Assembly (NCBI RefSeq): GCF_000766945.1
Contig: NZ_ALBT01000067.1
Span: forward strand, 1 to 64,000
Origin: Cellvibrio mixtus subsp. mixtus J3-8
GTDB lineage: Bacteria > Pseudomonadota > Gammaproteobacteria > Pseudomonadales > Cellvibrionaceae
Direction: 5' to 3'
DNA: 64,000 nt
Position 1 is the first letter of the stretch. Each line of letters starts with the position of its first letter. A program made the translations under genes and the position numbers. Positions 1-64,000 of the stretch are shown here, piece by piece. The notes below the pieces were generated by a model. That model was not told the DNA's origin and did no database searches. It saw only the letters and a program-made list of their open reading frames with translations.

Positions 1-660
1 TCAGCGGGTAGTGGTGCGACTACATTGTGTGGGCAGGATGCGATTGATTTTGGTCGGTACTGGCAGGATTTTACGAATAGCTTTTCAAATCAAGATTATC
101 AATCTGGTTATGCAGGTAGTCTTGGTGGTTGGGGATCTATCACAGGATCAATGAATGTCGCGATTCCGATTGCGGATGCTTGTTCGGGTGATCCTCAGTG
201 TATAAAAACGGCGGGGAGTGAATTAGCAGAAGGACAGGCGACGGCGATTGGATTTATGATTGGTGGTGAGGGATTAATACTTGCAAAGCTTGCAAATAGT
301 GCGAAGAAAGCTGCTGAGGCCAAAAAGGCGGCTGATGCTTTAAGTAAAATTACTACAAACTTTTCAAGTAAGCAGCTTGATAAGAAATTTAAGCATGCAG
401 CAGATTTCGGGGTGGATTCCACTAAGAAAAATCCAGCGACTTTATCCCAATATGAGAAGGCCTTAAGGGATCATTTGTCTGACTCAAATACTGTTGAAAA
501 AGGCACATATGGATTTGTAAAGGATTTTAAGTTGTTCTTCAACTCAAATACTAATAATGCAGTTGTTTTAGATAATTCCGGTAATTTTGTTACAGGGTTT
601 AAATTGTCTCCTGGTTCTGATCAGTTTATCAATTATTTCAAAAACGGAGTTTTACGATGA
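1..660 (+). CDS. C-terminal part of a polymorphic toxin with colicin D-like tRNase domain (5' end outside window)
   Basis: The frame is open from base 1, so the gene begins before the window; the TTG at 25 is only the first possible start inside it. Numbering from that TTG, residues about 1-105 look like the pre-toxin part of a secreted toxin: Gly-rich, a hydrophobic stretch near 75-90, then an Ala/Lys-rich helix. Residues about 113-211 resemble the catalytic domain of colicin D, a nuclease that cuts the anticodon loop of tRNA-Arg. The K-F-K-H cluster at 121-124 matches the Lys/His catalytic cluster I recall for colicin D, with H124 as the likely catalytic His. The stop overlaps the next gene, which resembles the colicin D immunity protein, and that pairing strongly supports the call. 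The delivery part (Rhs, CdiA or other) is not visible. Confidence 0.75.
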   Translation, partial: SAGSGATTLCGQDAIDFGRYWQDFTNSFSNQDYQSGYAGSLGGWGSITGSMNVAIPIADACSGDPQCIKTAGSELAEGQATAIGFMIGGEGLILAKLANSAKKAAEAKKAADALSKITTNFSSKQLDKKFKHAADFGVDSTKKNPATLSQYEKALRDHLSDSNTVEKGTYGFVKDFKLFFNSNTNNAVVLDNSGNFVTGFKLSPGSDQFINYFKNGVLR

Positions 661-923
661 GCCTCACCGTTCTCTCACTTGCAAAATCATTTGTCATGGA
701 AAGATTGTCGGCGGACCAATTTTCGGATGCATACATGGAAATATGGAAATTTGAAAGAGATTCAAATCTCTTTCAAAAAGATGAAGCAAAATTAAATGGA
801 TGCTTGTCTAGTATTTTTTGTTTGGCCGATTTATATAATCCGGAATCAGATAGGGAGGAGTACGAACTCGATGAAAAGCAGCTTAGGAATAAAATATCTG
901 AACTAATTTCAGATCTTGAGTGA
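657..923 (+). CDS. Colicin D-type immunity protein
   Basis: An 88-residue acidic protein, almost the same length as the colicin D immunity protein (87 residues as I recall it). It shares the overall pattern: an N-terminal helix with LAKSF, a central FCLADLYNPESD segment like the AAERFEPDAD of ImmD, then an EYELDEKQL segment and a charged C-terminal helix. It would bind and neutralise the tRNase domain encoded just upstream. The start ATG overlaps the toxin stop (ATGA), and a GGAG Shine-Dalgarno lies at 646-649 inside the toxin gene, so the two are translationally coupled. Family assignment is from remembered sequence similarity. Confidence 0.75.
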   Translation: MSLTVLSLAKSFVMERLSADQFSDAYMEIWKFERDSNLFQKDEAKLNGCLSSIFCLADLYNPESDREEYELDEKQLRNKISELISDLE

Positions 924-940
924 AGAGAGTCTGCTGGTTC

Positions 941-970
941 GTAGGTTGTGGTGAGCTTGCGAACCGCAAC
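941..970 (+). repeat. REP palindrome (single copy)
   Basis: GTAG (941-944) is followed by an 8-bp stem, GTTGTGGT (945-952) and ACCGCAAC (963-970), around a 10-base loop. One pair is G-T wobble. This is the structure of REP sequences mobilised by RAYT transposases: a conserved 5' tetranucleotide plus an imperfect palindrome. It lies 18 bases after the immunity gene stop. No inverted partner is seen next to this copy. Confidence 0.85.
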
Positions 971-1020
971 ATTCGTCATCGCAAATGACGTTGTTAGTTG
1001 TGATTACAAAAAACAAATGA

Positions 1021-1047
1021 ATGCCGCTTCCGTAGCGGCATTTTTAT
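1021..1047 (+). terminator. Rho-independent terminator
   Basis: An 8-bp perfect stem, ATGCCGCT (1021-1028) and AGCGGCAT (1034-1041), with a 5-base loop and a following T-rich tract. It closes the toxin-immunity unit; on the other strand an A-rich start gives a weaker signal for the SymE-like ORF. Confidence 0.8.
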
Positions 1048-1058
1048 TAATTGTTGAA

Positions 1059-1322
1059 TCACTCCGCCGTCAACACCAAACACCCGTGCATGACCCGAAT
1101 AGTCACCGGCGCGTTGATACCAAACCCCGCCTGCTGTAACCAATCCCCCTTGAGTTGCAACCAGGGCACCGTTGCCTGTTGCGGGTACTGGTGCTTGCGC
1201 CGATAGTCGTAAATCACCTTTCCGGTTTTGATTTTACGAATGTGACATGGGGGCGTAGCCCGTAGGTTGTGGTGAGCTCGCGAACCGCAACATTCGTAAT
1301 TGCTAATAGCATATTGTTTCAT
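1059..1322 (-). CDS. SymE-like toxin ORF with REP-derived N-terminus
   Basis: Residues about 30-87 match the SymE family (AbrB-like fold, toxin of the SymE/SymR type I system): a basic TGKVIYDYRRK segment, then VPWLQLKGDWLQQAGF and the C-terminal VTIRVMHGCLVLT core. SymE-like genes are common beside Rhs-type toxin islands, which fits the neighbours. The only ATG in frame is at 1322, and the first ~25 residues are translated straight through the REP palindrome at 1262-1291. Either the repeat landed at the 5' end and supplied a new start, or the gene is a remnant that lost its own start. No antisense RNA can be established from sequence alone. Confidence 0.6.
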   Translation of the reverse strand: MKQYAISNYECCGSRAHHNLRATPPCHIRKIKTGKVIYDYRRKHQYPQQATVPWLQLKGDWLQQAGFGINAPVTIRVMHGCLVLTAE

Positions 1323-1405
1323 GAGTGCAAAAAAACAATTAAAGGTACTCGGATTTTGGTTTTGGTTGTTATTAAGGTATGGCCATGTTGAGGTTGGTTC
1401 CTCCC
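1262..1405. repeat. REP plus degenerate inverted partner (BIME-like)
   Basis: The REP at 1262-1291 has GTAG (1262-1265) and the stem GTTGTGGT/ACCGCAAC. A degraded inverted copy lies at about 1385-1405: its ATGTTGAGGTTGGTTCCTC differs from the intact copy starting at 20606 at only a few positions, but it has lost the distal half of the palindrome. The pair flanks about 95 bases with no other gene. Confidence 0.65.
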
Positions 1406-1417
1406 TATCAATCTACA

Positions 1418-1452
1418 AAAAACCGAATAGCAAAAGCTATTCGGTCTTTTTC
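1418..1452. terminator. Bidirectional hairpin terminator
   Basis: A 9-bp perfect stem, CCGAATAGC (1423-1431) and GCTATTCGG (1436-1444), with an AAAA loop. It is preceded by A's and followed by TCTTTTT, so it can act in both directions. It lies just beyond the stop of the minus-strand gene at 1463. Confidence 0.8.
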
Positions 1453-1462
1453 ATAAAAAATA

Positions 1463-2116
1463 CTATTCTTTTTTCTCCTCCACACACCCTTTCTCCCCAT
1501 CGCCCAATTTTTCCAATCGAATATTGGTGATACTTACCGTGAATTTTCCATCAGTAGAAATACTAAAAGGCCCGACAATTTTACTTAAATCAAAGTTGTC
1601 ACTTTTAAAACAATTTAGCGGCAACGGCAGGGAAAACCATTCACCTTTGGGCATTTTTTTAATCAGGCTGTTGATAGATAGATCTGCGCGGCAAGGGTAG
1701 CCGCAGTCCAGGCCGATTTTTACATCTTTATCGGGTTTTACATCTACGCGCATATCAATGGTAAGTGCAGCGGCATCTTTAAATTTGGATAGGTCGATCG
1801 CGCTGCCGTAAAGACCAAGGTTTCCGACTTCTTTGCTGCGTGGCGACCATTTGATTTGGATTGCATCGCCTTGCGCTTTGAAATCTATTGGCGCTACTTC
1901 TATCTTGCCGCCTGCGGATTTACCTTCTCGCCCCTGGATATTCAGGCTCCAGTTGCTTGGGTCGCCCAATGAAATGCTGCGGTTGATTAATTCCCCTTTG
2001 ACCAGATAAAAATATGCTGGATTCAGGGTGTTTTGCGCTTGCACTGGTAATGCCATGAAAAAACCAAGGCTGGCGCAGGTCAGGAAAGAGGTAAGTGGGG
2101 AAAATGCGTTGCCCAT
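1463..2116 (-). CDS. Secreted protein with an ExoP C-terminal-type (galactose-binding-like) domain
   Basis: The chosen start is the internal ATG at 2116: it begins a clear Sec signal peptide ending in ALPVQAQ (about 24 residues), while an upstream start at 2206 would bury it. The mature part (about 190 residues) matches the ExoP galactose-binding-like domain usually found at the C-terminus of GH3 exo-beta-glucanases: WSLNIQG, DAIQIKWS, an LDCGYPCRADLSI region, the PLNCF segment, and FSISTDGKFTVSI. Here it stands alone without a GH3 catalytic domain, so it is probably a polysaccharide-binding accessory protein rather than an enzyme. It is divergent from the GH43 gene at 2459. Confidence 0.65.
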   Translation of the reverse strand: MGNAFSPLTSFLTCASLGFFMALPVQAQNTLNPAYFYLVKGELINRSISLGDPSNWSLNIQGREGKSAGGKIEVAPIDFKAQGDAIQIKWSPRSKEVGNLGLYGSAIDLSKFKDAAALTIDMRVDVKPDKDVKIGLDCGYPCRADLSINSLIKKMPKGEWFSLPLPLNCFKSDNFDLSKIVGPFSISTDGKFTVSITNIRLEKLGDGEKGCVEEKKE

Positions 2117-2458
2117 AATTATTGTCTCGTGTGACGTTATTATTAATTGTGTATCGCCATTAACTATTATTTTGGCGCCCAAATAATATTCACCCAAGAG
2201 TGACAAATGTCAAATTAATGAGCTGGACGCATCATTTTTAGACGCACATAAGCTGGAGCCTCGCAGGTCTCTCATTGTGTATCGCTTTGTTGAACTGCTG
2301 GTTCCGAACGTAAAGGAGATTGTAAAGACGCCTGATTCGCCTTGGCAGGTTATTAGCTTTAAGGGTAAACTCGATTTGTCTTATAATATTAGGATGAAAT
2401 CCTGACGAATAAGATAATCAACCGCAACCCTGCTAACAATAACGAACAGGTGATCACT
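2117..2458. other. Divergent intergenic region between ExoP-C-like gene and GH43 gene
   Basis: About 340 bases without a convincing ORF. A TATAAT at 2382-2387 could be a -10 box for the GH43 gene, but no good -35 box sits at the right distance. A Shine-Dalgarno-like AGGTGA lies just before the ATG at 2459. No operator palindrome was identified. Confidence 0.4.
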
Positions 2459-3823
2459 ATGTACAAGCGTTTACTGGCCGGCCTCGGCCTTTGGTTCTGT
2501 AGCCTTACGGTGTCTGCTATTACCCTTTCCGGGCTTACCAATTCCCATGATCCGGGTGCTATCACTAAGGATGGACATACCTATTTTCATTTCACCACGG
2601 GAACCGGGATTTGGTATTCAACATCCACTAATTTGACGACCTGGACCGGTGGCCCCAGCCCGGTGTTCAGTTCCTATCCCTCCTGGATTTACAACAAGAT
2701 CCCGAGCTTCGGCGGTTCATTCTGGGCGCCCGATATCATTCATATGAATGGCTATTTCTACTTGTATTACTCCGTATCGACATTCGGTTCTTCGAATTCG
2801 GCGATTGGTGTCGTGCGCTCGGAATCGCTCACATCACCCGCTTGGCAGGATTTGGGAATCGTAGTGGAGTCCTACGGCGGCAGTGCGGAAATCAATGCGA
2901 TTGATCCTGCGCTTTACCGCGATCACGACGGCAAAGTGTATATGAGCTATGGCTCATTCTTTGGTGGTATTGGCCTGGCGGAAATTAACCAATCCACAGG
3001 TAAATTAAATGGCAGTGTGACCAAAATTTACGGCGGCAACCACGCTGATATCGAGGCTCCTTACATTACGCGTAATGGCGATTACTATTATTTGTTTATC
3101 AATCGTGGCGCTTGCTGCAATGGTGCGAGCAGCACCTATTACGTGCAAGTTGCGCGCTCCACATCTGTTTATGGGCCTTACACCGATGTGCGCACATTGC
3201 TACCCAATACCGATGGTAAATACAAAGGCCCCGGCCATATTGGCCTGTTGAAGCAAGATGGTTGTAATTATGTTTCAACCCATTATTACGACTTGAATGA
3301 TAACGGTGCGGCCAAACTCGATATTTTAAAAATGACCTACAGCAATGGTTGGCCAACATTAACACGCAATTTTTCTGTCGCGAGTTGTGGTGGTGTAAGT
3401 GATGGCGTGTATCGGATTACCGCGCGCCATAGTGGTAAGGACTTATTACCCGCAGCGAAATCAGGTGCAAATGGTGCGATGATCCAACAAGAAACCTGGA
3501 ATTCCTATCGCGCACAACAATGGTATGTAATTAACCAGGGCACCGGTTATTACAGCCTGATTAACGCGGCGAGTTTGAAAAGCCTGGATGTGTATAACAA
3601 CTCCACGGCGGCGGGCGCGAATATCGCGCAGTGGGATTATTGGGGTGGTGCAGGGCAAAAGTGGAGCCTGACCAGCAGCAGTGGTTATTACACTGTTAAA
3701 TCGCAACTGAGTAATTTGCCGTTGGATGTATTGAATTTGAGTACCGCTAATGGTGCGCAAATTATCCAATGGAACGCGACGGGGGCCACTAACCAGCAAT
3801 TCAGTTTAACGCGCTTGAAGTAA
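2459..3823 (+). CDS. Secreted GH43 endo-alpha-1,5-L-arabinanase with C-terminal ricin-type (CBM13-like) domain
   Basis: The start is ATG 2459, behind AGGTGA; the in-frame GTG at 2450 lies within that site. A signal peptide covers about residues 1-20. Residues about 25-315 form the five-bladed GH43 propeller. The catalytic set is visible: D31 (HDPG, base), D149 (IDPALY, pKa modulator) and E199 (DIEAPYI, acid), at nearly the spacing known for Cellvibrio arabinanase Arb43A (D38, D158, E221). SFWAPDI is also typical. Residues about 318-454 hold three QxW-type repeats (QQWYV, QKWSL, QQFSL) of a beta-trefoil lectin domain. It would cut alpha-1,5-arabinan outside the cell. Endo rather than exo action is inferred from similarity. 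Downstream lie GH97 and a second GH43, a probable arabinan-degrading set, though a terminator follows this gene. Confidence 0.8.
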   Translation: MYKRLLAGLGLWFCSLTVSAITLSGLTNSHDPGAITKDGHTYFHFTTGTGIWYSTSTNLTTWTGGPSPVFSSYPSWIYNKIPSFGGSFWAPDIIHMNGYFYLYYSVSTFGSSNSAIGVVRSESLTSPAWQDLGIVVESYGGSAEINAIDPALYRDHDGKVYMSYGSFFGGIGLAEINQSTGKLNGSVTKIYGGNHADIEAPYITRNGDYYYLFINRGACCNGASSTYYVQVARSTSVYGPYTDVRTLLPNTDGKYKGPGHIGLLKQDGCNYVSTHYYDLNDNGAAKLDILKMTYSNGWPTLTRNFSVASCGGVSDGVYRITARHSGKDLLPAAKSGANGAMIQQETWNSYRAQQWYVINQGTGYYSLINAASLKSLDVYNNSTAAGANIAQWDYWGGAGQKWSLTSSSGYYTVKSQLSNLPLDVLNLSTANGAQIIQWNATGATNQQFSLTRLK

Positions 3824-3839
3824 TTATTTTCAAGTATCA

Positions 3840-3877
3840 AAACTGCAGCACATTTTATCTGGTGCTGCAGTTTTTTC
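3840..3877 (+). terminator. Rho-independent terminator after the GH43 gene
   Basis: A 12-bp stem, AAACTGCAGCAC (3840-3851) and GTGCTGCAGTTT (3862-3873), with a 10-base loop and a T tract. It separates the GH43 gene from the GH97 gene, so the latter is probably transcribed from read-through or its own promoter. Confidence 0.8.
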
Positions 3878-3904
3878 TCAGAAATAGAGCAATGCGAGGT
3901 AAGA

Positions 3905-5878
3905 ATGAAAATAGGTAATGTTTTGGTCAAAATCGCTGTGGTTGCCACAATAATGATAGGTGTTGTTGGGTGTAGTAAAAAGCCGCAGGAAACTCTCACC
4001 AGCCCTGACAAACAAATCAGTGTAAAAATAGTGGTGACTGACCAACATACACTTGCCTATAGCGTTGAGCGCGCCGGTCAACCGGTAATCCTCGAATCTG
4101 CATTAGGCCTGCAATTAACTGAAGCGGATTTCACTCATGATGTAAAAATTGATGCGCAGTCACCAGTGACTCCGGTGAGTGATAGTTACCAAATTCAAGT
4201 CGGTAAAAAAAGCAATATTACTTACACGGCTAACGAACAAACATTTTCTATCAGCAATGCACAACAACAAAAACTGACGTTGATATTTCGTGTTTCCAAT
4301 GATGGTGTTGCCTTTCGTTATTCGGTGACGGATTCCACTCTTGCCACCAAACAGTTTTCAAAAGAAATTACGGCTTTTAATATCGCGCCATCAGCAAAAG
4401 CCTGGCTGCAACCTATGTCAGTTGCGCAAACCGGCTGGAGCAATACTAATCCTTCTTATGAAGAGCATTATCAAATTGAAGTGCCGGTAGGCACTGATGC
4501 AACCCTGGGGCAAGGTTGGGTGTTTCCGGCGTTATTTAACCTTGGCGAAAACGCGCAAACCAATCAATGGATTGTGATTTCAGAAGCAGCGATAGATGGT
4601 AATTGGCATGGGTCTCATTTGCAATCGGGTTCAGCGGCTGGCCAATACACATTGGCATCGCCGCAAAGTGCAGAAGTGTTTATTTCTGCTACCGGTGAAA
4701 AAGGTGGGCTGCTTGCAAATGGCAGTGAAGTACTGCTCTCGCCGTGGCGAATTATTGCATTGGGTTCACTTGCGCAAGTAATGGAATCTACCTTGGGAAC
4801 TGACCTTGCTACACCAGCCATTCCTATGGAGAAAGATTTTATCAAGCCAGGTCACAGTTCCTGGAGTTGGGCGATTTTAAAGGATGATTTCACTACCTTT
4901 GATGTGCAAAAAAAATTTATTGATTACGCTGCTGATATGCAGTGGGATTACACGTTAATTGATGCTGATTGGGATAAAAAAATTGGATATGAAAAATTAA
5001 AAGAATTGGTCGATTATGCCGCGCAAAAAAATGTCGGCATTCTGGTGTGGTACAACTCCTCCGGGGATTGGAATACCTCTCCCTATAGTCCCAAAAGCCA
5101 ATTGATAACCCCAAAACAACGCGAAGCAGAATTTTCCCGTTTACATGACATTGGTGTGAAAGGTGTAAAAATTGATTTCTTTGGCGGCGATGGCCAATCC
5201 TTTATGGCGTATTACATCGATATTTTAAAAGATGCGGCCGCACATAAGTTGTTGGTGAATTTCCACGGTGCGACTTTGCCGCGCGGCTGGCAACGTACAT
5301 TTCCAAATTTAATGACCATGGAGTCAATCAAAGGTTTTGAATTCACAACCTTCACCCAGGCAGATCAGGACGCGGTTGCACAACACGTAGCTACCGCGTT
5401 ATTCGCGCGCAATATTTTTGATCCTATGGATTTCACACCGATGGTCTTCGGTGATATTCCCAATATTAAGCGCGTGACTGAAAACTCGTTTGAATTGGCA
5501 GAGTCGGTGCTGATGATTTCCGGTATCCAGCACTTTGCTGAAATTCCCGAAGGTATGGCAACTGTTCCCGAGTATGTAAAAGATTTTTTACGCGAGTTAC
5601 CACGGGAATGGGACGATGTGAAATTTATTGATGGCTACCCGGGAAAGTTTGCGGTGATCGCACGTAAAGCAGGTGACACCTGGTATATCGCCGGCATCAA
5701 TGCTGAAAAAGAAAGTAAAACCCTGACGCTGGATTTACATTTTATCAACGATAAAAAAGGTTATGTCATTGCCAGTGGCGAAACGGAAAGAAGTTTTATG
5801 CAGCAGCAAATAAATAGCAAAACACCTCAAACGCTGACCCTGCGACCCAACGCCGGTTTTGTGATGGTATTGAAATAA
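3905..5878 (+). CDS. GH97 glycoside hydrolase lipoprotein (retaining; alpha-galactosidase or beta-L-arabinopyranosidase type)
   Basis: The start follows GAGGT at 3896-3900. A lipoprotein signal with lipobox GVVGC puts the acylated Cys at residue 23. The family layout is complete: N-terminal beta-sandwich (about 30-290), (beta/alpha)8 barrel (about 300-560; HSSWSWAI, YTLIDADWD) and C-terminal beta domain. D424 in KIDFFGGDG is at the place of the catalytic nucleophile of retaining GH97 enzymes, so this is the retaining branch and not the inverting alpha-glucosidase (SusB) branch. Retaining GH97 members include alpha-galactosidases and beta-L-arabinopyranosidases; flanking arabinan-type GH43 genes favour the second, as an inference. 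It is 657 residues, normal for the family, and a REP pair follows nine bases after its stop. Confidence 0.8.
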   Translation: MKIGNVLVKIAVVATIMIGVVGCSKKPQETLTSPDKQISVKIVVTDQHTLAYSVERAGQPVILESALGLQLTEADFTHDVKIDAQSPVTPVSDSYQIQVGKKSNITYTANEQTFSISNAQQQKLTLIFRVSNDGVAFRYSVTDSTLATKQFSKEITAFNIAPSAKAWLQPMSVAQTGWSNTNPSYEEHYQIEVPVGTDATLGQGWVFPALFNLGENAQTNQWIVISEAAIDGNWHGSHLQSGSAAGQYTLASPQSAEVFISATGEKGGLLANGSEVLLSPWRIIALGSLAQVMESTLGTDLATPAIPMEKDFIKPGHSSWSWAILKDDFTTFDVQKKFIDYAADMQWDYTLIDADWDKKIGYEKLKELVDYAAQKNVGILVWYNSSGDWNTSPYSPKSQLITPKQREAEFSRLHDIGVKGVKIDFFGGDGQSFMAYYIDILKDAAAHKLLVNFHGATLPRGWQRTFPNLMTMESIKGFEFTTFTQADQDAVAQHVATALFARNIFDPMDFTPMVFGDIPNIKRVTENSFELAESVLMISGIQHFAEIPEGMATVPEYVKDFLRELPREWDDVKFIDGYPGKFAVIARKAGDTWYIAGINAEKESKTLTLDLHFINDKKGYVIASGETERSFMQQQINSKTPQTLTLRPNAGFVMVLK

Positions 5879-5886
5879 ACCTAGAC

Positions 5887-6007
5887 GTAGGTTGCCGGTG
5901 AGCTTGCGAACCGCAACATGGCCATGCACATACAACATGTCCAATATCTATTCGATTGCGAATGTTGCGGTTCCAACGCTCAGCCTGCGCGGCCCGCAGC
6001 AACCTAC
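5887..6007. repeat. Inverted REP pair (BIME-like)
   Basis: The left REP is GTAG at 5887 then GTTGCCGGT...ACCGCAAC (to 5917). The right REP is inverted at 5964-6007, ending CAACCTAC, and has a longer, different loop. The 46 bases between hold no gene. It fills the gap between the GH97 gene and the second GH43 gene. Confidence 0.85.
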
Positions 6008-6039
6008 AGAACGATGTACATAATGAGCGATATATTTAA

Positions 6040-7977
6040 ATGAAAAAATTATTAACCAGCTTTTTATTGCCGATCTTCTTGTTAAGTTGTGCAACCAAAG
6101 AATCTGCTAAAGAAACTACACCAGCTAACGATGCTGCAGCGTCCGTCGCTCCAGCGGATGTAAATACCTTTACCAATCCGATTTATCCCAATGGTGCAGA
6201 TCCATGGCTGGAATATTTTGACGGTAATTATTATTTAACGACTACCACCTGGACCTCGCAATTGGTAATGCGCAAATCGCCGACGCTGGCTGGTTTGGCA
6301 ACGGCGACACCGATCCATATCTGGTCTGAAAGTGAATTGGAACGTTGCTGTAATTTTTGGGCATTCGAGTTCCATCGCTTAAAAACTGAAAAAGGATATC
6401 GCTGGTATGTGATGTACACGTCGGGCATCGCCGAAAATTATGACCGCCAGCATTTAAGTATTATTGAAAGTCAGGGTGATGATCCTTTGGGGCCGTACAC
6501 CTACAAAGGCTCACCCATGCCGGATACCTGGAATATTGATGGCAACTACCTTGAATACCACGGCCAACTTTATTTGTTGTGGTCTGAATGGGTGAAGGAC
6601 GAGCAATCGATCTTTATTGCCAAAATGAAAAACCCCTGGACGATCACCGGAGAGAAAGTATTAATTTCCAAGCCGGATTACGAGTGGGAAAAATCCGGCA
6701 TGAAAGTCAATGAAGGTCCGGAGATTTTAAAACGCAATGGCCGAACCTTTATGATTTATTCTGCGAGTTTCTGTAACACACCGGATTATAAATTAGGCTT
6801 GATTGAATTAACTGGCGATCCATTAAAACCTGAATCCTGGAAAAAATCCGCTGAACCGGTATTTAGTAAAGCGAACGGTGTTTATGGTCCTGGTCACAAT
6901 GGATTTTTCAAATCACCGGATGGCACTGAGGACTGGTTAATCTACCATGGCAATGCCAGTGAAAAAGAAGGTTGTAGTTCTACCCGTTCATTACGCGCGC
7001 AAAAATTTACCTGGAATGCGGATGACACGCCAAATTTCGGTGAGCCGGTTGAAGCAGGAACGCCGGTGATTTCTCCGGCGGGTGAAAATGGTCCTCTGGT
7101 CACTAAAGTACAAGGCACACAAGTGCAGCTGGTTAGCAAAGCCAATAAACAATGTGTAGCGTTTGATGTGAATGGAAAAATTGCCCCGGCAGATTGCCGT
7201 AATGAATCTGCCAGTAATTGGGTTCTGGATTACACCACCAACGGGAATTATCGGTTAGTGAATAAAGACGGAAAATTTTTAGGCCAAGGCATTGGGAAAG
7301 AGGGCAATGGACAATGTAAGAGGGGAAATTCCAGCGATTTAAATATCGCTCCCTGGTACAACCAGCTGTGCCAGCAATGGCAATTGGTGCCGCATCACCA
7401 GGGTTGGTTAAGCCTGGTTAATGCGCAGACCAAACAGCCTATCCAGTTTTCAAATTGTGCGGAGCCCGCACCGGTTTCCGAGAAAAAATCGGTAGAAGAT
7501 GTCCCGCAATTTATTGAGCAAAAACCAGCATGTGCGTTGTGGCGTATTCAACCATTGCAAGAAGTTGCCATCACCAGTGTGCAAAGTGGTAAAGCGATTA
7601 GCTTCGCTGGAAAAAATAAAGCGGGCGCAAATATCGAACAGGACGAATGGAAAAACCAGGCAAATCAGCGTTGGGCATTTGTGCATACTGAAAACGGTTT
7701 TTATCAAATTCAATCTGCCGCTAACGACAAGCTGTGTTTAAGTGTCGCTAATAAATCCATTGTGCCCGGCGCCAATATAGAGCTGGCTGCCTGTGGTGAT
7801 AACCACGCGCAATGGCAAGTGGATTTCCTTACCGATGGCACGGTGAAACTGGCAAACCGCAAAAGCAACCTGGTCGTTGATCTGGCGCATTGCGGGGTGG
7901 CGAATCATACCAACTTTGCCCAAGGGCAATGGTTGAACTCCACTTGCCAGCGTTTCCAGCTCAAACCGATCCGGTAA
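6040..7977 (+). CDS. GH43 lipoprotein with C-terminal ricin-type domains (probable exo-acting arabinofuranosidase/arabinanase)
   Basis: A lipoprotein signal with C17 (FLLSC) is followed by an Ala/Thr/Pro-rich linker to about residue 42. The GH43 propeller (about 45-350) shows D54 (GADPWLEY), D167 (NIDGNYLEY) and E225 (VNEGPEIL) as the likely base, modulator and acid, plus YGPGHNGFF and IYHGN typical of the subfamily holding exo-alpha-1,5-L-arabinofuranosidases. Residues about 365-645 contain repeated QxW motifs (QQWQLV, QRWAFV, AQWQV, QRFQL) of two beta-trefoil lectin modules. Membrane anchoring suggests trimming of oligosaccharides at the cell surface or in the periplasm after the secreted arabinanase at 2459. 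Start ATG 6040 has a weak Shine-Dalgarno. Substrate is inferred. Confidence 0.75.
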   Translation: MKKLLTSFLLPIFLLSCATKESAKETTPANDAAASVAPADVNTFTNPIYPNGADPWLEYFDGNYYLTTTTWTSQLVMRKSPTLAGLATATPIHIWSESELERCCNFWAFEFHRLKTEKGYRWYVMYTSGIAENYDRQHLSIIESQGDDPLGPYTYKGSPMPDTWNIDGNYLEYHGQLYLLWSEWVKDEQSIFIAKMKNPWTITGEKVLISKPDYEWEKSGMKVNEGPEILKRNGRTFMIYSASFCNTPDYKLGLIELTGDPLKPESWKKSAEPVFSKANGVYGPGHNGFFKSPDGTEDWLIYHGNASEKEGCSSTRSLRAQKFTWNADDTPNFGEPVEAGTPVISPAGENGPLVTKVQGTQVQLVSKANKQCVAFDVNGKIAPADCRNESASNWVLDYTTNGNYRLVNKDGKFLGQGIGKEGNGQCKRGNSSDLNIAPWYNQLCQQWQLVPHHQGWLSLVNAQTKQPIQFSNCAEPAPVSEKKSVEDVPQFIEQKPACALWRIQPLQEVAITSVQSGKAISFAGKNKAGANIEQDEWKNQANQRWAFVHTENGFYQIQSAANDKLCLSVANKSIVPGANIELAACGDNHAQWQVDFLTDGTVKLANRKSNLVVDLAHCGVANHTNFAQGQWLNSTCQRFQLKPIR

Positions 7978-8050
7978 TATTTGTTATCGCTCCTGCTTTA
8001 AGCGGGGGCAACTATTTCCTGTTCAGAATATTTTTTAAAGACCAAAGCAA

Positions 8051-8081
8051 AAGCGGCAGCCAATTGGCTGCCGCTTTTTAT
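8051..8081. terminator. Bidirectional terminator between convergent genes
   Basis: An 11-bp perfect stem, AAGCGGCAGCC (8051-8061) and GGCTGCCGCTT (8066-8076), loop AATT, with a T-rich tract on the plus side. It lies between the GH43 gene and the convergent regulator gene. Confidence 0.85.
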
Positions 8082-8097
8082 TTACAGGAAGGTTAAA

Positions 8098-8817
8098 TTA
8101 TTTTCCCGCTGCAATTGAATCCTCAATAAAATTCAACGCTTCATCGATCAAGGCGAGCATCGCCTGGCGTGCGCGTTCGGGGTTGCGGTTTTTAATGGCA
8201 TTGAATACTTTTGAGTGATCCTCTACCACACCTTCGTGATTGCCTTTGATAGGATTGGTGTGGCTGATACTTACGCGCAGTGCAGTGGAAATAAAATCGC
8301 GCAGGCGAATATAGAAACGGTTGTTGCTCGCGTACAGAATACTAACGTGGAAGGCGATATCTGCTTCCAGGTCTTCCTTGCTATTGCCTTCCGCTTTGCG
8401 CATGCCTTCAAGTGCGTTTTCAATCGCCTCCAGTTTGGACTGGTCGGCATAGCGTGCGGCGAGTGCGGCGGCTTCAGGTTCAATCGCGATGCGCACTTGC
8501 AAAAATTCTTTCAACACATGCAATGATGGTTTGCTTTCCAGAACCCAGCGCAATAAATCCGGATCAAAAATATTCCATTGATCTTCCGGTTGGATGCGGA
8601 TGCCCTGGCGGGGTTTGCTGGTAATCAGGCCTTTGGCCGATAACATTTTTACAGCTTCGCGGACGGCGCTGCGGCTTACGCCGAATTTATCGCACAGTTC
8701 TGCTTCTGTAGGCAGGCTGTCATCAATGAATTCACCACAGATAATAGTGCGTCCCAGTTCCTGTACCATGCGTTGTGAAAGATTGAAGTTGCGATCGAGG
8801 ATTGCCATCGTTGTCAT
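8098..8817 (-). CDS. GntR-family (FadR/FCD-type) transcriptional regulator
   Basis: A 239-residue protein of normal length. The N-terminal winged helix-turn-helix (about 8-75) has the GntR signature: LPTEAELCDKFGVSRSAVREA followed by LSAKGLITSKPRQGIRI is visible as consecutive elements. The C-terminal all-helical FCD ligand domain (about 90-232) contains the DIAFH and DHSKVFNAI motifs that carry metal-binding Asp and His in the family. Such regulators usually sense sugar acids or other carboxylates. It is convergent with the arabinan genes and lies downstream of the c-di-GMP gene on the same strand; what it controls cannot be read from sequence. ATG 8817 is used; ATG 8808 is an alternative. 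Confidence 0.85.
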   Translation of the reverse strand: MTTMAILDRNFNLSQRMVQELGRTIICGEFIDDSLPTEAELCDKFGVSRSAVREAVKMLSAKGLITSKPRQGIRIQPEDQWNIFDPDLLRWVLESKPSLHVLKEFLQVRIAIEPEAAALAARYADQSKLEAIENALEGMRKAEGNSKEDLEADIAFHVSILYASNNRFYIRLRDFISTALRVSISHTNPIKGNHEGVVEDHSKVFNAIKNRNPERARQAMLALIDEALNFIEDSIAAGK

Positions 8818-8914
8818 TGCTCTAGGAGACCGAATTTATGGCAGCAGATTAACGATTTATTGTTAATAATACAATCTGAGAATTGAACGGAAATTGTCCG
8901 TTCTACGTGCGCTT

Positions 8915-11725
8915 TTAAACCAGTCGATGCAACTTTGTCCAGGCGGGAGCGGGCTTCCAGGTTGCGGCCCAATCGGGTAAATCAGCCGCAGGCATCGGTC
9001 GCGCAATACCATAACCCTGCGCCAGTTCGCAGCCAAGGGGAATTAATAATTCGCCGTGGGCAATAGTTTCAACGCCTTCTGCAATGACCTGGCGATGAAA
9101 TGCATTCGCTAAACCGATTACACCTTTGACAATAGCAAGGTCATCGGCGTCTTCCAGCATATCGCGTATAAACGTTTGGTCGATTTTTAATAATTCGGCG
9201 GGTAAACGTTTTAAATAGGTAAGTGATGAGTAACCTGTACCGAAATCATCAACTGCGAAACTGACTCCCAGGTTGCGACAGCGTCGCATAATATCAGCGA
9301 CTTCAGCGATATCTTCCAGCGCGCTGGTTTCTACTATTTCAAGTTGCAAATAGGCCGGTGGCACTTGCGGGTGCGCCGCTAATTGTTCTGCGAGTTGTGT
9401 TACAAATTCACTGCGCTGCAATTGCAGCGCACCAATATTCACGCTGACCGGAATTAAAACGCCAAGCGTTTGCCAATACGCAATTTGTGTTAATGCCTCA
9501 TTGATAACCCAATCGCCCAATTCAATGCTGAGCGGATGATCTTCAATGACGGGTAAAAATAATGCCGGTGATAATAACCCCCGTTCCGGATGTTGCCAGC
9601 GCACCAATGCCTCCGCGCCGATAATTGCACCGGTGCGCATATTGACCTTGGGTTGGTAATACAACACAAATTCTTTTTGGTCCAGCGCAATGCGAATATG
9701 CTCGATTGTTTCTCGCTGGGTTTTCACCGCGATATCTTTTGCTACATCAAACAAATGATAACAATTCTTGCCTGCTTGTTTGGCGATGTACATGGCTTGG
9801 TCCGCATGTCGCAAGAGCTGATCGGCATCAACCGGGTCTTGTGGATAACGCGTTGCGCCAATGCTGGCAGATACACGCAATAAATGCTGGTTCAAGGTAA
9901 CGGGTTCGGCGGCCACATTTAACAAGCGCAGGAGTACAGCTTCGTAATCATCGGGTTGTTCAAGGTCAACCATCACTACAATAAATTCATCGCCGCCAAT
10001 GCGCGCGAGCGTATCGCCTTCACGCAACACTTCTTTTAACCGGTGTGAAATATTTACTAATAATTGATCGCCAATATCGTGGCCATGTTGATCATTGACC
10101 GCTTTAAAGCCATCGAGGTCCAAATAGAGCACCGCCAATGAATGGCCGCTGCGATGGCTGCGTGCCATGGCTTGTTTCAGGCGATCTGCCAATAAAACAC
10201 GGTTAGGTAAACCGGTGAGTGCATCGTAATGCGCAATATATTCCAGCTGGCGCTGGTGTTCTTTGAGCGGGGTAATATCGGTAAATAAATTAACGTAATT
10301 TTGGGTGACCCCGTGAATATCCTGTACCGCACTGATCGTCATCATCGCAGCATAAAGCTCGCCATTTTTACGGCGGTTCCAGATTTCACCATACCAATTG
10401 CCATTTTCCAGCAGGCTGTGCCACAGCGATGAAAAAAAATCCTGATCGTGCAACCCCGATTGTAACAAGCGCGGATTTTTCCCCAGCACTTCTTCGCGAC
10501 TGTAGCCGGTAATGTCTGCAAATACCTGGTTGGCTTCAATGATATTGCCTTGAGTGTCAGTAATTAAAATCCCTTCGCGCGCGTGGGTAAAAACACTTGC
10601 CGCCATTTGCAGGCGCGATTCGGCATTGCTTTGTTCAATGGCGAGCGATGTTAAACGCGCTTCGCTTTCAATTAAATTAATTTCGTAATCATCGGGATTG
10701 CGTGCTTCCTTGATATATAACGCAAAGGTACCCAATACCTGGCCCTGCGCAGAAAAAACCGGTTGTGACCAGCATGCATGAATACCGGCTTCGCGTGCGA
10801 GATCACTAAACGCCATAGTCCAGGGATGGCTGTGTACATCGGGAATGATGACACGGTGGCGAAAAAATGCAGCGCTGCCACACACGCCCATGCCTGCACC
10901 TACTGGCAAACAATCAATCGCATTGAGAAAAAAATCCGGCAAACTGTGTGCAGCACCACTGTGTAAATGTTGGCCGTCGCTGTCGATCAACATAATACTG
11001 CACATACAATCGGGTAATAATTTTTCAACATCGCTGGCGATGGTGCGCAGGATTTCCGGTAGCGTTACTTTGGCGATGAGCATTTCCAGGATGCGGTTGT
11101 GATGCTGATGGCGCCGCTCGGCTTGTTTGCGCTCGGTAATATCCTGGTAGATACCGGTAAGACGTACCAATTTGCCATTTTCGAAATGCGATGTGCAGGT
11201 GGTGCGCACATCAATTTTTCGACCTTTAAAGGTATATTTTTCCAATTCGATATCAAACACTTCACCGGTTTCGATTGCGCGGCCTATTGCCGTTGCAATG
11301 CGCTCACGTGAGCCCGGCAGGTATGAGGAAAATTCTTCATCCAGTGTGGGGGTATATTCTTGCGGCGTAGTGTCATGGATGCGAAAGGTTTCTGCTGTCC
11401 AATAGATGGTGCGTGTAGGCACATACATTTCCACGCCGCCGACTTTGGCAATACTTTGCGATGCTTCCAGGATGCGCGCGCTGGTGCGCAGGTCGTCCAG
11501 TTGTTTGCGTTCCAGGCTGATGAGGTCTGCCAGTTTTTTTTCCAGGGCTTGCAATTCATTGCGCTGGATTTCAATAGCCAATTTATAAATTTGTAATTCG
11601 CGTTCCTGCAATTGTTGCGGCGTTGCGTCTGCGAGTGTTTTTGCCGCGCGCGGTAATCGCTGCTGCCATTCGGCCAGCGCGCGCGCATAGAGATCAGTTT
11701 GGTCAAGTGAGGGTTCAGCAGTCAT
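8915..11725 (-). CDS. PAS-GAF-PAS-GGDEF-EAL cyclic di-GMP signalling protein
   Basis: A 936-residue protein without a membrane segment. Domains in order: coiled N-terminus (about 40-90), PAS (about 95-200), GAF (about 215-370), PAS (about 375-490), GGDEF (about 500-660) and EAL (about 675-925). GGDEF is intact at 577-581 and is preceded by an RxxD inhibitory site (REGD, five residues upstream), so it can make c-di-GMP with product feedback. EAL is intact at 705-707, with the other catalytic motifs SVNIGALQL, EIVETS, DDFGTGYSS and IAEGVET, so phosphodiesterase activity is also expected. Net activity probably depends on signals at PAS/GAF. A hybrid sensor of this type commonly tunes adhesion or motility. 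Confidence 0.9.
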   Translation of the reverse strand: MTAEPSLDQTDLYARALAEWQQRLPRAAKTLADATPQQLQERELQIYKLAIEIQRNELQALEKKLADLISLERKQLDDLRTSARILEASQSIAKVGGVEMYVPTRTIYWTAETFRIHDTTPQEYTPTLDEEFSSYLPGSRERIATAIGRAIETGEVFDIELEKYTFKGRKIDVRTTCTSHFENGKLVRLTGIYQDITERKQAERRHQHHNRILEMLIAKVTLPEILRTIASDVEKLLPDCMCSIMLIDSDGQHLHSGAAHSLPDFFLNAIDCLPVGAGMGVCGSAAFFRHRVIIPDVHSHPWTMAFSDLAREAGIHACWSQPVFSAQGQVLGTFALYIKEARNPDDYEINLIESEARLTSLAIEQSNAESRLQMAASVFTHAREGILITDTQGNIIEANQVFADITGYSREEVLGKNPRLLQSGLHDQDFFSSLWHSLLENGNWYGEIWNRRKNGELYAAMMTISAVQDIHGVTQNYVNLFTDITPLKEHQRQLEYIAHYDALTGLPNRVLLADRLKQAMARSHRSGHSLAVLYLDLDGFKAVNDQHGHDIGDQLLVNISHRLKEVLREGDTLARIGGDEFIVVMVDLEQPDDYEAVLLRLLNVAAEPVTLNQHLLRVSASIGATRYPQDPVDADQLLRHADQAMYIAKQAGKNCYHLFDVAKDIAVKTQRETIEHIRIALDQKEFVLYYQPKVNMRTGAIIGAEALVRWQHPERGLLSPALFLPVIEDHPLSIELGDWVINEALTQIAYWQTLGVLIPVSVNIGALQLQRSEFVTQLAEQLAAHPQVPPAYLQLEIVETSALEDIAEVADIMRRCRNLGVSFAVDDFGTGYSSLTYLKRLPAELLKIDQTFIRDMLEDADDLAIVKGVIGLANAFHRQVIAEGVETIAHGELLIPLGCELAQGYGIARPMPAADLPDWAATWKPAPAWTKLHRLV

Positions 11726-12098
11726 CGGGGTTATTAATCCTTCGGCTAAAACTCCCTGGGGCAGAATGCCTTGAGGTGTTGAGGTCGCTGATAAAATATA
11801 GCAGTGGCATTAAAGCGTGTCGAAGCGGGACATTATTATTTTAATTACTGCTGTTTTTAATAGAACCAAAGGGTTGGGGGGCGAAATAATTAGGCAGAAA
11901 AAGCTATGATGGAAAACGTTCAGGATAAAAATGCGTGGAAAATTTATTGTAACCGTTTGTCGCGAAGGGGCTGTCGCCTATATCTTTGTCGCCTGTATCG
12001 TTATGTTCTATGGCAGTGCATTGGTTTTTGCTGGCGCATCAAGATGCAAATGGAAATTTTTGCACCCTGATGCGGTTGTTCAATCACGAGTGATTGAG
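11726..12098. other. Intergenic region
   Basis: About 370 bases between two minus-strand genes. A plus-strand ORF starting at 11931 runs on antisense through the GH2 gene and is judged a shadow. A short 53-codon plus-strand ORF starting at 11908 has no recognisable product. No terminator with a T tract or other RNA signal is convincing. Confidence 0.4.
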
Positions 12099-13963
12099 TT
12101 AATGGGGATTAGCCCCTGCTTTTTTATCGTAGAAATTTTTCAGGACATAAAACGCTTTTTTCTTTTGCCCGGTGTTGGAATAAATTCCCTTGCGGTTGAA
12201 TTCGTCCTGAATGCCGGGCAGGTGGCGGCGTGGAGAACGGAAATCGGTGAGGATCCATGGCGAAGTACCCACAAAGCCATCAATGCCATCAAGCATTTTC
12301 AATGTTTTGATATACAGGTTTTCCTGAAATTCCTCAGTGAAAATTTTATCCACATCGCCATGATTGCCCGCGCGTGCATCGCCACCAAATTCGCTGATAA
12401 ATACTGGCTTGTTGTAATTGATTTCCCAGGTGATGCGATCAATTTTTTCCGGTGTGCCATCATACCAGCCGATATATTGGTTGAAGCTCACCATATCCAG
12501 GTGTTCGGCTAATGGATCTTCTACTACCGCGATGTTCCCGTTGTCTGCGCGATAATGTTTTTCCAGCGCAGCACTTAGCAGTCGGGTGTTATCAAGGCTG
12601 CGCGCTTTAGCGGCAAGGCGCGTGAGAAATTGATTGCGCGCATCGGATACCGGCGTTTCATTGGCCAGCGACCAGATGATGACAGCGGCCCGGTTTTTAT
12701 CGCGTTCAATCATTGCGGTTAATTGTGCTTCAGCATTTTGGTAAGTGCTTTCGTTGTTCCAGTTGATAGTCCAGTACACCGGGATTTCCGACCAGACCAA
12801 CAACCCTGTTTTTTCTGCGAGGCGCACCATATCTTCATTGTGGGGATAATGGGCAAGGCGTACGAAATTCGCGTTTAATCCTTTCGCCCATTGTAATAAT
12901 TGCTGCGCTTCCGCCGCATTTTTTACCCTGCCACCACCTTGTGCGGAGTACTCTTCATGCACAGAAACACCGCGCAGGAAAATGGGTTTGCCATTTAATA
13001 ATAGTTGTTTGCCTTGTGTACTGATACTGCGCAGGCCTATTGAATCGCCAAGTTTGTCTGCGCCGGAGGAGATTTGTACTGCATACAATTTTGGATTTTC
13101 CGGTGACCAGAGTTGGGCTGTGCCAACGTTGAATGAAAAGGTCGCTTTGCCGTGTTTATCGGCTGTTAACGTGTACTGGACATTTAACTCCGGCACTTTG
13201 AGCGAAATTTTTTCGCCACCTTTTGCTCCGTCCAATAACACAAATCCGGAAACAGTTTTTTCGGCCAGGGATGTAAGTGCGATTTTATAATCGCGAATAA
13301 ACGTTTTAGGTACGGTGATCAACGTTACATCGCGGGTATGCCACCGTAGTTCCACCAATCGGTATTTAATGTTGGTACGGCATCGGCGTGACGTTTGTTA
13401 TCTACCTTGACTACCAGCGAATTATTTTTTGCTTTTAAGTGATCGGTGATTTCATAGTGGAAGGGGGTAAATCCGCCCAGGTGTACACCAAGTTTTTTGC
13501 CATTCAGATAAACATCTGCACGGTAATTTACTGCACCAAAATATAAAAATGTTCGATCAGATTTTTTTGTAGCGGGGGCGTCAAAGGTTTTGCGATACCA
13601 GACGGTGCCTTCGTAGTAATAAAGCTTATCGGTTTGGGTGTTCCAATCGCCAGGTACTTGCAGGCTGGTTGATTTATCAAAATCATATTCCAGTAAATCA
13701 CCCGGGTGCTTTTGTTTTGAATCGGTGAAGTATGCGTTTTGCGATGGGGTGGACTGTTGGTCAAACGGTTCGTAGCGATAGTTGTAATAACCGTTTTCGT
13801 AAGGATCGACAATGATTTTCCATTCACCATTAAGGGATGTTGCTGCGCGAGTGTAGGCGTGTAAGGGTAATTCAGTTGTGATGGTGCTGGATGTTTGTAC
13901 GGCAAATGCAAATTGCGCCAGGCAGGCGCAAGCCCAAAGGGCGCCGGATAAAAATCGTTTCAT
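12099..13963 (-). pseudogene. GH2 glycoside hydrolase (beta-glucuronidase/beta-galactosidase type) interrupted by a single-base frameshift
   Basis: Two adjoining frames encode one GH2 protein. The N-terminal part starts at ATG 13963 (signal peptide ending QFAFA) and holds the jelly-roll domain (LNGEWKI, VPGDWN, GTVWYRKTF, YLNGKKLG, TDWWNYGGI). It then hits TAA at 13325-13327. The rest continues in another frame from about 13340 with TRDVTLI: the immunoglobulin-like domain and the TIM barrel. Adding one base in the codon after GGC (near 13340) restores the conserved family sequence GGITRDV, so one base is missing. Both catalytic Glu survive: acid/base in LANETP (codon 12657-12659) and nucleophile in ISEFGG (codon 12390-12392). 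It may be a recent mutation or a sequencing error; if the latter, it encodes a working periplasmic or secreted GH2 enzyme of about 620 residues. Confidence 0.85.
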
Positions 13964-14162
13964 AATTTTTCTCTGTTGACTGATGGTCTTATGGTTTATG
14001 TCGTTCGCTTGTCTGGGCAAGCTGTGGGTCAGGATCAGTAGAAAAAAATGCGTCGCGGAATAATATTGTTAGGCAGTATGTTTGTGTGCGATGCGCCCCG
14101 GATTCTAGTCTGGTTTGCGGCAGGAATTTAAGCGGGGTGGGGTAAAAAATTGTTAATCGTGA

Positions 14163-14197
14163 GAGTCCGTATCCTGTCGAGGGACGAATACGGACTC
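14163..14197 (-). terminator. Hairpin behind the RND operon (possible terminator)
   Basis: A 10-bp perfect inverted repeat, GAGTCCGTAT (14163-14172) and ATACGGACTC (14188-14197), with a 15-base loop. It lies just after the stop of the last RND gene. No T tract follows directly on the minus strand (the first long T run is about 15 bases further), so intrinsic termination is uncertain; it could instead protect the 3' end. Confidence 0.5.
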
Positions 14198-14206
14198 CGG
14201 CAGCGA

Positions 14207-17200
14207 CTAATGCGCAGTGACGTGAGTGAGATTTTTTTTGCGTAATCCCCAGTTGCGCAATTTTTCCATATACAAATACACCACCGGTGTGGTGAACAGC
14301 GTGAGCAATTGGCTGACCGCCAGGCCACCGATAATGGTGATACCGAGCGGGGTGCGTAATTCCGAGCCTTCGTTGAAGCCGAGGATTAATGGCACTGCGC
14401 CAAATAGGCCGGCGAGGTTGGTCATGAGGATAGGGCGGAAGCGAATTAATGCAGCCTGGTAGATTGAGTCGCGCGATGACAGGCCTTCGTTGCGTTCGAG
14501 TTCCAGGGCGAAGTCGATCATCAGGATCGCGTTTTTCATCACGATACCAATTAACAAAAACAGGCCGAGCATGGCGATCAAACTGAATGGTGTGTTGGTA
14601 AGCCAGAGCGCCAGCAATGCCCCGATTCCCGCTGAGGGAAGGGTGGAGAGAATCGTGAGCGGGTGGATAGTGCTCTCGTACAAAATCCCCAGGATTAAAT
14701 ACACGGCGAGCAGCACACACAGAATCAGGATCGCCGGATCTTGCGCCATGCCCGGTGTGCTTGGGCCCCAACCGGGACGCGTGCTGCCGGCGGGAGCGAG
14801 GTAAACCTCCTTGGGCATCATGATCTCCGCCACCTTGGCTTCAATCGCTATACGCGCTTGTTCTTCGGTGACACCTTCGGCAAGGCCGTAGCCAATGCTT
14901 TCCGATACGAACTGGTTACTATGGCGCACTCGGTCTTCTGCCAAACCGTAGTCAAAACTGGAGAAGGTAGACAGTGGAACGCGGTTGCCATCGCGGGTGA
15001 TGACTTGTAGCTGGTTGAGTATTTCCGGGGTTGCTGTGTAACCAGGTTCCAGCTCCATTACCACACGATATTGGTTCATCTCCTCGTACATGGTGGATAC
15101 TTGCCGTTGCGAGAAGGAATTATTGAGCAGGCTGGCGATGGTGGTCATATCCACGCCCAAACGTTGCGCGGCTTCACGGTCGATGGTGAGGTTAATTTGC
15201 TGGGTACCTTCTTCCTTTACACCATCCACTTCAACCAGCTCCGGCATTTTTTCCATGGCTGTGGTGAGCGCGGCAGCCCATTTGTAGAGCTGGCGGATAT
15301 CGTCGGAGAGCATCATAACTTCATGTTGGCTGCGGCTAAACGGAGAGCTCAGGCGAATGTCCTGGTCCGGACCTACCATCAACATGGCACCGGGAATACT
15401 GGGCAGTTCACGGCGGATGCGATCAGTCACTTCCATCACTGAAACCCCGCGCTCGGCCATGGGTTTGAGGCTGATACGCATCCACGCATTGCTTACGCCG
15501 TTGCCGCCACCGCTTGCACCGAAAACATCCTCGATAGCGGGATCATTGAGCAGTACGCGGCGGAATTCCTGGATCTTCGGCTGCATCAACTGAAAGGAAA
15601 AGCCATCATCGCCACGGATAAAACCGGTCATCTGGCCGGTGTCCTGTTCCGGCAGCATGGTCTTGGGAATGGCGATGTACAGGTAAATATTCACCCCGAT
15701 CACCGCCGCGAGAATCAGCATTACGATCCGGCTATGGCGCAATGCCCAATCCAGTGCCACGGCGTAGCCTTTTTTCAGGTCATCGAAAACACCCGGTTTC
15801 TCTTCTTTCCTGGATTCTGCTTTTAACAATTGGCCGCACAGGGCAGGAGTCAGGCTCAGGGAAACCAAGAGCGAAATAATCATGGCCGCTGCGAGGGTGA
15901 TGGAGAATTCGCGGAAGAGTTTTTCCACTACCCCGCCCATCAGCAAGATGGAAACAAACACCACTACCAATGTGACGTTCATCGCCAGCAAGGTAAATCC
16001 AACCTCACGGGCGCCCTGAATGGCGGCCTCAAAGGGCGGCGTGCCCCTTTCGATATGGCGTTTAATGTTTTCCAGGACCACGATGGCGTCGTCCACAACC
16101 AGGCCGGCCGCGACGATCAGCGCCATCAACGACAGGTTATTGAGCGAAAAGCCCCACAGATACATCACCGAAAATGCGCCGATGATCGCCACAGGAACGG
16201 CCAGGCTCGGGATCAGCGCGCTGTGGGCGCTGCGTAAAAATATGAAGACCACGCCTACAACCAGCAATACCGAAACGGCGAGCGTGATTTGCGCTTCGCT
16301 CAGGGTGGCGCGGATGCCGGGAGAGCGATCCATCACCACTTTCAATTGGGTATCGCCAGGCATTAACTCGCGCAGTAGTGGTAACTGGGCGTTGATGGCA
16401 TCAATTGTTTCAACGATATTGGCGCCAGTCTGGCGGCTTACGGTAAGGGTTACGGCCGAGCTTTGGTTGTGGAAACCATCGGCATAGCGGTTTTCCACGG
16501 AATCGCTCACGGTAGCGACATCGCGCAACCGCACCGGCCCTGAATCGCCATAACGAATCACCAGATTCTGGTAATCCGCGGCGGAGCGCAGGGTTTCACT
16601 GGTGTAAACCTGCCAGCGGGAATCGTTTTCCTCCAGCACACCCATGGGGCGTTGTACATTGGCATTGCTGATGGCGTTGCGCACTTCGTCCAGCGCTATG
16701 CCGTAGCTGGCAAGGGCGTTGGGGTTGAGCTGGATGCGCACCGCTGGTAGCGACGCGCCGTCAATACCCACCTGACCCACGCCTTTAATTTGCGAAAGCT
16801 GCTGCGCGAGGATAGTGGAGGCGGCATCGTAGAGTGTACTGGGCGACAGGTTGGGTGAGCTCAACGCCAACGCCATAATCGGCGCTTGTGACGGGCTGAT
16901 TTTGCGATAGCTTGGATTGCCGGGCATTCCCGCTGGTAACTGGCCGCGGGCGGCATTCAGTGCAGCTTGCACATCGCGCGCGGCAGAATCCAGATCGCGG
17001 TCGAGGGTAAATTCGACCCAGATAAATGTTGAGCCCTGGGTAGAGTTGGAGTTGATCGCCGTTACCCCGGGAATGCTGCCGAGGGCGCGCTCCAATGGCG
17101 TCGCCACCGTCGCCGCCATACTTTCCGGGCTGGCGCCAGGCAGGCCGGCGAAAATTTGAACTGCGGGAAAATCTACCTGTGGCAAAGGCGCCACGGGCAA

Positions 17201-17293
17201 CATACGCCAGGACAAAAGCCCAAGCAGCACAATCCCGATTGCCACCAAACAGGAAGCAACGGGCCTTTTAATAAACGGTTCTGCGATTGTCAT
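14207..17293 (-). CDS. mdtC: RND multidrug efflux pump inner-membrane subunit (MdtC-like)
   Basis: About 1028 residues, normal for hydrophobe/amphiphile RND pumps. The start is taken as ATG 17293 (MTIAEPFIKRPVAS, the usual RND beginning). The longer frame from 17329 reads through the REP repeat and is unlikely. Two large periplasmic loops and 12 membrane segments are visible; TM4 holds the proton-relay Asp pair in LVVDDAIVVLENI. Closest in character to MdtC of E. coli, where MdtB and MdtC form a mixed trimer with MdtA and TolC. It is last of three genes (adaptor, pump, pump) on the minus strand; no outer-membrane channel gene is present here. Confidence 0.85.
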   Translation of the reverse strand: MTIAEPFIKRPVASCLVAIGIVLLGLLSWRMLPVAPLPQVDFPAVQIFAGLPGASPESMAATVATPLERALGSIPGVTAINSNSTQGSTFIWVEFTLDRDLDSAARDVQAALNAARGQLPAGMPGNPSYRKISPSQAPIMALALSSPNLSPSTLYDAASTILAQQLSQIKGVGQVGIDGASLPAVRIQLNPNALASYGIALDEVRNAISNANVQRPMGVLEENDSRWQVYTSETLRSAADYQNLVIRYGDSGPVRLRDVATVSDSVENRYADGFHNQSSAVTLTVSRQTGANIVETIDAINAQLPLLRELMPGDTQLKVVMDRSPGIRATLSEAQITLAVSVLLVVGVVFIFLRSAHSALIPSLAVPVAIIGAFSVMYLWGFSLNNLSLMALIVAAGLVVDDAIVVLENIKRHIERGTPPFEAAIQGAREVGFTLLAMNVTLVVVFVSILLMGGVVEKLFREFSITLAAAMIISLLVSLSLTPALCGQLLKAESRKEEKPGVFDDLKKGYAVALDWALRHSRIVMLILAAVIGVNIYLYIAIPKTMLPEQDTGQMTGFIRGDDGFSFQLMQPKIQEFRRVLLNDPAIEDVFGASGGGNGVSNAWMRISLKPMAERGVSVMEVTDRIRRELPSIPGAMLMVGPDQDIRLSSPFSRSQHEVMMLSDDIRQLYKWAAALTTAMEKMPELVEVDGVKEEGTQQINLTIDREAAQRLGVDMTTIASLLNNSFSQRQVSTMYEEMNQYRVVMELEPGYTATPEILNQLQVITRDGNRVPLSTFSSFDYGLAEDRVRHSNQFVSESIGYGLAEGVTEEQARIAIEAKVAEIMMPKEVYLAPAGSTRPGWGPSTPGMAQDPAILILCVLLAVYLILGILYESTIHPLTILSTLPSAGIGALLALWLTNTPFSLIAMLGLFLLIGIVMKNAILMIDFALELERNEGLSSRDSIYQAALIRFRPILMTNLAGLFGAVPLILGFNEGSELRTPLGITIIGGLAVSQLLTLFTTPVVYLYMEKLRNWGLRKKNLTHVTAH

Positions 17294-17303
17294 GAGATTG
17301 TCC

Positions 17304-17375
17304 GTAGGTTGGGCAGCCATGCCCGACAAGTGTGTTTTCAGGCATGGTTATGTTGGGCATGGCTGCCCAACCTAC
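17304..17375. repeat. Inverted REP pair of a second subfamily (BIME-like)
   Basis: The left unit, GTAG at 17304 then GTTGGGCAGCCATGCCCGAC (to 17327), faces an inverted unit at 17352-17375 that ends GCCCAACCTAC. The hairpin arms are GGGC/GCCC, unlike the GGT/ACC arms of the other copies. The GTAG of the right unit, read on the minus strand, supplies the TAG stop codon (17372-17374) of the mdtB-like gene. Confidence 0.85.
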
Positions 17376-20300
17376 GCCTCCTCCGCAAGTTGATTTGTGC
17401 CGGGTTTATTCACCCAGCGATCAAAAAACAAATACACCACCGGTGTAGTGAACAGGGTCAATACCTGGCTGACCAACAAACCGCCGACCATCACCAAACC
17501 CAGCGGTTGGCGCAACTCAGCGCCGGAGCCGCTGGCGAGCATCAGTGGAATAGCGCCAAACAGGGCGGCGAGGGTGGTCATCAGGATTGGGCGGAAGCGC
17601 ATCAAGGCGGCGCGATGGATTGCTTCGCGCGGGCTCATACCGAGGGTACGCTGGGCTTCGAGCGCAAAGTCCACCATCATGATGCCGTTCTTTTTAACCA
17701 GCCCGATTAACAGGACCACCCCGATTACTGCAATCAAATCCAGTGGTTGGCCCGTCAGGAGCAATGCCAGTAGCGCGCCGACAGTGGCGGAGGGCAGTGT
17801 GGACAGGATGGTCACCGGATGGATAAAACTTTCGTAGAGCACACCGAGCACAATGTACATAGTGACGACTGCTGCCAGCACCAGCCACAAGGTGTTGCTG
17901 AGCGAGGCGCGGAACGCTTCTGCCGCCCCCTGGAAACGCAATTCAACAGCGGCAGGCAAATCCAGATCCGCCTGTGCAGCGTCAATCGCAGCGATGGCTT
18001 CCCCCAAAGACGCATCTTCCGCGAGGTTGAAAGACACCGTTGTGGACGGGAATTGGCTTTGATGGTTGATCAACAACGGCGTCGGGCGTTGGGTGATTTT
18101 GGCTACCGTGGACAGCAACACCGGTTTGCCGCTGCTGGAGTTCACATACGTATTCTCCAGCGCCTTTAAACCCCGGGCATAATCCGGATCAACTTCCAGC
18201 ACCACGCGATATTGGTTGGCTTGCGTAAACAGGGTCGCAATCTGCCGCTGTGCGTATGCTGTCTGCAAACTGCTGGCAATGTTGCTAACACTCACCCCAA
18301 GGCGTGCTGCGGCATCGCGGTCAATATCGACATAAGCTTGCAGCCCGCGGGTTTGTAAATCAGCCGCCACATCAGCCAATGCCGGTTCCTGGCGCAAACG
18401 CTCCAGCACGCGCGGCAGGGTTTGATCCAGCAAGGCGATTTCCGGGGCAGTCAGGGTGAACTGGTATTGGGTACGGCTGACCCGATCTTCGATACTTAAT
18501 TCCTGTAGCGGCTGAAACCAGGCGGTGATGCCGCTGATAGTGGCAATTTTTTCCTGCAAGCGGCGAATCACATCGCTGGCGTGGGTATCGCGTTCGCCAT
18601 GGGCCTTGAGATTAATCAGCAAACGCCCGGAGTTGAGGGTGATATTGCTGCCATCTACGCCGATAAAGGAGGAAAGGCTTTCCACATCCGGGTCTTGCAA
18701 AATCAGTGCGGCAATTTGCTGCTGGCGTTCGGTCATGGCGGCGAAGGAGGTGTCTTGCGGTGCTTCGGTAATTGCCTGGATGGCGCCGCTGTCCTGTACC
18801 GGGAAAAAACCTTTCGGCACCAGCAAATACAACCCGGCGGTGACGACAATTGTGCCAATCATTACTGCCATGGCGGCGGTTTCACGCTCCAGTACCTTGT
18901 CGAGCAATTCCCCGTAGCGACGGATGACCTTATCGAGGACGTCTGGTTTGTTTTCGTCGTGCACCGGCGCGGTTTTGAGCATGCGCGCGCACATCATCGG
19001 GGTGAGGGTGAGCGATACGATCAGGGAGATCCCGATCGCCACGGCCAGCGTAATGGCAAACTCCTGGAACAATCGACCAACCAGGTCGCCCATAAACAGC
19101 AGCGGGATTAATACGGCGATAAGTGAAATTGTCAGTGATACCAGCGTAAAGCCGATTTCCCCCGCGCCTTTCAGCGCGGCGTTCATCGGTGTTTCGCCTT
19201 GCTCGCGATGACGGGAAATGTTCTCCAGCATCACAATCGCATCGTCCACCACAAAGCCAGTGGCGATGGTAAGTGCCATGAGTGTCAGGTTGTTGATGGA
19301 GAAATTGAGGAAATACATCACCGCAAAGGTGCCAATCAACGACAGTGGTACCGCGAGGCTGGGAATAATGGTGGCGGGCACCGAGCGCAGGAATACCAGG
19401 GTGACGGCGACAACGAGGAAAATGGCGAATACCAGCTCTTTTTGCACATCGCGAATGGAGGCGCGGATACTGTGGGTACGGTCGCTCAATACTTCGATTT
19501 TTGCGGCGGCGGGCATGGTCACCATCAGTTTTGGTAGCAATTCTTCGATGCTGTCAGCTACATCAATAACGTTCGCACCGGGCTGGCGCTGGATATTAAT
19601 CAGCACTGCCGGTTGTTTATTAGCCCAGGCAGCAAGGAAGCGATCTTCTGCGCCTTCTTCCACTGTGGCGACATCCCCCAGACGCAATGGCGAGCCATCG
19701 CGCCAGCTGACGATAAGGTCGCGATATTCACTGGCGGAGCGAATTTGATCATTGGCATCCAGCATGGTCGAGCGGTATTCGCCGTCGAAACTGCCTTTGG
19801 GCTGGTTGGTGTTGGCGGTGACCACAGCCGTGCGGACTTGCTCCAGGCTCAACTGGGTATTAGCGAGGGCATTGGGATTGACCTTGATTCGAATCGCCGG
19901 GCGCTGGCCGCCCGCAAGGGTCACCATACCTACTCCGGGTAATTGGGCGATCTTTTGCGCCATCCGCGTATTCACCAGATCGTACACTTCGGGTAGTGGC
20001 AGGCTTTCCGAGGTGACCGCGAGCGTCATGATTGGGGCATCCGCCGGATTGACTTTGCGGTAGATTGGCGGAGTAGGCAGGTCATTGGGTAACAGGTTGT
20101 CAGCAGAGTTCAACGCTGCCTGGACTTCCTGCTCGGCCACGCCCAAATCCACTTCCAGCAAAAATTGCAGGGTGATAATGGACGCACCGGTAGAACTGGT
20201 CGAAGAAAGTTGTTTGACGCCGGGAATCTGGCCGAGGCTGCGCTCAAGCGGCGCGGTTACCGTACGTGCCATAACATCCGGGCTGGCGCCGGGGTTGAAG

Positions 20301-20446
20301 GTGAAAATCTGGATGATCGGATAATCCACCTGCGGCAATGCCGCCACGGGCAACAAGCGATAGCCCAGCAAACCGGCAAGCAAAAACGCCAGCATCACCA
20401 GCGAAGTGGCGACAGGGCGGAGAATAAAGGGACGGGAAATACTCAT
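17372..20446 (-). CDS. mdtB: RND multidrug efflux pump inner-membrane subunit (MdtB-like)
   Basis: A 1024-residue RND transporter beginning [15 protein letters not shown]. It has the 12-TM plan with two periplasmic porter loops. The TM4 Asp pair is in [13 protein letters not shown], and the [12 protein letters not shown] segment after TM7 is typical. It is paired with a second, different RND subunit downstream (at 14207), the arrangement of mdtB-mdtC, in which a heterotrimer exports bile salts, novobiocin and other amphiphiles; the substrate here is unknown. Its TAG stop comes from the REP sequence that follows. The adaptor gene lies upstream behind another REP pair. Confidence 0.85.
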
Positions 20447-20485
20447 TGTTTATCTCAAATAAATAATAAGGTGCGATGTAGCTTC

Positions 20486-20637
20486 GTAGGTTGGGCAGTG
20501 TGTAGGTTGTGGTGAGCTTGCGAACCGCAACATGACCATATATCCGCATCCACCAAAATAATTTGAATATTCAATCAGGTTGGCGGCAGTTGGTGTGAGA
20601 TGGTCATGTTGCGGTTCGTTCCTCACCGGCAACCTAC
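20486..20637. repeat. REP cluster: partial REP plus inverted REP pair (BIME-like)
   Basis: A partial unit, GTAGGTTGGGCAG (20486-20498), is directly followed by a full REP (GTAG at 20502; stem GTTGTGGT/ACCGCAAC to 20531). An inverted REP at 20608-20637 ends GGCAACCTAC. The inner flanks also pair (ATGACCAT with ATGGTCAT), extending the inverted repeat. The cluster separates the adaptor gene from the first pump gene, beginning two bases past the adaptor stop. Confidence 0.9.
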
Positions 20638-20639
20638 AT

Positions 20640-21806
20640 TTACATCACCTTGACATCTTTGCCTTCCCACAAGCGATCAATACCTTCCAGCACTACTTGT
20701 TCACCTTCCTTCAATCCTTCAAGCACGGCGATGCGGTCGGCTTCCAGTGCGCCGAGCTTGATCTGGCGCATTTTGGCTTTACCGTCGTCAATCACGTAAA
20801 CATAGGTACCTTTGGTGCCGTATTGCACTGCATCGGCGGGAATGGTCACGGCGCCGTCGAGCGTCTGCAAATGCAGGCGGGCATTAATAAACTGGTTGGG
20901 GAAGAGGCCGTCATCGCCATTATCGAATTCGGCTTTCAGGCGCAGGGTACCGGTGGCGGTGTCGATTTGGTTATCCAGGGTGGTCAATTTGCCAGTAGCC
21001 AACAGGTTTTGTTCGCTGCGGTCCCACGCCTCCACGCTCAATGCTTGCTTATTGGCTATGGCCAACGAGTTTGCCTGGCGCACAGCCATTAACTGGTTTT
21101 CCGGGATGGTGAATACCACCGAAATGGGTTTGGTTTGGGTAATCGTCACCAGACCGGTAGTGTCATTGGCATTGACCAGGTTACCCACATCCACCTTGCG
21201 CAAGCCGGTACGGCCGGCAATCGGCGCAGTAATGCGTGTGTATGAGAGCTGTAAACGCGCATCTTCCAGTTGGGCGGAGTGGCTCTTTAATGTGCCTTGC
21301 AGTTGGTCGACCAGCGCTTTTTGTTTGTCGTATTGCTGCTTGGCGATGGAGTTGTTCGTCAATAAACGTTCATAAAGTGCGAGGTCGTCCTGGGCATTTT
21401 TCAGTTGCGCCCGGGTTTCCTGCAGTGAGCCTTCGGCTTGATGGAGTTTTACCTGATAAGGCGCCGGATCAATTTCAGCCAGCACTTCACCCGCTTTCAC
21501 CAATTGCCCCTCGGAAAACTTCACACTGATTATCGGACCGCCAACACGCGGGCGCACAGTAACCGTATTGAGTGGACTTACCGTGCCAATGGCTTTGAGA
21601 TGGACCTTCAAATTACTTTTGCTAACCGCAACTACATGGACGGGCGTTGGGCCCATCCAGGGGTTAGGTGGCGGAGGGCGTTTTGCTTCAGGTTTGCGAA
21701 TGCCAAAAAACCAGACCAACAATAAAACCACAACAACACCGGCACCCACTAACCAGCGCTGGCCGCGCGAGAGGCGATTTAACGAAGCAAGCATGAAAAC
21801 ATCCAT
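20640..21806 (-). CDS. mdtA: RND efflux periplasmic adaptor (MdtA-like membrane fusion protein)
   Basis: Start ATG 21806 is preferred (ATG 21794 is possible); the longer frame from 21875 adds a segment without family features. After a short cytoplasmic part, one membrane segment (VGAGVVVVLLLVWFFGI) anchors the protein, followed by a Pro-rich stretch. The adaptor domains follow: barrel-sandwich (VRPRVGGPI, GQLVKAGEVLAEIDP), an alpha-helical hairpin (about 120-190), TRITAPIAGRTGLRKVDVGN, then beta-barrel and membrane-proximal parts. It links the pump subunits encoded downstream to an outer-membrane channel encoded elsewhere. First gene of a three-gene operon, with no local regulator. Confidence 0.85.
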   Translation of the reverse strand: MDVFMLASLNRLSRGQRWLVGAGVVVVLLLVWFFGIRKPEAKRPPPPNPWMGPTPVHVVAVSKSNLKVHLKAIGTVSPLNTVTVRPRVGGPIISVKFSEGQLVKAGEVLAEIDPAPYQVKLHQAEGSLQETRAQLKNAQDDLALYERLLTNNSIAKQQYDKQKALVDQLQGTLKSHSAQLEDARLQLSYTRITAPIAGRTGLRKVDVGNLVNANDTTGLVTITQTKPISVVFTIPENQLMAVRQANSLAIANKQALSVEAWDRSEQNLLATGKLTTLDNQIDTATGTLRLKAEFDNGDDGLFPNQFINARLHLQTLDGAVTIPADAVQYGTKGTYVYVIDDGKAKMRQIKLGALEADRIAVLEGLKEGEQVVLEGIDRLWEGKDVKVM

Positions 21807-22423
21807 CAATTGATTAATTTGAAACAGGATTGGCGCGTAGATGTTTATAAATAAACGGAATGAAATCTGGCGCATTGGAGCGGGAGGCTATTATGCAAGG
21901 AATAAGCCTGCAATCGGTTTTACATTTCTGGACGATTGCACAGTAAATTGTCACATATTTGCAGCAAGATCCGGTTTTTCCCCACAGAAGGCGCACAAAA
22001 TGTAGGTGTTCTGCCGGGTAATCTTTTTGGTAGTAGATTTATTCCCCCTGCGAGAAAAATTCTCTTCGAATGTTAACTGGTTCTCAGTATTCCTTTTTTG
22101 AAAACACAAAAATGACAGCGCTGTCTTAATTAAGTGAGACAAATAACAACAATAATAAAAATAAAATTTTAGGCGTCAAACAAAGCTCTCCAAGCAATCA
22201 TCCGTGCCCCAGCCGTAATCGGGGCGAAATAATTTTCTGGCGTAGATTTTCGCGTCGTTCGAAGTAACAGGACCACCAAAGTAGTAACGACTTTTGGGTG
22301 TTGCTGCCTTGGCTGTCTGCTTTTGCAGGCAACAGGAGTGGCTGTTTCATGCCCGGATATCAGGGCTTTTCTAATAAAACCAGGGTTTAACCCTCATCCA
22401 TGTTTCGTCCAAGGAGACAATAA
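21807..22423. other. Divergent intergenic region between efflux operon and GH5 gene
   Basis: About 615 bases without a credible ORF. It should hold both promoters. Near the GH5 gene there is an imperfect palindrome GCCCGGATATCAGGGC (about 22351-22366) followed by TTTTCT, which might fold as a leader hairpin, and a strong AAGGAGAC ribosome site just before ATG 22424. No known riboswitch class could be recognised. Confidence 0.4.
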
Positions 22424-24679
22424 ATGACTACTCCTCCAAACAAACGCTTCCGGCTGGCCCTGCTCGGGCTGAGTGTGCTGGCAGCGAGCTACGCAGGCTC
22501 TGCTTTTGCTGCCTGTAGCTATGTAATTACCAATGAGTGGAACAACGGTGCAACCGGTGAAATTCGCATCACTAACTCCACGACTTCCACTATCAATGGT
22601 TGGGCTGTCAATTGGCAATACGCTACCAACAGACTGAGCGGCTCCTGGAATGCCCAAGTGAGTGGCTCCAACCCGTATACAGCCACGAATGTTGGTTGGA
22701 ACGGTACTTTGTCGCCAGGCCAAACCGCAACCTTTGGTTTCCAGATCAATAAAAATAACAGTGCAGCTGCTGAGCGTCCGACTATTACCGGAGCGGTTTG
22801 TGGTGATACTCCGCCGCCTTCCTCTTCATCGGCGCCATCGACTTCATCATCAGCACCAACCACATCGTCGTCTTCTTCAAGCTCCCTGCAAGCTTGCCTC
22901 CAGCAATGTAACTGGTATGGCACGCTTTACCCTGTATGTGTGACGACTACCAGCGGTTGGGGTTATGAGAACAATAGAAGCTGTATTTCACGCGCTACCT
23001 GTACCAGCCAGCCATCGCCATTTGGCCTCACCAATACTGCCAATTGCGGTACATCTTCAAGCGTGGTGACAACATCCAGCCGCTCCAGCTCTTCAACGCC
23101 AGCAACCAGCTCTTCAACGCCAGCGACCAGCAGTTCGCGCTCAAGCTCATCGGTGGCAGTGACCAGTAGCTCTCGTTCAAGCTCTTCTGTGGGCGTGACT
23201 ACCAGCAGCTCCAGTTCAATCCGTTCATCCAGCTCTGTTCCAACAACCAGTTCCAGCTCAAGCTCCAGTGTTACTCCTCCTGCTGGTGGTGTATTCCGCG
23301 TGAACGCGCAGGGTAACCTGACCAAAGATGGCCAGGCGTTGCCGGCACAATGCGGTAACTGGTTCGGCCTGGAAGGTCGTCATGAGCCATCCAATGATTC
23401 GACCAACCCCAGCGGTGCGCCAATGGAGCTGTACGCCGGTAACATGTGGTGGGTGAATGACAGTAAAGGTTCAGGCCGTACTATCGACCAAACCATGAAA
23501 GAGTTGAAAGCTGCCGGCATCACCATGCTGCGGTTGCCGATCGCTCCACAAACCCTGGAAGCCAATAACCCGCAAGGTATGGCACCTAACCTGAAAAACC
23601 ATCCATCGATCCGCCAAACCAACGCTCGCCAGGCGCTGGAGGATTTCATCAAGCTGGCTGATCAAAACAACATTCAGATCTTTGTTGATATCCACTCCTG
23701 CTCCAACTTCGTCGGTTGGCGTAAAGGTCGCCTCGACGCACGTCCACCGTATGTGGATAAAGATCGCGTTGGCTATGACTACAGACGTGAAGAATATTCT
23801 TGCTCTGCAACTGGCAACCCCAGCAGCGTGACTAAAATCCACGCCTATGACAAAGCCAAATGGCTGGCTAACCTGAAGGAAATTGCAGGTCTTCCAGCGA
23901 AACTGGGTGTAACCAACCTGGTGGGTATCGATATTTTCAACGAGCCATGGGATTACACCTGGGCAGATTGGAAAGCGTTATCAGAAGAAGCCTACGCTGC
24001 AATTGATTCCGTTAACCCTAACCTGCTGATTATTGTTGAAGGTATTTCCGGTACCGCAAATAACCAGGATGGAACGCCTGACACCAAAGATGAAGTGCCA
24101 CACGGTAATCCGGACCTGAACCCGAACTGGGGTGAAAACCTGTATGGGTTTGCTGAGGCACCGCTCAACATTCCAAAAGACCGTTTGTTGCTGTCACCGC
24201 ACACCTATGGCCCATCAGTGTTTGTACAAAAACACCATATGGATCCAGCCCAAACCGAGTGTGAGGGGCTTGAAGGTGACTCTGCGGCTGAGCTTGATTG
24301 CCGTATCGTGATTAACCCGACAGTGCTTGAAGAAGGTTGGGAAGAGCACTTCGGTTACCTGCGTGAGCAAGGCTACGGTATTCTGGTGGGCGAATTCGGT
24401 GGCAACATGGATTGGCCAAACAAAACCAGCCAGGCTGATCGTACTGCGTGGAGCCACATCACCACCAACGTAGATCAACAATGGCAAGTTGCAGCAGTTA
24501 ACTACTTCAAGAAGAAAAATATCCACGCGTGCTATTGGTCGATGAACCCTGAGTCGGCTGATACCTTCGGTTGGTATTTGACCCCTTGGGATCCGGTTAG
24601 CGCGAACGATAAGTGGGGCCAATGGACCACACTTGACCCGCGCAAAACCTCACTGTTGAATTCACTCTGGGGTAAATAA
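22424..24679 (+). CDS. Secreted modular GH5 cellulase (CBM2-linker-CBM10-linker-GH5)
   Basis: Start ATG 22424 behind AAGGAGAC. Signal peptide 1-29 (cut after SAFA). A family 2 carbohydrate-binding module (about 30-127) is bounded by Cys31 and Cys126 and has exposed Trp in GSWNAQ and VGWNG. A poly-Ser/Thr linker (about 128-154) leads to a CBM10 (about 157-208; CNWYGTLYPVC, GWGYENNRSC), then a longer Ser linker (about 209-285). The GH5 barrel (about 290-751) carries the acid/base E507 in DIFNEPW and nucleophile E657 in LVGEFGG. The order of binding modules and Ser linkers is a hallmark of Cellvibrio plant-cell-wall enzymes. It probably cuts cellulose internally; a mannanase is less likely but not excluded from sequence. 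Confidence 0.85.
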   Translation: MTTPPNKRFRLALLGLSVLAASYAGSAFAACSYVITNEWNNGATGEIRITNSTTSTINGWAVNWQYATNRLSGSWNAQVSGSNPYTATNVGWNGTLSPGQTATFGFQINKNNSAAAERPTITGAVCGDTPPPSSSSAPSTSSSAPTTSSSSSSSLQACLQQCNWYGTLYPVCVTTTSGWGYENNRSCISRATCTSQPSPFGLTNTANCGTSSSVVTTSSRSSSSTPATSSSTPATSSSRSSSSVAVTSSSRSSSSVGVTTSSSSSIRSSSSVPTTSSSSSSSVTPPAGGVFRVNAQGNLTKDGQALPAQCGNWFGLEGRHEPSNDSTNPSGAPMELYAGNMWWVNDSKGSGRTIDQTMKELKAAGITMLRLPIAPQTLEANNPQGMAPNLKNHPSIRQTNARQALEDFIKLADQNNIQIFVDIHSCSNFVGWRKGRLDARPPYVDKDRVGYDYRREEYSCSATGNPSSVTKIHAYDKAKWLANLKEIAGLPAKLGVTNLVGIDIFNEPWDYTWADWKALSEEAYAAIDSVNPNLLIIVEGISGTANNQDGTPDTKDEVPHGNPDLNPNWGENLYGFAEAPLNIPKDRLLLSPHTYGPSVFVQKHHMDPAQTECEGLEGDSAAELDCRIVINPTVLEEGWEEHFGYLREQGYGILVGEFGGNMDWPNKTSQADRTAWSHITTNVDQQWQVAAVNYFKKKNIHACYWSMNPESADTFGWYLTPWDPVSANDKWGQWTTLDPRKTSLLNSLWGK

Positions 24680-24702
24680 TCCCTGATTGGGTAACACAAA
24701 AA

Positions 24703-24733
24703 ACGGCGCTGCAATTGCAGCGCCGTTTTTTTA
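24703..24733. terminator. Bidirectional terminator between convergent genes
   Basis: A 10-bp perfect stem, ACGGCGCTGC (24703-24712) and GCAGCGCCGT (24717-24726), loop AATT, with A's before and a long T run after. It serves the GH5 gene and the convergent DUF2063 gene. Confidence 0.9.
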
Positions 24734-25432
24734 TTGCAAAAAATTTTCGCGAATGAGCCATTCCACTAATGGCCGGTTAACTCCTGGCGCAAATGCTTCT
24801 GCTAAACATTGCGCTTGCGACGTTAACAACAAATATTCTGCTGCTGACGCCCGGCGCCATAAATCCGGCAAATGCGGTGCGACTACCACATAAAAATTTT
24901 CCGCTTTTCCGGCAGCAATTGGTTTTGCTGTCAATAGTGCATGAAAGACTTCGAGTGGGTTGCGATTGAATTGCAATGCCACAACCCCGGGCGCGAGCTG
25001 GATTTTATCGACCTGCTTTATCGGCGCTCCATCATTACTCTGCAATTGACCTGCTTGTTTTAATGCATACTCAAATGCAATAGTTGTTTTGGTAAATGCA
25101 TCTACATCGTCGCGATCCAATAAAAATTGTTTGAATTGTTCTATCTCCGCCGCAAAAAATAACGTGCGCAACGGCATATGGGTGATGTAGTCGATAATTA
25201 AAAATTCCTGTTGCCAATATTTTAATAATCCGACGGTGAGAGGGGCTGCAGTGTGCAGTCGTCCCAATCGCCACCAGCCCTGGATTTGCTCAGTAACCAT
25301 TAACCCCTTGCTGGCGCGTAATTGCTGTAGCCAGCTTCGTTCTTCATCGCTCAGGTTTTGTTTGTGCATTAACGGCGTGTGATTGCCGCGTGCAAGGCTG
25401 ACCAAACAGGATTGAACATCAGCAAGCGGCAT
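24731..25432 (-). CDS. DUF2063-family partner protein of the MNIO enzyme
   Basis: A 233-residue protein matching the DUF2063 family (partners named MbnC, BufC or HvfC in other clusters): an N-terminal helical part (QSCLVSLARGN) and a C-terminal part ending in LVEWLIRENFLQ. In characterised MNIO clusters this partner binds the precursor peptide and docks it on the DUF692 enzyme. Its ATG lies inside the end of the DUF692 gene (14-base overlap, 25419-25432), so the two are translationally coupled, as expected for a stable complex. The N-terminal part is only weakly conserved by eye. Confidence 0.7.
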   Translation of the reverse strand: MPLADVQSCLVSLARGNHTPLMHKQNLSDEERSWLQQLRASKGLMVTEQIQGWWRLGRLHTAAPLTVGLLKYWQQEFLIIDYITHMPLRTLFFAAEIEQFKQFLLDRDDVDAFTKTTIAFEYALKQAGQLQSNDGAPIKQVDKIQLAPGVVALQFNRNPLEVFHALLTAKPIAAGKAENFYVVVAPHLPDLWRRASAAEYLLLTSQAQCLAEAFAPGVNRPLVEWLIRENFLQ

Positions 25433-26372
25433 AATTAGGCTCCATTTGTTGCAAATTCAAATGGTTTTTTTCCTGGGCGCAACAATAATGTTGCCAGAGT
25501 GCCTGGCAGCGCGTTAGTTGCGCAACGATTTTTTCCTCGCCCAACAATGGCAGTGCGTGCTCAAGTAACTCGTAGGTAATGGCACACAGGTTTGGGGTAT
25601 AAGGCAAAATAGATTCCAGCATGTCCCATACGGGTTCGGGCACCAGGTCGCTGTGTACGTCCAGTAAAAAACCTTCATGGGTGACGCCACCTGCAATATG
25701 AATTTCTATCACTCGATCAAGTTGCAAACGCATCAGTGCCGCTAATGGATCAAAGCCAAAATTAATGGCATTGCAGTAAAAATTATATAAATCCAATAAC
25801 AATCCGCAGTCGGTGTTGCTTAATAACTGGTTGAGGAATTCAATTTCATTCCATTCATTTCCAATAAAATCAGGTAAGTAACAGGTTGTATTTTCAATAA
25901 GGAAAGGAGTTGTGTAACGCTGGCATAAATGCTGGATGCGCGGGCAGAGTAAATCCAGTGCTTCGCGGGTAAACGGCAAAGGGAGTAGAAGTCCGGCGTG
26001 ATCTTCACCGCCGTCCGGATTTTTGGCGAGGGTAAAACCCAAATGCTCGCTATGCCACAAAAATGGTTGTTGTTGCGCATAGCTATCCAACATGGATAAA
26101 TAATCCTGGTTCCATCCGCTCGCTGAGCCTATTGATAGACCAAGGCCATGCACTATTACCGGAAAATCACTGGCGATAAATTTAAGCTGTTCAATTTTGT
26201 TGTTATCAAAACACAATTTGCGTTGTTGCCTGGTAATGATTTCCTCGCACAAAATGTCGGGGCTAACTTCAATAAAATTAATGATATTGGCATTGCGTAA
26301 AATCAGCGCTGAAAAATCCCAATGATAATTAATGCCTACCCCTAATTTGGTTGGACACTGTTTAATCGCCAT
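25419..26372 (-). CDS. DUF692-family multinuclear non-heme iron-dependent oxidative enzyme (MNIO)
   Basis: A 317-residue TIM-barrel protein with the metal-ligand motifs of the family (MbnB, TglH and bufferin-type enzymes): FIEVSPD (E35), VHGLGLSIG (H75), WHSEHLGF (H107, E109, H110), LIENTTCYL (E160, N161), LLLDLYNFY (D194, N197), EIHIAGG (H225) and LLDVHSD (D238, H240). These enzymes modify Cys or other residues of ribosomal peptides, for example forming oxazolone/thioamide, thiooxazole or cleaved products. The usual ERD-type C-terminal motif reads TYELLEH here. It sits between a likely Tat-exported precursor peptide (26456) and the DUF2063 partner (24731). Product chemistry cannot be predicted from sequence. 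Confidence 0.85.
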   Translation of the reverse strand: MAIKQCPTKLGVGINYHWDFSALILRNANIINFIEVSPDILCEEIITRQQRKLCFDNNKIEQLKFIASDFPVIVHGLGLSIGSASGWNQDYLSMLDSYAQQQPFLWHSEHLGFTLAKNPDGGEDHAGLLLPLPFTREALDLLCPRIQHLCQRYTTPFLIENTTCYLPDFIGNEWNEIEFLNQLLSNTDCGLLLDLYNFYCNAINFGFDPLAALMRLQLDRVIEIHIAGGVTHEGFLLDVHSDLVPEPVWDMLESILPYTPNLCAITYELLEHALPLLGEEKIVAQLTRCQALWQHYCCAQEKNHLNLQQMEPNYAAC

Positions 26373-26409
26373 AATGCCTCCTGCCTGAGACTAACGATGC
26401 GTTATCAAC

Positions 26410-26452
26410 AAAAAAAGCCGACACCACAGAATGTCATGTATCGGCTTTTTTT
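26410..26452 (-). terminator. Hairpin between precursor and MNIO genes (attenuator/terminator)
   Basis: AAAAAAGCCGA (26411-26421) pairs with TCGGCTTTTTT (26441-26451) around an 18-19 base loop and ends in a T run on the minus strand. It lies just after the precursor stop and before the DUF692 gene. A leaky terminator here would give more precursor than enzyme, a common arrangement in RiPP operons. Confidence 0.75.
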
Positions 26453-26455
26453 GCG

Positions 26456-26842
26456 TTAACGTTGCATAAGGCTGGCCGCAACGGGAATACGGGTGTCCAA
26501 TTTGATAACCGGATTAATGCGGAAGCGCAAATCAAAACCGTTGAAACCGCAATTCAAACACCCGGTCATTCTCCCCAATTGTTTGAGGATGCTATTGAAA
26601 TCATCAAGTGCGACATCCGCACTATTAAAAGCGATGTCAATAACTTGCACCGGGCTTGCTGCTTTAGTGACATTGCCAGCGGCATCGTAACAGGTTTGTG
26701 CTGTGGCGGATTCTGCGGCTGTGAGCGTTGCTATAGCACCGGCGGCGAGCATGGAGTTGCGTAAAAAATCGCGGCGGTCATTGGGATTGCTGGATGCGTT
26801 AACGTCTTGAGTTTCAGTGACAGGGGATTTTTCGTCAGACAT
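26456..26842 (-). CDS. Candidate RiPP precursor: Tat-signal protein with CxxCGFxGFD motif
   Basis: Start ATG 26842 is set by a strong AAGGAGAAGG site; the longer frame to 26911 lacks one. The product has 128 residues. An N-terminal region ends in a twin-arginine motif (R23-R24 in DRRDFLRN), then a hydrophobic stretch (30-43) and a likely cleavage after ATAQ (residue 49). The predicted mature part of about 79 residues has only three Cys: C51 near its start and the pair C95/C98 in TGCLNCGFNGFDLRF (93-107), followed by a basic and hydrophobic tail. Position directly before a DUF692 enzyme and its DUF2063 partner makes it the probable substrate. Tat export fits modification and folding in the cytoplasm before secretion. 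I do not recognise a named family; it is not the EGKCG-type (DUF2282) bufferin precursor. Confidence 0.7.
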   Translation of the reverse strand: MSDEKSPVTETQDVNASSNPNDRRDFLRNSMLAAGAIATLTAAESATAQTCYDAAGNVTKAASPVQVIDIAFNSADVALDDFNSILKQLGRMTGCLNCGFNGFDLRFRINPVIKLDTRIPVAASLMQR

Positions 26843-27003
26843 GATCCTTCTCCTTAACGATTGATAAATGAAAGAGAGTGCTTGCCGGAAACTCCTTGGG
26901 CTCTCTCGCATTTAATCATCTGCTCCTGTTGAATATTAACCAGCGAACAATGAAGCAGAATTCTTGTGAAATATTCACATAACTCCAAAAAAATGGCGTA
27001 CAT

Positions 27004-27738
27004 TTATTTGTTTAACAGTGGTTTAAACAAACCATAATTCCAATGGCGTGCCGCTAATACCAATGTAACACCCTTGCGTTCTTCCAGTGGTAAACCGGCA
27101 TCCTGGTTATTTAATTCATCGAACTCGCGCGCTACACGTTTAAGTTTGCGTTGGAATTCCTTATGACTGGCAGGGGACAGCATACCGTTTAAGACCAGCA
27201 AATATTCATCCTGGTTATCAAAGCGTGCCTTAAAAAATTCCTGTGCAATTTTTTCCTGGAAAAATTGTTGGATAGGGCCACCTTCGCGCCAACCGAAATT
27301 GGTTGCAACGCGTAATTTAATTTTATTGCGTGGCAATAATTCAATCAGTTTCAGCTTGTCCAGTTGGATTAATTTTTGCAAACAATCATGTTCGCTAATT
27401 TTGTACCAATCCAGAATTTCTTCCATTGTCCAGCGATTCAACACGCACACGGTAACCAATAGCAACATCAAGTCGCGGGTAATTTCCTCTTCTTGTTCGC
27501 GGGTTAACTGCTGCAATTGCGGTTGTTGTTCATTCATCAATTGCACCAGGTCAGAAATTTCCATCTGCATTAACTGGCAAATTTGCTCCAGGCGTTGCAG
27601 GGATATTTGTTGTTCGGAGAACAGGCGTTTCACACTGGCCTCGGTGAGATCCAGGTGGATTGCCACCCGGGCATAGGTGAGGCCGTGACTTTTCAGGGCT
27701 TTTTTCAGGGTGCCAAGCAGGTTATTGATTTGGGGCAT
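27004..27738 (-). CDS. XRE-type helix-turn-helix regulator
   Basis: Start ATG 27738 (MPQINNLL) begins just before the DNA-binding domain; the frame to 27816 adds residues without family features. Residues about 5-65 form a Cro/C1-type HTH (YARVAIHLDLTEASVKRLF then SLQRLEQICQLM). The rest (about 80-244) is a mostly helical domain with EEILDWYKI and LVLNGMLSPASHKEF, seen in uncharacterised XRE regulators of gammaproteobacteria. It lies upstream of the RiPP-like operon on the same strand, 160 bases from the precursor, and diverges from the acyltransferase gene. It could regulate either one; no operator was identified. Confidence 0.75.
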   Translation of the reverse strand: MPQINNLLGTLKKALKSHGLTYARVAIHLDLTEASVKRLFSEQQISLQRLEQICQLMQMEISDLVQLMNEQQPQLQQLTREQEEEITRDLMLLLVTVCVLNRWTMEEILDWYKISEHDCLQKLIQLDKLKLIELLPRNKIKLRVATNFGWREGGPIQQFFQEKIAQEFFKARFDNQDEYLLVLNGMLSPASHKEFQRKLKRVAREFDELNNQDAGLPLEERKGVTLVLAARHWNYGLFKPLLNK

Positions 27739-27953
27739 GGTGTCGTGGATGCGCTTATGGGGTTGGTTTGTGGTAAAGGTAGCAAAATACGCTACCTTGT
27801 GGCCATGAAAATTCAACTTTACAGAAAAAGGTAGAAAGTGGGCGCCGGCTTGGGCATGCTGGCCGGGCGTTAAAAAACCGGCTGCTCCCCACGCGCGATT
27901 GCTTGGGGTAAAAGGACGCCGATACTAAATACCACTTAAGGTAGTCCGCTTTA

Positions 27954-27972
27954 AGGCCCGGCTCCCGGGCCT
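27954..27972 (+). promoter_or_regulatory. GC-rich hairpin in the leader of the acyltransferase gene
   Basis: AGGCCCGG (27954-27961) and CCGGGCCT (27965-27972) form an 8-bp perfect stem with a 3-base loop. It ends a few bases before the AAGGAG ribosome site of the GTG start at 27994. No T tract follows, so it is not a normal terminator; it may stabilise the leader or affect translation. Function unknown. Confidence 0.45.
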
Positions 27973-27993
27973 CTTATAAGGAGAGTCAACACT

Positions 27994-30900
27994 GTGCTGC
28001 CACTGTTCCGCATTAAAGGTTTTATACCTTATCTGCTAGTACTATTTGTAAATGCCTTTATCGATTTGGGCCACAAAATCGTTATCCAGAATACTGTTTT
28101 CAAAATCTATGATGGCAATACGCAAGTTATTTTAACTGCGTTGGTGAATGCCCTCATTTTGATTCCTTTTATCCTGTTATTTTCTCCCGCCGGATTTATT
28201 TCCGATAAATATCCCAAACACAAAGTCATGCAATACAGTGCCTGGGCTGAATTAGTCGCCGTGTTAGTGATTATGTTGGCGTATTACCAGGGCTGGTTTT
28301 GGCTTGCATTTGCGATGACGTTAACTCTCGGTATTCAAGCAGCAATTTATTCACCGGCAAAATATGGTTACATCCGCGAACTGGTTGGCGACATTAACCT
28401 CGCCAGCGCTAACGGCATCGTGCAAGCGCTGACGATTATTTCCATTCTCGGCAGCACGTTTGTTTTCTCCGCACTCTTTGAAGTATTTTTGAAAGATGTT
28501 GTGATCACTGACCCGAATTCAATTATTACCAGCATAGCTCCGCTCGGTTGGGCATTAGTTGCATTTACATTGATTGAATTATGGATGGCTTACCAATTAC
28601 CGGATCGCCACTGCGAAACGGAAAAGCAACACCAGACTTTTTCCGTGGGTAAATATTTAACTGGCGGTTACCTTGGCAAAAATTTAAAAACGATTTCCGC
28701 TAAACGGGCAATCTGGTTATCCATTATCGGCCTCACCATGTTCTGGGCAATTTCCCAGGCAGTATTAGCGTCATTTCCTGCATTTGCCAAAGAAGTATTA
28801 AATGAAAATAATACGCTGGTAATTCAGGGAATTCTTGCTTGTACCGGAATCGGTATTGTGATCGGTTCGCTGGTCGCCGGTAAATTATCCAAAAATTATA
28901 TTGAGTTGGGTTTAATTCCTGTTGGTGCTTTGGGCTTTGCTGTGTTGCTCGGTGTATTGCCCGCGCTGGATTCGCGCTTTGCAATGGCTATGACATTCAT
29001 GGGGCTGGGAGTGCTCGGTGGCTTATTTATTATTCCGCTTAATTCATTGATTCAATATCACGCCAAAGCCGATGAAGCCGGTACTGTGCTTGCCGGCAAT
29101 AACTGGGTGCAAAATATCGGCATGATTGCCTTCCTTGGTTTAACCATGTTGCTGGCGAGTGTCGGCCTGACTACGCCACAATTATTTTTCCTGTTGATGT
29201 TGGTTGCATTGGGCGGCGCATTCTTCACTGTTTATGAATTGCCGCATTCATTAACCCGTATTGGTGCTGCTTTATTAGTGCAAGGCAAATACAAAATCAG
29301 CGTGGTAGGTTTCGATCATCTACCAAAAACCGGCGGTGTATTACTGTTGGGTAATCACATCAGTTGGATCGATTGGGCGATGGTGCAAATTGCTTGCCCG
29401 CGTCCTGTGCGTTTTGTAATGCTGCGTTCTATTTATGAGCAATGGTATTTAAAACCCATCTTTAAATTTTTCGGTGTAATTCCAATCAGCAGCGGCCAAA
29501 GCAAGGAATCCCTGGAGTTGATCAATCAGTTATTAATTGCCGGTGAAGTCGTATGTTTATTTCCTGAAGGCGCAATTAGCCGCACCGGATCATTAGGAAC
29601 ATTTCGCACCGGTTATGAACGTGTTGTAGACGGTTTCAATGGTGTGATTGTACCTTTTTATCTGCATGGCTTATGGGGCAGTCGCTTGTCGCGCGCACGC
29701 AGTGAAAAACTGCGCAAAAATACCGCGCGTGGTTTGCGTCGCGAAGTCGTTGTTACCTTTGGTCAACCATTGCCTGCGGATACCAAAGCGGAACAACTAA
29801 AACAAAAAGTATTTGAACTTTCCTTCGATGCCTGGGAGCAGCACACCAAAGAGTTTGATCCGTTGCCACTTGCTTATATTCGCTCTGCAAAAGAACATCT
29901 GGGAGCAACCTGCGTAATTGATACCAACGGCACAGAATTGACCAATGCCAAAATGCTCGCGGCAACCGTGGCTTTTGCGCAGCAAATGCGCAAGCGGGAC
30001 CGTGAACAAAACGTGGCGATTTTATTGCCCGCCAGCAGTGCGGCGACTATCGCCAACCTGGCGGTAATGTTGAATGGCCAAACGGCGGTGAACATAAATT
30101 TCACCACCAGCATTGCGGCTATTCAGGCGGGTGTAAAAAATGCCGCGATAAAAACTGTTTATACCTCGGAAAAATTTATCGAAAAATTGCAGGGGCGCGG
30201 CATTGATACCGATGCAATGTTGCAGGGTATGCAGGTGGTTTATCTTGAAAGCCTGAAAGAACAACTGTCAAAATTCGTGGTGGCACTCGGTTTTATCGGC
30301 GCACATATTCTTCCAGCTGATCTGTTCTATCTGGTGTTTGGTAAAAGGGTGGGTATTAATGATCCGGCAGCGATTCTTTTTTCCAGCGGCAGTGAAGGTA
30401 CACCCAAGGGAATCGTATTAAGCCATCGCAACTTTATGGCCAACATAAAGCAAATCAGCGACGTATTAAAAACCCGTGAAGATGATGTGGTGATGGGCAG
30501 CTTGCCACCGTTCCACTCTTTCGGTTTAACTGTCACGACCTTCCTGCCATTAATCGAAGGTATTCCGGTGGTGTGCCATCCGGACCCAACTGATGTGGTA
30601 AATATCGCCAAAGCCATTTCGCGCAACCGCGTCACTGTGATGTGTGCGACGGCAACTTTCTTGCGTCTGTACAGTAAAAATAAAAAAGTGCATCCATTAA
30701 TGCTGGAGCCGTTGCGGGTTGTGGTTGCCGGTGCTGAAAAACTGGCGCCGGAAGTGCGCGAGGAGTTCCAGCAGCGGTTTAATAAAATTATTTACGAAGG
30801 CTACGGCGCAACGGAAACCACACCGGTAGCGAGTGTGAATATCCCCGATCAGCTGGACCCTAACGACTGGCATGTGCAACCGGGAAATAAACTCGGCACT

Positions 30901-31470
30901 GTTGGTCTGCCATTACCCGGTTGTTCATTCCGCGTTGTTGATCCGGTAAGTTTGCAAACCTTGCCGGTCGGTGAAGATGGTTTGATTTTAATTTCCGGTA
31001 CACAAGTTATGCTTGGCTATTTAAATGATCCGGAAAAAACCAAATCCGTTATTGTGGAGCTGGATGGTCGTCGCTGGTACAAAACCGGCGACAAAGGTCA
31101 CGTTGATGCCGACGGATTTTTAACAATTGTGGACCGCTATTCGCGCTTCGCCAAATTGGGCGGTGAAATGATTAGCCTGGGTGCTGTTGAACAGGAAATT
31201 AAAAAAGTAATCACCGAACCCGATGTGGAAATGGTTGCAGTGAATATCCCCGATGAGAAAAAAGGCGAACAAATTGTATTGTTGATCACCCTGGCAATTG
31301 AGGCTAGTGAATTACGCCAACGTTTATTATCGATTAATTGTAACCCGCTAATGATTCCGTCACAGGTTCAACAGGTTGAATCTATTCCTAAATTGGGTAG
31401 TGGCAAAACGGATTTCAGTGCAGCAAAACAATTGGCGTTGAGTTTGTCTTCAGTAGGTAATGTGGAATGA
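27994..31470 (+). CDS. aas: Trifunctional LplT-PlsC-Aas fusion (lysophospholipid flippase, acyltransferase, acyl-ACP synthetase)
   Basis: A 1158-residue fusion starting at GTG 27994 behind AAGGAG. Residues about 1-410 form an LplT-type MFS transporter of about 12 membrane segments that flips lysophospholipids inward. Residues about 425-620 form a PlsC-type acyltransferase with the HX4D motif in GNHISWIDW and the later FPEGAISRTG. Residues about 640-1150 form an AMP-forming acyl-ACP synthetase: FSSGSEGTPKGIV (P-loop), GYGATETTP, YKTGDKGHVD and a C-terminal subdomain ending with GSGKTDF. Together they re-acylate lyso-phosphatidylethanolamine; E. coli uses two separate proteins, LplT and Aas. 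The downstream amidohydrolase overlaps by four bases. Confidence 0.9.
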   Translation: MLPLFRIKGFIPYLLVLFVNAFIDLGHKIVIQNTVFKIYDGNTQVILTALVNALILIPFILLFSPAGFISDKYPKHKVMQYSAWAELVAVLVIMLAYYQGWFWLAFAMTLTLGIQAAIYSPAKYGYIRELVGDINLASANGIVQALTIISILGSTFVFSALFEVFLKDVVITDPNSIITSIAPLGWALVAFTLIELWMAYQLPDRHCETEKQHQTFSVGKYLTGGYLGKNLKTISAKRAIWLSIIGLTMFWAISQAVLASFPAFAKEVLNENNTLVIQGILACTGIGIVIGSLVAGKLSKNYIELGLIPVGALGFAVLLGVLPALDSRFAMAMTFMGLGVLGGLFIIPLNSLIQYHAKADEAGTVLAGNNWVQNIGMIAFLGLTMLLASVGLTTPQLFFLLMLVALGGAFFTVYELPHSLTRIGAALLVQGKYKISVVGFDHLPKTGGVLLLGNHISWIDWAMVQIACPRPVRFVMLRSIYEQWYLKPIFKFFGVIPISSGQSKESLELINQLLIAGEVVCLFPEGAISRTGSLGTFRTGYERVVDGFNGVIVPFYLHGLWGSRLSRARSEKLRKNTARGLRREVVVTFGQPLPADTKAEQLKQKVFELSFDAWEQHTKEFDPLPLAYIRSAKEHLGATCVIDTNGTELTNAKMLAATVAFAQQMRKRDREQNVAILLPASSAATIANLAVMLNGQTAVNINFTTSIAAIQAGVKNAAIKTVYTSEKFIEKLQGRGIDTDAMLQGMQVVYLESLKEQLSKFVVALGFIGAHILPADLFYLVFGKRVGINDPAAILFSSGSEGTPKGIVLSHRNFMANIKQISDVLKTREDDVVMGSLPPFHSFGLTVTTFLPLIEGIPVVCHPDPTDVVNIAKAISRNRVTVMCATATFLRLYSKNKKVHPLMLEPLRVVVAGAEKLAPEVREEFQQRFNKIIYEGYGATETTPVASVNIPDQLDPNDWHVQPGNKLGTVGLPLPGCSFRVVDPVSLQTLPVGEDGLILISGTQVMLGYLNDPEKTKSVIVELDGRRWYKTGDKGHVDADGFLTIVDRYSRFAKLGGEMISLGAVEQEIKKVITEPDVEMVAVNIPDEKKGEQIVLLITLAIEASELRQRLLSINCNPLMIPSQVQQVESIPKLGSGKTDFSAAKQLALSLSSVGNVE

Positions 31471-32555
31471 ACGCGTTAAAAAAATGGATTGGTCTCAGTG
31501 CAGTGTTTGTGAGCTTTGGAGTGGCTGCATTTTATGTGGCTGCTTCAAAACCTCCAGTGGAGCTTACCGGCACTGGCAAAAGCATTATCGATTTCCATGC
31601 GCATGTGGCCGGTTTGGGTTACGGCAATTCCGGTTGTTTTATTAATAAAGAAATGCGGGACAATGTTCGCTTTCCTTTATATCTCTGGGCGATGGGTGTA
31701 AGCCTGAATGAGCTGGAAGAGCAAGGTGATAGCATTGTTGTCAAGAAAGTCAGCGATGCAGTCGCGCAATCATCACGCGTTAATAAAGCGGTGATTCTGG
31801 CGATGGATGGTGTAATAGATTCGAAAGGAAATCTGGATAAAAACCTCACCCAGATTTATGTCCCTAACGAATACGTGTACGAACAAACGCAAAAATATCC
31901 CAATTTGTTATATGCGGCGAGTATCAATCCCTATCGGAAGGACGCAATCCAGCGCTTGGAGCAGGCCAGCGCACAAGGTGCAGTGCTAATCAAATGGTTG
32001 CCATCAATTATGTATATTGATCCGGCCGATCCCGCATTGATTCCTTTTTATCAAAAAATGATTGAATTGAATATGCCATTGCTGACGCACACCGGAATGG
32101 AAAAATCATTTAGCAGTGCGCGGGATGAATTGGCTGACCCACAAAAATTGGCGCTGCCTCTTTCTATGGGCGTTACCGTTATTGCCGCACATATTGCAAC
32201 AACCGGTGAGTCCCACGGTGAAGATAATTTCGAACGTATACTGCCCATGTTCAAACAATATCCCAATCTCTATGGCGATATTTCCAGTCTTACGCAGGTT
32301 AATAAACTCGGTTTTATGCGTAAAGTTGTCAGTGCACCGGAATTGCAAGGTCATTTAATTTATGGAACAGATTGGCCACTGCAATTTTTCCCACTCGTTT
32401 CACCGCTTTATCACCTGGGTGATATTACTCTCAAACAAGCGATTCAAATTTCATTGATTCGCAACCAGTGGGATAGGGATGTGGCATTAAAGCGTGCGAT
32501 GGGTGTGAAGGAAGAGGTGTTTCAGTGGAGTGATAAATTATTTAATCAGGGATAA
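31467..32555 (+). CDS. Amidohydrolase-family (amidohydrolase 2-type) membrane-anchored protein
   Basis: The start overlaps the acyltransferase stop (ATGA), so translation is coupled. One N-terminal hydrophobic segment (about 5-26) is a signal anchor or uncleaved signal. The rest is a TIM-barrel metal hydrolase: IDFHAHV (metal-binding HxH), LIKWLPS, LLTHTGME, VIAAHIATTG and the terminal Asp in IYGTDWPLQFF. This is the amidohydrolase/decarboxylase (PF04909-like) pattern. The substrate is unknown. Linkage to phospholipid repair genes suggests a role near the membrane, an inference only. Confidence 0.75.
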   Translation: MNALKKWIGLSAVFVSFGVAAFYVAASKPPVELTGTGKSIIDFHAHVAGLGYGNSGCFINKEMRDNVRFPLYLWAMGVSLNELEEQGDSIVVKKVSDAVAQSSRVNKAVILAMDGVIDSKGNLDKNLTQIYVPNEYVYEQTQKYPNLLYAASINPYRKDAIQRLEQASAQGAVLIKWLPSIMYIDPADPALIPFYQKMIELNMPLLTHTGMEKSFSSARDELADPQKLALPLSMGVTVIAAHIATTGESHGEDNFERILPMFKQYPNLYGDISSLTQVNKLGFMRKVVSAPELQGHLIYGTDWPLQFFPLVSPLYHLGDITLKQAIQISLIRNQWDRDVALKRAMGVKEEVFQWSDKLFNQG

Positions 32556-32602
32556 TAATAAATCGCGAAGTGCAATGCACTCCGCTCGTAGGTCAAAATC
32601 AA

Positions 32603-33970
32603 TCAATGCAATTTCAAGCGCGGACGCAACCAGCGATTCAAACGTCCTCCCAGCATAATTAATCCGGTGCGGATTAATCCGTGAATCGCAATCTGGTGCA
32701 TACGGTATAGCGAAATATAAACCATACGCGCGAGACGTCCTTCGATAAACATACTGCCCTTGCTCAAATTACCCATCAAATTGCCAACGGTGGAATAACT
32801 GGCAAGGGAAATTAATGAACCATGATCAGTGTATTTGTAAGCATGTAATGGTTTGTTATCGATCAATGCCAGCAAATTTTTATAGCAAGTGCTTGCCATC
32901 TGGTGCGCGGACTGCGCGCGCGGTGGAACGCGTGAGCCATCGGGGTTGGTAAACTGGGCGCAATCGCCAATGGCAAAAATATGTGGGTCGCGCGAGGTTT
33001 GCAAAAATTCATTCACCTGCAGTTGGTTGATGCGATTGGTTTCCAGGCCAGCGATATTGGCCATAAACTCAGGCACTTTAATGCCAGCGGCCCATACCAT
33101 TAAATCCGCTTCAATTAATTGGCCGTCTTTGGTTTGCAATCCTTCTTTGGTCGCGGCAGTAATCATGGTGTTGAGTTTTACATCCACGCCGATTTTTACC
33201 AGTTCGCCGTGGGCCGCGCCGGAAATGCGCTCGGGCAATGCAGGAAGAATTCGTGGACCCGCTTCCACCAGGGTAACTTGCAAATGTTCTTTTGAAACTG
33301 CGTTAAAGCCGTAATTATGAATTTCCTGTACGGCATGATGTAGCTCAGCGGAGAGTTCTACGCCCGTTGCGCCGGCGCCGACAATTGCGATACGCACGCG
33401 ATCTTCTGCTCCGGTCACACGCTGGATGCGCAAAAATTTATTGAGCAATTTATTATGGAATTTATGGGCTTGTGTGGGGCTATCCAGGAACAGGCAATTT
33501 TCTTTAACGCCGGTAGTGTTGAAATCATTGGAGATTGAACCGAGTGCAATGACCAGGTAATCGTAAGGAATACGGGTTGATGGTAAAAATTCTACGCCTT
33601 CATCGTCGTGCATCGGCGCTAACACGACTTCGCGATTATCGCGATCAATATCGATCATGGTGCCGACGCGAAAGAAAAAGTGATGGGCGTTGGCGTGGCC
33701 GCGATAACTCACTGCGTCTACATCTTCGTCCATGGTTCCCACCGCAATTTCGTGCAGTAATGGTTTCCATAGGTGGGTGGTGTTGCGATCAATCAGGGTG
33801 ACTTCTGCTTTGTGTTTGCGTCCGAGTTTATCGCCGAGCTTCGTGGCGAGTTCAAGTCCGCCCGCGCCGCCACCAACGACAACAATTCGCGGCCGGGCCG
33901 CAGATCGATTTGCAGTCGATTGGCTGGTAGTAGATTGGCTTGTGGCCAATTGGGTGGTTGATGTTTGCAT
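32603..33970 (-). CDS. ndh: Type II NADH:quinone oxidoreductase (NDH-2)
   Basis: A 455-residue flavoprotein. It has two Rossmann motifs, [11 protein letters not shown] (FAD, about 30-40) and [12 protein letters not shown] (NADH, about 195-206). The FAD-closing motif IFAIGDCAQ and the quinone-site region AQSAHQMAS are typical of NDH-2, and a C-terminal amphipathic, basic part ([21 protein letters not shown]) would hold it on the inner membrane. It passes electrons from NADH to quinone without pumping protons. The first about 26 residues are a low-complexity Thr/Ser/Gln run ([10 protein letters not shown]) absent from most family members; a start further in is possible but no internal Met lies before the Rossmann fold. 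Confidence 0.85.
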
Positions 33971-33993
33971 GGTGCACCTGCATAGGTAGTGGA

Positions 33994-35421
33994 TTAATCT
34001 CTCTCCAGAAAAAGGCTTGCCAGGGGCCGCTCGATAAATCGATAAGTATTTTGTTGTAATGCGGCCTTGAATAGCTGTTTGGCAGCCTGGGTGTTGCCAG
34101 CGCGATAATCGCGATAGCCGGAATAAAAATAATATTCGGTGCGTTCGCAGCGATTGCGAGCCGTTTTTTCAAATTGTTGGCGATTTATTTTGTTGGTCCA
34201 ATAGGCGTAAACCGCGCCTTCCCATTCGTTACGCACGTTAATTTTTTTACCGCTGGTTACTTTGGTGAAATCCAGTTCGGTCTGGTCGCGCAGGATATCA
34301 GCCTTGATCGCATCGTAAATACTGATTTGCGGTTGCGCTTGCAAATATTCGGTGAAGCTCAGTGCGGCTTGCATCCAGTTTCCCGCATTCATATAAATTT
34401 CATGGTATGCCATATCGCTGGTTGCAAGTCCTTGTTGTTTAGCTTTATCGAGCAATTCAAATGCTTTCTGCTCGCGCCCTAACAGGGAATAACTTTGTGC
34501 GGCCCAGCCGTAATTTTCAGCAGTGGGTGCAAGCTCCAACACGATCGCAATTTCGTTGAGGGCCAGCTGGTAATGGTTGTTGTCCATAAACATTTGCGCC
34601 AATTGGTAATGCATATCCGGTTTATCAGTGGCGAGGGGAATGGCTTTCTGGTAATAGGTAGCAGCGCGGTAAAGTGAATCACTTTTTTCATAGGTACAGC
34701 CACCGGCTTCCGCGCGTTCTTCATAGGTTTCTGCGAGGTTTTGATATAACGCACGTGATTGCACCTGATTTCCTTCCGCGTTTTTCAGTGTTGCAATCGC
34801 TAAAGGGTAATAACCTTGTGTGCGATACATTTTTGCCAGTTGGATATATGCTTTATCGCTGGCAGGTTGCTCGCGCGTTGCACTTAACAATGCATCAAAA
34901 AGCTCATTGGGATTTTTTTCACGGGCATCTTTTTGGGCGATGTAACGTTGTAAAAAATAGGCGAGCGATGGTGGATTTAAATTCTCGCGTGCTTGTGATG
35001 ATAATTGGTTAAATATCGTTTTGGCTTTTTCCAGCGCTTTGTTATCACCCTTTACTACATCATCGTAATAAATATTGTACAACGCTGTTAAGGTGTTTTC
35101 GTTGCCGGGAACCAGTTTTAATACGTTGCGAAACTCCCGGATAGCCTGCTTGCGATCCGCAGCGGATTTACTTTTTTCCGCCTGTGCGATGTAAGCGTAA
35201 CCCAGTTTGTAATGCAGTTCGGGATTATTGGGATCTTTAAGCAGCTGCTGCTCCAGATCGGAGACCAAAGCAGATGCTGTTGACAAGTTAGATGAGGCAA
35301 GAGGCGCGTCAACGTGTTTTACAGTTTGGCTGCAACTCATTAGCAACAAACTGCCAATTAATACCAGTCCAGCAAATCCGCAGGAATTGAATTGCAATGA
35401 ATTGTTATACGGCTTCACCAA
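33994..35421 (-). CDS. TPR-repeat lipoprotein
   Basis: A lipoprotein signal with C30 in LLLMSC. From about residue 50 onward the protein is built of TPR-like helix pairs (for example [56 protein letters not shown]). A less repetitive segment at about 375-430 contains the [11 protein letters not shown] region. It lies 10 bases after the stop of the transglutaminase-like gene on the same strand, so the two form an operon. TPR lipoproteins usually serve as scaffolds in the periplasm; a role beside the neighbouring protein is likely but unproven. Confidence 0.75.
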
Positions 35422-35431
35422 TTAATGCCCC

Positions 35432-37705
35432 TTAAAGTTTATAACCCAGTGCTTCTGCTTTTTTAAACGCAGCATCAGACTCTTTGAATTGATGGGTATA
35501 TCCTAATGCTAATCCCAATTGGTAATGGGCCTCGGCATTTGTGGGTGCGATTGTCACTGCAGATTGTGCCGTTTCAAGTGCTTGTTGGTAGTCGCCATTT
35601 TTAATATGCAATTTGCTCAGCGCGATCAAACTGGCGATATCATTTTTACCGTTGCTTTGCAGTGCGGCCATATCGGCAGCGGTTGCATCGTATTCGTAGG
35701 CCAGGGTCCAATCCGTAGAATCGAGCAGCTCTTCTGTTTTCTGGTAAAAATCAGCGTAATTGGCCAATTCAATACGACTGGTTTTCAATGTGAGGTTTTG
35801 CTCCACAATATAACGCTGCGGTTCCTGTGTTCCCGTTTGCACTAATTTGTAGTAGGGATTGTCGATATTAACCCCGCGGGTTTTTATACGCAGCTGATGC
35901 CTGGTGCTCGGGCTATTAAACACAATGCGTGATTGCAAGCTGTAGCCAGGGTCATTGACATAAGGTTGTTTGCGATCATCCGGTTTGTGCAAATTGCGTA
36001 AATCTGCAAATAAATTGGTGAGTTGGGTGATGCTGAAGGCATAATTAATAGGTTCCTTATCGCCACCCCATACTTTGGTAAATGCAAAACGGCCATTGAT
36101 GACAAATGGTTGCCATAGGTTATCGGCATTGCTGGTATTTAATTCGATCACTTCAGCGGCGTTGTAAATTTGCCCGATTAACTCGCGAAAATATTTATCG
36201 CGTTCGCGTGAGTATTGCCACATGCTGCGTAAGCGTTGTTCGTAGAGTCCGCCAAAGGTGAGTTTAAAACTGGCTTGCGCGTTTTGACCGTCAAATTTAT
36301 CGAAGACCAATTCCAGGTGCGCAAAATGTTTATCCGGCCCCTGGCTGGGTAATACGCTGATTTGTTTGCTCTGCTCGTTAACAATCAACGCTGGCTGGCC
36401 TTCAATGCCTACGGAAAAACCGGGGTACAAACTGGTTTCGCCGGTAGTGTCCATCCAGATTTCCTGCAAACCATTTTGCGCTGGAATATGCACAATCATA
36501 TGGTCAAAACTGATGCCGGGAATGGTCATGTCCGGAATGCCGCGCCCGCGTGTGATGATCAATGCCGGATCGGCTTTTATGCCCAAATCGCGCAATAGTT
36601 TTACTGCCAGCACAGTTTGGTCTTTGCAGTCGCCGTAACCGTTTTTCAAAATATCTGTGGTGTCATGGGGTTCATAACCACCGCGTCCTACGTGGGCAAA
36701 GACGTAACGAATATGATCCTGGATGGTTTGATAAACCGCTTTGACTTTTGCATCCGGCGTGAGCGCAGTTTGCTTTATATCGGTAACAATTTGCGCTAAT
36801 GCAGCATCGCTTAATAAGTGTGGTTCAACCAAGCCGTCAGCCCAACGCGCCACATCATTCCACTTATCTGTAGTGGCGACGCGCAGGTAGGGGGCGTAGT
36901 TATGTTCGCGCGGCATATCGCTTTGCAATTCAATTTTGGCAATATTTTTTCCAGTCCAGGTGACTGTTTGTTGCTGGCCTTGCGCGCTGCGTTTTTGGGT
37001 AATTTGATAGGGCGTAACATCGCTGCTGAATAAATGAATACTGGTGGGTGCAGTAATACTTAATTCGCTGGTAAGGATGGCATCGGCACGCGTACCCTGG
37101 CCGGCAGCGAGATCTTCCCACCAGTGGAAACTGAAACTATCGAACCATTGGTTGGGCACCATTTTTTTTGTATCGGTGTAGCGATATTGGAATTCAATCA
37201 CCGAACCTTTGCGCACATTGGGCAGTGAAAATAATAATTCCTTGCGGTCGTGATAAAAATTTTCATCGGTAGGGCTTTGGATTTGTGTTGCATCGGCCTT
37301 GATGCTGTCGAGTTTACCATCAGGTGTGCGCACATGGGCAAACTCCAGCTGGATGTCTTCATAAAAACTATTGAAGGTCACACTGATTTGACTATAGTCG
37401 CGCACGGCTTCATCGCTGTTGATATATACCGCCACATAAGATGTGGCATGGCTCATCAGTTGAGCATCGATATAAACATCTGTTTTGCGCAATAAAACCT
37501 GTGCTTCGGTTTTGTCGGCAGGTTTGAATCCGCGCATCAGGGTTTTTAGTGGTGGGGCAATTCGCGCGGCCTCACCTTGGTCTTTTTCTGCGGCGAGAGT
37601 GCCTGTGCTAATTATCAATCCACACAGAAACAGAAAACCAAACAGGCACAATGAACGCTTTTTTATTAACCGCACAAAAAAATCTGACACGCGATATTTC
37701 TCCAC
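35432..37705 (-). CDS. DUF3857/transglutaminase-like protein with C-terminal TPR repeats
   Basis: A 757-residue exported protein: signal sequence or anchor at about 16-38, a DUF3857-type beta-rich domain (about 70-270) and a transglutaminase/protease-like core (about 300-425). The Cys-His-Asp triad is visible: C360 in GYGDCKDQT, H402 in SFDHMIVHI and D419 in IWMDTTGE. A second beta-rich region follows (about 430-650), and two TPR-like units close the protein (about 685-755). Proteins of this type occur with TPR lipoproteins in many Proteobacteria and Bacteroidetes; their substrate is unknown. First gene of a two-gene unit with the TPR lipoprotein. Confidence 0.8.
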   Translation of the reverse strand: MEKYRVSDFFVRLIKKRSLCLFGFLFLCGLIISTGTLAAEKDQGEAARIAPPLKTLMRGFKPADKTEAQVLLRKTDVYIDAQLMSHATSYVAVYINSDEAVRDYSQISVTFNSFYEDIQLEFAHVRTPDGKLDSIKADATQIQSPTDENFYHDRKELLFSLPNVRKGSVIEFQYRYTDTKKMVPNQWFDSFSFHWWEDLAAGQGTRADAILTSELSITAPTSIHLFSSDVTPYQITQKRSAQGQQQTVTWTGKNIAKIELQSDMPREHNYAPYLRVATTDKWNDVARWADGLVEPHLLSDAALAQIVTDIKQTALTPDAKVKAVYQTIQDHIRYVFAHVGRGGYEPHDTTDILKNGYGDCKDQTVLAVKLLRDLGIKADPALIITRGRGIPDMTIPGISFDHMIVHIPAQNGLQEIWMDTTGETSLYPGFSVGIEGQPALIVNEQSKQISVLPSQGPDKHFAHLELVFDKFDGQNAQASFKLTFGGLYEQRLRSMWQYSRERDKYFRELIGQIYNAAEVIELNTSNADNLWQPFVINGRFAFTKVWGGDKEPINYAFSITQLTNLFADLRNLHKPDDRKQPYVNDPGYSLQSRIVFNSPSTRHQLRIKTRGVNIDNPYYKLVQTGTQEPQRYIVEQNLTLKTSRIELANYADFYQKTEELLDSTDWTLAYEYDATAADMAALQSNGKNDIASLIALSKLHIKNGDYQQALETAQSAVTIAPTNAEAHYQLGLALGYTHQFKESDAAFKKAEALGYKL

Positions 37706-37737
37706 AATGAACTAACAGCAAAACCTGCAACTTTTTT

Positions 37738-38730
37738 CTAGAGCTCTATCCATTGGCCTTCAGCGGCGCTTTCGAAAATGGCATCGATAGCGCGCATGTT
37801 GGCAATGGCATCCTCCAGTGATGCAGGTGCCGGTGTATTGTTAAAAATACTTTGCGCAAACGCATCGCCCATTTCACTGTAATGGTTGGCGGGCGGAATA
37901 TTAATTTCTTCCACATCGCGGTTGCGGGTAATCCGAATTGTTTTGGGCGAAGAATCGGTGGGGCCATAAAACGGTTGGCTTAAATAGAGGCTACCTTCTT
38001 CACCACTGGCTTCAACGAATTGTTGCGGTTCGATTTTAGTGGACGTCGTAAAGGTCGCCGCACCATCGTTGAACTCAAGGATGCCAGATACCAGGCAATC
38101 CACCTCCTCACCGGGGAACGGGGTGATGTGGCCCATTACTTGTGCCGGCTCTTCGTTAAACAACCAACGCGAAAGCGAAATGGAGTAACAGCCGATATCC
38201 AGCAACGCACCTCCACCCATTTCGATTTTATTGCGAATATTGTCACTATCGCGATTGTTGTAGGAAAAATTTGAATGTACCGAGCGCAGTTTGCCGATGC
38301 GCCCTTCATCAATCAGTTTTTTTACCAATTGCCACTGCGGATGAAAGCGATACATAAATGCTTCCATCACTTTCAAATGGGGATGGGCTTTTGCGGCATC
38401 GACCAAACGTTGCGCGTCTTCTGTATTTAACCCCAATGGTTTTTCGCAGAGTACGTGTTTACCGGCTTCCAAGGCTTTGATCGACCATTCAACATGCAAG
38501 TGATTGGGGAGTGGGTTGTAGATTGCATCGATTTCCGGGTCTGCCAGCAATTCGTGGTAATGGCCATAAGCTTTGGCGATGTTCAGTTGGTCGGCTACAG
38601 CTCGGGCGCTTTCCTGGGTGCGCGAACAAATCGCGATCACCTGGTTATGGGCAGAGCTTTGCAGTGCAGGGATAACTTTTTCGCGGCCAATCTTGGCAGT
38701 GCTAAGCACTCCCCAACGAATTTTTTGCAT
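37738..38730 (-). CDS. Gfo/Idh/MocA-family oxidoreductase
   Basis: A 330-residue NAD(P)-dependent dehydrogenase. The N-terminal Rossmann domain (1-125) begins RWGVLSTAKIG and carries the family motif CEKPLGLN with its active-site Lys. The C-terminal alpha/beta domain (about 126-330) has EAFMYRFHPQW and GGGALLDIGCYS, the usual catalytic His region being replaced by a D-x-G-C-Y variant common in the glucose-fructose oxidoreductase/xylose dehydrogenase branch. It probably oxidises or reduces a sugar. It stands alone on the minus strand. Confidence 0.85.
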   Translation of the reverse strand: MQKIRWGVLSTAKIGREKVIPALQSSAHNQVIAICSRTQESARAVADQLNIAKAYGHYHELLADPEIDAIYNPLPNHLHVEWSIKALEAGKHVLCEKPLGLNTEDAQRLVDAAKAHPHLKVMEAFMYRFHPQWQLVKKLIDEGRIGKLRSVHSNFSYNNRDSDNIRNKIEMGGGALLDIGCYSISLSRWLFNEEPAQVMGHITPFPGEEVDCLVSGILEFNDGAATFTTSTKIEPQQFVEASGEEGSLYLSQPFYGPTDSSPKTIRITRNRDVEEINIPPANHYSEMGDAFAQSIFNNTPAPASLEDAIANMRAIDAIFESAAEGQWIEL

Positions 38731-38913
38731 GGCAGGTCCTTGGTGTCAGAGTTTTTGTCGGTAGATATCAAGGGTGTATAGATAGATATCAAGAATGTTT
38801 TTAGTGGTTGTAATGGGTTCTGTAGCGTGCGGTCAGTGTAGCCCAAGCGCGACCTTGAAGGTGAGCCGCGCGCGGGTTAACAGGAAAAAATGCACCAGTG
38901 GGCGGGGCCGCAT

Positions 38914-39576
38914 TTACCAGGGCAGTGTGTCGCCGTTGGAATGCCAGAAGGTGCCGCTGTTTTCCAGGGTCAGGCTGGCGATACGCTGGCTCAGGCGCCG
39001 GGCGGATTCCTCGGCGGAAATATCGCCACCAAAATTAACCATCGCTGTTTGTACATAACCGGGATGCAATATCGCAACGGCTACACCTTTTGGGTGCAGG
39101 TCGCGCGCCAGTGACATGGCGGCTGCATTCAATGCCGCCTTGGACATACGGTAACCGTAATAAGCACCGGAGGTGTTGTCGGCAATGGAACCCATGCGGC
39201 TGGTGATAAACGCAATTTTGGAGCCTTTATGCAAGCTGCCCAGCAAGGCTTCGGTCACGCGCAAGGGCGCTACTGCGTTGATGTTGAATTGATGTTCAAT
39301 GCTGTTGTAATCAATATTCCCCAGCGTCTCGCGCTGCAACACGCCGGCGTTATTGATTAATAAATCGAGTTTTTTTCCGGTGAGTGTATCGGCAAGGTGG
39401 TTAAGTGCCTTCTGGTCTGTGACATCCACTCCGGCAATAACGCGTGCACCGGTTTCGGTCAGTTCCGGCGATGCATTGCGGCACACGCCGATCACTTGCC
39501 AGCCCTCGGCGAGATAGGTTTTGCACAAGGCAAGGCCAATGCCGCGGTTGGCGCCGGTGATTAATACGGTTTGCAT
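38914..39576 (-). CDS. Short-chain dehydrogenase/reductase
   Basis: A 220-residue SDR of classical type. TGANRGIG (residues about 7-14) is the cofactor motif, NNAG follows near 75, and the catalytic set is Ser in ITSRMG and Tyr/Lys in GYRMSK. It resembles SDRs annotated as C-factor/sniffer-like carbonyl reductases. Substrate unknown; no operon partner. Confidence 0.85.
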   Translation of the reverse strand: MQTVLITGANRGIGLALCKTYLAEGWQVIGVCRNASPELTETGARVIAGVDVTDQKALNHLADTLTGKKLDLLINNAGVLQRETLGNIDYNSIEHQFNINAVAPLRVTEALLGSLHKGSKIAFITSRMGSIADNTSGAYYGYRMSKAALNAAAMSLARDLHPKGVAVAILHPGYVQTAMVNFGGDISAEESARRLSQRIASLTLENSGTFWHSNGDTLPW

Positions 39577-39683
39577 AGGTTCGTCCCCTTATTTGAATGC
39601 AGCAGAATGGGAAAACTATAGAGTGAACCATTGCAGATGGAAAGCCCGGCCGGTTAATCCACAACAATCTGGCATGGGGATCG

Positions 39684-40727
39684 TTAAAGTTTGCCGGGTA
39701 ATTGTCCGGTCCAACGCTTGAATGCGCGGCGTAAATTGGCGGCATCATAAAAATGCAAATGTTGCGCAATTTCTTCCTGGGTAACACCTTCCTTGCTCAG
39801 CCAATCCAATGCCAAATGTTTACGTGCCTGATCAAATTGCTGCTGAAAACTGCTGTTATGTTTTTGCAGTTTGCGTTTGAGGCTGGCACTGCTCATACCA
39901 AAATCCTGCGCCGTTTTTTCAAGATGGGGATTGTGTTGGATATTGGTTTTCAGGTAGTGATAAATTTCATGCAGGAAACCACGCACAACCGGAGTTGTAA
40001 TGCCATGGTGCCGGTTCTCACCTATTGTGGACACCTGTGCAAGCTGAATGGATGAATCGGAAGTGTGCCATTGGCGATACAATTCAGTGCGCGCAATCGA
40101 TACCGCATTGCCACGTGCATTAAATAACACCCGCTCGCCCAAATGTACCTGATATTGTTCTATGTAAGCGGGTTTATTGTGGCTAACATGAAATGCCCAT
40201 GGCAATTGATAACCGGCGCGTCGACGCGTATAAACCTGTAAAGCGGTGAAAATCATTTCCAATAAAAAAGGCATGATTAAATCTGCACCAAAATTATCTT
40301 GCCAGTAAATGACCAGCCGCTCTTGCTCATAGTGAAAATGCGGGCTGAGTAATGGCGATATCGCATAACTGTGGCCTGCAAATAATTCCAGAAAATCATG
40401 CAGGTTGGCTGCATTATCCAGCTTGGCGTTGTTAGTGAACACATCGTGACAAAGTAAAAATGCCAATTCGTGTCCCGCTGGATGCTTCAGTATATTTTCA
40501 ATCAGTTGAAACAACTGCGCGGCGGAAAACTGCAATGTGTTGTGTGCGAGATCTTGCAGGAAAATACCGGTGTTGCGTAACAGCTTATGTTCCTGGTGTC
40601 CGCGGGCACAGGCAAGTTCAATCAAACTATGTGGCCAGCCACCGGCATATATAAATGGCGTGTCTATTTCCCGCCAGGTTTGCGGAAAATAATAACAATC
40701 ATGTGTTGTGGAATGTGGGAAACTCAC
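39684..40727 (-). CDS. AraC-family transcriptional regulator
   Basis: A 347-residue regulator with an N-terminal ligand-type domain of the arabinose-binding-like family found in OruR/ArgR-type regulators (about 20-215) and a C-terminal AraC double HTH (about 245-345; SASLKRKLQKHNSSFQQ, then EEIAQHLHFYDAANLRRAF). The start is GTG at 40725-40727, immediately after the TAG stop of the GGDEF-like gene (TAG-GTG), with AAGG about a dozen bases upstream. The tight junction indicates co-transcription with that signalling protein. Target genes are unknown. Confidence 0.8.
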   Translation of the reverse strand: MSFPHSTTHDCYYFPQTWREIDTPFIYAGGWPHSLIELACARGHQEHKLLRNTGIFLQDLAHNTLQFSAAQLFQLIENILKHPAGHELAFLLCHDVFTNNAKLDNAANLHDFLELFAGHSYAISPLLSPHFHYEQERLVIYWQDNFGADLIMPFLLEMIFTALQVYTRRRAGYQLPWAFHVSHNKPAYIEQYQVHLGERVLFNARGNAVSIARTELYRQWHTSDSSIQLAQVSTIGENRHHGITTPVVRGFLHEIYHYLKTNIQHNPHLEKTAQDFGMSSASLKRKLQKHNSSFQQQFDQARKHLALDWLSKEGVTQEEIAQHLHFYDAANLRRAFKRWTGQLPGKL

Positions 40728-41654
40728 CTAGGCAACCTTATCCAGCGTCGATTTGCGTTTTTCTTTCGCATGCAGTAATGCAATCGTTGCGCGTTCAATC
40801 AATGAATCGGCTGTGTCTTGCCGGTGTGAATCAGTGAGTGCAATACCAATACTGGCGGTGTGGAAAATACTTTCCCCTTGCGTGCGCGATTTAAACGCGA
40901 AGTGATGCAGCGCGCGCGTGATTTCAGCGCTGAGGGCCTCCGCCATTATGCGGCCAGTGTTAGGTAATACCAGTGCAAAGCGATCACCTGCATAGCGGCA
41001 CAGCAAATCAGTGCCGCGAATGTTCAACAAAATAAATTCACCCAGCGCCTGCAAAAAACGATCACCTTCCTGATGGCCGTAACGGCGGTTGGTATCATCA
41101 AAATAATCGATATCAATAAACACTAATGCCAACGATGAATGACTGTGGTAATGGGTTGACAACTCCTGTTGCAATTGTTTGCGTAGATAAGTGGCGCCAT
41201 TTAATTGCGTAATAAAATCCAGCCCGCGATGTTCGCGAAACAATCGCTCGCGCTTACGCAATTGTTCATTAATCGCAATTTGCTCCTGATGCCAGTGATA
41301 AATTCCCAAGGTTAATAAACCGAGTCCGATCGGCATTAATCCGGACTCTACCCAATGGTCCCATAAAGCGGCATCTGGAAAGGTAATAAATTCGTCCAGC
41401 CAATCCTGGAATCCGGCCAGAAAAATACAACTCAAACCCAGGCTTAACCATTGGGTCACGCGCCCGGCGGGGCGGCTCTGAAGAATTAATAACAGCCATA
41501 CTAATGCGAGTAACGCTGCCCCACCTTCACTAATCACATCCAGCCAATTGATAACGTTCCAGCGTTTGGTATCACCCAACGCAAAGTTCGCACTCAATAA
41601 AATGTTGGCAGCCAATCCCAGTGCCAGTAATTTCCATTGGTGAAGTTTTAACAT
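40728..41654 (-). CDS. Membrane GGDEF-family protein with degenerate active site
   Basis: A 308-residue protein: about four membrane segments (roughly 8-27, 42-60, 66-84, 103-120), a short linker, and a GGDEF fold (about 145-305). The signature reads AGDRF (222-226) instead of GGDEF, and the nucleotide-binding segment is also altered: after D181 the usual FKxxND is FDDTNR. The I-site RxxD is intact (R213-D216). Loss of the second acidic signature residue and changes in the guanine site suggest little or no cyclase activity, so it may instead sense c-di-GMP through the I-site. It is directly joined to the AraC regulator downstream. Confidence 0.75.
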   Translation of the reverse strand: MLKLHQWKLLALGLAANILLSANFALGDTKRWNVINWLDVISEGGAALLALVWLLLILQSRPAGRVTQWLSLGLSCIFLAGFQDWLDEFITFPDAALWDHWVESGLMPIGLGLLTLGIYHWHQEQIAINEQLRKRERLFREHRGLDFITQLNGATYLRKQLQQELSTHYHSHSSLALVFIDIDYFDDTNRRYGHQEGDRFLQALGEFILLNIRGTDLLCRYAGDRFALVLPNTGRIMAEALSAEITRALHHFAFKSRTQGESIFHTASIGIALTDSHRQDTADSLIERATIALLHAKEKRKSTLDKVA

Positions 41655-41852
41655 AGTGCAATCAATTCCCGCATAAAAAGTTTCAATAAATAAAGCCCGC
41701 CACCCTTAACAGTTATTTGTGACAATTTTATGAATTCAATTTTGATTGTCAGGAATCCGGTTTTTTATGTTGGGCTGAGATGACTTGTGCTGTTTTTGCG
41801 CATTAATCCGGAGGCAAATCAGCTCAGCGCATATTTTTTTAGTAAGCCTATT

Positions 41853-41870
41853 TAGTCACTTTACTGTCAT
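41853..41870 (+). promoter_or_regulatory. PHO-box-like site upstream of the phytate locus
   Basis: TAGTCAC (41853-41859), TTTA (41860-41863) and CTGTCAT (41864-41870) match the PhoB box plan of two 7-bp direct repeats with a 4-bp AT spacer (consensus repeat CTGTCAT). The second repeat is perfect and the first matches at the GTCA core. It lies about 90 bases before the TonB receptor ATG. The rest of the gap 41655-41958 shows no ORF. Confidence 0.5.
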
Positions 41871-41958
41871 CTATGGCACCTAATTTTGCTCACCGATATT
41901 TCACATCCCGGCGCAGCACGGGGACACAAACAGATGGGGAAGCAAGGTGGGCCGTTTA

Positions 41959-44721
41959 ATGAAAACTCAAGCACTATCAAAACATAATTTTTTAAAAAAT
42001 ACGCTGGCAATTGCATTAACAAGTATCGCCGCGGGCGCGGTAGCCGATGGGCGCATTGAAGGTCAGGTGAAAACAACCGATTACGGTGTTGCACTGGAAG
42101 GTGTGAAAGTGCGCATTGTTGAATTGAATCGCGAAGCGACCAGTCAGCGTGATGGTCGTTTTATTTTTGTCGATGTAAAACCCGGCATTTATACATTGGA
42201 AACAAGTTACATTGGTGCTGATGCAATCAGTCGTCGTATCAATGTTACTGATAACGCAACTACAAAAACCCAATTTCAATTAAGCGGTGTTTCCGGCATT
42301 GTTGAAAACGTGATTGTTATCGGCCAGGCGGCGGGCCTTAACAAAGCATTGAATAAGCAACGCGCCGCAGAAAATATTATTACTGCTGTATCGGCTGATG
42401 CGATTGGCCAATTTCCTGATACTAACGTCTCTGAATCGTTACAGCGTTTACCGGGTTTATCGATTGAGCGCGATCAGGGCGAAGGGCGCTATGTGCGTGT
42501 GCGTGGTATGGGGCCAGACTTCAACGCAGTGACGATTAACGGTGTTGGTGTTCCCGGCCCGGATGCAGATCGTCGTGCGGTTGCGTTGGATGTAATTCCG
42601 TCAGACCTGTTGGAAAATTTAGTCGTCACTAAAACCTTAACTCCCGATATGGATGCCAATTCATTAGGCGGTAGCATTGAAGTGCAAAGCTTGTCAGCAT
42701 TTGACCGCGACGGATTATTTTTGCAAATGACGGCGGAAGGTAGCTTTGATGAAAATACCGAACAAACCAGCCCGAAACTTGCGCTTACAGCGAGCAATCA
42801 ATTCAGCGTTGGCAGCGATGAAAATAATCTGGGCGTAGCGTTTGGTATCAGTTCATTTAAACGCGATTTTGGTTCAGATAATGTGGAAACTGGCGGTGCC
42901 TGGGATTTTGAAGAAGGCGCATTGTTGGAAGAAATTGAGCAGCGCGACTACCGTATTTCCCGCGAGCGTTCCGGGTTGACATTCAATATTGATGTTAAAC
43001 CTTCTGAAAATACTGACTTATATTGGCGTAATCTTTATAGCGAATATACGGACTCGGAAATTCGCCTGGCGAATGTTATTGAGTTCGAAGATCCTGCGGC
43101 GGAAGGTGATGTTATTACTGCGGAAGTACAACGCGAATTAAAAGATCGCACTGAAACCCAGAAAATTTTATCCAGTTCTTTCGGCGGCCAAACGCGTGTG
43201 GATAACTGGACAGTGGATTATCGCATCGCACATAGCAAATCCAGCGAAGATGAACCACAAAATATCGCCGGTGCAGTATTTAAAATCGACGATGATGTGA
43301 TTGCTGATGAAGTATTTGAGTTGGCGTTCAACGATAGCAAGAAAATCCATATCACCGCTCCGGCTGAATTTTATCAGGCCGCCAGCTATAAACTGGATGA
43401 AGTGGAATTGGGGAGCACCAATACCAATGATGAAAGTAATGCATTTAATCTGGATATCGCCCGCGATCTGGAAATCGGTGCACGCCCGGCGCAATTAAAG
43501 TTTGGTGTAAAACGCGTTGAGCGCGAAAAAGATAATGACGTCAATGTCTGGGCATCCGAAGATTTTAACGGCGATACATCCCTGGCTAATTTCAGCGGTG
43601 GCAATGCAGATTATAAATTAGGCCAGTTTGGTTCTACTATTAATGCTCGCGCGGTAAAAGCCGCTATTGCCGACGCTGAAGAAGATGAAGTGGAAAGCAG
43701 TATTGGTGATTATGATATTACGGAAGATACCAGCGCTGCCTATGTGATGGGGCGCATTGATATCGATGCGCTGCGAATTCTCACCGGCGTTCGCTATGAG
43801 AAAACCGATTTCACTGCACAAGGTTATTCCTGGGATGATGCCGAAGAAATTGCCAGCACGCGTAACTTCGATAACTCCGACGATTATTTTTTACCGGCGT
43901 TGCACCTTCGTTATAGTGTGAATGATAGAACCCAAATCCGCGCTGCCTGGACTAATTCCGTGGTGCGCCCCGGTTTTGCGCAGTTGTCGCCCGGTCAATT
44001 AATTGAAGAAGATGATGGTGATATAGAAGCCGAATTCGGGAATCCGGAATTAAAATCGCTGGAATCACGAAATTTTGATGTGGGTATTGAATATTATCCC
44101 GGTGTTGCCAGCGTTATATCGGCATTCGCATTCCATAAAACCATTGATAATTTTGTTTATCAAACCGATTTGGCAGGTTCTGCGGATTACGAAAATTATA
44201 AACACGCAGTGACCTATGCTAATGGCGACTCGGCAGAAATTACCGGTATTGAATTGGCAGCATCCAAACAATTTTCATCCTTGCCCGCCCCGTGGAATGG
44301 ATTGCTGATTGGCGCTAACGCTACGCTGGTGGATTCTACTGCAGAAATCGGTGCTTACGATGATGGCGAATTTGTTGCACGAGATATTGCCATGCCGAGC
44401 CAATCCGATACGTCTGCGAACCTGATGGTGGGTTATGAATCAGAAAAAGTCAGCGCGCGTTTATCCGCAAACTATAAATCCCGTTATTTGCTGGAAGTGA
44501 CCGAACCGCTGGAAGCAGATTACGATGCGTATGTGGATGATCAGTTGCAATTGGATTTCTCGTTGCGCTATTACATCACTGATGCTGTCAAAGTGCATTT
44601 TGAAGCGTTAAACCTGACTGATGAAATTTATTACACCTACGTAAAAAATTCACGTTATAACGCGCAATATGAAACCTATGGCGCAACATACAAAATCGGT
44701 GTGAGCTTTATGCTGTTTTAG
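41959..44721 (+). CDS. TonB-dependent receptor (probable phytate/phosphate-ester transporter)
   Basis: Start ATG 41959 behind AAGGTGG; GTG 41947 lies upstream in frame but without a ribosome site. Signal peptide about 1-29. A carboxypeptidase-regulatory-like beta domain (about 30-110) is followed by a TonB-box-like ENVIVIG and the plug (about 125-250; LQRLPGLSIERDQGEGRYVRVRG is seen in two adjoining pieces). The 22-strand barrel continues to the terminal Phe. This is the TonB receptor type common in Xanthomonas and Caulobacter. The next gene is a beta-propeller phytase, an association known from other Gram-negative bacteria, so inositol phosphate uptake is likely. The PHO-box-like site upstream supports phosphate control. 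Confidence 0.8.
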   Translation: MKTQALSKHNFLKNTLAIALTSIAAGAVADGRIEGQVKTTDYGVALEGVKVRIVELNREATSQRDGRFIFVDVKPGIYTLETSYIGADAISRRINVTDNATTKTQFQLSGVSGIVENVIVIGQAAGLNKALNKQRAAENIITAVSADAIGQFPDTNVSESLQRLPGLSIERDQGEGRYVRVRGMGPDFNAVTINGVGVPGPDADRRAVALDVIPSDLLENLVVTKTLTPDMDANSLGGSIEVQSLSAFDRDGLFLQMTAEGSFDENTEQTSPKLALTASNQFSVGSDENNLGVAFGISSFKRDFGSDNVETGGAWDFEEGALLEEIEQRDYRISRERSGLTFNIDVKPSENTDLYWRNLYSEYTDSEIRLANVIEFEDPAAEGDVITAEVQRELKDRTETQKILSSSFGGQTRVDNWTVDYRIAHSKSSEDEPQNIAGAVFKIDDDVIADEVFELAFNDSKKIHITAPAEFYQAASYKLDEVELGSTNTNDESNAFNLDIARDLEIGARPAQLKFGVKRVEREKDNDVNVWASEDFNGDTSLANFSGGNADYKLGQFGSTINARAVKAAIADAEEDEVESSIGDYDITEDTSAAYVMGRIDIDALRILTGVRYEKTDFTAQGYSWDDAEEIASTRNFDNSDDYFLPALHLRYSVNDRTQIRAAWTNSVVRPGFAQLSPGQLIEEDDGDIEAEFGNPELKSLESRNFDVGIEYYPGVASVISAFAFHKTIDNFVYQTDLAGSADYENYKHAVTYANGDSAEITGIELAASKQFSSLPAPWNGLLIGANATLVDSTAEIGAYDDGEFVARDIAMPSQSDTSANLMVGYESEKVSARLSANYKSRYLLEVTEPLEADYDAYVDDQLQLDFSLRYYITDAVKVHFEALNLTDEIYYTYVKNSRYNAQYETYGATYKIGVSFMLF

Positions 44722-44864
44722 ATTTCGCTTATTTGCCATTAAATATCCAGGGCGAAGTTTAAGTGTGAATTAAGCTAATACAAATATTGTAGTGAACACA
44801 TATGCATCGGGTTATGAAGTGTTTGTTGCCAGATGCATATTTCATTCACCAGGGAATATTGTCC

Positions 44865-46811
44865 ATGAAAAAAATAGTCGTTATGTTATTGTCAGGCTGC
44901 GTTTGTTTATCTGTTGGTGCTGTTGCGCAAGAGCAAAAAACCTTATCTAAAAATATCCAGGCGGGTGCCGTTGCTCCTTTAGCCCAATCAAACTATTTGA
45001 GTGTTGATGATCGGGCAGGTATAACCTGGTTTGATGCACAAGGTAAACGCAAAGCACATTTGGCTGCATCGGCAGAACTGTTGGATGTGCGCGAGAATGT
45101 CGAGGTTAATTACAACAATAAATTAACCCCGTTCGACGTGGCTGCCACCGTATTATTACCGGAACAGCAGGCGGCGTTGATCGCATTGGATAAAACCGGT
45201 AAAAAAATTATTGTGCTGGCGCGTTTACCGATTCCTGCATTTAAAATTGAAAACCTGTGCTTAAGCCGTGACACGGCTAATAATTTATCATTGTATTTGC
45301 TGGATGAACGCGGCACAGCTGAGCATTGGTTGGTGTTGGACGCCAATGGTAATCAGCAGATCAAAAAATTACGCAGCCTTCCTATCGCACCTAACAGTAA
45401 ATCCTGTTCGGTTGATGATGCTGGCGAGCATTTATTGATTGCTGAGGAATCTATTGGTGTTTGGGCTTACGGTGCGTCTGTTGAGTCATCACCGGGGCGG
45501 CGTGTGGTTGATATGTCCGCGCCGTTTGGCAGGCTCAGTGAAGCGGCGGAATTGGTAAGTGCAGTTCCTGGCGGCCTATTGGTATTTGATGGCGAGCAAA
45601 AGAAGTTGCATGCATATCGTACGGATAAGCTTGAATTAATAAATAGCATTGCCGTGAATGATATAGATGAGGCCGAACATCTCGCTGCCCGTTATGATCC
45701 GGCAACGCAGCAGATAACAGCGGTGTTGTTTGATGAAGGAAAAAAGCAACACCATGAAGTTGTCATTCCCTGGGGCCATGCGCACACTCTGGCGCAAAAA
45801 AAATCGGCGTTAGCAATTAGTTCGGTAACCGCTGATGCGCAAACTCACGTCATGGCCCGTTTTGGTGATGCCGCTGATGATCCTGCTATTTGGGTTAATA
45901 AACACAATCCACAACAAAGCCGCGTTATCGGCACTAATAAGCAACAAGGTTTATTTGTTTATGATTTGCAAGGCAAAGAGGTGCAACATTTCAACACCGG
46001 TAAATTAAATAATGTGGATGTGCGTTACGGCATTCCGGTTGGGCAGCAACAGTTGGATATCGCGGTGGCGACCAATCGCGATGACAATAGCCTGGCGATT
46101 TATACCATTGACCCAGCGACTGGAAATTTAAATTTTTCTGGCAGTGTAAAAACCAATCTTGAAGAGATTTATGGCTTTTGTATGTATCAATCACCGGCAT
46201 CAGCAAATGCACCGGTAAAAACCTATGCAATTCCCAACGCAAAAAGCGGTGAATTCCAACAGATCGAGCTAACGGCAACTATCGATAAAAAGAAAGCGAT
46301 AAGCTGGAAAGGTAAGGTTGTGCGTCGTTTTTTTGTTAAAAGCCAACCGGAAGGTTGTGTAGCAGATGATCAGCACCAGCGTTTATTTATTGGTGAAGAA
46401 GATGTTGCTTTGTGGACTTTGGGTGCGGATGCAAATGCAAGCCCGCTACCGCAATTGGTGTTGGCTGCGGGCGATACCCTGGTAGCTGATGTTGAAGGTG
46501 TTGGTGTTTATGCAGGCAAGGAAAAGTCGTATGTTGTGGTTTCAAGCCAGGGTAATAATACATTTGTGGTGATGGATGCATTGCCGCCGTTCAATGTGCG
46601 TGGAATTGTTCGTATCGATCTGGACGCAGCCAATAATATTGATGGTGTTTCTGAAACTGATGGTTTGGAGGTGAGTTCGGTAAATTTTGGGGGGGCGTTT
46701 AGCGAAGGTTTATTGGTTGTACAGGATGGGCATAAAGTAATGCCGGAAGCGCCGCAGAATTTTAAATATGTTGCCTGGAAAAAAATCCGCGAAGCATTGC
46801 AATTAGAGTAA
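44865..46811 (+). CDS. Two-domain beta-propeller phytase (3-phytase type)
   Basis: Start ATG 44865 behind AGGGA; it opens a signal peptide (MKKIVVMLLSGCVCLSVGA) cut near AVAQ. The C-terminal propeller (about 300-645) has the family motifs: DDPAIWV, VIGTNKQQGLFVYDL, NNVDVRYG, QPEGCVADD, DVEGVGVY, SSQGNNTFVVMD and ETDGLEV, which supply calcium and phosphate ligands. The N-terminal half (about 25-290) is a second, less conserved propeller, as in dual-domain phytases where it helps hydrolyse intermediates. It releases phosphate from phytate outside the cytoplasm. It follows the TonB receptor on the same strand with about 145 bases between stop and start. Confidence 0.85.
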   Translation: MKKIVVMLLSGCVCLSVGAVAQEQKTLSKNIQAGAVAPLAQSNYLSVDDRAGITWFDAQGKRKAHLAASAELLDVRENVEVNYNNKLTPFDVAATVLLPEQQAALIALDKTGKKIIVLARLPIPAFKIENLCLSRDTANNLSLYLLDERGTAEHWLVLDANGNQQIKKLRSLPIAPNSKSCSVDDAGEHLLIAEESIGVWAYGASVESSPGRRVVDMSAPFGRLSEAAELVSAVPGGLLVFDGEQKKLHAYRTDKLELINSIAVNDIDEAEHLAARYDPATQQITAVLFDEGKKQHHEVVIPWGHAHTLAQKKSALAISSVTADAQTHVMARFGDAADDPAIWVNKHNPQQSRVIGTNKQQGLFVYDLQGKEVQHFNTGKLNNVDVRYGIPVGQQQLDIAVATNRDDNSLAIYTIDPATGNLNFSGSVKTNLEEIYGFCMYQSPASANAPVKTYAIPNAKSGEFQQIELTATIDKKKAISWKGKVVRRFFVKSQPEGCVADDQHQRLFIGEEDVALWTLGADANASPLPQLVLAAGDTLVADVEGVGVYAGKEKSYVVVSSQGNNTFVVMDALPPFNVRGIVRIDLDAANNIDGVSETDGLEVSSVNFGGAFSEGLLVVQDGHKVMPEAPQNFKYVAWKKIREALQLE

Positions 46812-46830
46812 CCTGTTTTAATAGTGAATA

Positions 46831-46860
46831 AAAAATAGCGCATCGGATGCGCTATTTTTT
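46831..46860. terminator. Bidirectional terminator between phytase and acetyltransferase genes
   Basis: AAAAATAGCGCA (46831-46842) pairs with TGCGCTATTTTT (46848-46859) around TCGGA, with A and T runs on both sides. It lies between convergent genes. Confidence 0.85.
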
Positions 46861-47322
46861 TCATACTGCTCGAATATACCATTCAGGTTTTAATGCGTAG
46901 CCTTTTTCTATATCGCCCCGAAAGCCCAGCTTTTCATAAACCCGATGCGCTTCTATCCGCTGCACACCCGATAATAATACGATCTTGTAACAATCTTTGC
47001 TCCATGCCAGTTCTATCGCAAAGCGTAGCATTTTGCTGCCGATTCCTTTGCCGCGACAGACATTGGTGGTAATCACATGTTCAATCATTGCAATCGAGCG
47101 AGCGCCGTTGGTGAGTGTAGGGATTAAGCCCAGCATACAGCTGGCAATAAGTTGTTGGTTGGCTTCAACCACAATCAGGTGGGTATATGAATTTGCCAAT
47201 AATTCATCCATGCGGCTGGATGCAACATCAGCAGGAAGCTCTGGATCTTTAGGACGCAGTTCGCGGTAGAGAGAAAGCAGGCCGCTGAGATCGTTGTGGC
47301 CTGCCAGTCGAATTATTTCCAT
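46861..47322 (-). CDS. GNAT-family N-acetyltransferase
   Basis: A 153-residue single-domain acetyltransferase. The acetyl-CoA-binding motif A is visible as VITTNVCRGKGIGSKML, followed by the beta-bulge strand and VYEKLGFRGDIEKGY (motif B with the family's YEKLGF). Substrate cannot be predicted. It is followed on the same strand, after a short gap, by nothing related; a small lipoprotein gene lies upstream. Confidence 0.85.
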   Translation of the reverse strand: MEIIRLAGHNDLSGLLSLYRELRPKDPELPADVASSRMDELLANSYTHLIVVEANQQLIASCMLGLIPTLTNGARSIAMIEHVITTNVCRGKGIGSKMLRFAIELAWSKDCYKIVLLSGVQRIEAHRVYEKLGFRGDIEKGYALKPEWYIRAV

Positions 47323-47347
47323 AATATTTCAGGTATTAATGCGAGAG

Positions 47348-47641
47348 TTATTGGCCTTTGCGCGATTCGCGGATATAGAAGCGCGCATCTTTGGCATTGT
47401 TGTAACAGTTATCGAAATTTTCCACCGCTTGCATAGTGCGTGCGGCGGTAATCAAACTGAGCGCTTTTGTATAGCTGACGGTCCCGCTGAAGCCATCGGC
47501 TTTCGCAATGGACAATTCACTCCAGGCTGCATCAATTTCTTTATCGCACGCGCTGCGAAATTGGGTTTTCCCCGCGCAGGCTGAAAGGGTAAGGGTCAGT
47601 GCAATTAAACTGAAACAAGATAATGTTTTCCGGCCGGGCAT
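47348..47641 (-). CDS. Small lipoprotein
   Basis: Start ATG 47641 is chosen because GGAG precedes it and it opens a lipoprotein signal (LTLSAC, acylated Cys22). The mature part of about 75 residues is mainly helical with two further Cys and many Ala. It resembles small DUF4398-like lipoproteins with an amphipathic helix that may bind cell-envelope components, but this is a weak likeness. It lies 25 bases before the acetyltransferase gene on the same strand. Function unknown. Confidence 0.65.
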   Translation of the reverse strand: MPGRKTLSCFSLIALTLTLSACAGKTQFRSACDKEIDAAWSELSIAKADGFSGTVSYTKALSLITAARTMQAVENFDNCYNNAKDARFYIRESRKGQ

Positions 47642-47780
47642 GTATGAATCTCCGTGAGCGTTGATGCTTGGATCAACCATATTCGCAAGAGTTCACATTC
47701 TGGCGGTAGCGCAAAGGAATGCCAAGCCGAAAATTAATTTTCTGTTGGCACTAGTGATCTTTTTTTAAGGTGGGAGTTGC

Positions 47781-48350
47781 TCAGGCGAGCATGGCATCCG
47801 GTTGTTGGTGCACTTCGCGATCAATAATTCCAATCGCCTGGGCAATAACCTGATCGAGCGAGCCACGCACATCGATACGATAAACATCGGCTTCGTGATT
47901 TGGGTCTTCCAGGCTATCAAATTGGCTGTCCACCAGACTGGGAGCCATGAAATGGCCAGCGCGCTTGTTAACGCGGGTTTGAATGGTGTCTTTGTCAGAC
48001 TGGAGGAAAATAAAAATCGTTTTGAGTCCTGCCTTGCGCAATTCATCGCGGTGGGCCCGCTTTAATCCTGAAAACGCGAGGGTGGAATGTTGGTTTTTGG
48101 TGCCGGCATCGCGAAAGTAATCGCGCATCCGGATCACCCAGGGCAAGCGCATCGCATCGGTCAACGGGATGCCTTTGGCCATCAAATCGCGCGATTCCTG
48201 GCTGTGGAAATCATCGCCATCCAGAAACTCATAACCGTAATGGTTCGCCAGGGCTTGTGCCACCGAGGTTTTACCGCTGCCAGACACGCCCATCACTATG
48301 ATCAGGTTGGTCTCTGCATCCGGGTTGGTAATGGCAAATGAGTGCTGCAT
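47781..48350 (-). CDS. gntK: Gluconokinase
   Basis: A kinase of the shikimate-kinase-like gluconokinase family: P-loop GVSGSGKT near residue 20, then LDGDDFHSQESRDLMAKG and GIPLTDAMRLPW, AFSGLKRAHRDELR and the KRAGHFM region with its phosphate-binding Arg. It converts D-gluconate to 6-phosphogluconate in the cytoplasm. ATG 48350 is preferred with GAGA upstream; ATG 48371 is possible. It is divergent from a LacI-type regulator, a symporter and a GH94 phosphorylase. That set fits a route in which cellobionate is split to glucose 1-phosphate and gluconate. Confidence 0.85.
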   Translation of the reverse strand: MQHSFAITNPDAETNLIIVMGVSGSGKTSVAQALANHYGYEFLDGDDFHSQESRDLMAKGIPLTDAMRLPWVIRMRDYFRDAGTKNQHSTLAFSGLKRAHRDELRKAGLKTIFIFLQSDKDTIQTRVNKRAGHFMAPSLVDSQFDSLEDPNHEADVYRIDVRGSLDQVIAQAIGIIDREVHQQPDAMLA

Positions 48351-48509
48351 TGGTTGTGGTCTCGTGTACATCCTACGACTAAATCCAGCTTGCTGCTGGA
48401 TGATGCAATGGAATCGCAATCAAAAATGCCCGATCAATGCAGATGATAGCGCAACCATTGTGCTTGTGGTATGTTAGCAAAAAATAATAGCCAAGTGCAG
48501 ATATTGCCT

Positions 48510-49544
48510 ATGAAAACCGCAAAAAAAAGACTTTCAGATAAAAAAATCACTTTGGTTGATGTTGCCAATGCTTCCGGTGTTAGTGCTATCACTGTGTCCC
48601 GCGTTATCAACCAGCCTGAAAAAGTCTCGGAGTCCTTGCGTATCCAGGTCCAAAAAGCCATTGATTCACTGGGTTACATCCCGAACCAGCATGCCAGTTC
48701 ACTCGCGTCTTCCAAATCCCGGGTTATCGGGGTTGCCATCCCTTCGCTCAGCAACATCGTATTTACCGAGGTATTGCGCGGGATTTATGAAGTGATGGGG
48801 GCGAGTGGCTACAAGGTTTTGTTGGTCGATACCCATTATTCCCCCCTCGAAGAAGAGAAGATGATCCGCACCTTGCTGAGCCAGTCACCGGAAGGGTTGA
48901 TTATCACGGGTGGCGATCAAACCAAGGCTTGTCAAAACTTCCTTACCAAGGCGCGAATTCCTATCGTGCAGATAATGGAATTACTCGCTGACCCTATCGA
49001 TATGAATGTGGGTTTTGCCCACGGCCGTGCGGGTTACGATGTGGTTAAACATTTAATTGGCCAGGGGTATGAGCGCATCGGGTTTATCGGCGCGCGCATG
49101 GATCCGCGTGTTCAGCAGCGTATGCAAGGCTACAAGCTGGCACTGGAGCAAATGGGCAAGTTTGATAAAAACTTAATTGTGACCACGCCTGAACCTTCAT
49201 CTATTGGTGTGGGAGGTGAGTTGTTCAAAAGTTTGATGGCATCTACTAACGGAGTTGTCGATGCCGTTTTTTGTGTGAACGATGACCTGGCATTGGGGGC
49301 GCTCTTTGAAGCCCAACGGATGAATATCAATGTCCCCCAGGATCTTGCAATTTGCGGGTTTAACGATATTGAAGCCGCTGCCTACGTGAATCCATCGCTC
49401 ACCAGTGTATCGGTGGGGCGTTATGAGATGGGGGTAAAAGCCGCTGATATGATTATCCGTGTGCTCAACGAAAAACCCATTGAATCCAAAAAGGTGGATA
49501 TGGGTTATGAAATCAAAAAACGCGTGTCTACCAGTCGCCTCTGA
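48510..49544 (+). CDS. LacI-family transcriptional regulator (probable gluconate/cellobionate control)
   Basis: A 344-residue repressor type. The HTH is at about 12-35 (ITLVDVANASGVSAITVSRVI) with the hinge and minor-groove helix after it (HASSLASSKSRVIGV). The periplasmic-binding-protein-like domain (about 65-335) resembles GntR/IdnR-type regulators. Start ATG 48510 is chosen over 48471 because the longer form adds 13 residues before the usual N-terminus. It sits between divergent gntK and the symporter and phosphorylase genes, the expected place for their regulator. No operator palindrome was pinned down in the 160-base divergent gap. Confidence 0.8.
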   Translation: MKTAKKRLSDKKITLVDVANASGVSAITVSRVINQPEKVSESLRIQVQKAIDSLGYIPNQHASSLASSKSRVIGVAIPSLSNIVFTEVLRGIYEVMGASGYKVLLVDTHYSPLEEEKMIRTLLSQSPEGLIITGGDQTKACQNFLTKARIPIVQIMELLADPIDMNVGFAHGRAGYDVVKHLIGQGYERIGFIGARMDPRVQQRMQGYKLALEQMGKFDKNLIVTTPEPSSIGVGGELFKSLMASTNGVVDAVFCVNDDLALGALFEAQRMNINVPQDLAICGFNDIEAAAYVNPSLTSVSVGRYEMGVKAADMIIRVLNEKPIESKKVDMGYEIKKRVSTSRL

Positions 49545-49581
49545 TGATTGCGCCTTACAATAATTATTATCGAGGTGTGCT

Positions 49582-50955
49582 GTGACCACTGATCAAAACC
49601 CGGTATTGACGACAGACTCGCGCATTAGTTGGCGGGAAAAAATCAGCTATGGTATTGCTGATTTGGGCTTCAATTTTTATTGGGCCAATATTGCTACATT
49701 TTTAATGATTTTCTATACCGACGTATTCGGTATTTCTGCACTTGCCGCCGGCAGCATGATGTTTACCATCAAACTGATTAACGCATTTACTGATCCAATG
49801 ATCGGTGCGCTCTCGGACAGAACGCGCAGTCGTTTCGGAAAGTTTCGCCCCTATTTAATCTGGATGGCATTGCCGCTCGCCTGTGCCGGTGTGCTTACTT
49901 ACACCACACCAAATCTCGGTGAAGATGGAAAGTTAATTTGGGCCTACGGTACCTATTTGTTAATGATGGTGTGTTACACCTGCATCAATATTCCTTACAA
50001 CGCATTATCCGGGGTCATGTCGAGTGATACCCAGGAGCGTTCAACCATTAATGGATTGCGTTTTATTTTTGCATTTACTGGTAGTACGGTGGTGACTTAT
50101 TTAACCCCGGATATGGTGAAATATTTAGGGCAGGGCGATGAGCGCCTGGGTTGGCAATTAACTATGGTAGTGTGGGGAATTGCAGCCAGTATTTTATTTA
50201 TCTGGACATTCTTTAATACCAAAGAGCGGGTAAAACCAATCGCCCCTGAGCCGAGCTCAGTGGTGCAGGATATTAAAGACCTTACTCGCAACGGTCCTTG
50301 GGTTGTGCTGTTTTTCCTGGCGCTGATCATTATGATCACCATTACATTGCGCACCAGTTCAGCGGCTTATTATTTTAAATACTACGTTGGCAACCCTGAT
50401 CTCATTAAAACATTTGTGCCTGCTTATATGGCTGCTGCGGCTGTCGGCGCATCACTTACACCGTTAATGACTCGTTATATCGATAAAAAAATATTGATGA
50501 TGATATTGATGAGTATCACCGCTGTATTGTCATTTACATTTTATTTTATCCCTAAAGAGCAAGTGGAATTGATGTATGCGCTACAAATTGCGATTGGCTT
50601 TGTATTGGGGCCGAAATCACCGCTGGCATTTTCTATGTATGCGGATACCGCTGATTACAATGAGTGGAAGACCGGGCGCCGTGCTACGGCAATGACATTT
50701 GCGGCGGCAACTTTTTCGCAAAAACTGGGTAATGCGTTGGCGGCGTTAATGATGGGTGTTATTTTTGCTTCGTTAGGTTACGTTGCCAATGCAACACAAA
50801 CGGAGGCATCGCAAACCGGTATTGTTATGTTGATGTCATTTATCCCTGCGGTATTTGCGGTGCTTGCTGTTGCGTGCATGTTTTTTTACTCGCTGGATAA
50901 CAAAACCCTGAAGCAAATCCAGATCGACCTGGCTGCCCGTAAGGCGCAGATATAA
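49582..50955 (+). CDS. MFS sugar symporter of the GPH family
   Basis: A 457-residue transporter with 12 membrane segments. The family motif is clear in the loop after TM2: DPMIGAL then SDRTRSRFGKFRPY. SAAYYFKYYVGN and DYNEWKTGRRAT are also typical of the glycoside-pentoside-hexuronide (MelB-like) family, which moves glycosides with cations. The start is GTG 49582 behind GAGGTG. Placed between a gluconate-type LacI regulator and a GH94 phosphorylase, it most likely imports cellobionate or a related disaccharide. Specificity is inferred from context only. Confidence 0.8.
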   Translation: MTTDQNPVLTTDSRISWREKISYGIADLGFNFYWANIATFLMIFYTDVFGISALAAGSMMFTIKLINAFTDPMIGALSDRTRSRFGKFRPYLIWMALPLACAGVLTYTTPNLGEDGKLIWAYGTYLLMMVCYTCINIPYNALSGVMSSDTQERSTINGLRFIFAFTGSTVVTYLTPDMVKYLGQGDERLGWQLTMVVWGIAASILFIWTFFNTKERVKPIAPEPSSVVQDIKDLTRNGPWVVLFFLALIIMITITLRTSSAAYYFKYYVGNPDLIKTFVPAYMAAAAVGASLTPLMTRYIDKKILMMILMSITAVLSFTFYFIPKEQVELMYALQIAIGFVLGPKSPLAFSMYADTADYNEWKTGRRATAMTFAAATFSQKLGNALAALMMGVIFASLGYVANATQTEASQTGIVMLMSFIPAVFAVLAVACMFFYSLDNKTLKQIQIDLAARKAQI

Positions 50956-50995
50956 ATTTCAAACTATATACAAACTCTAGATAACTTTTCATCCG

Positions 50996-51018
50996 GGTAC
51001 CTTTTCAGGTACCTTTTT
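50996..51018 (+). terminator. Hairpin terminator/attenuator after the symporter gene
   Basis: GGTACC (50996-51001) and GGTACC (51008-51013), each self-complementary, form a 6-bp stem over TTTTCA, followed by TTTTTCTTTC. It lies between symporter and phosphorylase genes and could reduce read-through. The phosphorylase ribosome site AGGTAAC follows it. Confidence 0.6.
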
Positions 51019-51034
51019 CTTTCAGGTAACTGAT

Positions 51035-53386
51035 ATGTTAAGACCTTCACACAATGGTGAGCGTTACGATTTGCTAACGCCCACTGCCATGCCGCGTGCC
51101 GCCGGTTTTTTATGGAACCAGCGCATGATGATCCAATCGACTTGTCGCGGGTATGCTGTTGCGCAATTTATGCAACCGGAACCGGCCAAATATGCGTATG
51201 CGCCCAATCTGGAAGCGAAAACATTTATGCAGCCAGAGCAACCTTATTATGCGCATCATCCCGGTCGCTTTTTTTATGTGAAGGATGAAGATACTGGCGA
51301 GATTTTTTCGGCACCTTATGAGCCGGTGCGGGCACCTTACGAAAATTATATATTTTCGATTGGCAAAAGTGATTTGCGTTGGACGTTGCAATCCCTGGGC
51401 ATTGAGATAGAAATTACGCTGTCATTGCCGGTTGCGGATGTGGTGGAGTTATGGGATGTAAAAGTTACCAATCGTTCCGCGCGCGCGCGACGCATTAGTG
51501 TTTATCCGTATTTCCCTGTGGGTTATATGTCGTGGATGAATCAAGCGGCGGAGTATCGTGCTGACCTCGGTGGCGTGGTAGCGACTTGCGTAACGCCTTA
51601 TCAAAAAGTAGCGGATCACTTTAAAAATAAACTCTTTAAAGACAAAACATTTTTCCTGCATGAACAGAAACCGATAGCATGGGACGCAAAACAGGAAACC
51701 TTTGAAGGTGAAGGCGGGCTGCATAATCCATCAGCTTTGCAACAGGAAACGTTGTCTGGTGGAGACGCCCGTTATGAAACTCCGGCAGCGATTTTGCAAT
51801 ATCGCCTGGAGTTGTCGGCAAATGGCGAACAGGTTTATCGTTTTATTTTTGGGCCGGCGTTTGATGACGCAGAAATAAAAAAAATACGTGACACTTATTT
51901 AAGTGAACAGGGTTTTGCCAAAGCGCGCGCTGAATATTCTGCATATGTGGCAAGTGGTAATGGCTGCTTGCAAATTCAAACACCGGATGCCGGGCTGGAT
52001 AACTTTGTAAACAATTGGTTGCCGCGCCAGGTGTTTTATCATGGCGATGTAAATCGCCTCACCACTGATCCACAGACGCGCAATTATCTGCAGGACAATA
52101 TGGGCATGACATTTATCAAGCCCGAAATCACTCGCGCTGCATTTTTACATGCGCTGAGCCAACAGGAGGCTTCTGGCGCTATGCCCGACGGTATTTTACT
52201 GGTGGAAGGCGCAGAGCTGAAATACATCAACCAGATTCCACACACGGATCATTGCGTTTGGCTGCCGGTATGCTTAAAAACTTACCTGGATGAAACTAAC
52301 GATTACGCGATGTTGGATGAGCTAGTCTCCGGGCATGATGGGAAGACCCTGAGTGTGTTTGAGCGAATCAGCAGCGCGATGCGCTGGCTGCTGCAAGCGC
52401 GTGATTATCGCGGCTTAAGTTTTATCGCCCAGGGTGACTGGTGTGATCCGATGAATATGGTGGGTTACAAAGGTAAAGGGGTTTCCGGTTGGCTTTCTGT
52501 CGCAACCGCTTACGCTTTAAATTTGTGGGCCGATGTCTGCGCAAAAACATCACGCACGGATTTACAGCAAGAATTCATTGCCGGTGCAAGAGATGTGAAT
52601 GCGGCGGTGAATAAATACTTATGGGATGGCGAATGGTTTGGTCGCGGCATCACTGATGATGATGTTGTTTTTGGTATTAGCAACGACAAGGAGGGGCGCA
52701 TCTTTTTAAATCCACAAAGCTGGGCGATCCTCGGTGGTGCTGCTAATGAAGAGCAGCGCAAAAAAATGATTGCAGCGGTAGAAGCGCAATTGGAAACACC
52801 CTATGGTGTTGCGATGTTGGCTCCCGCATATACTGCCATGCGCGATGATGTGGGGCGTGTAACCCAAAAGCATCCCGGATCTGCAGAAAATGGTTCTGTC
52901 TATAATCATGCGGCAGTTTTTTATATCTACAGTTTGTTTACTGTCGCTGAGAAAGATCGCGCTTATAAGTTATTGCGACAAATGATTCCCGGTCCAACGG
53001 AAGCGGATTATTTGCAGCGTGGACAGATGCCGGTTTACATCCCTAACTATTATCGCGGTGCGTATTATCAATATCCGCGCACTGCGGGGCGGTCATCGCA
53101 ATTATTTAATACCGGGACTGTGTCCTGGGTGTACCGCTGCCTGGTAGAAGGTATTTTTGGTTTGCAGGGTGATACTGAGGGCTTGCGAGTCAATCCGCAA
53201 TTGCCATCGGATTGGAATGAGGCAAAAGCAGTACGTGAGTTCCGCGGTGCAAGTTTTGCGGTAAGTATTAAGCGTAGTGCAGTGGAAAAATTGCAATTGC
53301 GTTGCGATGGTGAATTGCTGGTTGATAATTGTGTACGCAAGATTGAAGCTGGGCGGCGATATCAATTGGATGTTTTGATTCCTTAA
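51035..53386 (+). CDS. GH94 phosphorylase, probable cellobionic acid phosphorylase
   Basis: A 783-residue GH94 protein: N-terminal beta-sandwich (about 1-280), helical linker, (alpha/alpha)6 barrel (about 320-720) and a C-terminal beta sheet. The catalytic DWxD is present as GDWCDPMNM with D471 the likely general acid; the substrate phosphate region ENGSVYNHA and [14 protein letters not shown] are also visible. The Cys-Asp-Pro-Met form of this motif and the length fit cellobionic acid phosphorylase (4-O-beta-glucosyl-gluconate + phosphate to glucose 1-phosphate + gluconate) better than cellobiose phosphorylase. The adjoining gluconokinase would use the gluconate, a strong contextual support. 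Cytoplasmic; no signal peptide. Confidence 0.75.
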
Positions 53387-53405
53387 TTATCAAAAACGTG
53401 GAAAC

Positions 53406-53449
53406 AAAAACCCAAAAGGCGTGCACGGTGCACGCCTTTTGGGTTTTTG
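53406..53449. terminator. Very strong bidirectional terminator
   Basis: An 18-bp or longer perfect stem: AAACCCAAAAGGCGTGCA ends at 53425, with its complement from 53429, around a CGG loop, with A/T runs outside. It lies between the convergent GH94 and zinc-ribbon genes. Confidence 0.9.
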
Positions 53450-53459
53450 GGTATTGATA

Positions 53460-53837
53460 TTAGAAGTCAAAGATTTCGCTCAGTATGGATTTCTTTTTGT
53501 AGGGTTTTCCGTAGTGTCCACCGTAGTTGTGGTGTTTACGGTCATCATCATAATGTTTGCGTTGTGAATCGTAATGGCGTTGTTCTTTGTAATCGTGCTG
53601 GGGGCGATAATGTTGATCCTGGTGTTGTTGCGGGCGATGATCGTGCACGGTTTGTTGCGCCTGCGGAGCAGGAGTTACCTCTTCTTGTGCACGTTCGATT
53701 AATTTATCCAGCTCTCCGCGATCCAGCCATACACCGCGACATTTAGGGCAGTAATCAATTTCAATGCCTGAGCGTTCGGAAATAAGCAGGTGAGGGCGGT
53801 CCGGGGATTCGTAACAACTGGGATTTGGGCAGTGCAT
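53460..53837 (-). CDS. TFIIB-type zinc-ribbon protein with His/Gln-rich tail
   Basis: Start ATG 53837 with CGGAGAC upstream; the longer frame to 53885 lacks a ribosome site. Residues 1-50 form a zf-TFIIB-type zinc ribbon: a Cys pair in MHCPNPSCYE and a second pair in DYCPKCRGVWLDRGELDKL. The rest (about 55-115) is a low-complexity stretch full of His, Gln, Asp, Tyr and Lys, ending in a conserved-looking KKKSILSEIFDF. Zinc-ribbon proteins of this type are widespread and uncharacterised. The His-rich part could bind metal, an inference. Confidence 0.75.
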   Translation of the reverse strand: MHCPNPSCYESPDRPHLLISERSGIEIDYCPKCRGVWLDRGELDKLIERAQEEVTPAPQAQQTVHDHRPQQHQDQHYRPQHDYKEQRHYDSQRKHYDDDRKHHNYGGHYGKPYKKKSILSEIFDF

Positions 53838-54044
53838 ATTGTGTCTCCGATGTGTGCGTGAAATGAATACACAACGACCGGGCACGCGAAACCTTTGTCA
53901 TTGTGACAAAGGTCTCGTTCGCAAATGCAGGGCATTTGCCTGCGGTGCCGGAGCCGATGGATTAAAAAGGCTCGTGATGACGACAGTCGCAGCGGGAACT
54001 ACTCCCCTTCGGTAAGCGGATTTTTCAGTAATGGAGCCTGCTTG

Positions 54045-54452
54045 TCAACCTGCCTCGGTTTTAGCGGCTTTCCTGGTGGCCTTGGTTGCTGGTTTGGCCT
54101 CGGCTACCTTTGGTTTGGTTTCAGCCTCTTTGGGTTCTGTTGTTTTGGCTTTGGGTTTGGCTTTGGTTTTAGCAGGGGAGGATGCCTGGCGGGTTTTGAC
54201 GATGGCGAGATATTTGACCCAGGCCTGTTCAACCGGGCTCTTGGGTGCGCTTTGATTGGCTATAACTTTGAGAATATGCTGGTCTTCATTGGTCGGATCG
54301 GAAACTTCTTCTTGCATCAAGGCGTTAATTAATACGCCCTGCTTGCGGATTAATCTGGCTTGTACGTCGGATAATCCACCCTTCTCAAAACCTTCTGGGA
54401 AGTTGACTGCATCCTGGAATGTTTGTTTCAAGTAATGCTCACGCGGCAACAT
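54045..54452 (-). CDS. maoP: MaoP-like (DUF413) protein with Ala/Lys-rich C-terminal tail
   Basis: Residues about 10-88 match the DUF413 family, to which E. coli MaoP (macrodomain Ori organisation) belongs: FPEGFEKGGLSDVQARLIRKQG, seen as NFPEGF and LSDVQARLI, then DPTNEDQHILKVI and SPVEQAWVKYL, with a terminal stretch corresponding to the family's KR-rich end. Residues about 92-135 are an extra low-complexity tail of Ala, Lys, Thr, Pro and Glu, like histone H1-type tails, which could bind DNA. Start ATG 54452 behind GGAGAT. A link to chromosome organisation is inferred from the family. Confidence 0.7.
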   Translation of the reverse strand: MLPREHYLKQTFQDAVNFPEGFEKGGLSDVQARLIRKQGVLINALMQEEVSDPTNEDQHILKVIANQSAPKSPVEQAWVKYLAIVKTRQASSPAKTKAKPKAKTTEPKEAETKPKVAEAKPATKATRKAAKTEAG

Positions 54453-54757
54453 AGGGTATCTCCATTATTAGTATGCGCTCATCAGGTTTGGAGTATCTCC
54501 GAATTACCGCGTCCCTGTTATCGGTCATCCCGGGTGGATTTACCCAAAGCACTGCTTTCATTGTTATAGCGCTGGAATCGCTCTCCAGCCAAAAGTTGCT
54601 GCCGAATTTAATCTGTTTTTGTGACAGTGTATAGAGCTTAAATTACCCTGGCTGATGGTTTTATCATCCGTTTGTTGGTGATCTGCCCTGTATGTGCAAA
54701 TTGCGGGCATAAAAAAACCGGCCGAAGCCGGTTTTTTGAGCTGTATACCCGGTGCGA
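54453..54757. other. Intergenic region with rpsT terminator
   Basis: No ORF is credible in 54453-54707. At 54712-54739 a hairpin, AACCGGC and GCCGGTT over CGAA, with A and T runs on both sides, terminates rpsT on the minus strand. Confidence 0.75.
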
Positions 54758-55024
54758 TTAAGCAGCCAGTGCCTTCAGCTTGGCATTCAAGCGGCTCTTA
54801 TGACGAGCAGCTTTGTTTTTGTGGATCAAGCCTTTATCGGCAATACGATCAATCACAGAAACTGCTGATACGTAAGCAGCTTGCGCAGCAGCTTTGTCGC
54901 CAGTAGCGATAGCAGCCAACACTTTCTTGAGGTAAGTACGCCCCATAGAGCGCATGCTTGCGTTGTGCTTGCGAGCTTTTTCATTCTGACGCGCGCGTTT
55001 TTTGGCTTGGGGTGTATTTGCCAC
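54758..55024 (-). CDS. rpsT: 30S ribosomal protein S20
   Basis: An 88-residue basic, helical protein with the S20 sequence: [20 protein letters not shown] at the start, [12 protein letters not shown], and the C-terminal [15 protein letters not shown]. It binds 16S rRNA early in 30S assembly. The start codon is GTG (55022-55024) behind AGGAG, a start type common for rpsT in pseudomonads. It is a single gene with its own terminator. Confidence 0.97.
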
Positions 55025-55266
55025 CTTAGTGCTCCTATAAATAAATTCTGGATAAAACTGACTAAAAAGGGTCTGGATTCAGGGACGCGACATTATGCCG
55101 TTTTCGATTAGTTTGTCAACCAAAGAAACGATTTTCTAGCAGTAGGGAAATGCCTTTTTACAAAGGTTGGTTTTACGATAGTTTACACGCCGCGGCAGGG
55201 ACAAGCGGCTGATTCTGGATACACTTTGAGCGATATAAATATAACGATGCTCAGGGGATACCATCC

Positions 55267-58044
55267 ATGATTTACTCATCCATCGGGAAGTATGTGCTTC
55301 CCTGCGTTCTTGTTTCATTAGTGGCGGGTTGTGGCAGTGGGGGCGGCGGCAGTAAACCTTCCGGCGGGCCAGCCAGCACCAGTAGCTCAGCGGCAGTCAG
55401 TTTGTCCTCAATCTCCGTATCGTCATCTTCATCGACACCGGTAGCTGCGAGCTCATCTGTGGCGAATACGGCAAATAAGATGGTGCCCTTTGTTTTGCCT
55501 TATGACGATGCTACCGGCGGAATTACCCAATCGGGTGCATTACTGAACCATTTACCCGCTGGTAAATTTGGTGCGGTCAAGGTAGATGGCCTGGGGCATT
55601 TTGCTGTGGGAGGCGAGCGCATTCGCTTTCTGGGCGTAAATATCACGGCCAGCTCAACAGTCACAGCAAAGGCCAATGCGGAAAAGGTCGCGAAACGTTT
55701 GGCGAAATTTGGTGTGAACCTGGTGCGTTTCCATCATATGGATAACAACTTCGGGGCTAAAAGTATTATCAACTATGCCGCAGGCAATAGTCGTTCACTC
55801 GATGCTGATAACCTCGACAAGCTGGATTATTTTATCCATCAGCTGAAACTCAATGGTATTTATTCCAATATTAATTTAATTAACTCGCGCGAATTTTCTG
55901 CTGCCGATGGTTTGCCGGCGGATATCAATCAGCTCAATTGGAAACAGCGTCATGTGTTGGGCTATGTATCTCCGGCTTTTCGCAATCTGGAAAAAGAATT
56001 TGCTACCCAATTGCTCAATCATAAAAATCCCTACACCGGCTTAACCTATGCGGAAGATCCTGCCGTTGCTTTTGTCGAAATCAATAATGAAAACGGGATT
56101 TTCCAGCAGTATTACGATGGTTCTATCGATAAATGGCCGCAAACTTTTAGTGTGATGTTGAATGGGCGCTGGAATAATTGGCTCGCAGCCAAATATGCAT
56201 CGACGCAATTACTGGAGGCAGGTTGGGGGGCGATTGATCAACCGCTCGGGACTGAAATATTAGCCAATAATAATTTTGCCATCGGCACAACGGGTTGGAA
56301 TGTCGAGCAGCACGATACTGCAAAGGCCGTTGCTACAACGGGCACATTTGATGGTCGCACCGGTGTGGAACTAAAAGTGACACAAACTGGCCCGGCAAGT
56401 TGGAACGTGCAATTGAACCAGGGCAACCTTGCGATTGTAAAAGACCAGGTTTACACCTTGGGTTTTTGGGCCAAGGCGGAGACCAATCGCCAGCTTGGTG
56501 TAGCGCTGGGGCTAGCTTACGCTCCCTGGACTACATTGGTGGAGCGTAATTATTCACTGGCGACTAATTGGAAATATTTTGAAACGAATTTTATTGCGAG
56601 CCGGAGCGATAACAACCTACGCATCAACTTCAACGGTTTTGGTAACCAACTGGCGACCGTTTATATCGGCGATGTCAGTTTCAGGGCGGGTGGCAGCCTC
56701 GGGAAATTGCCGGCGGGGCAAACGCTGGAGGCAAAAAATATCGGCAACAATTTACGTTCAGTGGGATACACGAGCGGACGAGATAAAGATTGGGCTGATT
56801 TTTTGCGTGAATTGGAAACCGCTTATTGGGCGGATATGAAAAGCCACATTAAAACCACCGTGGGTTTTAGCGGTTTGATTACCGGCACGGCAATCATGAA
56901 CACGCCGCCAGGCACACACCGGCAATTTGATTTCGCCGATGCCCACGCTTATTGGCAGCATCCGGTATTTCCAACGGCGGATTGGGATGCGGTGAATTGG
57001 ACCGTAGAAAATCAATCGATGGTGAATATCTTTAGCAACACGCTAACGTCGCTCGCGAAGCAGCGCATCCACGGATTGCCATTCACTATTTCCGAATACC
57101 AACATTCATCGCCCAATATCTATGGTAGTGAAGGTCCGCTTTTAGTAGCTGCTTACGGTGCGTTGCAGGATTGGGACGGTATCATGATGTTCGCTTATGA
57201 TTCGGGCCCGAACGACGATTGGAGCCAGGGTTATTTCAGCGATTTTTTCAGCATGAATGCACACCCAACCAAAATGGCCAATATGTTAGTGGCAGCCAAT
57301 ATGTTCCGGCGTGGTGATGTTGCAGCGGCACATAGCCAATTGTTGATGAATTTTGATCCGGCAACTGAATTGAATGTTCTTGCGAGCAAAGGCAGCGGCT
57401 GGAATGTTGCCAATGGCTCTCACCTGAATGTACCCGACGATATTCCACTTACCAAACGTTTTGCACTGGATGTGAGTGCAATTCCGCACGGGCAAAGTGT
57501 TGCGCCTGCGGCCAGTAATCAAAACCGGTTAACCTCGGATACTGGCGAGCTGGTATGGAATCTTGCCCAGGCAAATCAAGGGTTGGTAACTATTAATACC
57601 GCAAAAACCAAAGCGTTGGTTGGATTCATCAATAACCGTGCTGTGACATTGGGTAATGTAGGTATCAAGGTTGCGGCAACTGCGAATAACTGGGCAACGG
57701 TTTCGCTGACTGCACAACAGGGTAGTTTTGCTGACCTCAACAGCGCAGCCAACATATTAGTTGTGGCCACCGGTAATACGGAAAATACAAATATGCAATG
57801 GAAAAGCGCCGCCAAAAATTCTGTCGGTACCAACTGGGGAACTGCGCCAACGTTAGTGGAGGTTATTCCGGTTGCGCTCGATCTGCCTTACGCAAGCACG
57901 CGCACCAAAGCCTGGATCCTGGATGAAACCGGCCAGCGTAAAACAGAATTGACTGTGATTGATAATGCAGGAAAAGCGCAATTAATATTGAATGGCAACA
58001 CCGCCAGCCTCTGGTATGAAATTGCGGTAGGCGCGGCGAATTAG
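55267..58044 (+). CDS. Lipoprotein glycoside hydrolase of the GH-A clan type with inserted CBM4/9-like domain
   Basis: A lipoprotein signal puts the acylated Cys at residue 22 (LVAGC), followed by Gly- and Ser-rich linkers (to about 72). A TIM-barrel cellulase-like domain begins near 75: RFLGVNI, NLVRFHHMDNNFG. Acid/base E275 lies in VEINNENGIF and nucleophile E610 in TISEYQHSS. The 335 residues between them are far more than the usual 100-150, because a beta-sandwich like CBM4/9 (about 330-475; TTGWNVEQHD, YTLGFWAKAE, VYIGDVSF) is inserted. Further beta domains follow to 925. It probably acts at the cell surface. Its exact family and substrate are not recognised. Confidence 0.7.
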   Translation: MIYSSIGKYVLPCVLVSLVAGCGSGGGGSKPSGGPASTSSSAAVSLSSISVSSSSSTPVAASSSVANTANKMVPFVLPYDDATGGITQSGALLNHLPAGKFGAVKVDGLGHFAVGGERIRFLGVNITASSTVTAKANAEKVAKRLAKFGVNLVRFHHMDNNFGAKSIINYAAGNSRSLDADNLDKLDYFIHQLKLNGIYSNINLINSREFSAADGLPADINQLNWKQRHVLGYVSPAFRNLEKEFATQLLNHKNPYTGLTYAEDPAVAFVEINNENGIFQQYYDGSIDKWPQTFSVMLNGRWNNWLAAKYASTQLLEAGWGAIDQPLGTEILANNNFAIGTTGWNVEQHDTAKAVATTGTFDGRTGVELKVTQTGPASWNVQLNQGNLAIVKDQVYTLGFWAKAETNRQLGVALGLAYAPWTTLVERNYSLATNWKYFETNFIASRSDNNLRINFNGFGNQLATVYIGDVSFRAGGSLGKLPAGQTLEAKNIGNNLRSVGYTSGRDKDWADFLRELETAYWADMKSHIKTTVGFSGLITGTAIMNTPPGTHRQFDFADAHAYWQHPVFPTADWDAVNWTVENQSMVNIFSNTLTSLAKQRIHGLPFTISEYQHSSPNIYGSEGPLLVAAYGALQDWDGIMMFAYDSGPNDDWSQGYFSDFFSMNAHPTKMANMLVAANMFRRGDVAAAHSQLLMNFDPATELNVLASKGSGWNVANGSHLNVPDDIPLTKRFALDVSAIPHGQSVAPAASNQNRLTSDTGELVWNLAQANQGLVTINTAKTKALVGFINNRAVTLGNVGIKVAATANNWATVSLTAQQGSFADLNSAANILVVATGNTENTNMQWKSAAKNSVGTNWGTAPTLVEVIPVALDLPYASTRTKAWILDETGQRKTELTVIDNAGKAQLILNGNTASLWYEIAVGAAN

Positions 58045-58122
58045 TGTTGTGCCGCGATAAAATAATGTTGCCATGATAATATCCATCCCCTGAGCCAGGC
58101 ACCAAAGCGCAGGGGATTTTGC

Positions 58123-59937
58123 GTGACCGATTCCGACAATTCCAATAAAACCCAGATACGATCTGACCAGTCCGAGGGCGCAGCCCGGGGTGCTGTGCCG
58201 GATACATTCGATAATCCTCAAATTACGCATTATTCTGCTTCCCATAATCATTCTGCCGGTTTTGCGCAGGCGCGCGAATTGGTGAAACAGTCACAAACCG
58301 GTAAGGGCCTGCTGCTAAAAAAACGTTTTCTGCTGGAGGATGTGCTCGGTCATGGCGGCATGGGTACAGTCTATAAAACCAAGGATTTGCGTAAAGTCGA
58401 AGCGGAAGATCCTAATCCCTACATCGCTACCAAAGTATTGAACAAGGATTTCAAGGATCATCCTGATGCGTTTGTGACCTTGCAGCAAGAAACCGCGAAA
58501 TCCCAAACCCTGGCGCACCCGAATATCGTGACGGTCCACGATTTTGATCGCGATGGCGACACGCTATTTATGACCATGGAATTGCTGGATGGCCAGCCGC
58601 TGGATCAATTGCTAAAAGCACAACGCAACAAAGGTTTGCCGAAAGAACAGGTTTGGAGAATCACGCGCGATTTGTGCGCGGCATTGGCCTATGCGCATCA
58701 ACGCCAATTAATTCATGCGGATTTCAAACCGGGGAATATTTTTGTCAATCGCGATGGTTCTGCCAAGGTGCTGGATTTTGGTATTGCGCGCGCAGCAACA
58801 CGCGAAGCACAAAAACATGCATTCGATGCGGGGCAATTAGGTGCGTTGACACCGGCTTATGCCACTATCGAAATGATAAAAGATGAACCCCTCAGCTTTA
58901 GTGATGATGTATATGCTCTGGCCTGCGTGGTATATGAAATGCTCGCGGGGCGCCACCCTTACAATAATCGTTCGGCGTTGCAGGCACATGAACAACAAAT
59001 GCAACCCAAGCGTTTGGATTGTTTGAGCTCGCGTGAATGGAAAGTATTAAGTCGCGGCCTGGTGCCAGTGAAATCCGGACGCTATCAAAACATTACACAA
59101 TTTGCCGATGAATTGTTTCCCAAACGCAATCCCATTTTGCTCACGGCGGCGCTGGGCTTTGCCGTAGTGTCGTTAGCCGGTGCAGGATGGTTTGGTTATA
59201 GCCAGCACCAGGCAAAACAACATTTGCAAAAAACTATCGCTGAAAAAATGACGGCGGCCCAAACCTGTTTTGCATTGCAAAATTTTGATTGCACTATTGA
59301 ACAGAGTTTGGTTGCAACTAATCTCGATCCAACAAATAGCGTTGCTGCACAATTGCTTGCCACAGCCCAAACCGCGAAAGAGCAACGTGCAAATGATGAG
59401 CGAGTGCGTGAACTTATTGCGGAAGCACAACATTGCTTGCATCAGCAGGATCTGGATTGTGCAACCCTGTTTTTACAAAAAGCGGAAGCTATTGGCTTGC
59501 ACAATTCACAAGTAGTCAGTTTTCACGAAGCCTTAAGTGTGGCCCGTGCACAACAAGCACAATCTACTGCACAGAAACAATTAGTTATTAACTCGGCACT
59601 AACACGCGCGCAGAATTGTTTGTCAAATAAAGATTATTCCTGCGCGGTAAATAGTGCTAATGCAGTATTGGAACAGGATGCCGCCAATGCGCGGGCTGTT
59701 GAAGTAAAACAAGCGGCAACCCTGGCACAAGGGCAGGCACGTGAGTTGGCTGAAAGGATTAACCGGTTAATGGACGATGCAAATAATTGCATGGAAAAGA
59801 AAAATTATTCCTGTGCAATCGCCAAAGCTGAATCGGTATTGGAACTGGATGTGACTTATCAACCTGCATCCGCATTAAAAGACCGGGCACAGGAAATCCA
59901 GCGTAAACTGAAAGAAACCGGTTTTATCATTAAATAA
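58123..59937 (+). CDS. Transmembrane Ser/Thr protein kinase with Cys-pair repeats outside the membrane
   Basis: GTG start 58123 behind AGGGGA. The kinase domain (about 68-330) has the ATP loop GHGGMG, Lys104 (IATKVL), Glu123, HADFKPGN with D200 (HAD in place of HRD) and DFG at 218-220, so it should be active. One membrane segment (about 337-358) separates it from a helical outer part (about 365-604) built of four units of the form A-x-x-C-x7-C (CFALQNFDC, CLHQQDLDC, CLSNKDYSC, CMEKKNYSC), spaced about 60-75 residues. The Cys pairs probably form disulphides in TPR-like hairpins outside the membrane. The next gene is a small membrane protein, a possible partner. Confidence 0.85.
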   Translation: MTDSDNSNKTQIRSDQSEGAARGAVPDTFDNPQITHYSASHNHSAGFAQARELVKQSQTGKGLLLKKRFLLEDVLGHGGMGTVYKTKDLRKVEAEDPNPYIATKVLNKDFKDHPDAFVTLQQETAKSQTLAHPNIVTVHDFDRDGDTLFMTMELLDGQPLDQLLKAQRNKGLPKEQVWRITRDLCAALAYAHQRQLIHADFKPGNIFVNRDGSAKVLDFGIARAATREAQKHAFDAGQLGALTPAYATIEMIKDEPLSFSDDVYALACVVYEMLAGRHPYNNRSALQAHEQQMQPKRLDCLSSREWKVLSRGLVPVKSGRYQNITQFADELFPKRNPILLTAALGFAVVSLAGAGWFGYSQHQAKQHLQKTIAEKMTAAQTCFALQNFDCTIEQSLVATNLDPTNSVAAQLLATAQTAKEQRANDERVRELIAEAQHCLHQQDLDCATLFLQKAEAIGLHNSQVVSFHEALSVARAQQAQSTAQKQLVINSALTRAQNCLSNKDYSCAVNSANAVLEQDAANARAVEVKQAATLAQGQARELAERINRLMDDANNCMEKKNYSCAIAKAESVLELDVTYQPASALKDRAQEIQRKLKETGFIIK

Positions 59938-59969
59938 CGATGTAAATAACTTTCTTGGGGCAGGGGTAT

Positions 59970-60650
59970 ATGAAATCCAGATTATTGGTTGCGATTATTG
60001 CGTATGCACTGGTGAACCCGGTTGTAGCATTTAGCCTTAAGGATTTGAAAGATAATATTGACCGTTCTTATAAATGTAAAAGCGGTGATCAAGGCTGTAA
60101 AAACCGCGAACATTTAAAGGCTGCTGCACGTGTAGCTGCGGTTGCGGTCGCGGTAACGTTAATTACTAAAATGATTATTAATTATCGCTCTGAGCGTATT
60201 GCGAAAGAAGAACAGGTGAGCGAAGAGTACAAAGCCAAAAACAAAAATTTACCGACGCAATCGGTAGTCACTGAATATCAAACCAAAACTATTCCGGGCA
60301 ATGTGGTTACACCCGGGCAAGAGGTGATCATTCAATCTGATATCGTAGTTGTTCCCGGCACACGGCAAAAAACAGCATTGATCGAAGAACGTATTGCTAT
60401 TTATGACAATGAAGATAACACCAGGGAGCTAAAAAATTTTACCAAACTGGTAAATGGGAAAACTAAAGCTGGCGGGCGTTATAAAAATGAATTTTCGTTT
60501 ACCTTGCCGGAGGGATTGCCGCAGGGCGTTTATCCGATCAAAACCGAGTTGCTCTTGAATGGGGTGGTTGTGAATACGGCAAATAATGATATCCAGCTGG
60601 TAATGCATGTTGATAGTTTTGGTGATGGGCAGTTGGTGGCGATAAATTAA
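59970..60650 (+). CDS. Uncharacterised exported/membrane protein
   Basis: Start ATG 59970 is chosen because a GGGG purine run precedes it; TTG 59955 lies within that run. Residues 1-22 look like a signal peptide (LLVAIIAYALVNPVVA). A short Cys-containing segment follows (YKCKSGDQGCKNREH), then a membrane segment (about 52-68; AARVAAVAVAVTLITKMII) and a charged helix. The C-terminal half (about 95-226) is beta-rich and resembles an immunoglobulin-like or filamin-type fold (VVPGTRQKTALIEER, SFTLPEGLPQGVYPI). I recognise no family. It follows the kinase gene by 32 bases on the same strand, suggesting co-expression. Confidence 0.6.
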   Translation: MKSRLLVAIIAYALVNPVVAFSLKDLKDNIDRSYKCKSGDQGCKNREHLKAAARVAAVAVAVTLITKMIINYRSERIAKEEQVSEEYKAKNKNLPTQSVVTEYQTKTIPGNVVTPGQEVIIQSDIVVVPGTRQKTALIEERIAIYDNEDNTRELKNFTKLVNGKTKAGGRYKNEFSFTLPEGLPQGVYPIKTELLLNGVVVNTANNDIQLVMHVDSFGDGQLVAIN

Positions 60651-60706
60651 ATGGTCGAATAATTCGATAGACTATATTAATTCATAGGATGCAATTTTAT
60701 TGTCTC

Positions 60707-61396
60707 CTATGAATTAAGGAAATTGTTTAATTGCTGCAATCGTTCCGGCGTTCCCACATCGCTCCAGTATCCGTAATGAACCTGTCCGCGCAACTGTTGT
60801 TGTGCGATGGCGTGGCGAAAGGTTTCAACCAGCGGAAATTTTTCGCGCTTATTGGGATAATCAGACACCAGTGCAGGTTTTAACAAGCTGATACCTGCAA
60901 ATGTGAAACGGTGCAGATGATTTTTTTGTGCATCTTCCAGTAATAATCCGGAGTCATCCAATGCGAAATCGCCGTGTGGATGAAATGCCGGATTAGGCAC
61001 CAATAATAAATGCCCCGATTGGGTAGTATTTAATGGCGTTGTTACAACATCATTAAATTCAATATCGCACCAGACATCGCCGTTGATTAATAAAAAGGTG
61101 TCTTTGCCTAATAAATCCAGTGCACGCAAAATCGCCCCGCCGGTTTCTAGCGGTTCAGGTTCTTGCGAGTAATGGATATGCAGATTCCAGCGTTTACCAT
61201 CGCCAAGGTGCATGCGAATTTTTTCACCAAGGTAGGCGAGGTTGATAATAACTTCGTGAATACCCGCACGTTGCAAATTTTCCAGATGATATTCAATCAA
61301 TGGTTTATTGCCGGCGCAAAGCAACGGCTTTGGTGTGTGATCAGTCAGGGGGCGCATGCGGTTACCCAGGCCCGCAGCAAGGATCATAGCTTTCAT
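60707..61396 (-). CDS. murU: N-acetylmuramate alpha-1-phosphate uridylyltransferase
   Basis: A 229-residue nucleotidyltransferase: AMILAAGLGNRMRPLT nucleotide loop, TPKPLL with its Lys, and GDVWCDIEF for metal binding. It matches MurU of the pseudomonad cell-wall recycling route, converting MurNAc 1-phosphate to UDP-MurNAc and bypassing de novo synthesis (and so fosfomycin). It overlaps amgK upstream by four bases (61393-61396), and lptD is divergent, as in pseudomonads. Confidence 0.9.
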   Translation of the reverse strand: MKAMILAAGLGNRMRPLTDHTPKPLLCAGNKPLIEYHLENLQRAGIHEVIINLAYLGEKIRMHLGDGKRWNLHIHYSQEPEPLETGGAILRALDLLGKDTFLLINGDVWCDIEFNDVVTTPLNTTQSGHLLLVPNPAFHPHGDFALDDSGLLLEDAQKNHLHRFTFAGISLLKPALVSDYPNKREKFPLVETFRHAIAQQQLRGQVHYGYWSDVGTPERLQQLNNFLNS

Positions 61397-62454
61397 GGCC
61401 GATCTCCAGCGGTGCGATAATCGCTATACCAAGGTTGTTGCTGCGCGATAGGTAAGAGTTTTTGTGTAAACCAGGTGGCAAATTCCTGCAGTTCCGGATA
61501 TTGGCTGGCAACTTCCAATGCGTAGCGAATAACGAGTGGCAAATCTTGTAGGTAACCGGATTTGTTATCGCGCAATTGCAACCGCGCAAAAATACCCAGC
61601 ACTTTTATATGGCGTTGCAAGCCCAGCCAATCAAACCAGCGCAGGAATTCTTGTTCACTGACGTTCGGGATTTGTTGTAGTGCGATTGCGCGTTGTCGAT
61701 AGTAGAGTGCCCATCGCGTCACTTGGGTGGTTGGCCAGCGCACATAACAATCGCGCAGGAGCGATACCAGATCGTAGGTTACTCCACCCCAGAGTGCGCC
61801 CTGGAAATCAATAACACCAAGGGCACCATCGCTGCGTACCAATAAATTGCGGGAATGATAATCGCGATGGACAAAACCTTGTGGTTGGTTGAGGGCGTTG
61901 TCTTCCAGCTCGATAAAGAGTTGGTCAAGATATTGTTGTTCTGTTCCATTAAGTGAATAGCCGAGCAGCTTGCCAGCAAACCATTCCGTAAAAATTTCCA
62001 ACTCCCGCCGCAAGAGCGCGCGGTCATAGCGCGGGATAAGCTCAGGCTGGTCATCGCTCTGATGGAGCTGTAAGAGGGTATCGATTGCCTGCGTATAAAA
62101 TTGGTCGGCATTAGTCCCATCGACTGCGCGAAAGAACAATTTATCACCCATATCCTCAACTAATAAAAACCCCTGTTCCGGATTTGCAGCAAGGATTTCC
62201 GGGCTATGTACCTTTTGATTGCGCAGAAGCCGGGCGATGGCTATGAATTGATGGCTGTCTTCCGTAGCGGGTGGCGCATCTACTGCGAGCCATTGCGAGG
62301 GTTGTTGAAAACGGAAGTAACGGCGAAAACCGGCATCGCTTCCCAGGCTTTGCAACTCTATGGGATGCCAGCTGTCAGGTGTATTAAGGGTTACCCAGTT
62401 GGCAAGTGCTGACTTTCGGGGATCATTAGGGGGTTGTGGTATGGTGTCGTTCAT
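61393..62454 (-). CDS. amgK: N-acetylmuramate/N-acetylglucosamine anomeric kinase
   Basis: A 353-residue kinase of the aminoglycoside phosphotransferase fold: a beta-rich N-lobe (FRRYFRF, LLVEDMGDK), catalytic HRDYHSRNLLV and metal-binding VIDFQGALWG. It phosphorylates MurNAc and GlcNAc at C1, feeding the MurU step encoded in the overlapping downstream gene. Start ATG 62454 is the first in frame. The amgK-murU pair divergent from lptD is the arrangement known in Pseudomonas. Confidence 0.9.
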   Translation of the reverse strand: MNDTIPQPPNDPRKSALANWVTLNTPDSWHPIELQSLGSDAGFRRYFRFQQPSQWLAVDAPPATEDSHQFIAIARLLRNQKVHSPEILAANPEQGFLLVEDMGDKLFFRAVDGTNADQFYTQAIDTLLQLHQSDDQPELIPRYDRALLRRELEIFTEWFAGKLLGYSLNGTEQQYLDQLFIELEDNALNQPQGFVHRDYHSRNLLVRSDGALGVIDFQGALWGGVTYDLVSLLRDCYVRWPTTQVTRWALYYRQRAIALQQIPNVSEQEFLRWFDWLGLQRHIKVLGIFARLQLRDNKSGYLQDLPLVIRYALEVASQYPELQEFATWFTQKLLPIAQQQPWYSDYRTAGDRP

Positions 62455-62697
62455 TGATGGCCTGATTGTGCCTAGGGTAAATGCGCAAGTAAGTTATGGC
62501 GATAGATTCTACCCGAGTCATGATGCTTTCCCCAATGCATTGCTTTTGCCCAATTCATTCCCAGTACAGACGGTTTCCAGTAGAATCGCAGCAATTTTTT
62601 CGGCGGCAACTTTTTCAGGCGCCTGTTGACTCAATCAAGTGAATAAAACAATTGATGGCAGCGCGCGTATCCGCCCGCCAGTATGAGACCGCGGTTA

Positions 62698-64000
62698 ATG
62701 GCTCCAACCCAGAATCAACCCAAGCAGTATCGACGTTTTTCATTTATTCCTTCCCGTCTGGCGTTGTGTATAGCAGCCCAGTGTGCAGGCCTATTGTTGC
62801 TGCCTGCGACATCAGTCGCCGCTGACACGAATTCATCGAATTCCAGCAGCTCTTCAAGTGCCCCATCAATCAGTTCCTCTTCATCATCTGCCGTCGCTGT
62901 TGCGGCTGTTGATCCCAATGATGAGTTGCGTGAGCTGGACTGGGTGCCGATGGCCGAATTGACGGAAGAGCAGAAAAAGCTGGTTCCTACCGCGTGTTGC
63001 GGTGCCTATATCGCGCCACCACGGGATGATGCGGAATCGGACCTCGATCCGGAAAAGGCTAATATCCTGGGCAGTGCTGATTACTCCGAAGCGGAAAAAC
63101 AAACCAAGTTTGTAATGCATAAAGATGTGCGCCTGACCCAGGGCCGCCGCTCGTTCCGTGCAGATACTTTCAGTTTTGATAAAACGACCCGCGAGGCAGA
63201 GCTCAAAGGCAACATCCAGGTACGTGAGCCGGGAGTATTGTTGCGTGCCGAGCGCGCTTACGTGGATACCAACACCGGCAATGCCGAACTGGAACAAGCC
63301 CGCTTTGTTCTGTACGAGACCCGTGTCCGTGGCCGTGCGGAAAAGCTGGAAAAGTTTGGCGACCAGATCATCAGCCTGGACCAAGGTACCTTTACCAGTT
63401 GTGAACCGGGCGATAACACTTGGCTGATCCGCGGTTCCAATATTACTTTGCACAATGACAAGCATTACGGTACTGCGCGCAATATGCGCCTGGAAGTGAA
63501 AGATATCCCGATCGCGTATGCCCCGTATTTTCGCTTTCCGATTGGCCCGGATCGCTTGACCGGTTTTCTCTTCCCGTCATTAGGGTTGGATGAGAACGAT
63601 GGTATTGGTGAATTCACTGCGCCTTTCTATTGGAATATCGCCCCCAATTACGATGCGACTCTGACCTGGCGCTATCTCTCGGATCACGGCAATATCCTGG
63701 CGACTGAACTGCGCCATATGTCGAATTACTTCGATACCGAACTCAGGGCCAGTGCGTTGAACAATGATCGCGGTGGGTTTAGCGAACGTTTGCAGGACCA
63801 AATCGATAACGGTGAGATTGCTGAGGAAGATGCCTATCCCTATAAAGGAAAGGATCGCTGGCAGTACAACCTGTATCAAACCGGTGGTCGCAACCAGCCC
63901 TGGTCAACCTTAATTGATTACACCGACGTCAGCGATACCGATTACCTGCGCGATGTTGATCGCAGTGCGGTAGATTTGAATCGCCAGGCTTATATCCGCC
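62698..64000 (+). CDS. lptD: LPS-assembly protein LptD, N-terminal part (3' end outside window)
   Basis: Start ATG 62698 with GAGA upstream; ATG 62683 is in frame as an alternative. After a signal peptide (ending TSVAA) comes a Ser-rich stretch of about 35 residues, then the periplasmic OstA-like domain (RADTFSFDKTTREAELKGNI, with repeated strands to about 270), VPTACCGAY with the N-terminal Cys pair used in LptD disulphides, and the first barrel strands (PYFRFPIGPDR, GFLFPSLG). It inserts LPS into the outer membrane with LptE. The frame runs open to the window end. The Ser-rich spacer is not usual in LptD. Confidence 0.9.
   Translation, partial: MAPTQNQPKQYRRFSFIPSRLALCIAAQCAGLLLLPATSVAADTNSSNSSSSSSAPSISSSSSSAVAVAAVDPNDELRELDWVPMAELTEEQKKLVPTACCGAYIAPPRDDAESDLDPEKANILGSADYSEAEKQTKFVMHKDVRLTQGRRSFRADTFSFDKTTREAELKGNIQVREPGVLLRAERAYVDTNTGNAELEQARFVLYETRVRGRAEKLEKFGDQIISLDQGTFTSCEPGDNTWLIRGSNITLHNDKHYGTARNMRLEVKDIPIAYAPYFRFPIGPDRLTGFLFPSLGLDENDGIGEFTAPFYWNIAPNYDATLTWRYLSDHGNILATELRHMSNYFDTELRASALNNDRGGFSERLQDQIDNGEIAEEDAYPYKGKDRWQYNLYQTGGRNQPWSTLIDYTDVSDTDYLRDVDRSAVDLNRQAYIR

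Follow-up and report, generated by a model that had tools for sequence, protein, structure and literature searches.

Organization of the three-gene unit

The window, a stretch of 64,000 nucleotides of Cellvibrio mixtus subsp. mixtus J3-8 (contig NZ_ALBT01000067.1, in a genome of 5.18 Mb, here G000), carries a unit of three minus-strand open reading frames (Table 1). They encode a small protein with a twin-arginine type signal, here called the precursor, an MNIO (DUF692) enzyme and a partner protein. The reading frames of the MNIO and its partner overlap by 14 bases. An earlier note on this DNA had described a three-gene minus-strand unit with this overlap at 24731-26911. The unit, its place and the overlap stand, while the end point does not: 26911 is the upstream ATG of a 151-aa reading frame, and the 128-residue precursor starts at 26842, after TAAGGAGAAGGATC, where its relatives can start too. 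The order precursor, MNIO, partner on one strand is kept together with the 14-base overlap in five of five Cellvibrio loci. This shared layout, precursors that are 55-71% identical to that of the window across the five genomes, and a covarying hairpin within the unit indicate more than a chance arrangement. The flanking genes lie on the cellulase side in the window and in the genome G014, and comprise an unassigned 296-333-aa protein and HlyD/RND-like genes in G001, G019 and G008. As the neighbors differ between loci, we read no function from them. An HTH gene at 27004-27735 is found in 15 of 21 Cellvibrio genomes, some of which have no three-gene unit.

Table 1. Positions of genes and sequence elements of the unit in the window
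Feature	Position	Strand	Remarks
Partner gene	24731..25432	-	233 residues; no DUF2063 signature; PME-type 2-like
MNIO (DUF692) enzyme gene	25419..26372	-	317 residues; PF05114
Precursor gene	26456..26842 (26459-26842 without stop)	-	128 residues plus stop
Twin-arginine type signal, residues 1-48	26699..26842	-	RRDFLRN at 26756-26776
Core TGCLNCGFNGFDL	26528..26566	-	candidate modification site C95, C98; 11/13 positions invariant
Hairpin (26417-26445), then seven T	26410..26445	-	between precursor and MNIO genes; terminator-like, putative attenuator
Perfect palindrome CGGCGCTGCAATTGCAGCGCCG, then T run	24704..24725	-	after partner gene; probable terminator
Palindrome TGTGAATATTTCACA	26965..26979	-	upstream of precursor; possible regulator site

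A hairpin can form between the precursor stop and the MNIO start in all five loci. In the alignment of these loci 54 of 55 cells pair, and six of the 11 pairs are changed on both sides. The covariation score is matched by none of 500 shuffles, and sliding the pairing partners by 1-3 columns leaves just 27-53% paired; the structure was derived from the same five sequences as the covariation test, which favors the hairpin. The strong T run is absent in three of the five loci, so a terminator is not the sole reading of this element. It may act as an attenuator or as a stabilizing end, and more precursor than enzyme would then be made. The palindrome CGGCGCTGCAATTGCAGCGCCG behind the partner gene is probably the terminator of the unit; a terminator scan that requires a loop of 3-8 bases does not list it. 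Upstream of the precursor, TGTGAATATTTCACA is possibly a regulator site, and the alignment shows a similar palindrome in three of the five loci. A promoter scan returns one weak site only, on the opposite strand.

The precursor and its conserved core

The precursor has a polar start, the motif RRDFLRN, a hydrophobic stretch, ATA-Q and then about 80 residues. The 128-residue protein with a twin-arginine signal and a Cys-pair segment, as claimed in the earlier note, is indeed encoded here, with RRDFLRN and TGCLNCGFNGFDLRF in the same chain. The motif, followed by its hydrophobic stretch, is invariant in five of five Cellvibrio precursors. The twin-arginine model TIGR01409 gives 15.3 bits, just below its cut-off of 16.7. 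Judging by eye, the signal peptide is likely cut after ATA. TatC is encoded in the same genome. Past the signal there are three cysteines, C51, C95 and C98, and the latter two lie in the core.

Conservation, taken as mean pairwise identity among the five Cellvibrio precursors, is concentrated in two places. RRDFLRN is 100% identical (7/7) and the core (residues 93-105) 92%. Outside these two parts the mean identity is 36-81%, with 36% for residues 1-22, 81% for residues 30-49, 71% for residues 50-64, 63% for residues 65-92 and 61% for the tail. The earlier note asked whether the segment GCxxCGFxGFD is the most conserved part; it holds this place together with the RR motif. The precursor is also better kept than the partner, which is only 40-51% identical among the Cellvibrio copies. 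No Pfam or NCBIfam match to the DUF2282, Buf or EGKCG families is found in the precursor, and its sequence contains no EGKCG. The structure model of the precursor is poor (pLDDT 44).

The MNIO enzyme

MNIO enzymes perform unusual iron chemistry, mostly on cysteines. The enzyme of the window matches Pfam PF05114 above the cut-off (E 4e-57). A profile of the enzyme and its relatives finds the solved chains 3BWW (1.7e-34), 8hci_D, the DUF692 chain of TglHI (2.1e-27), and MbnB of 7dz9 (4e-7). Five NCBIfam MNIO models match the enzyme, all below their cut-offs. BufB is the best of them with 158.8 bits (cut-off 310), HvfB gives 139.4 bits (cut-off 360) and ChrH 73.6 bits (cut-off 600). Eleven positions (H75, H107, H110, E160, N161, D194, N197, H225, D238, H240 and E268) are kept in five of five Cellvibrio enzymes; we take these, partly by alignment transfer from PMC13419390, to be iron-site or neighboring residues. 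The description of the enzyme as a DUF692 protein with its metal-ligand motifs agrees with this. D238 and H240 are replaced by N and R in G042, a genome of another genus, and the same letters are found in G340, from the genus of G042. These two positions align with D242 and H244 of HvfB, which are essential for its function (PMC13419390).

The partner protein

In related systems the cysteine chemistry of the MNIO requires a partner (PMC13419390, PMC10214503). The earlier note had labeled the partner of the window DUF2063, and we have dropped this label. No Pfam or NCBIfam family matches the protein at E values up to 1. The partner of a second MNIO in the same genome serves as a control and matches DUF2063 at 7.9e-25, so the family would have shown in the profile library. 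A comparison of the two partners gives 43% over 47 columns. Partners of the published PME-type 2 are encoded behind their MNIO genes, show no DUF2063 signature and are similar to NGO1945 and TglI (PMC12452194). The partner gene likewise comes after the MNIO gene and has no DUF2063 signature, and the protein fits this type better than DUF2063. Its structure model is poor (pLDDT 45). The top two of 350,542 PDB chains for this model, 8hi7_A and 8hci_A, come from the TglHI complex and are, by their length (268-269 versus 304 residues), the TglI chain; with E values of 0.78 and 1.4 the hits are suggestive but not significant. PMC12452194 pictures four partner models, and one of them shows a protein from Cellvibrio sp. 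KY-GH-1 with 215 residues. The partner in G014 also has 215 residues and, from this matching length, may be the pictured protein.

The gene order of the unit is that of bufferin operons and BufB is the closest NCBIfam model, as would be expected if this were an ordinary copper system of the bufferin type with a change in the signal peptide alone. We give this explanation little chance: every MNIO model stays below its cut-off, the partner has no DUF2063 signature, the precursor has no bufferin signature, and the enzyme stands outside 27 other MNIOs in the tree described below.

Distribution among relatives

Among 96 genomes of relatives (21 of Cellvibrio, own genome included), the precursor is present in five, all of them Cellvibrio (5/21). 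The partner is present in six, namely the same five genomes and G042, and a partner profile over 390 genomes of the order adds G340. Both G042 and G340 contain MNIO and partner with no comparable precursor ahead of the MNIO. Homologues of the small protein apart from DUF692 genes had been named as evidence against its being the substrate; none is found in the 96 relatives, where all five precursor loci adjoin MNIO and partner. So far, the precursor family appears to be confined to one genus. Two short peptide patterns, of a kind that would miss diverged cores, match 69 stretches in the species collection. These reduce to four distinct loci, three in Cellvibrio records (sp. OA-2007, UBA7671 and a bin) and one in the alphaproteobacterium L022. 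The L022 match covers 14 residues in a 392-aa reading frame unlike the precursor and is taken as chance.

A precursor profile (A1) over the 390 order genomes matches 14, the own genome and 13 weak ones. Three of the weak matches (L025, L033 and L034) extend as far as the core, and the other ten stop short of it; no MNIO is recognized by eye near the six of the 13 that were examined. The precursor has no match in plasmids. A core profile (A6) over 298 genomes of the class matches 12, comprising the own genome, the gammaproteobacterium G570 and ten weak ones. L101, L102, L103, L104, L107 and L109 among the weak matches are rejected as ATPases with C..C motifs, presumably of the GspE/PilB-like family; that assignment does not extend to L105, L106, L108 and L110, or to a further weak match in the own genome.

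A fused relative in G570 and comparison with other MNIO loci

An MNIO search in 369 class genomes gives matches with E values no higher than 1e-25 in 189 of them. We read the upstream reading frames by eye at 29 MNIO loci besides that of the window, among the matches listed. Nineteen of the 29 follow Sec-type Cys-rich peptides of the bufferin or GKCG kind, and nine are left unclassified. A credible twin-arginine precursor is seen at none of the 29 listed loci. Reading frames with an RRxF pattern at L047 and L069 look spurious.

At one locus (L071), G570 encodes a 494-aa MNIO with a C-terminal domain homologous to the partner (hhalign 95%, E 2.4e-8 with the partner profile). Two tandem peptides, 68% identical to each other, precede the fusion and carry the core GCTACCSGWDIRF. 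The motif GC..C.{0,2}[NS]G[FWY]D[IL][RH] is found only in these two peptides among 1249 reading frames, where 8e-6 are expected, and none of 300 shuffled versions of the set contains it; the motif was set up after both cores were known, and each G570 peptide is present twice in the set. By profile alone, the match between the core and the G570 peptides does not reach significance, as the hmmsearch E values are 0.39 and 0.49 and two unrelated reading frames outrank the peptides (E 0.094 and 0.2). Single hhalign comparisons give 38-60%. A tree built from 34 MNIOs joins the G570 fusion and G042 to the five Cellvibrio enzymes (100/100), apart from the 27 others, the second MNIO of the own genome included; the branches of G042 and G570 are very long, and the program warns of false joins. 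In the family and order of G570 (four genomes) the peptides and the fusion occur in G570 only. A phylum profile of the G570-type peptides gives weak matches in 3 of 299 genomes, all three examined and dropped. Plasmid tblastn gives five weak records, of which three were examined and dropped, and viral contigs contain no such peptides.

These comparisons bear on whether the Tat protein is the substrate at all. The MNIO and its partner could modify a short unannotated peptide or another protein, with the Tat protein as a neighbor, for example a redox or metal protein of the periplasm that acts together with the product. The pairs without a precursor in G042 and G340 would fit such an arrangement, as would the fact that CxxC also occurs as a simple motif of metal or redox proteins; among the hits of the core profile are the C..C zinc motifs of the GspE/PilB-like ATPases. 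We nevertheless regard it as unlikely. The precursor always occurs with both enzymes (5/5) and takes the position of a bufferin precursor in the gene order bufABC (PMC12452194), a related core appears again ahead of the G570 fusion, and two conserved MNIO residues are changed in G042 and G340.

Proposed function of the unit

We think it likely that the unit is an MNIO-type RiPP operon in which the core is oxidized and the product is then exported by Tat. This reading draws on the precursor, MNIO and partner being kept as one unit in the five precursor-bearing Cellvibrio genomes, on the conserved RR motif and core, the covarying hairpin, the fusion and related core in G570, and the presence of TatC. 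It is weakened by the restriction of the precursor to one genus, by G042 and G340, and by the non-significant core match in G570, as well as by the TIGR01409 score just short of its cut-off, the poor structure models and the long tree branches.

The MNIO and its partner would bind the precursor in the cytoplasm, where a mixed-valent iron site and O2 would oxidize one or both core cysteines (C95 and C98). Mixed-valent diiron chemistry is described for MbnB and HvfB (PMC13419390). The oxidation would probably be a loss of four hydrogens, giving a thiooxazole, an oxazolone-thioamide or a ChrA-like ring. Tat would export the modified protein and signal peptidase would cut it after ATA, so that a chain of about 80 residues would remain in the periplasm. 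Through the hairpin between the precursor and MNIO genes, more precursor than enzyme could be made. Speculatively, and by analogy with bufferins, the product might bind a thiophilic metal such as Cu(I) in the periplasm, though we would expect this to prove wrong more often than right.

The Tat system accepts folded cargo. It could therefore delay export until modification and folding of the core are complete, and export could be made dependent on modification. How modification keeps ahead of export is a question raised for signal-bearing precursors (PMC12452194), and a Tat-signal precursor would make this question directly testable. Tentatively, and at less than even chances, we suggest that export is delayed here by a Tat folding check, in place of a DUF2063 partner that masks a Sec signal, and that GCxxC[CG].G[FW]D[IL]RF marks a wider family with leaderless members. 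If true, this would account for a PME-type 2-like partner beside an exported precursor, where the published pattern links Sec signals to PME-type 1 partners (PMC12452194). The compact unit of three genes, the DUF2063-type control in the same genome and the fused relative make this a convenient system in which to seek a new modification.

Comparison with known systems

The unit shares with the bufferin, oxazolin and EGKCG systems (bufABC, hvfABC, fon, mmr) the order precursor, MNIO, partner, a signal-bearing Cys precursor and the Pfam family of the enzyme. It differs from them in its signal, which is of twin-arginine and not of Sec type, in having no DUF2282, Buf or EGKCG repeats, in its partner without DUF2063, and in an MNIO below the BufB and HvfB cut-offs. 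With the PME-type 2 systems (TglHI, ApyHI, PbsCD) it has in common a partner that comes after the MNIO and bears no DUF2063 signature. Sec signals are linked with PME-type 1 partners and PME-type 2 precursors are described without them (PMC12452194), whereas the Cellvibrio precursor has a Tat-type signal.

The chryseobasin system (ChrA-ChrH) and the lipoprotein DybA resemble the Cellvibrio unit in a CxxCG-type core and in the export of modified proteins (PMC12636315). The unit could be related to the chryseobasins and use a different export route, with CxxCGxxG forming, by ChrH-like chemistry, the ring known from the C-terminal CPxCGxG of chryseobasin-type precursors. The Cys-x-x-Cys-Gly spacing is similar, and ChrH-family enzymes also modify secreted proteins and lipoproteins (PMC12636315). 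We hold this to be quite improbable, as the ChrH score is far below its cut-off, the motif has no Pro and is internal, its two glycines are separated by two residues, and the G570 core reads CC where that of Cellvibrio reads CG. The G570 fusion is closer to the unit by its MNIO, its homologous partner domain and its related core, and is distinct from it in the fusion of MNIO and partner, in its pair of tandem peptides that carry no signal, and in this CC replacement.

A published Tat-signal MNIO precursor was not found in the literature on MNIO with Cellvibrio or twin-arginine, a search of incomplete coverage that leaves room for prior notice. The word Tat is absent from the main texts, supplements apart, of PMC12452194, PMC13097082, PMC12538549 and PMC12636315. 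Hundreds of unassigned small reading frames ahead of MNIO genes are reported (PMC12452194). The combination of MNIO, partner and Cys precursor is already known as a kind, and it looks as if the Tat-signal unit of Cellvibrio is a small new branch of it.

Genes flanking the unit

The HTH gene upstream of the unit is present in 15 of the 21 Cellvibrio genomes and is therefore not tied to it. In three other Cellvibrio genomes (loci L016, L017 and L018), the unit is followed by a gene for a periplasmic-looking protein of 296–333 aa and then by HlyD/RND-like genes. The one of these three proteins that was scanned has no Pfam match at E 0.01.

Coordinates of the genes and loci discussed
Feature	Location	Strand	Content
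HTH gene	window 27004-27735	(-)	243-aa product, Cro/C1-type HTH (PF13443)
Second MNIO system, own genome, contig C6	L001 740-2648		109-aa GKCG-repeat precursor, MNIO, DUF2063/NGO1945_C partner
Locus with periplasmic-looking protein	L017 7818-9138
G042 pair	L014 4846-6416		MNIO, partner
G340 pair	L038 1492-3062		MNIO, partner
G570 fusion locus	L071 6017-10414		MNIO-partner fusion

Other MNIO loci

The own genome carries a second MNIO system. Two genomes of one other genus, G042 and G340, hold homologues of the MNIO and partner without the Tat precursor, and N and R replace D238 and H240 of the window MNIO. Minor-pilin-like genes lie upstream of the G042 pair. A 26-residue ORF with a TTG start and three Cys immediately precedes the MNIO in both genomes; this may be a chance occurrence. 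The fused gene of the gammaproteobacterium G570 is preceded by two tandem GCTACCSGWDIRF peptides and is convergent with an FTR1/cytochrome c gene, and its locus comes directly after a distinct bufferin-like cluster with a DUF2063 partner.
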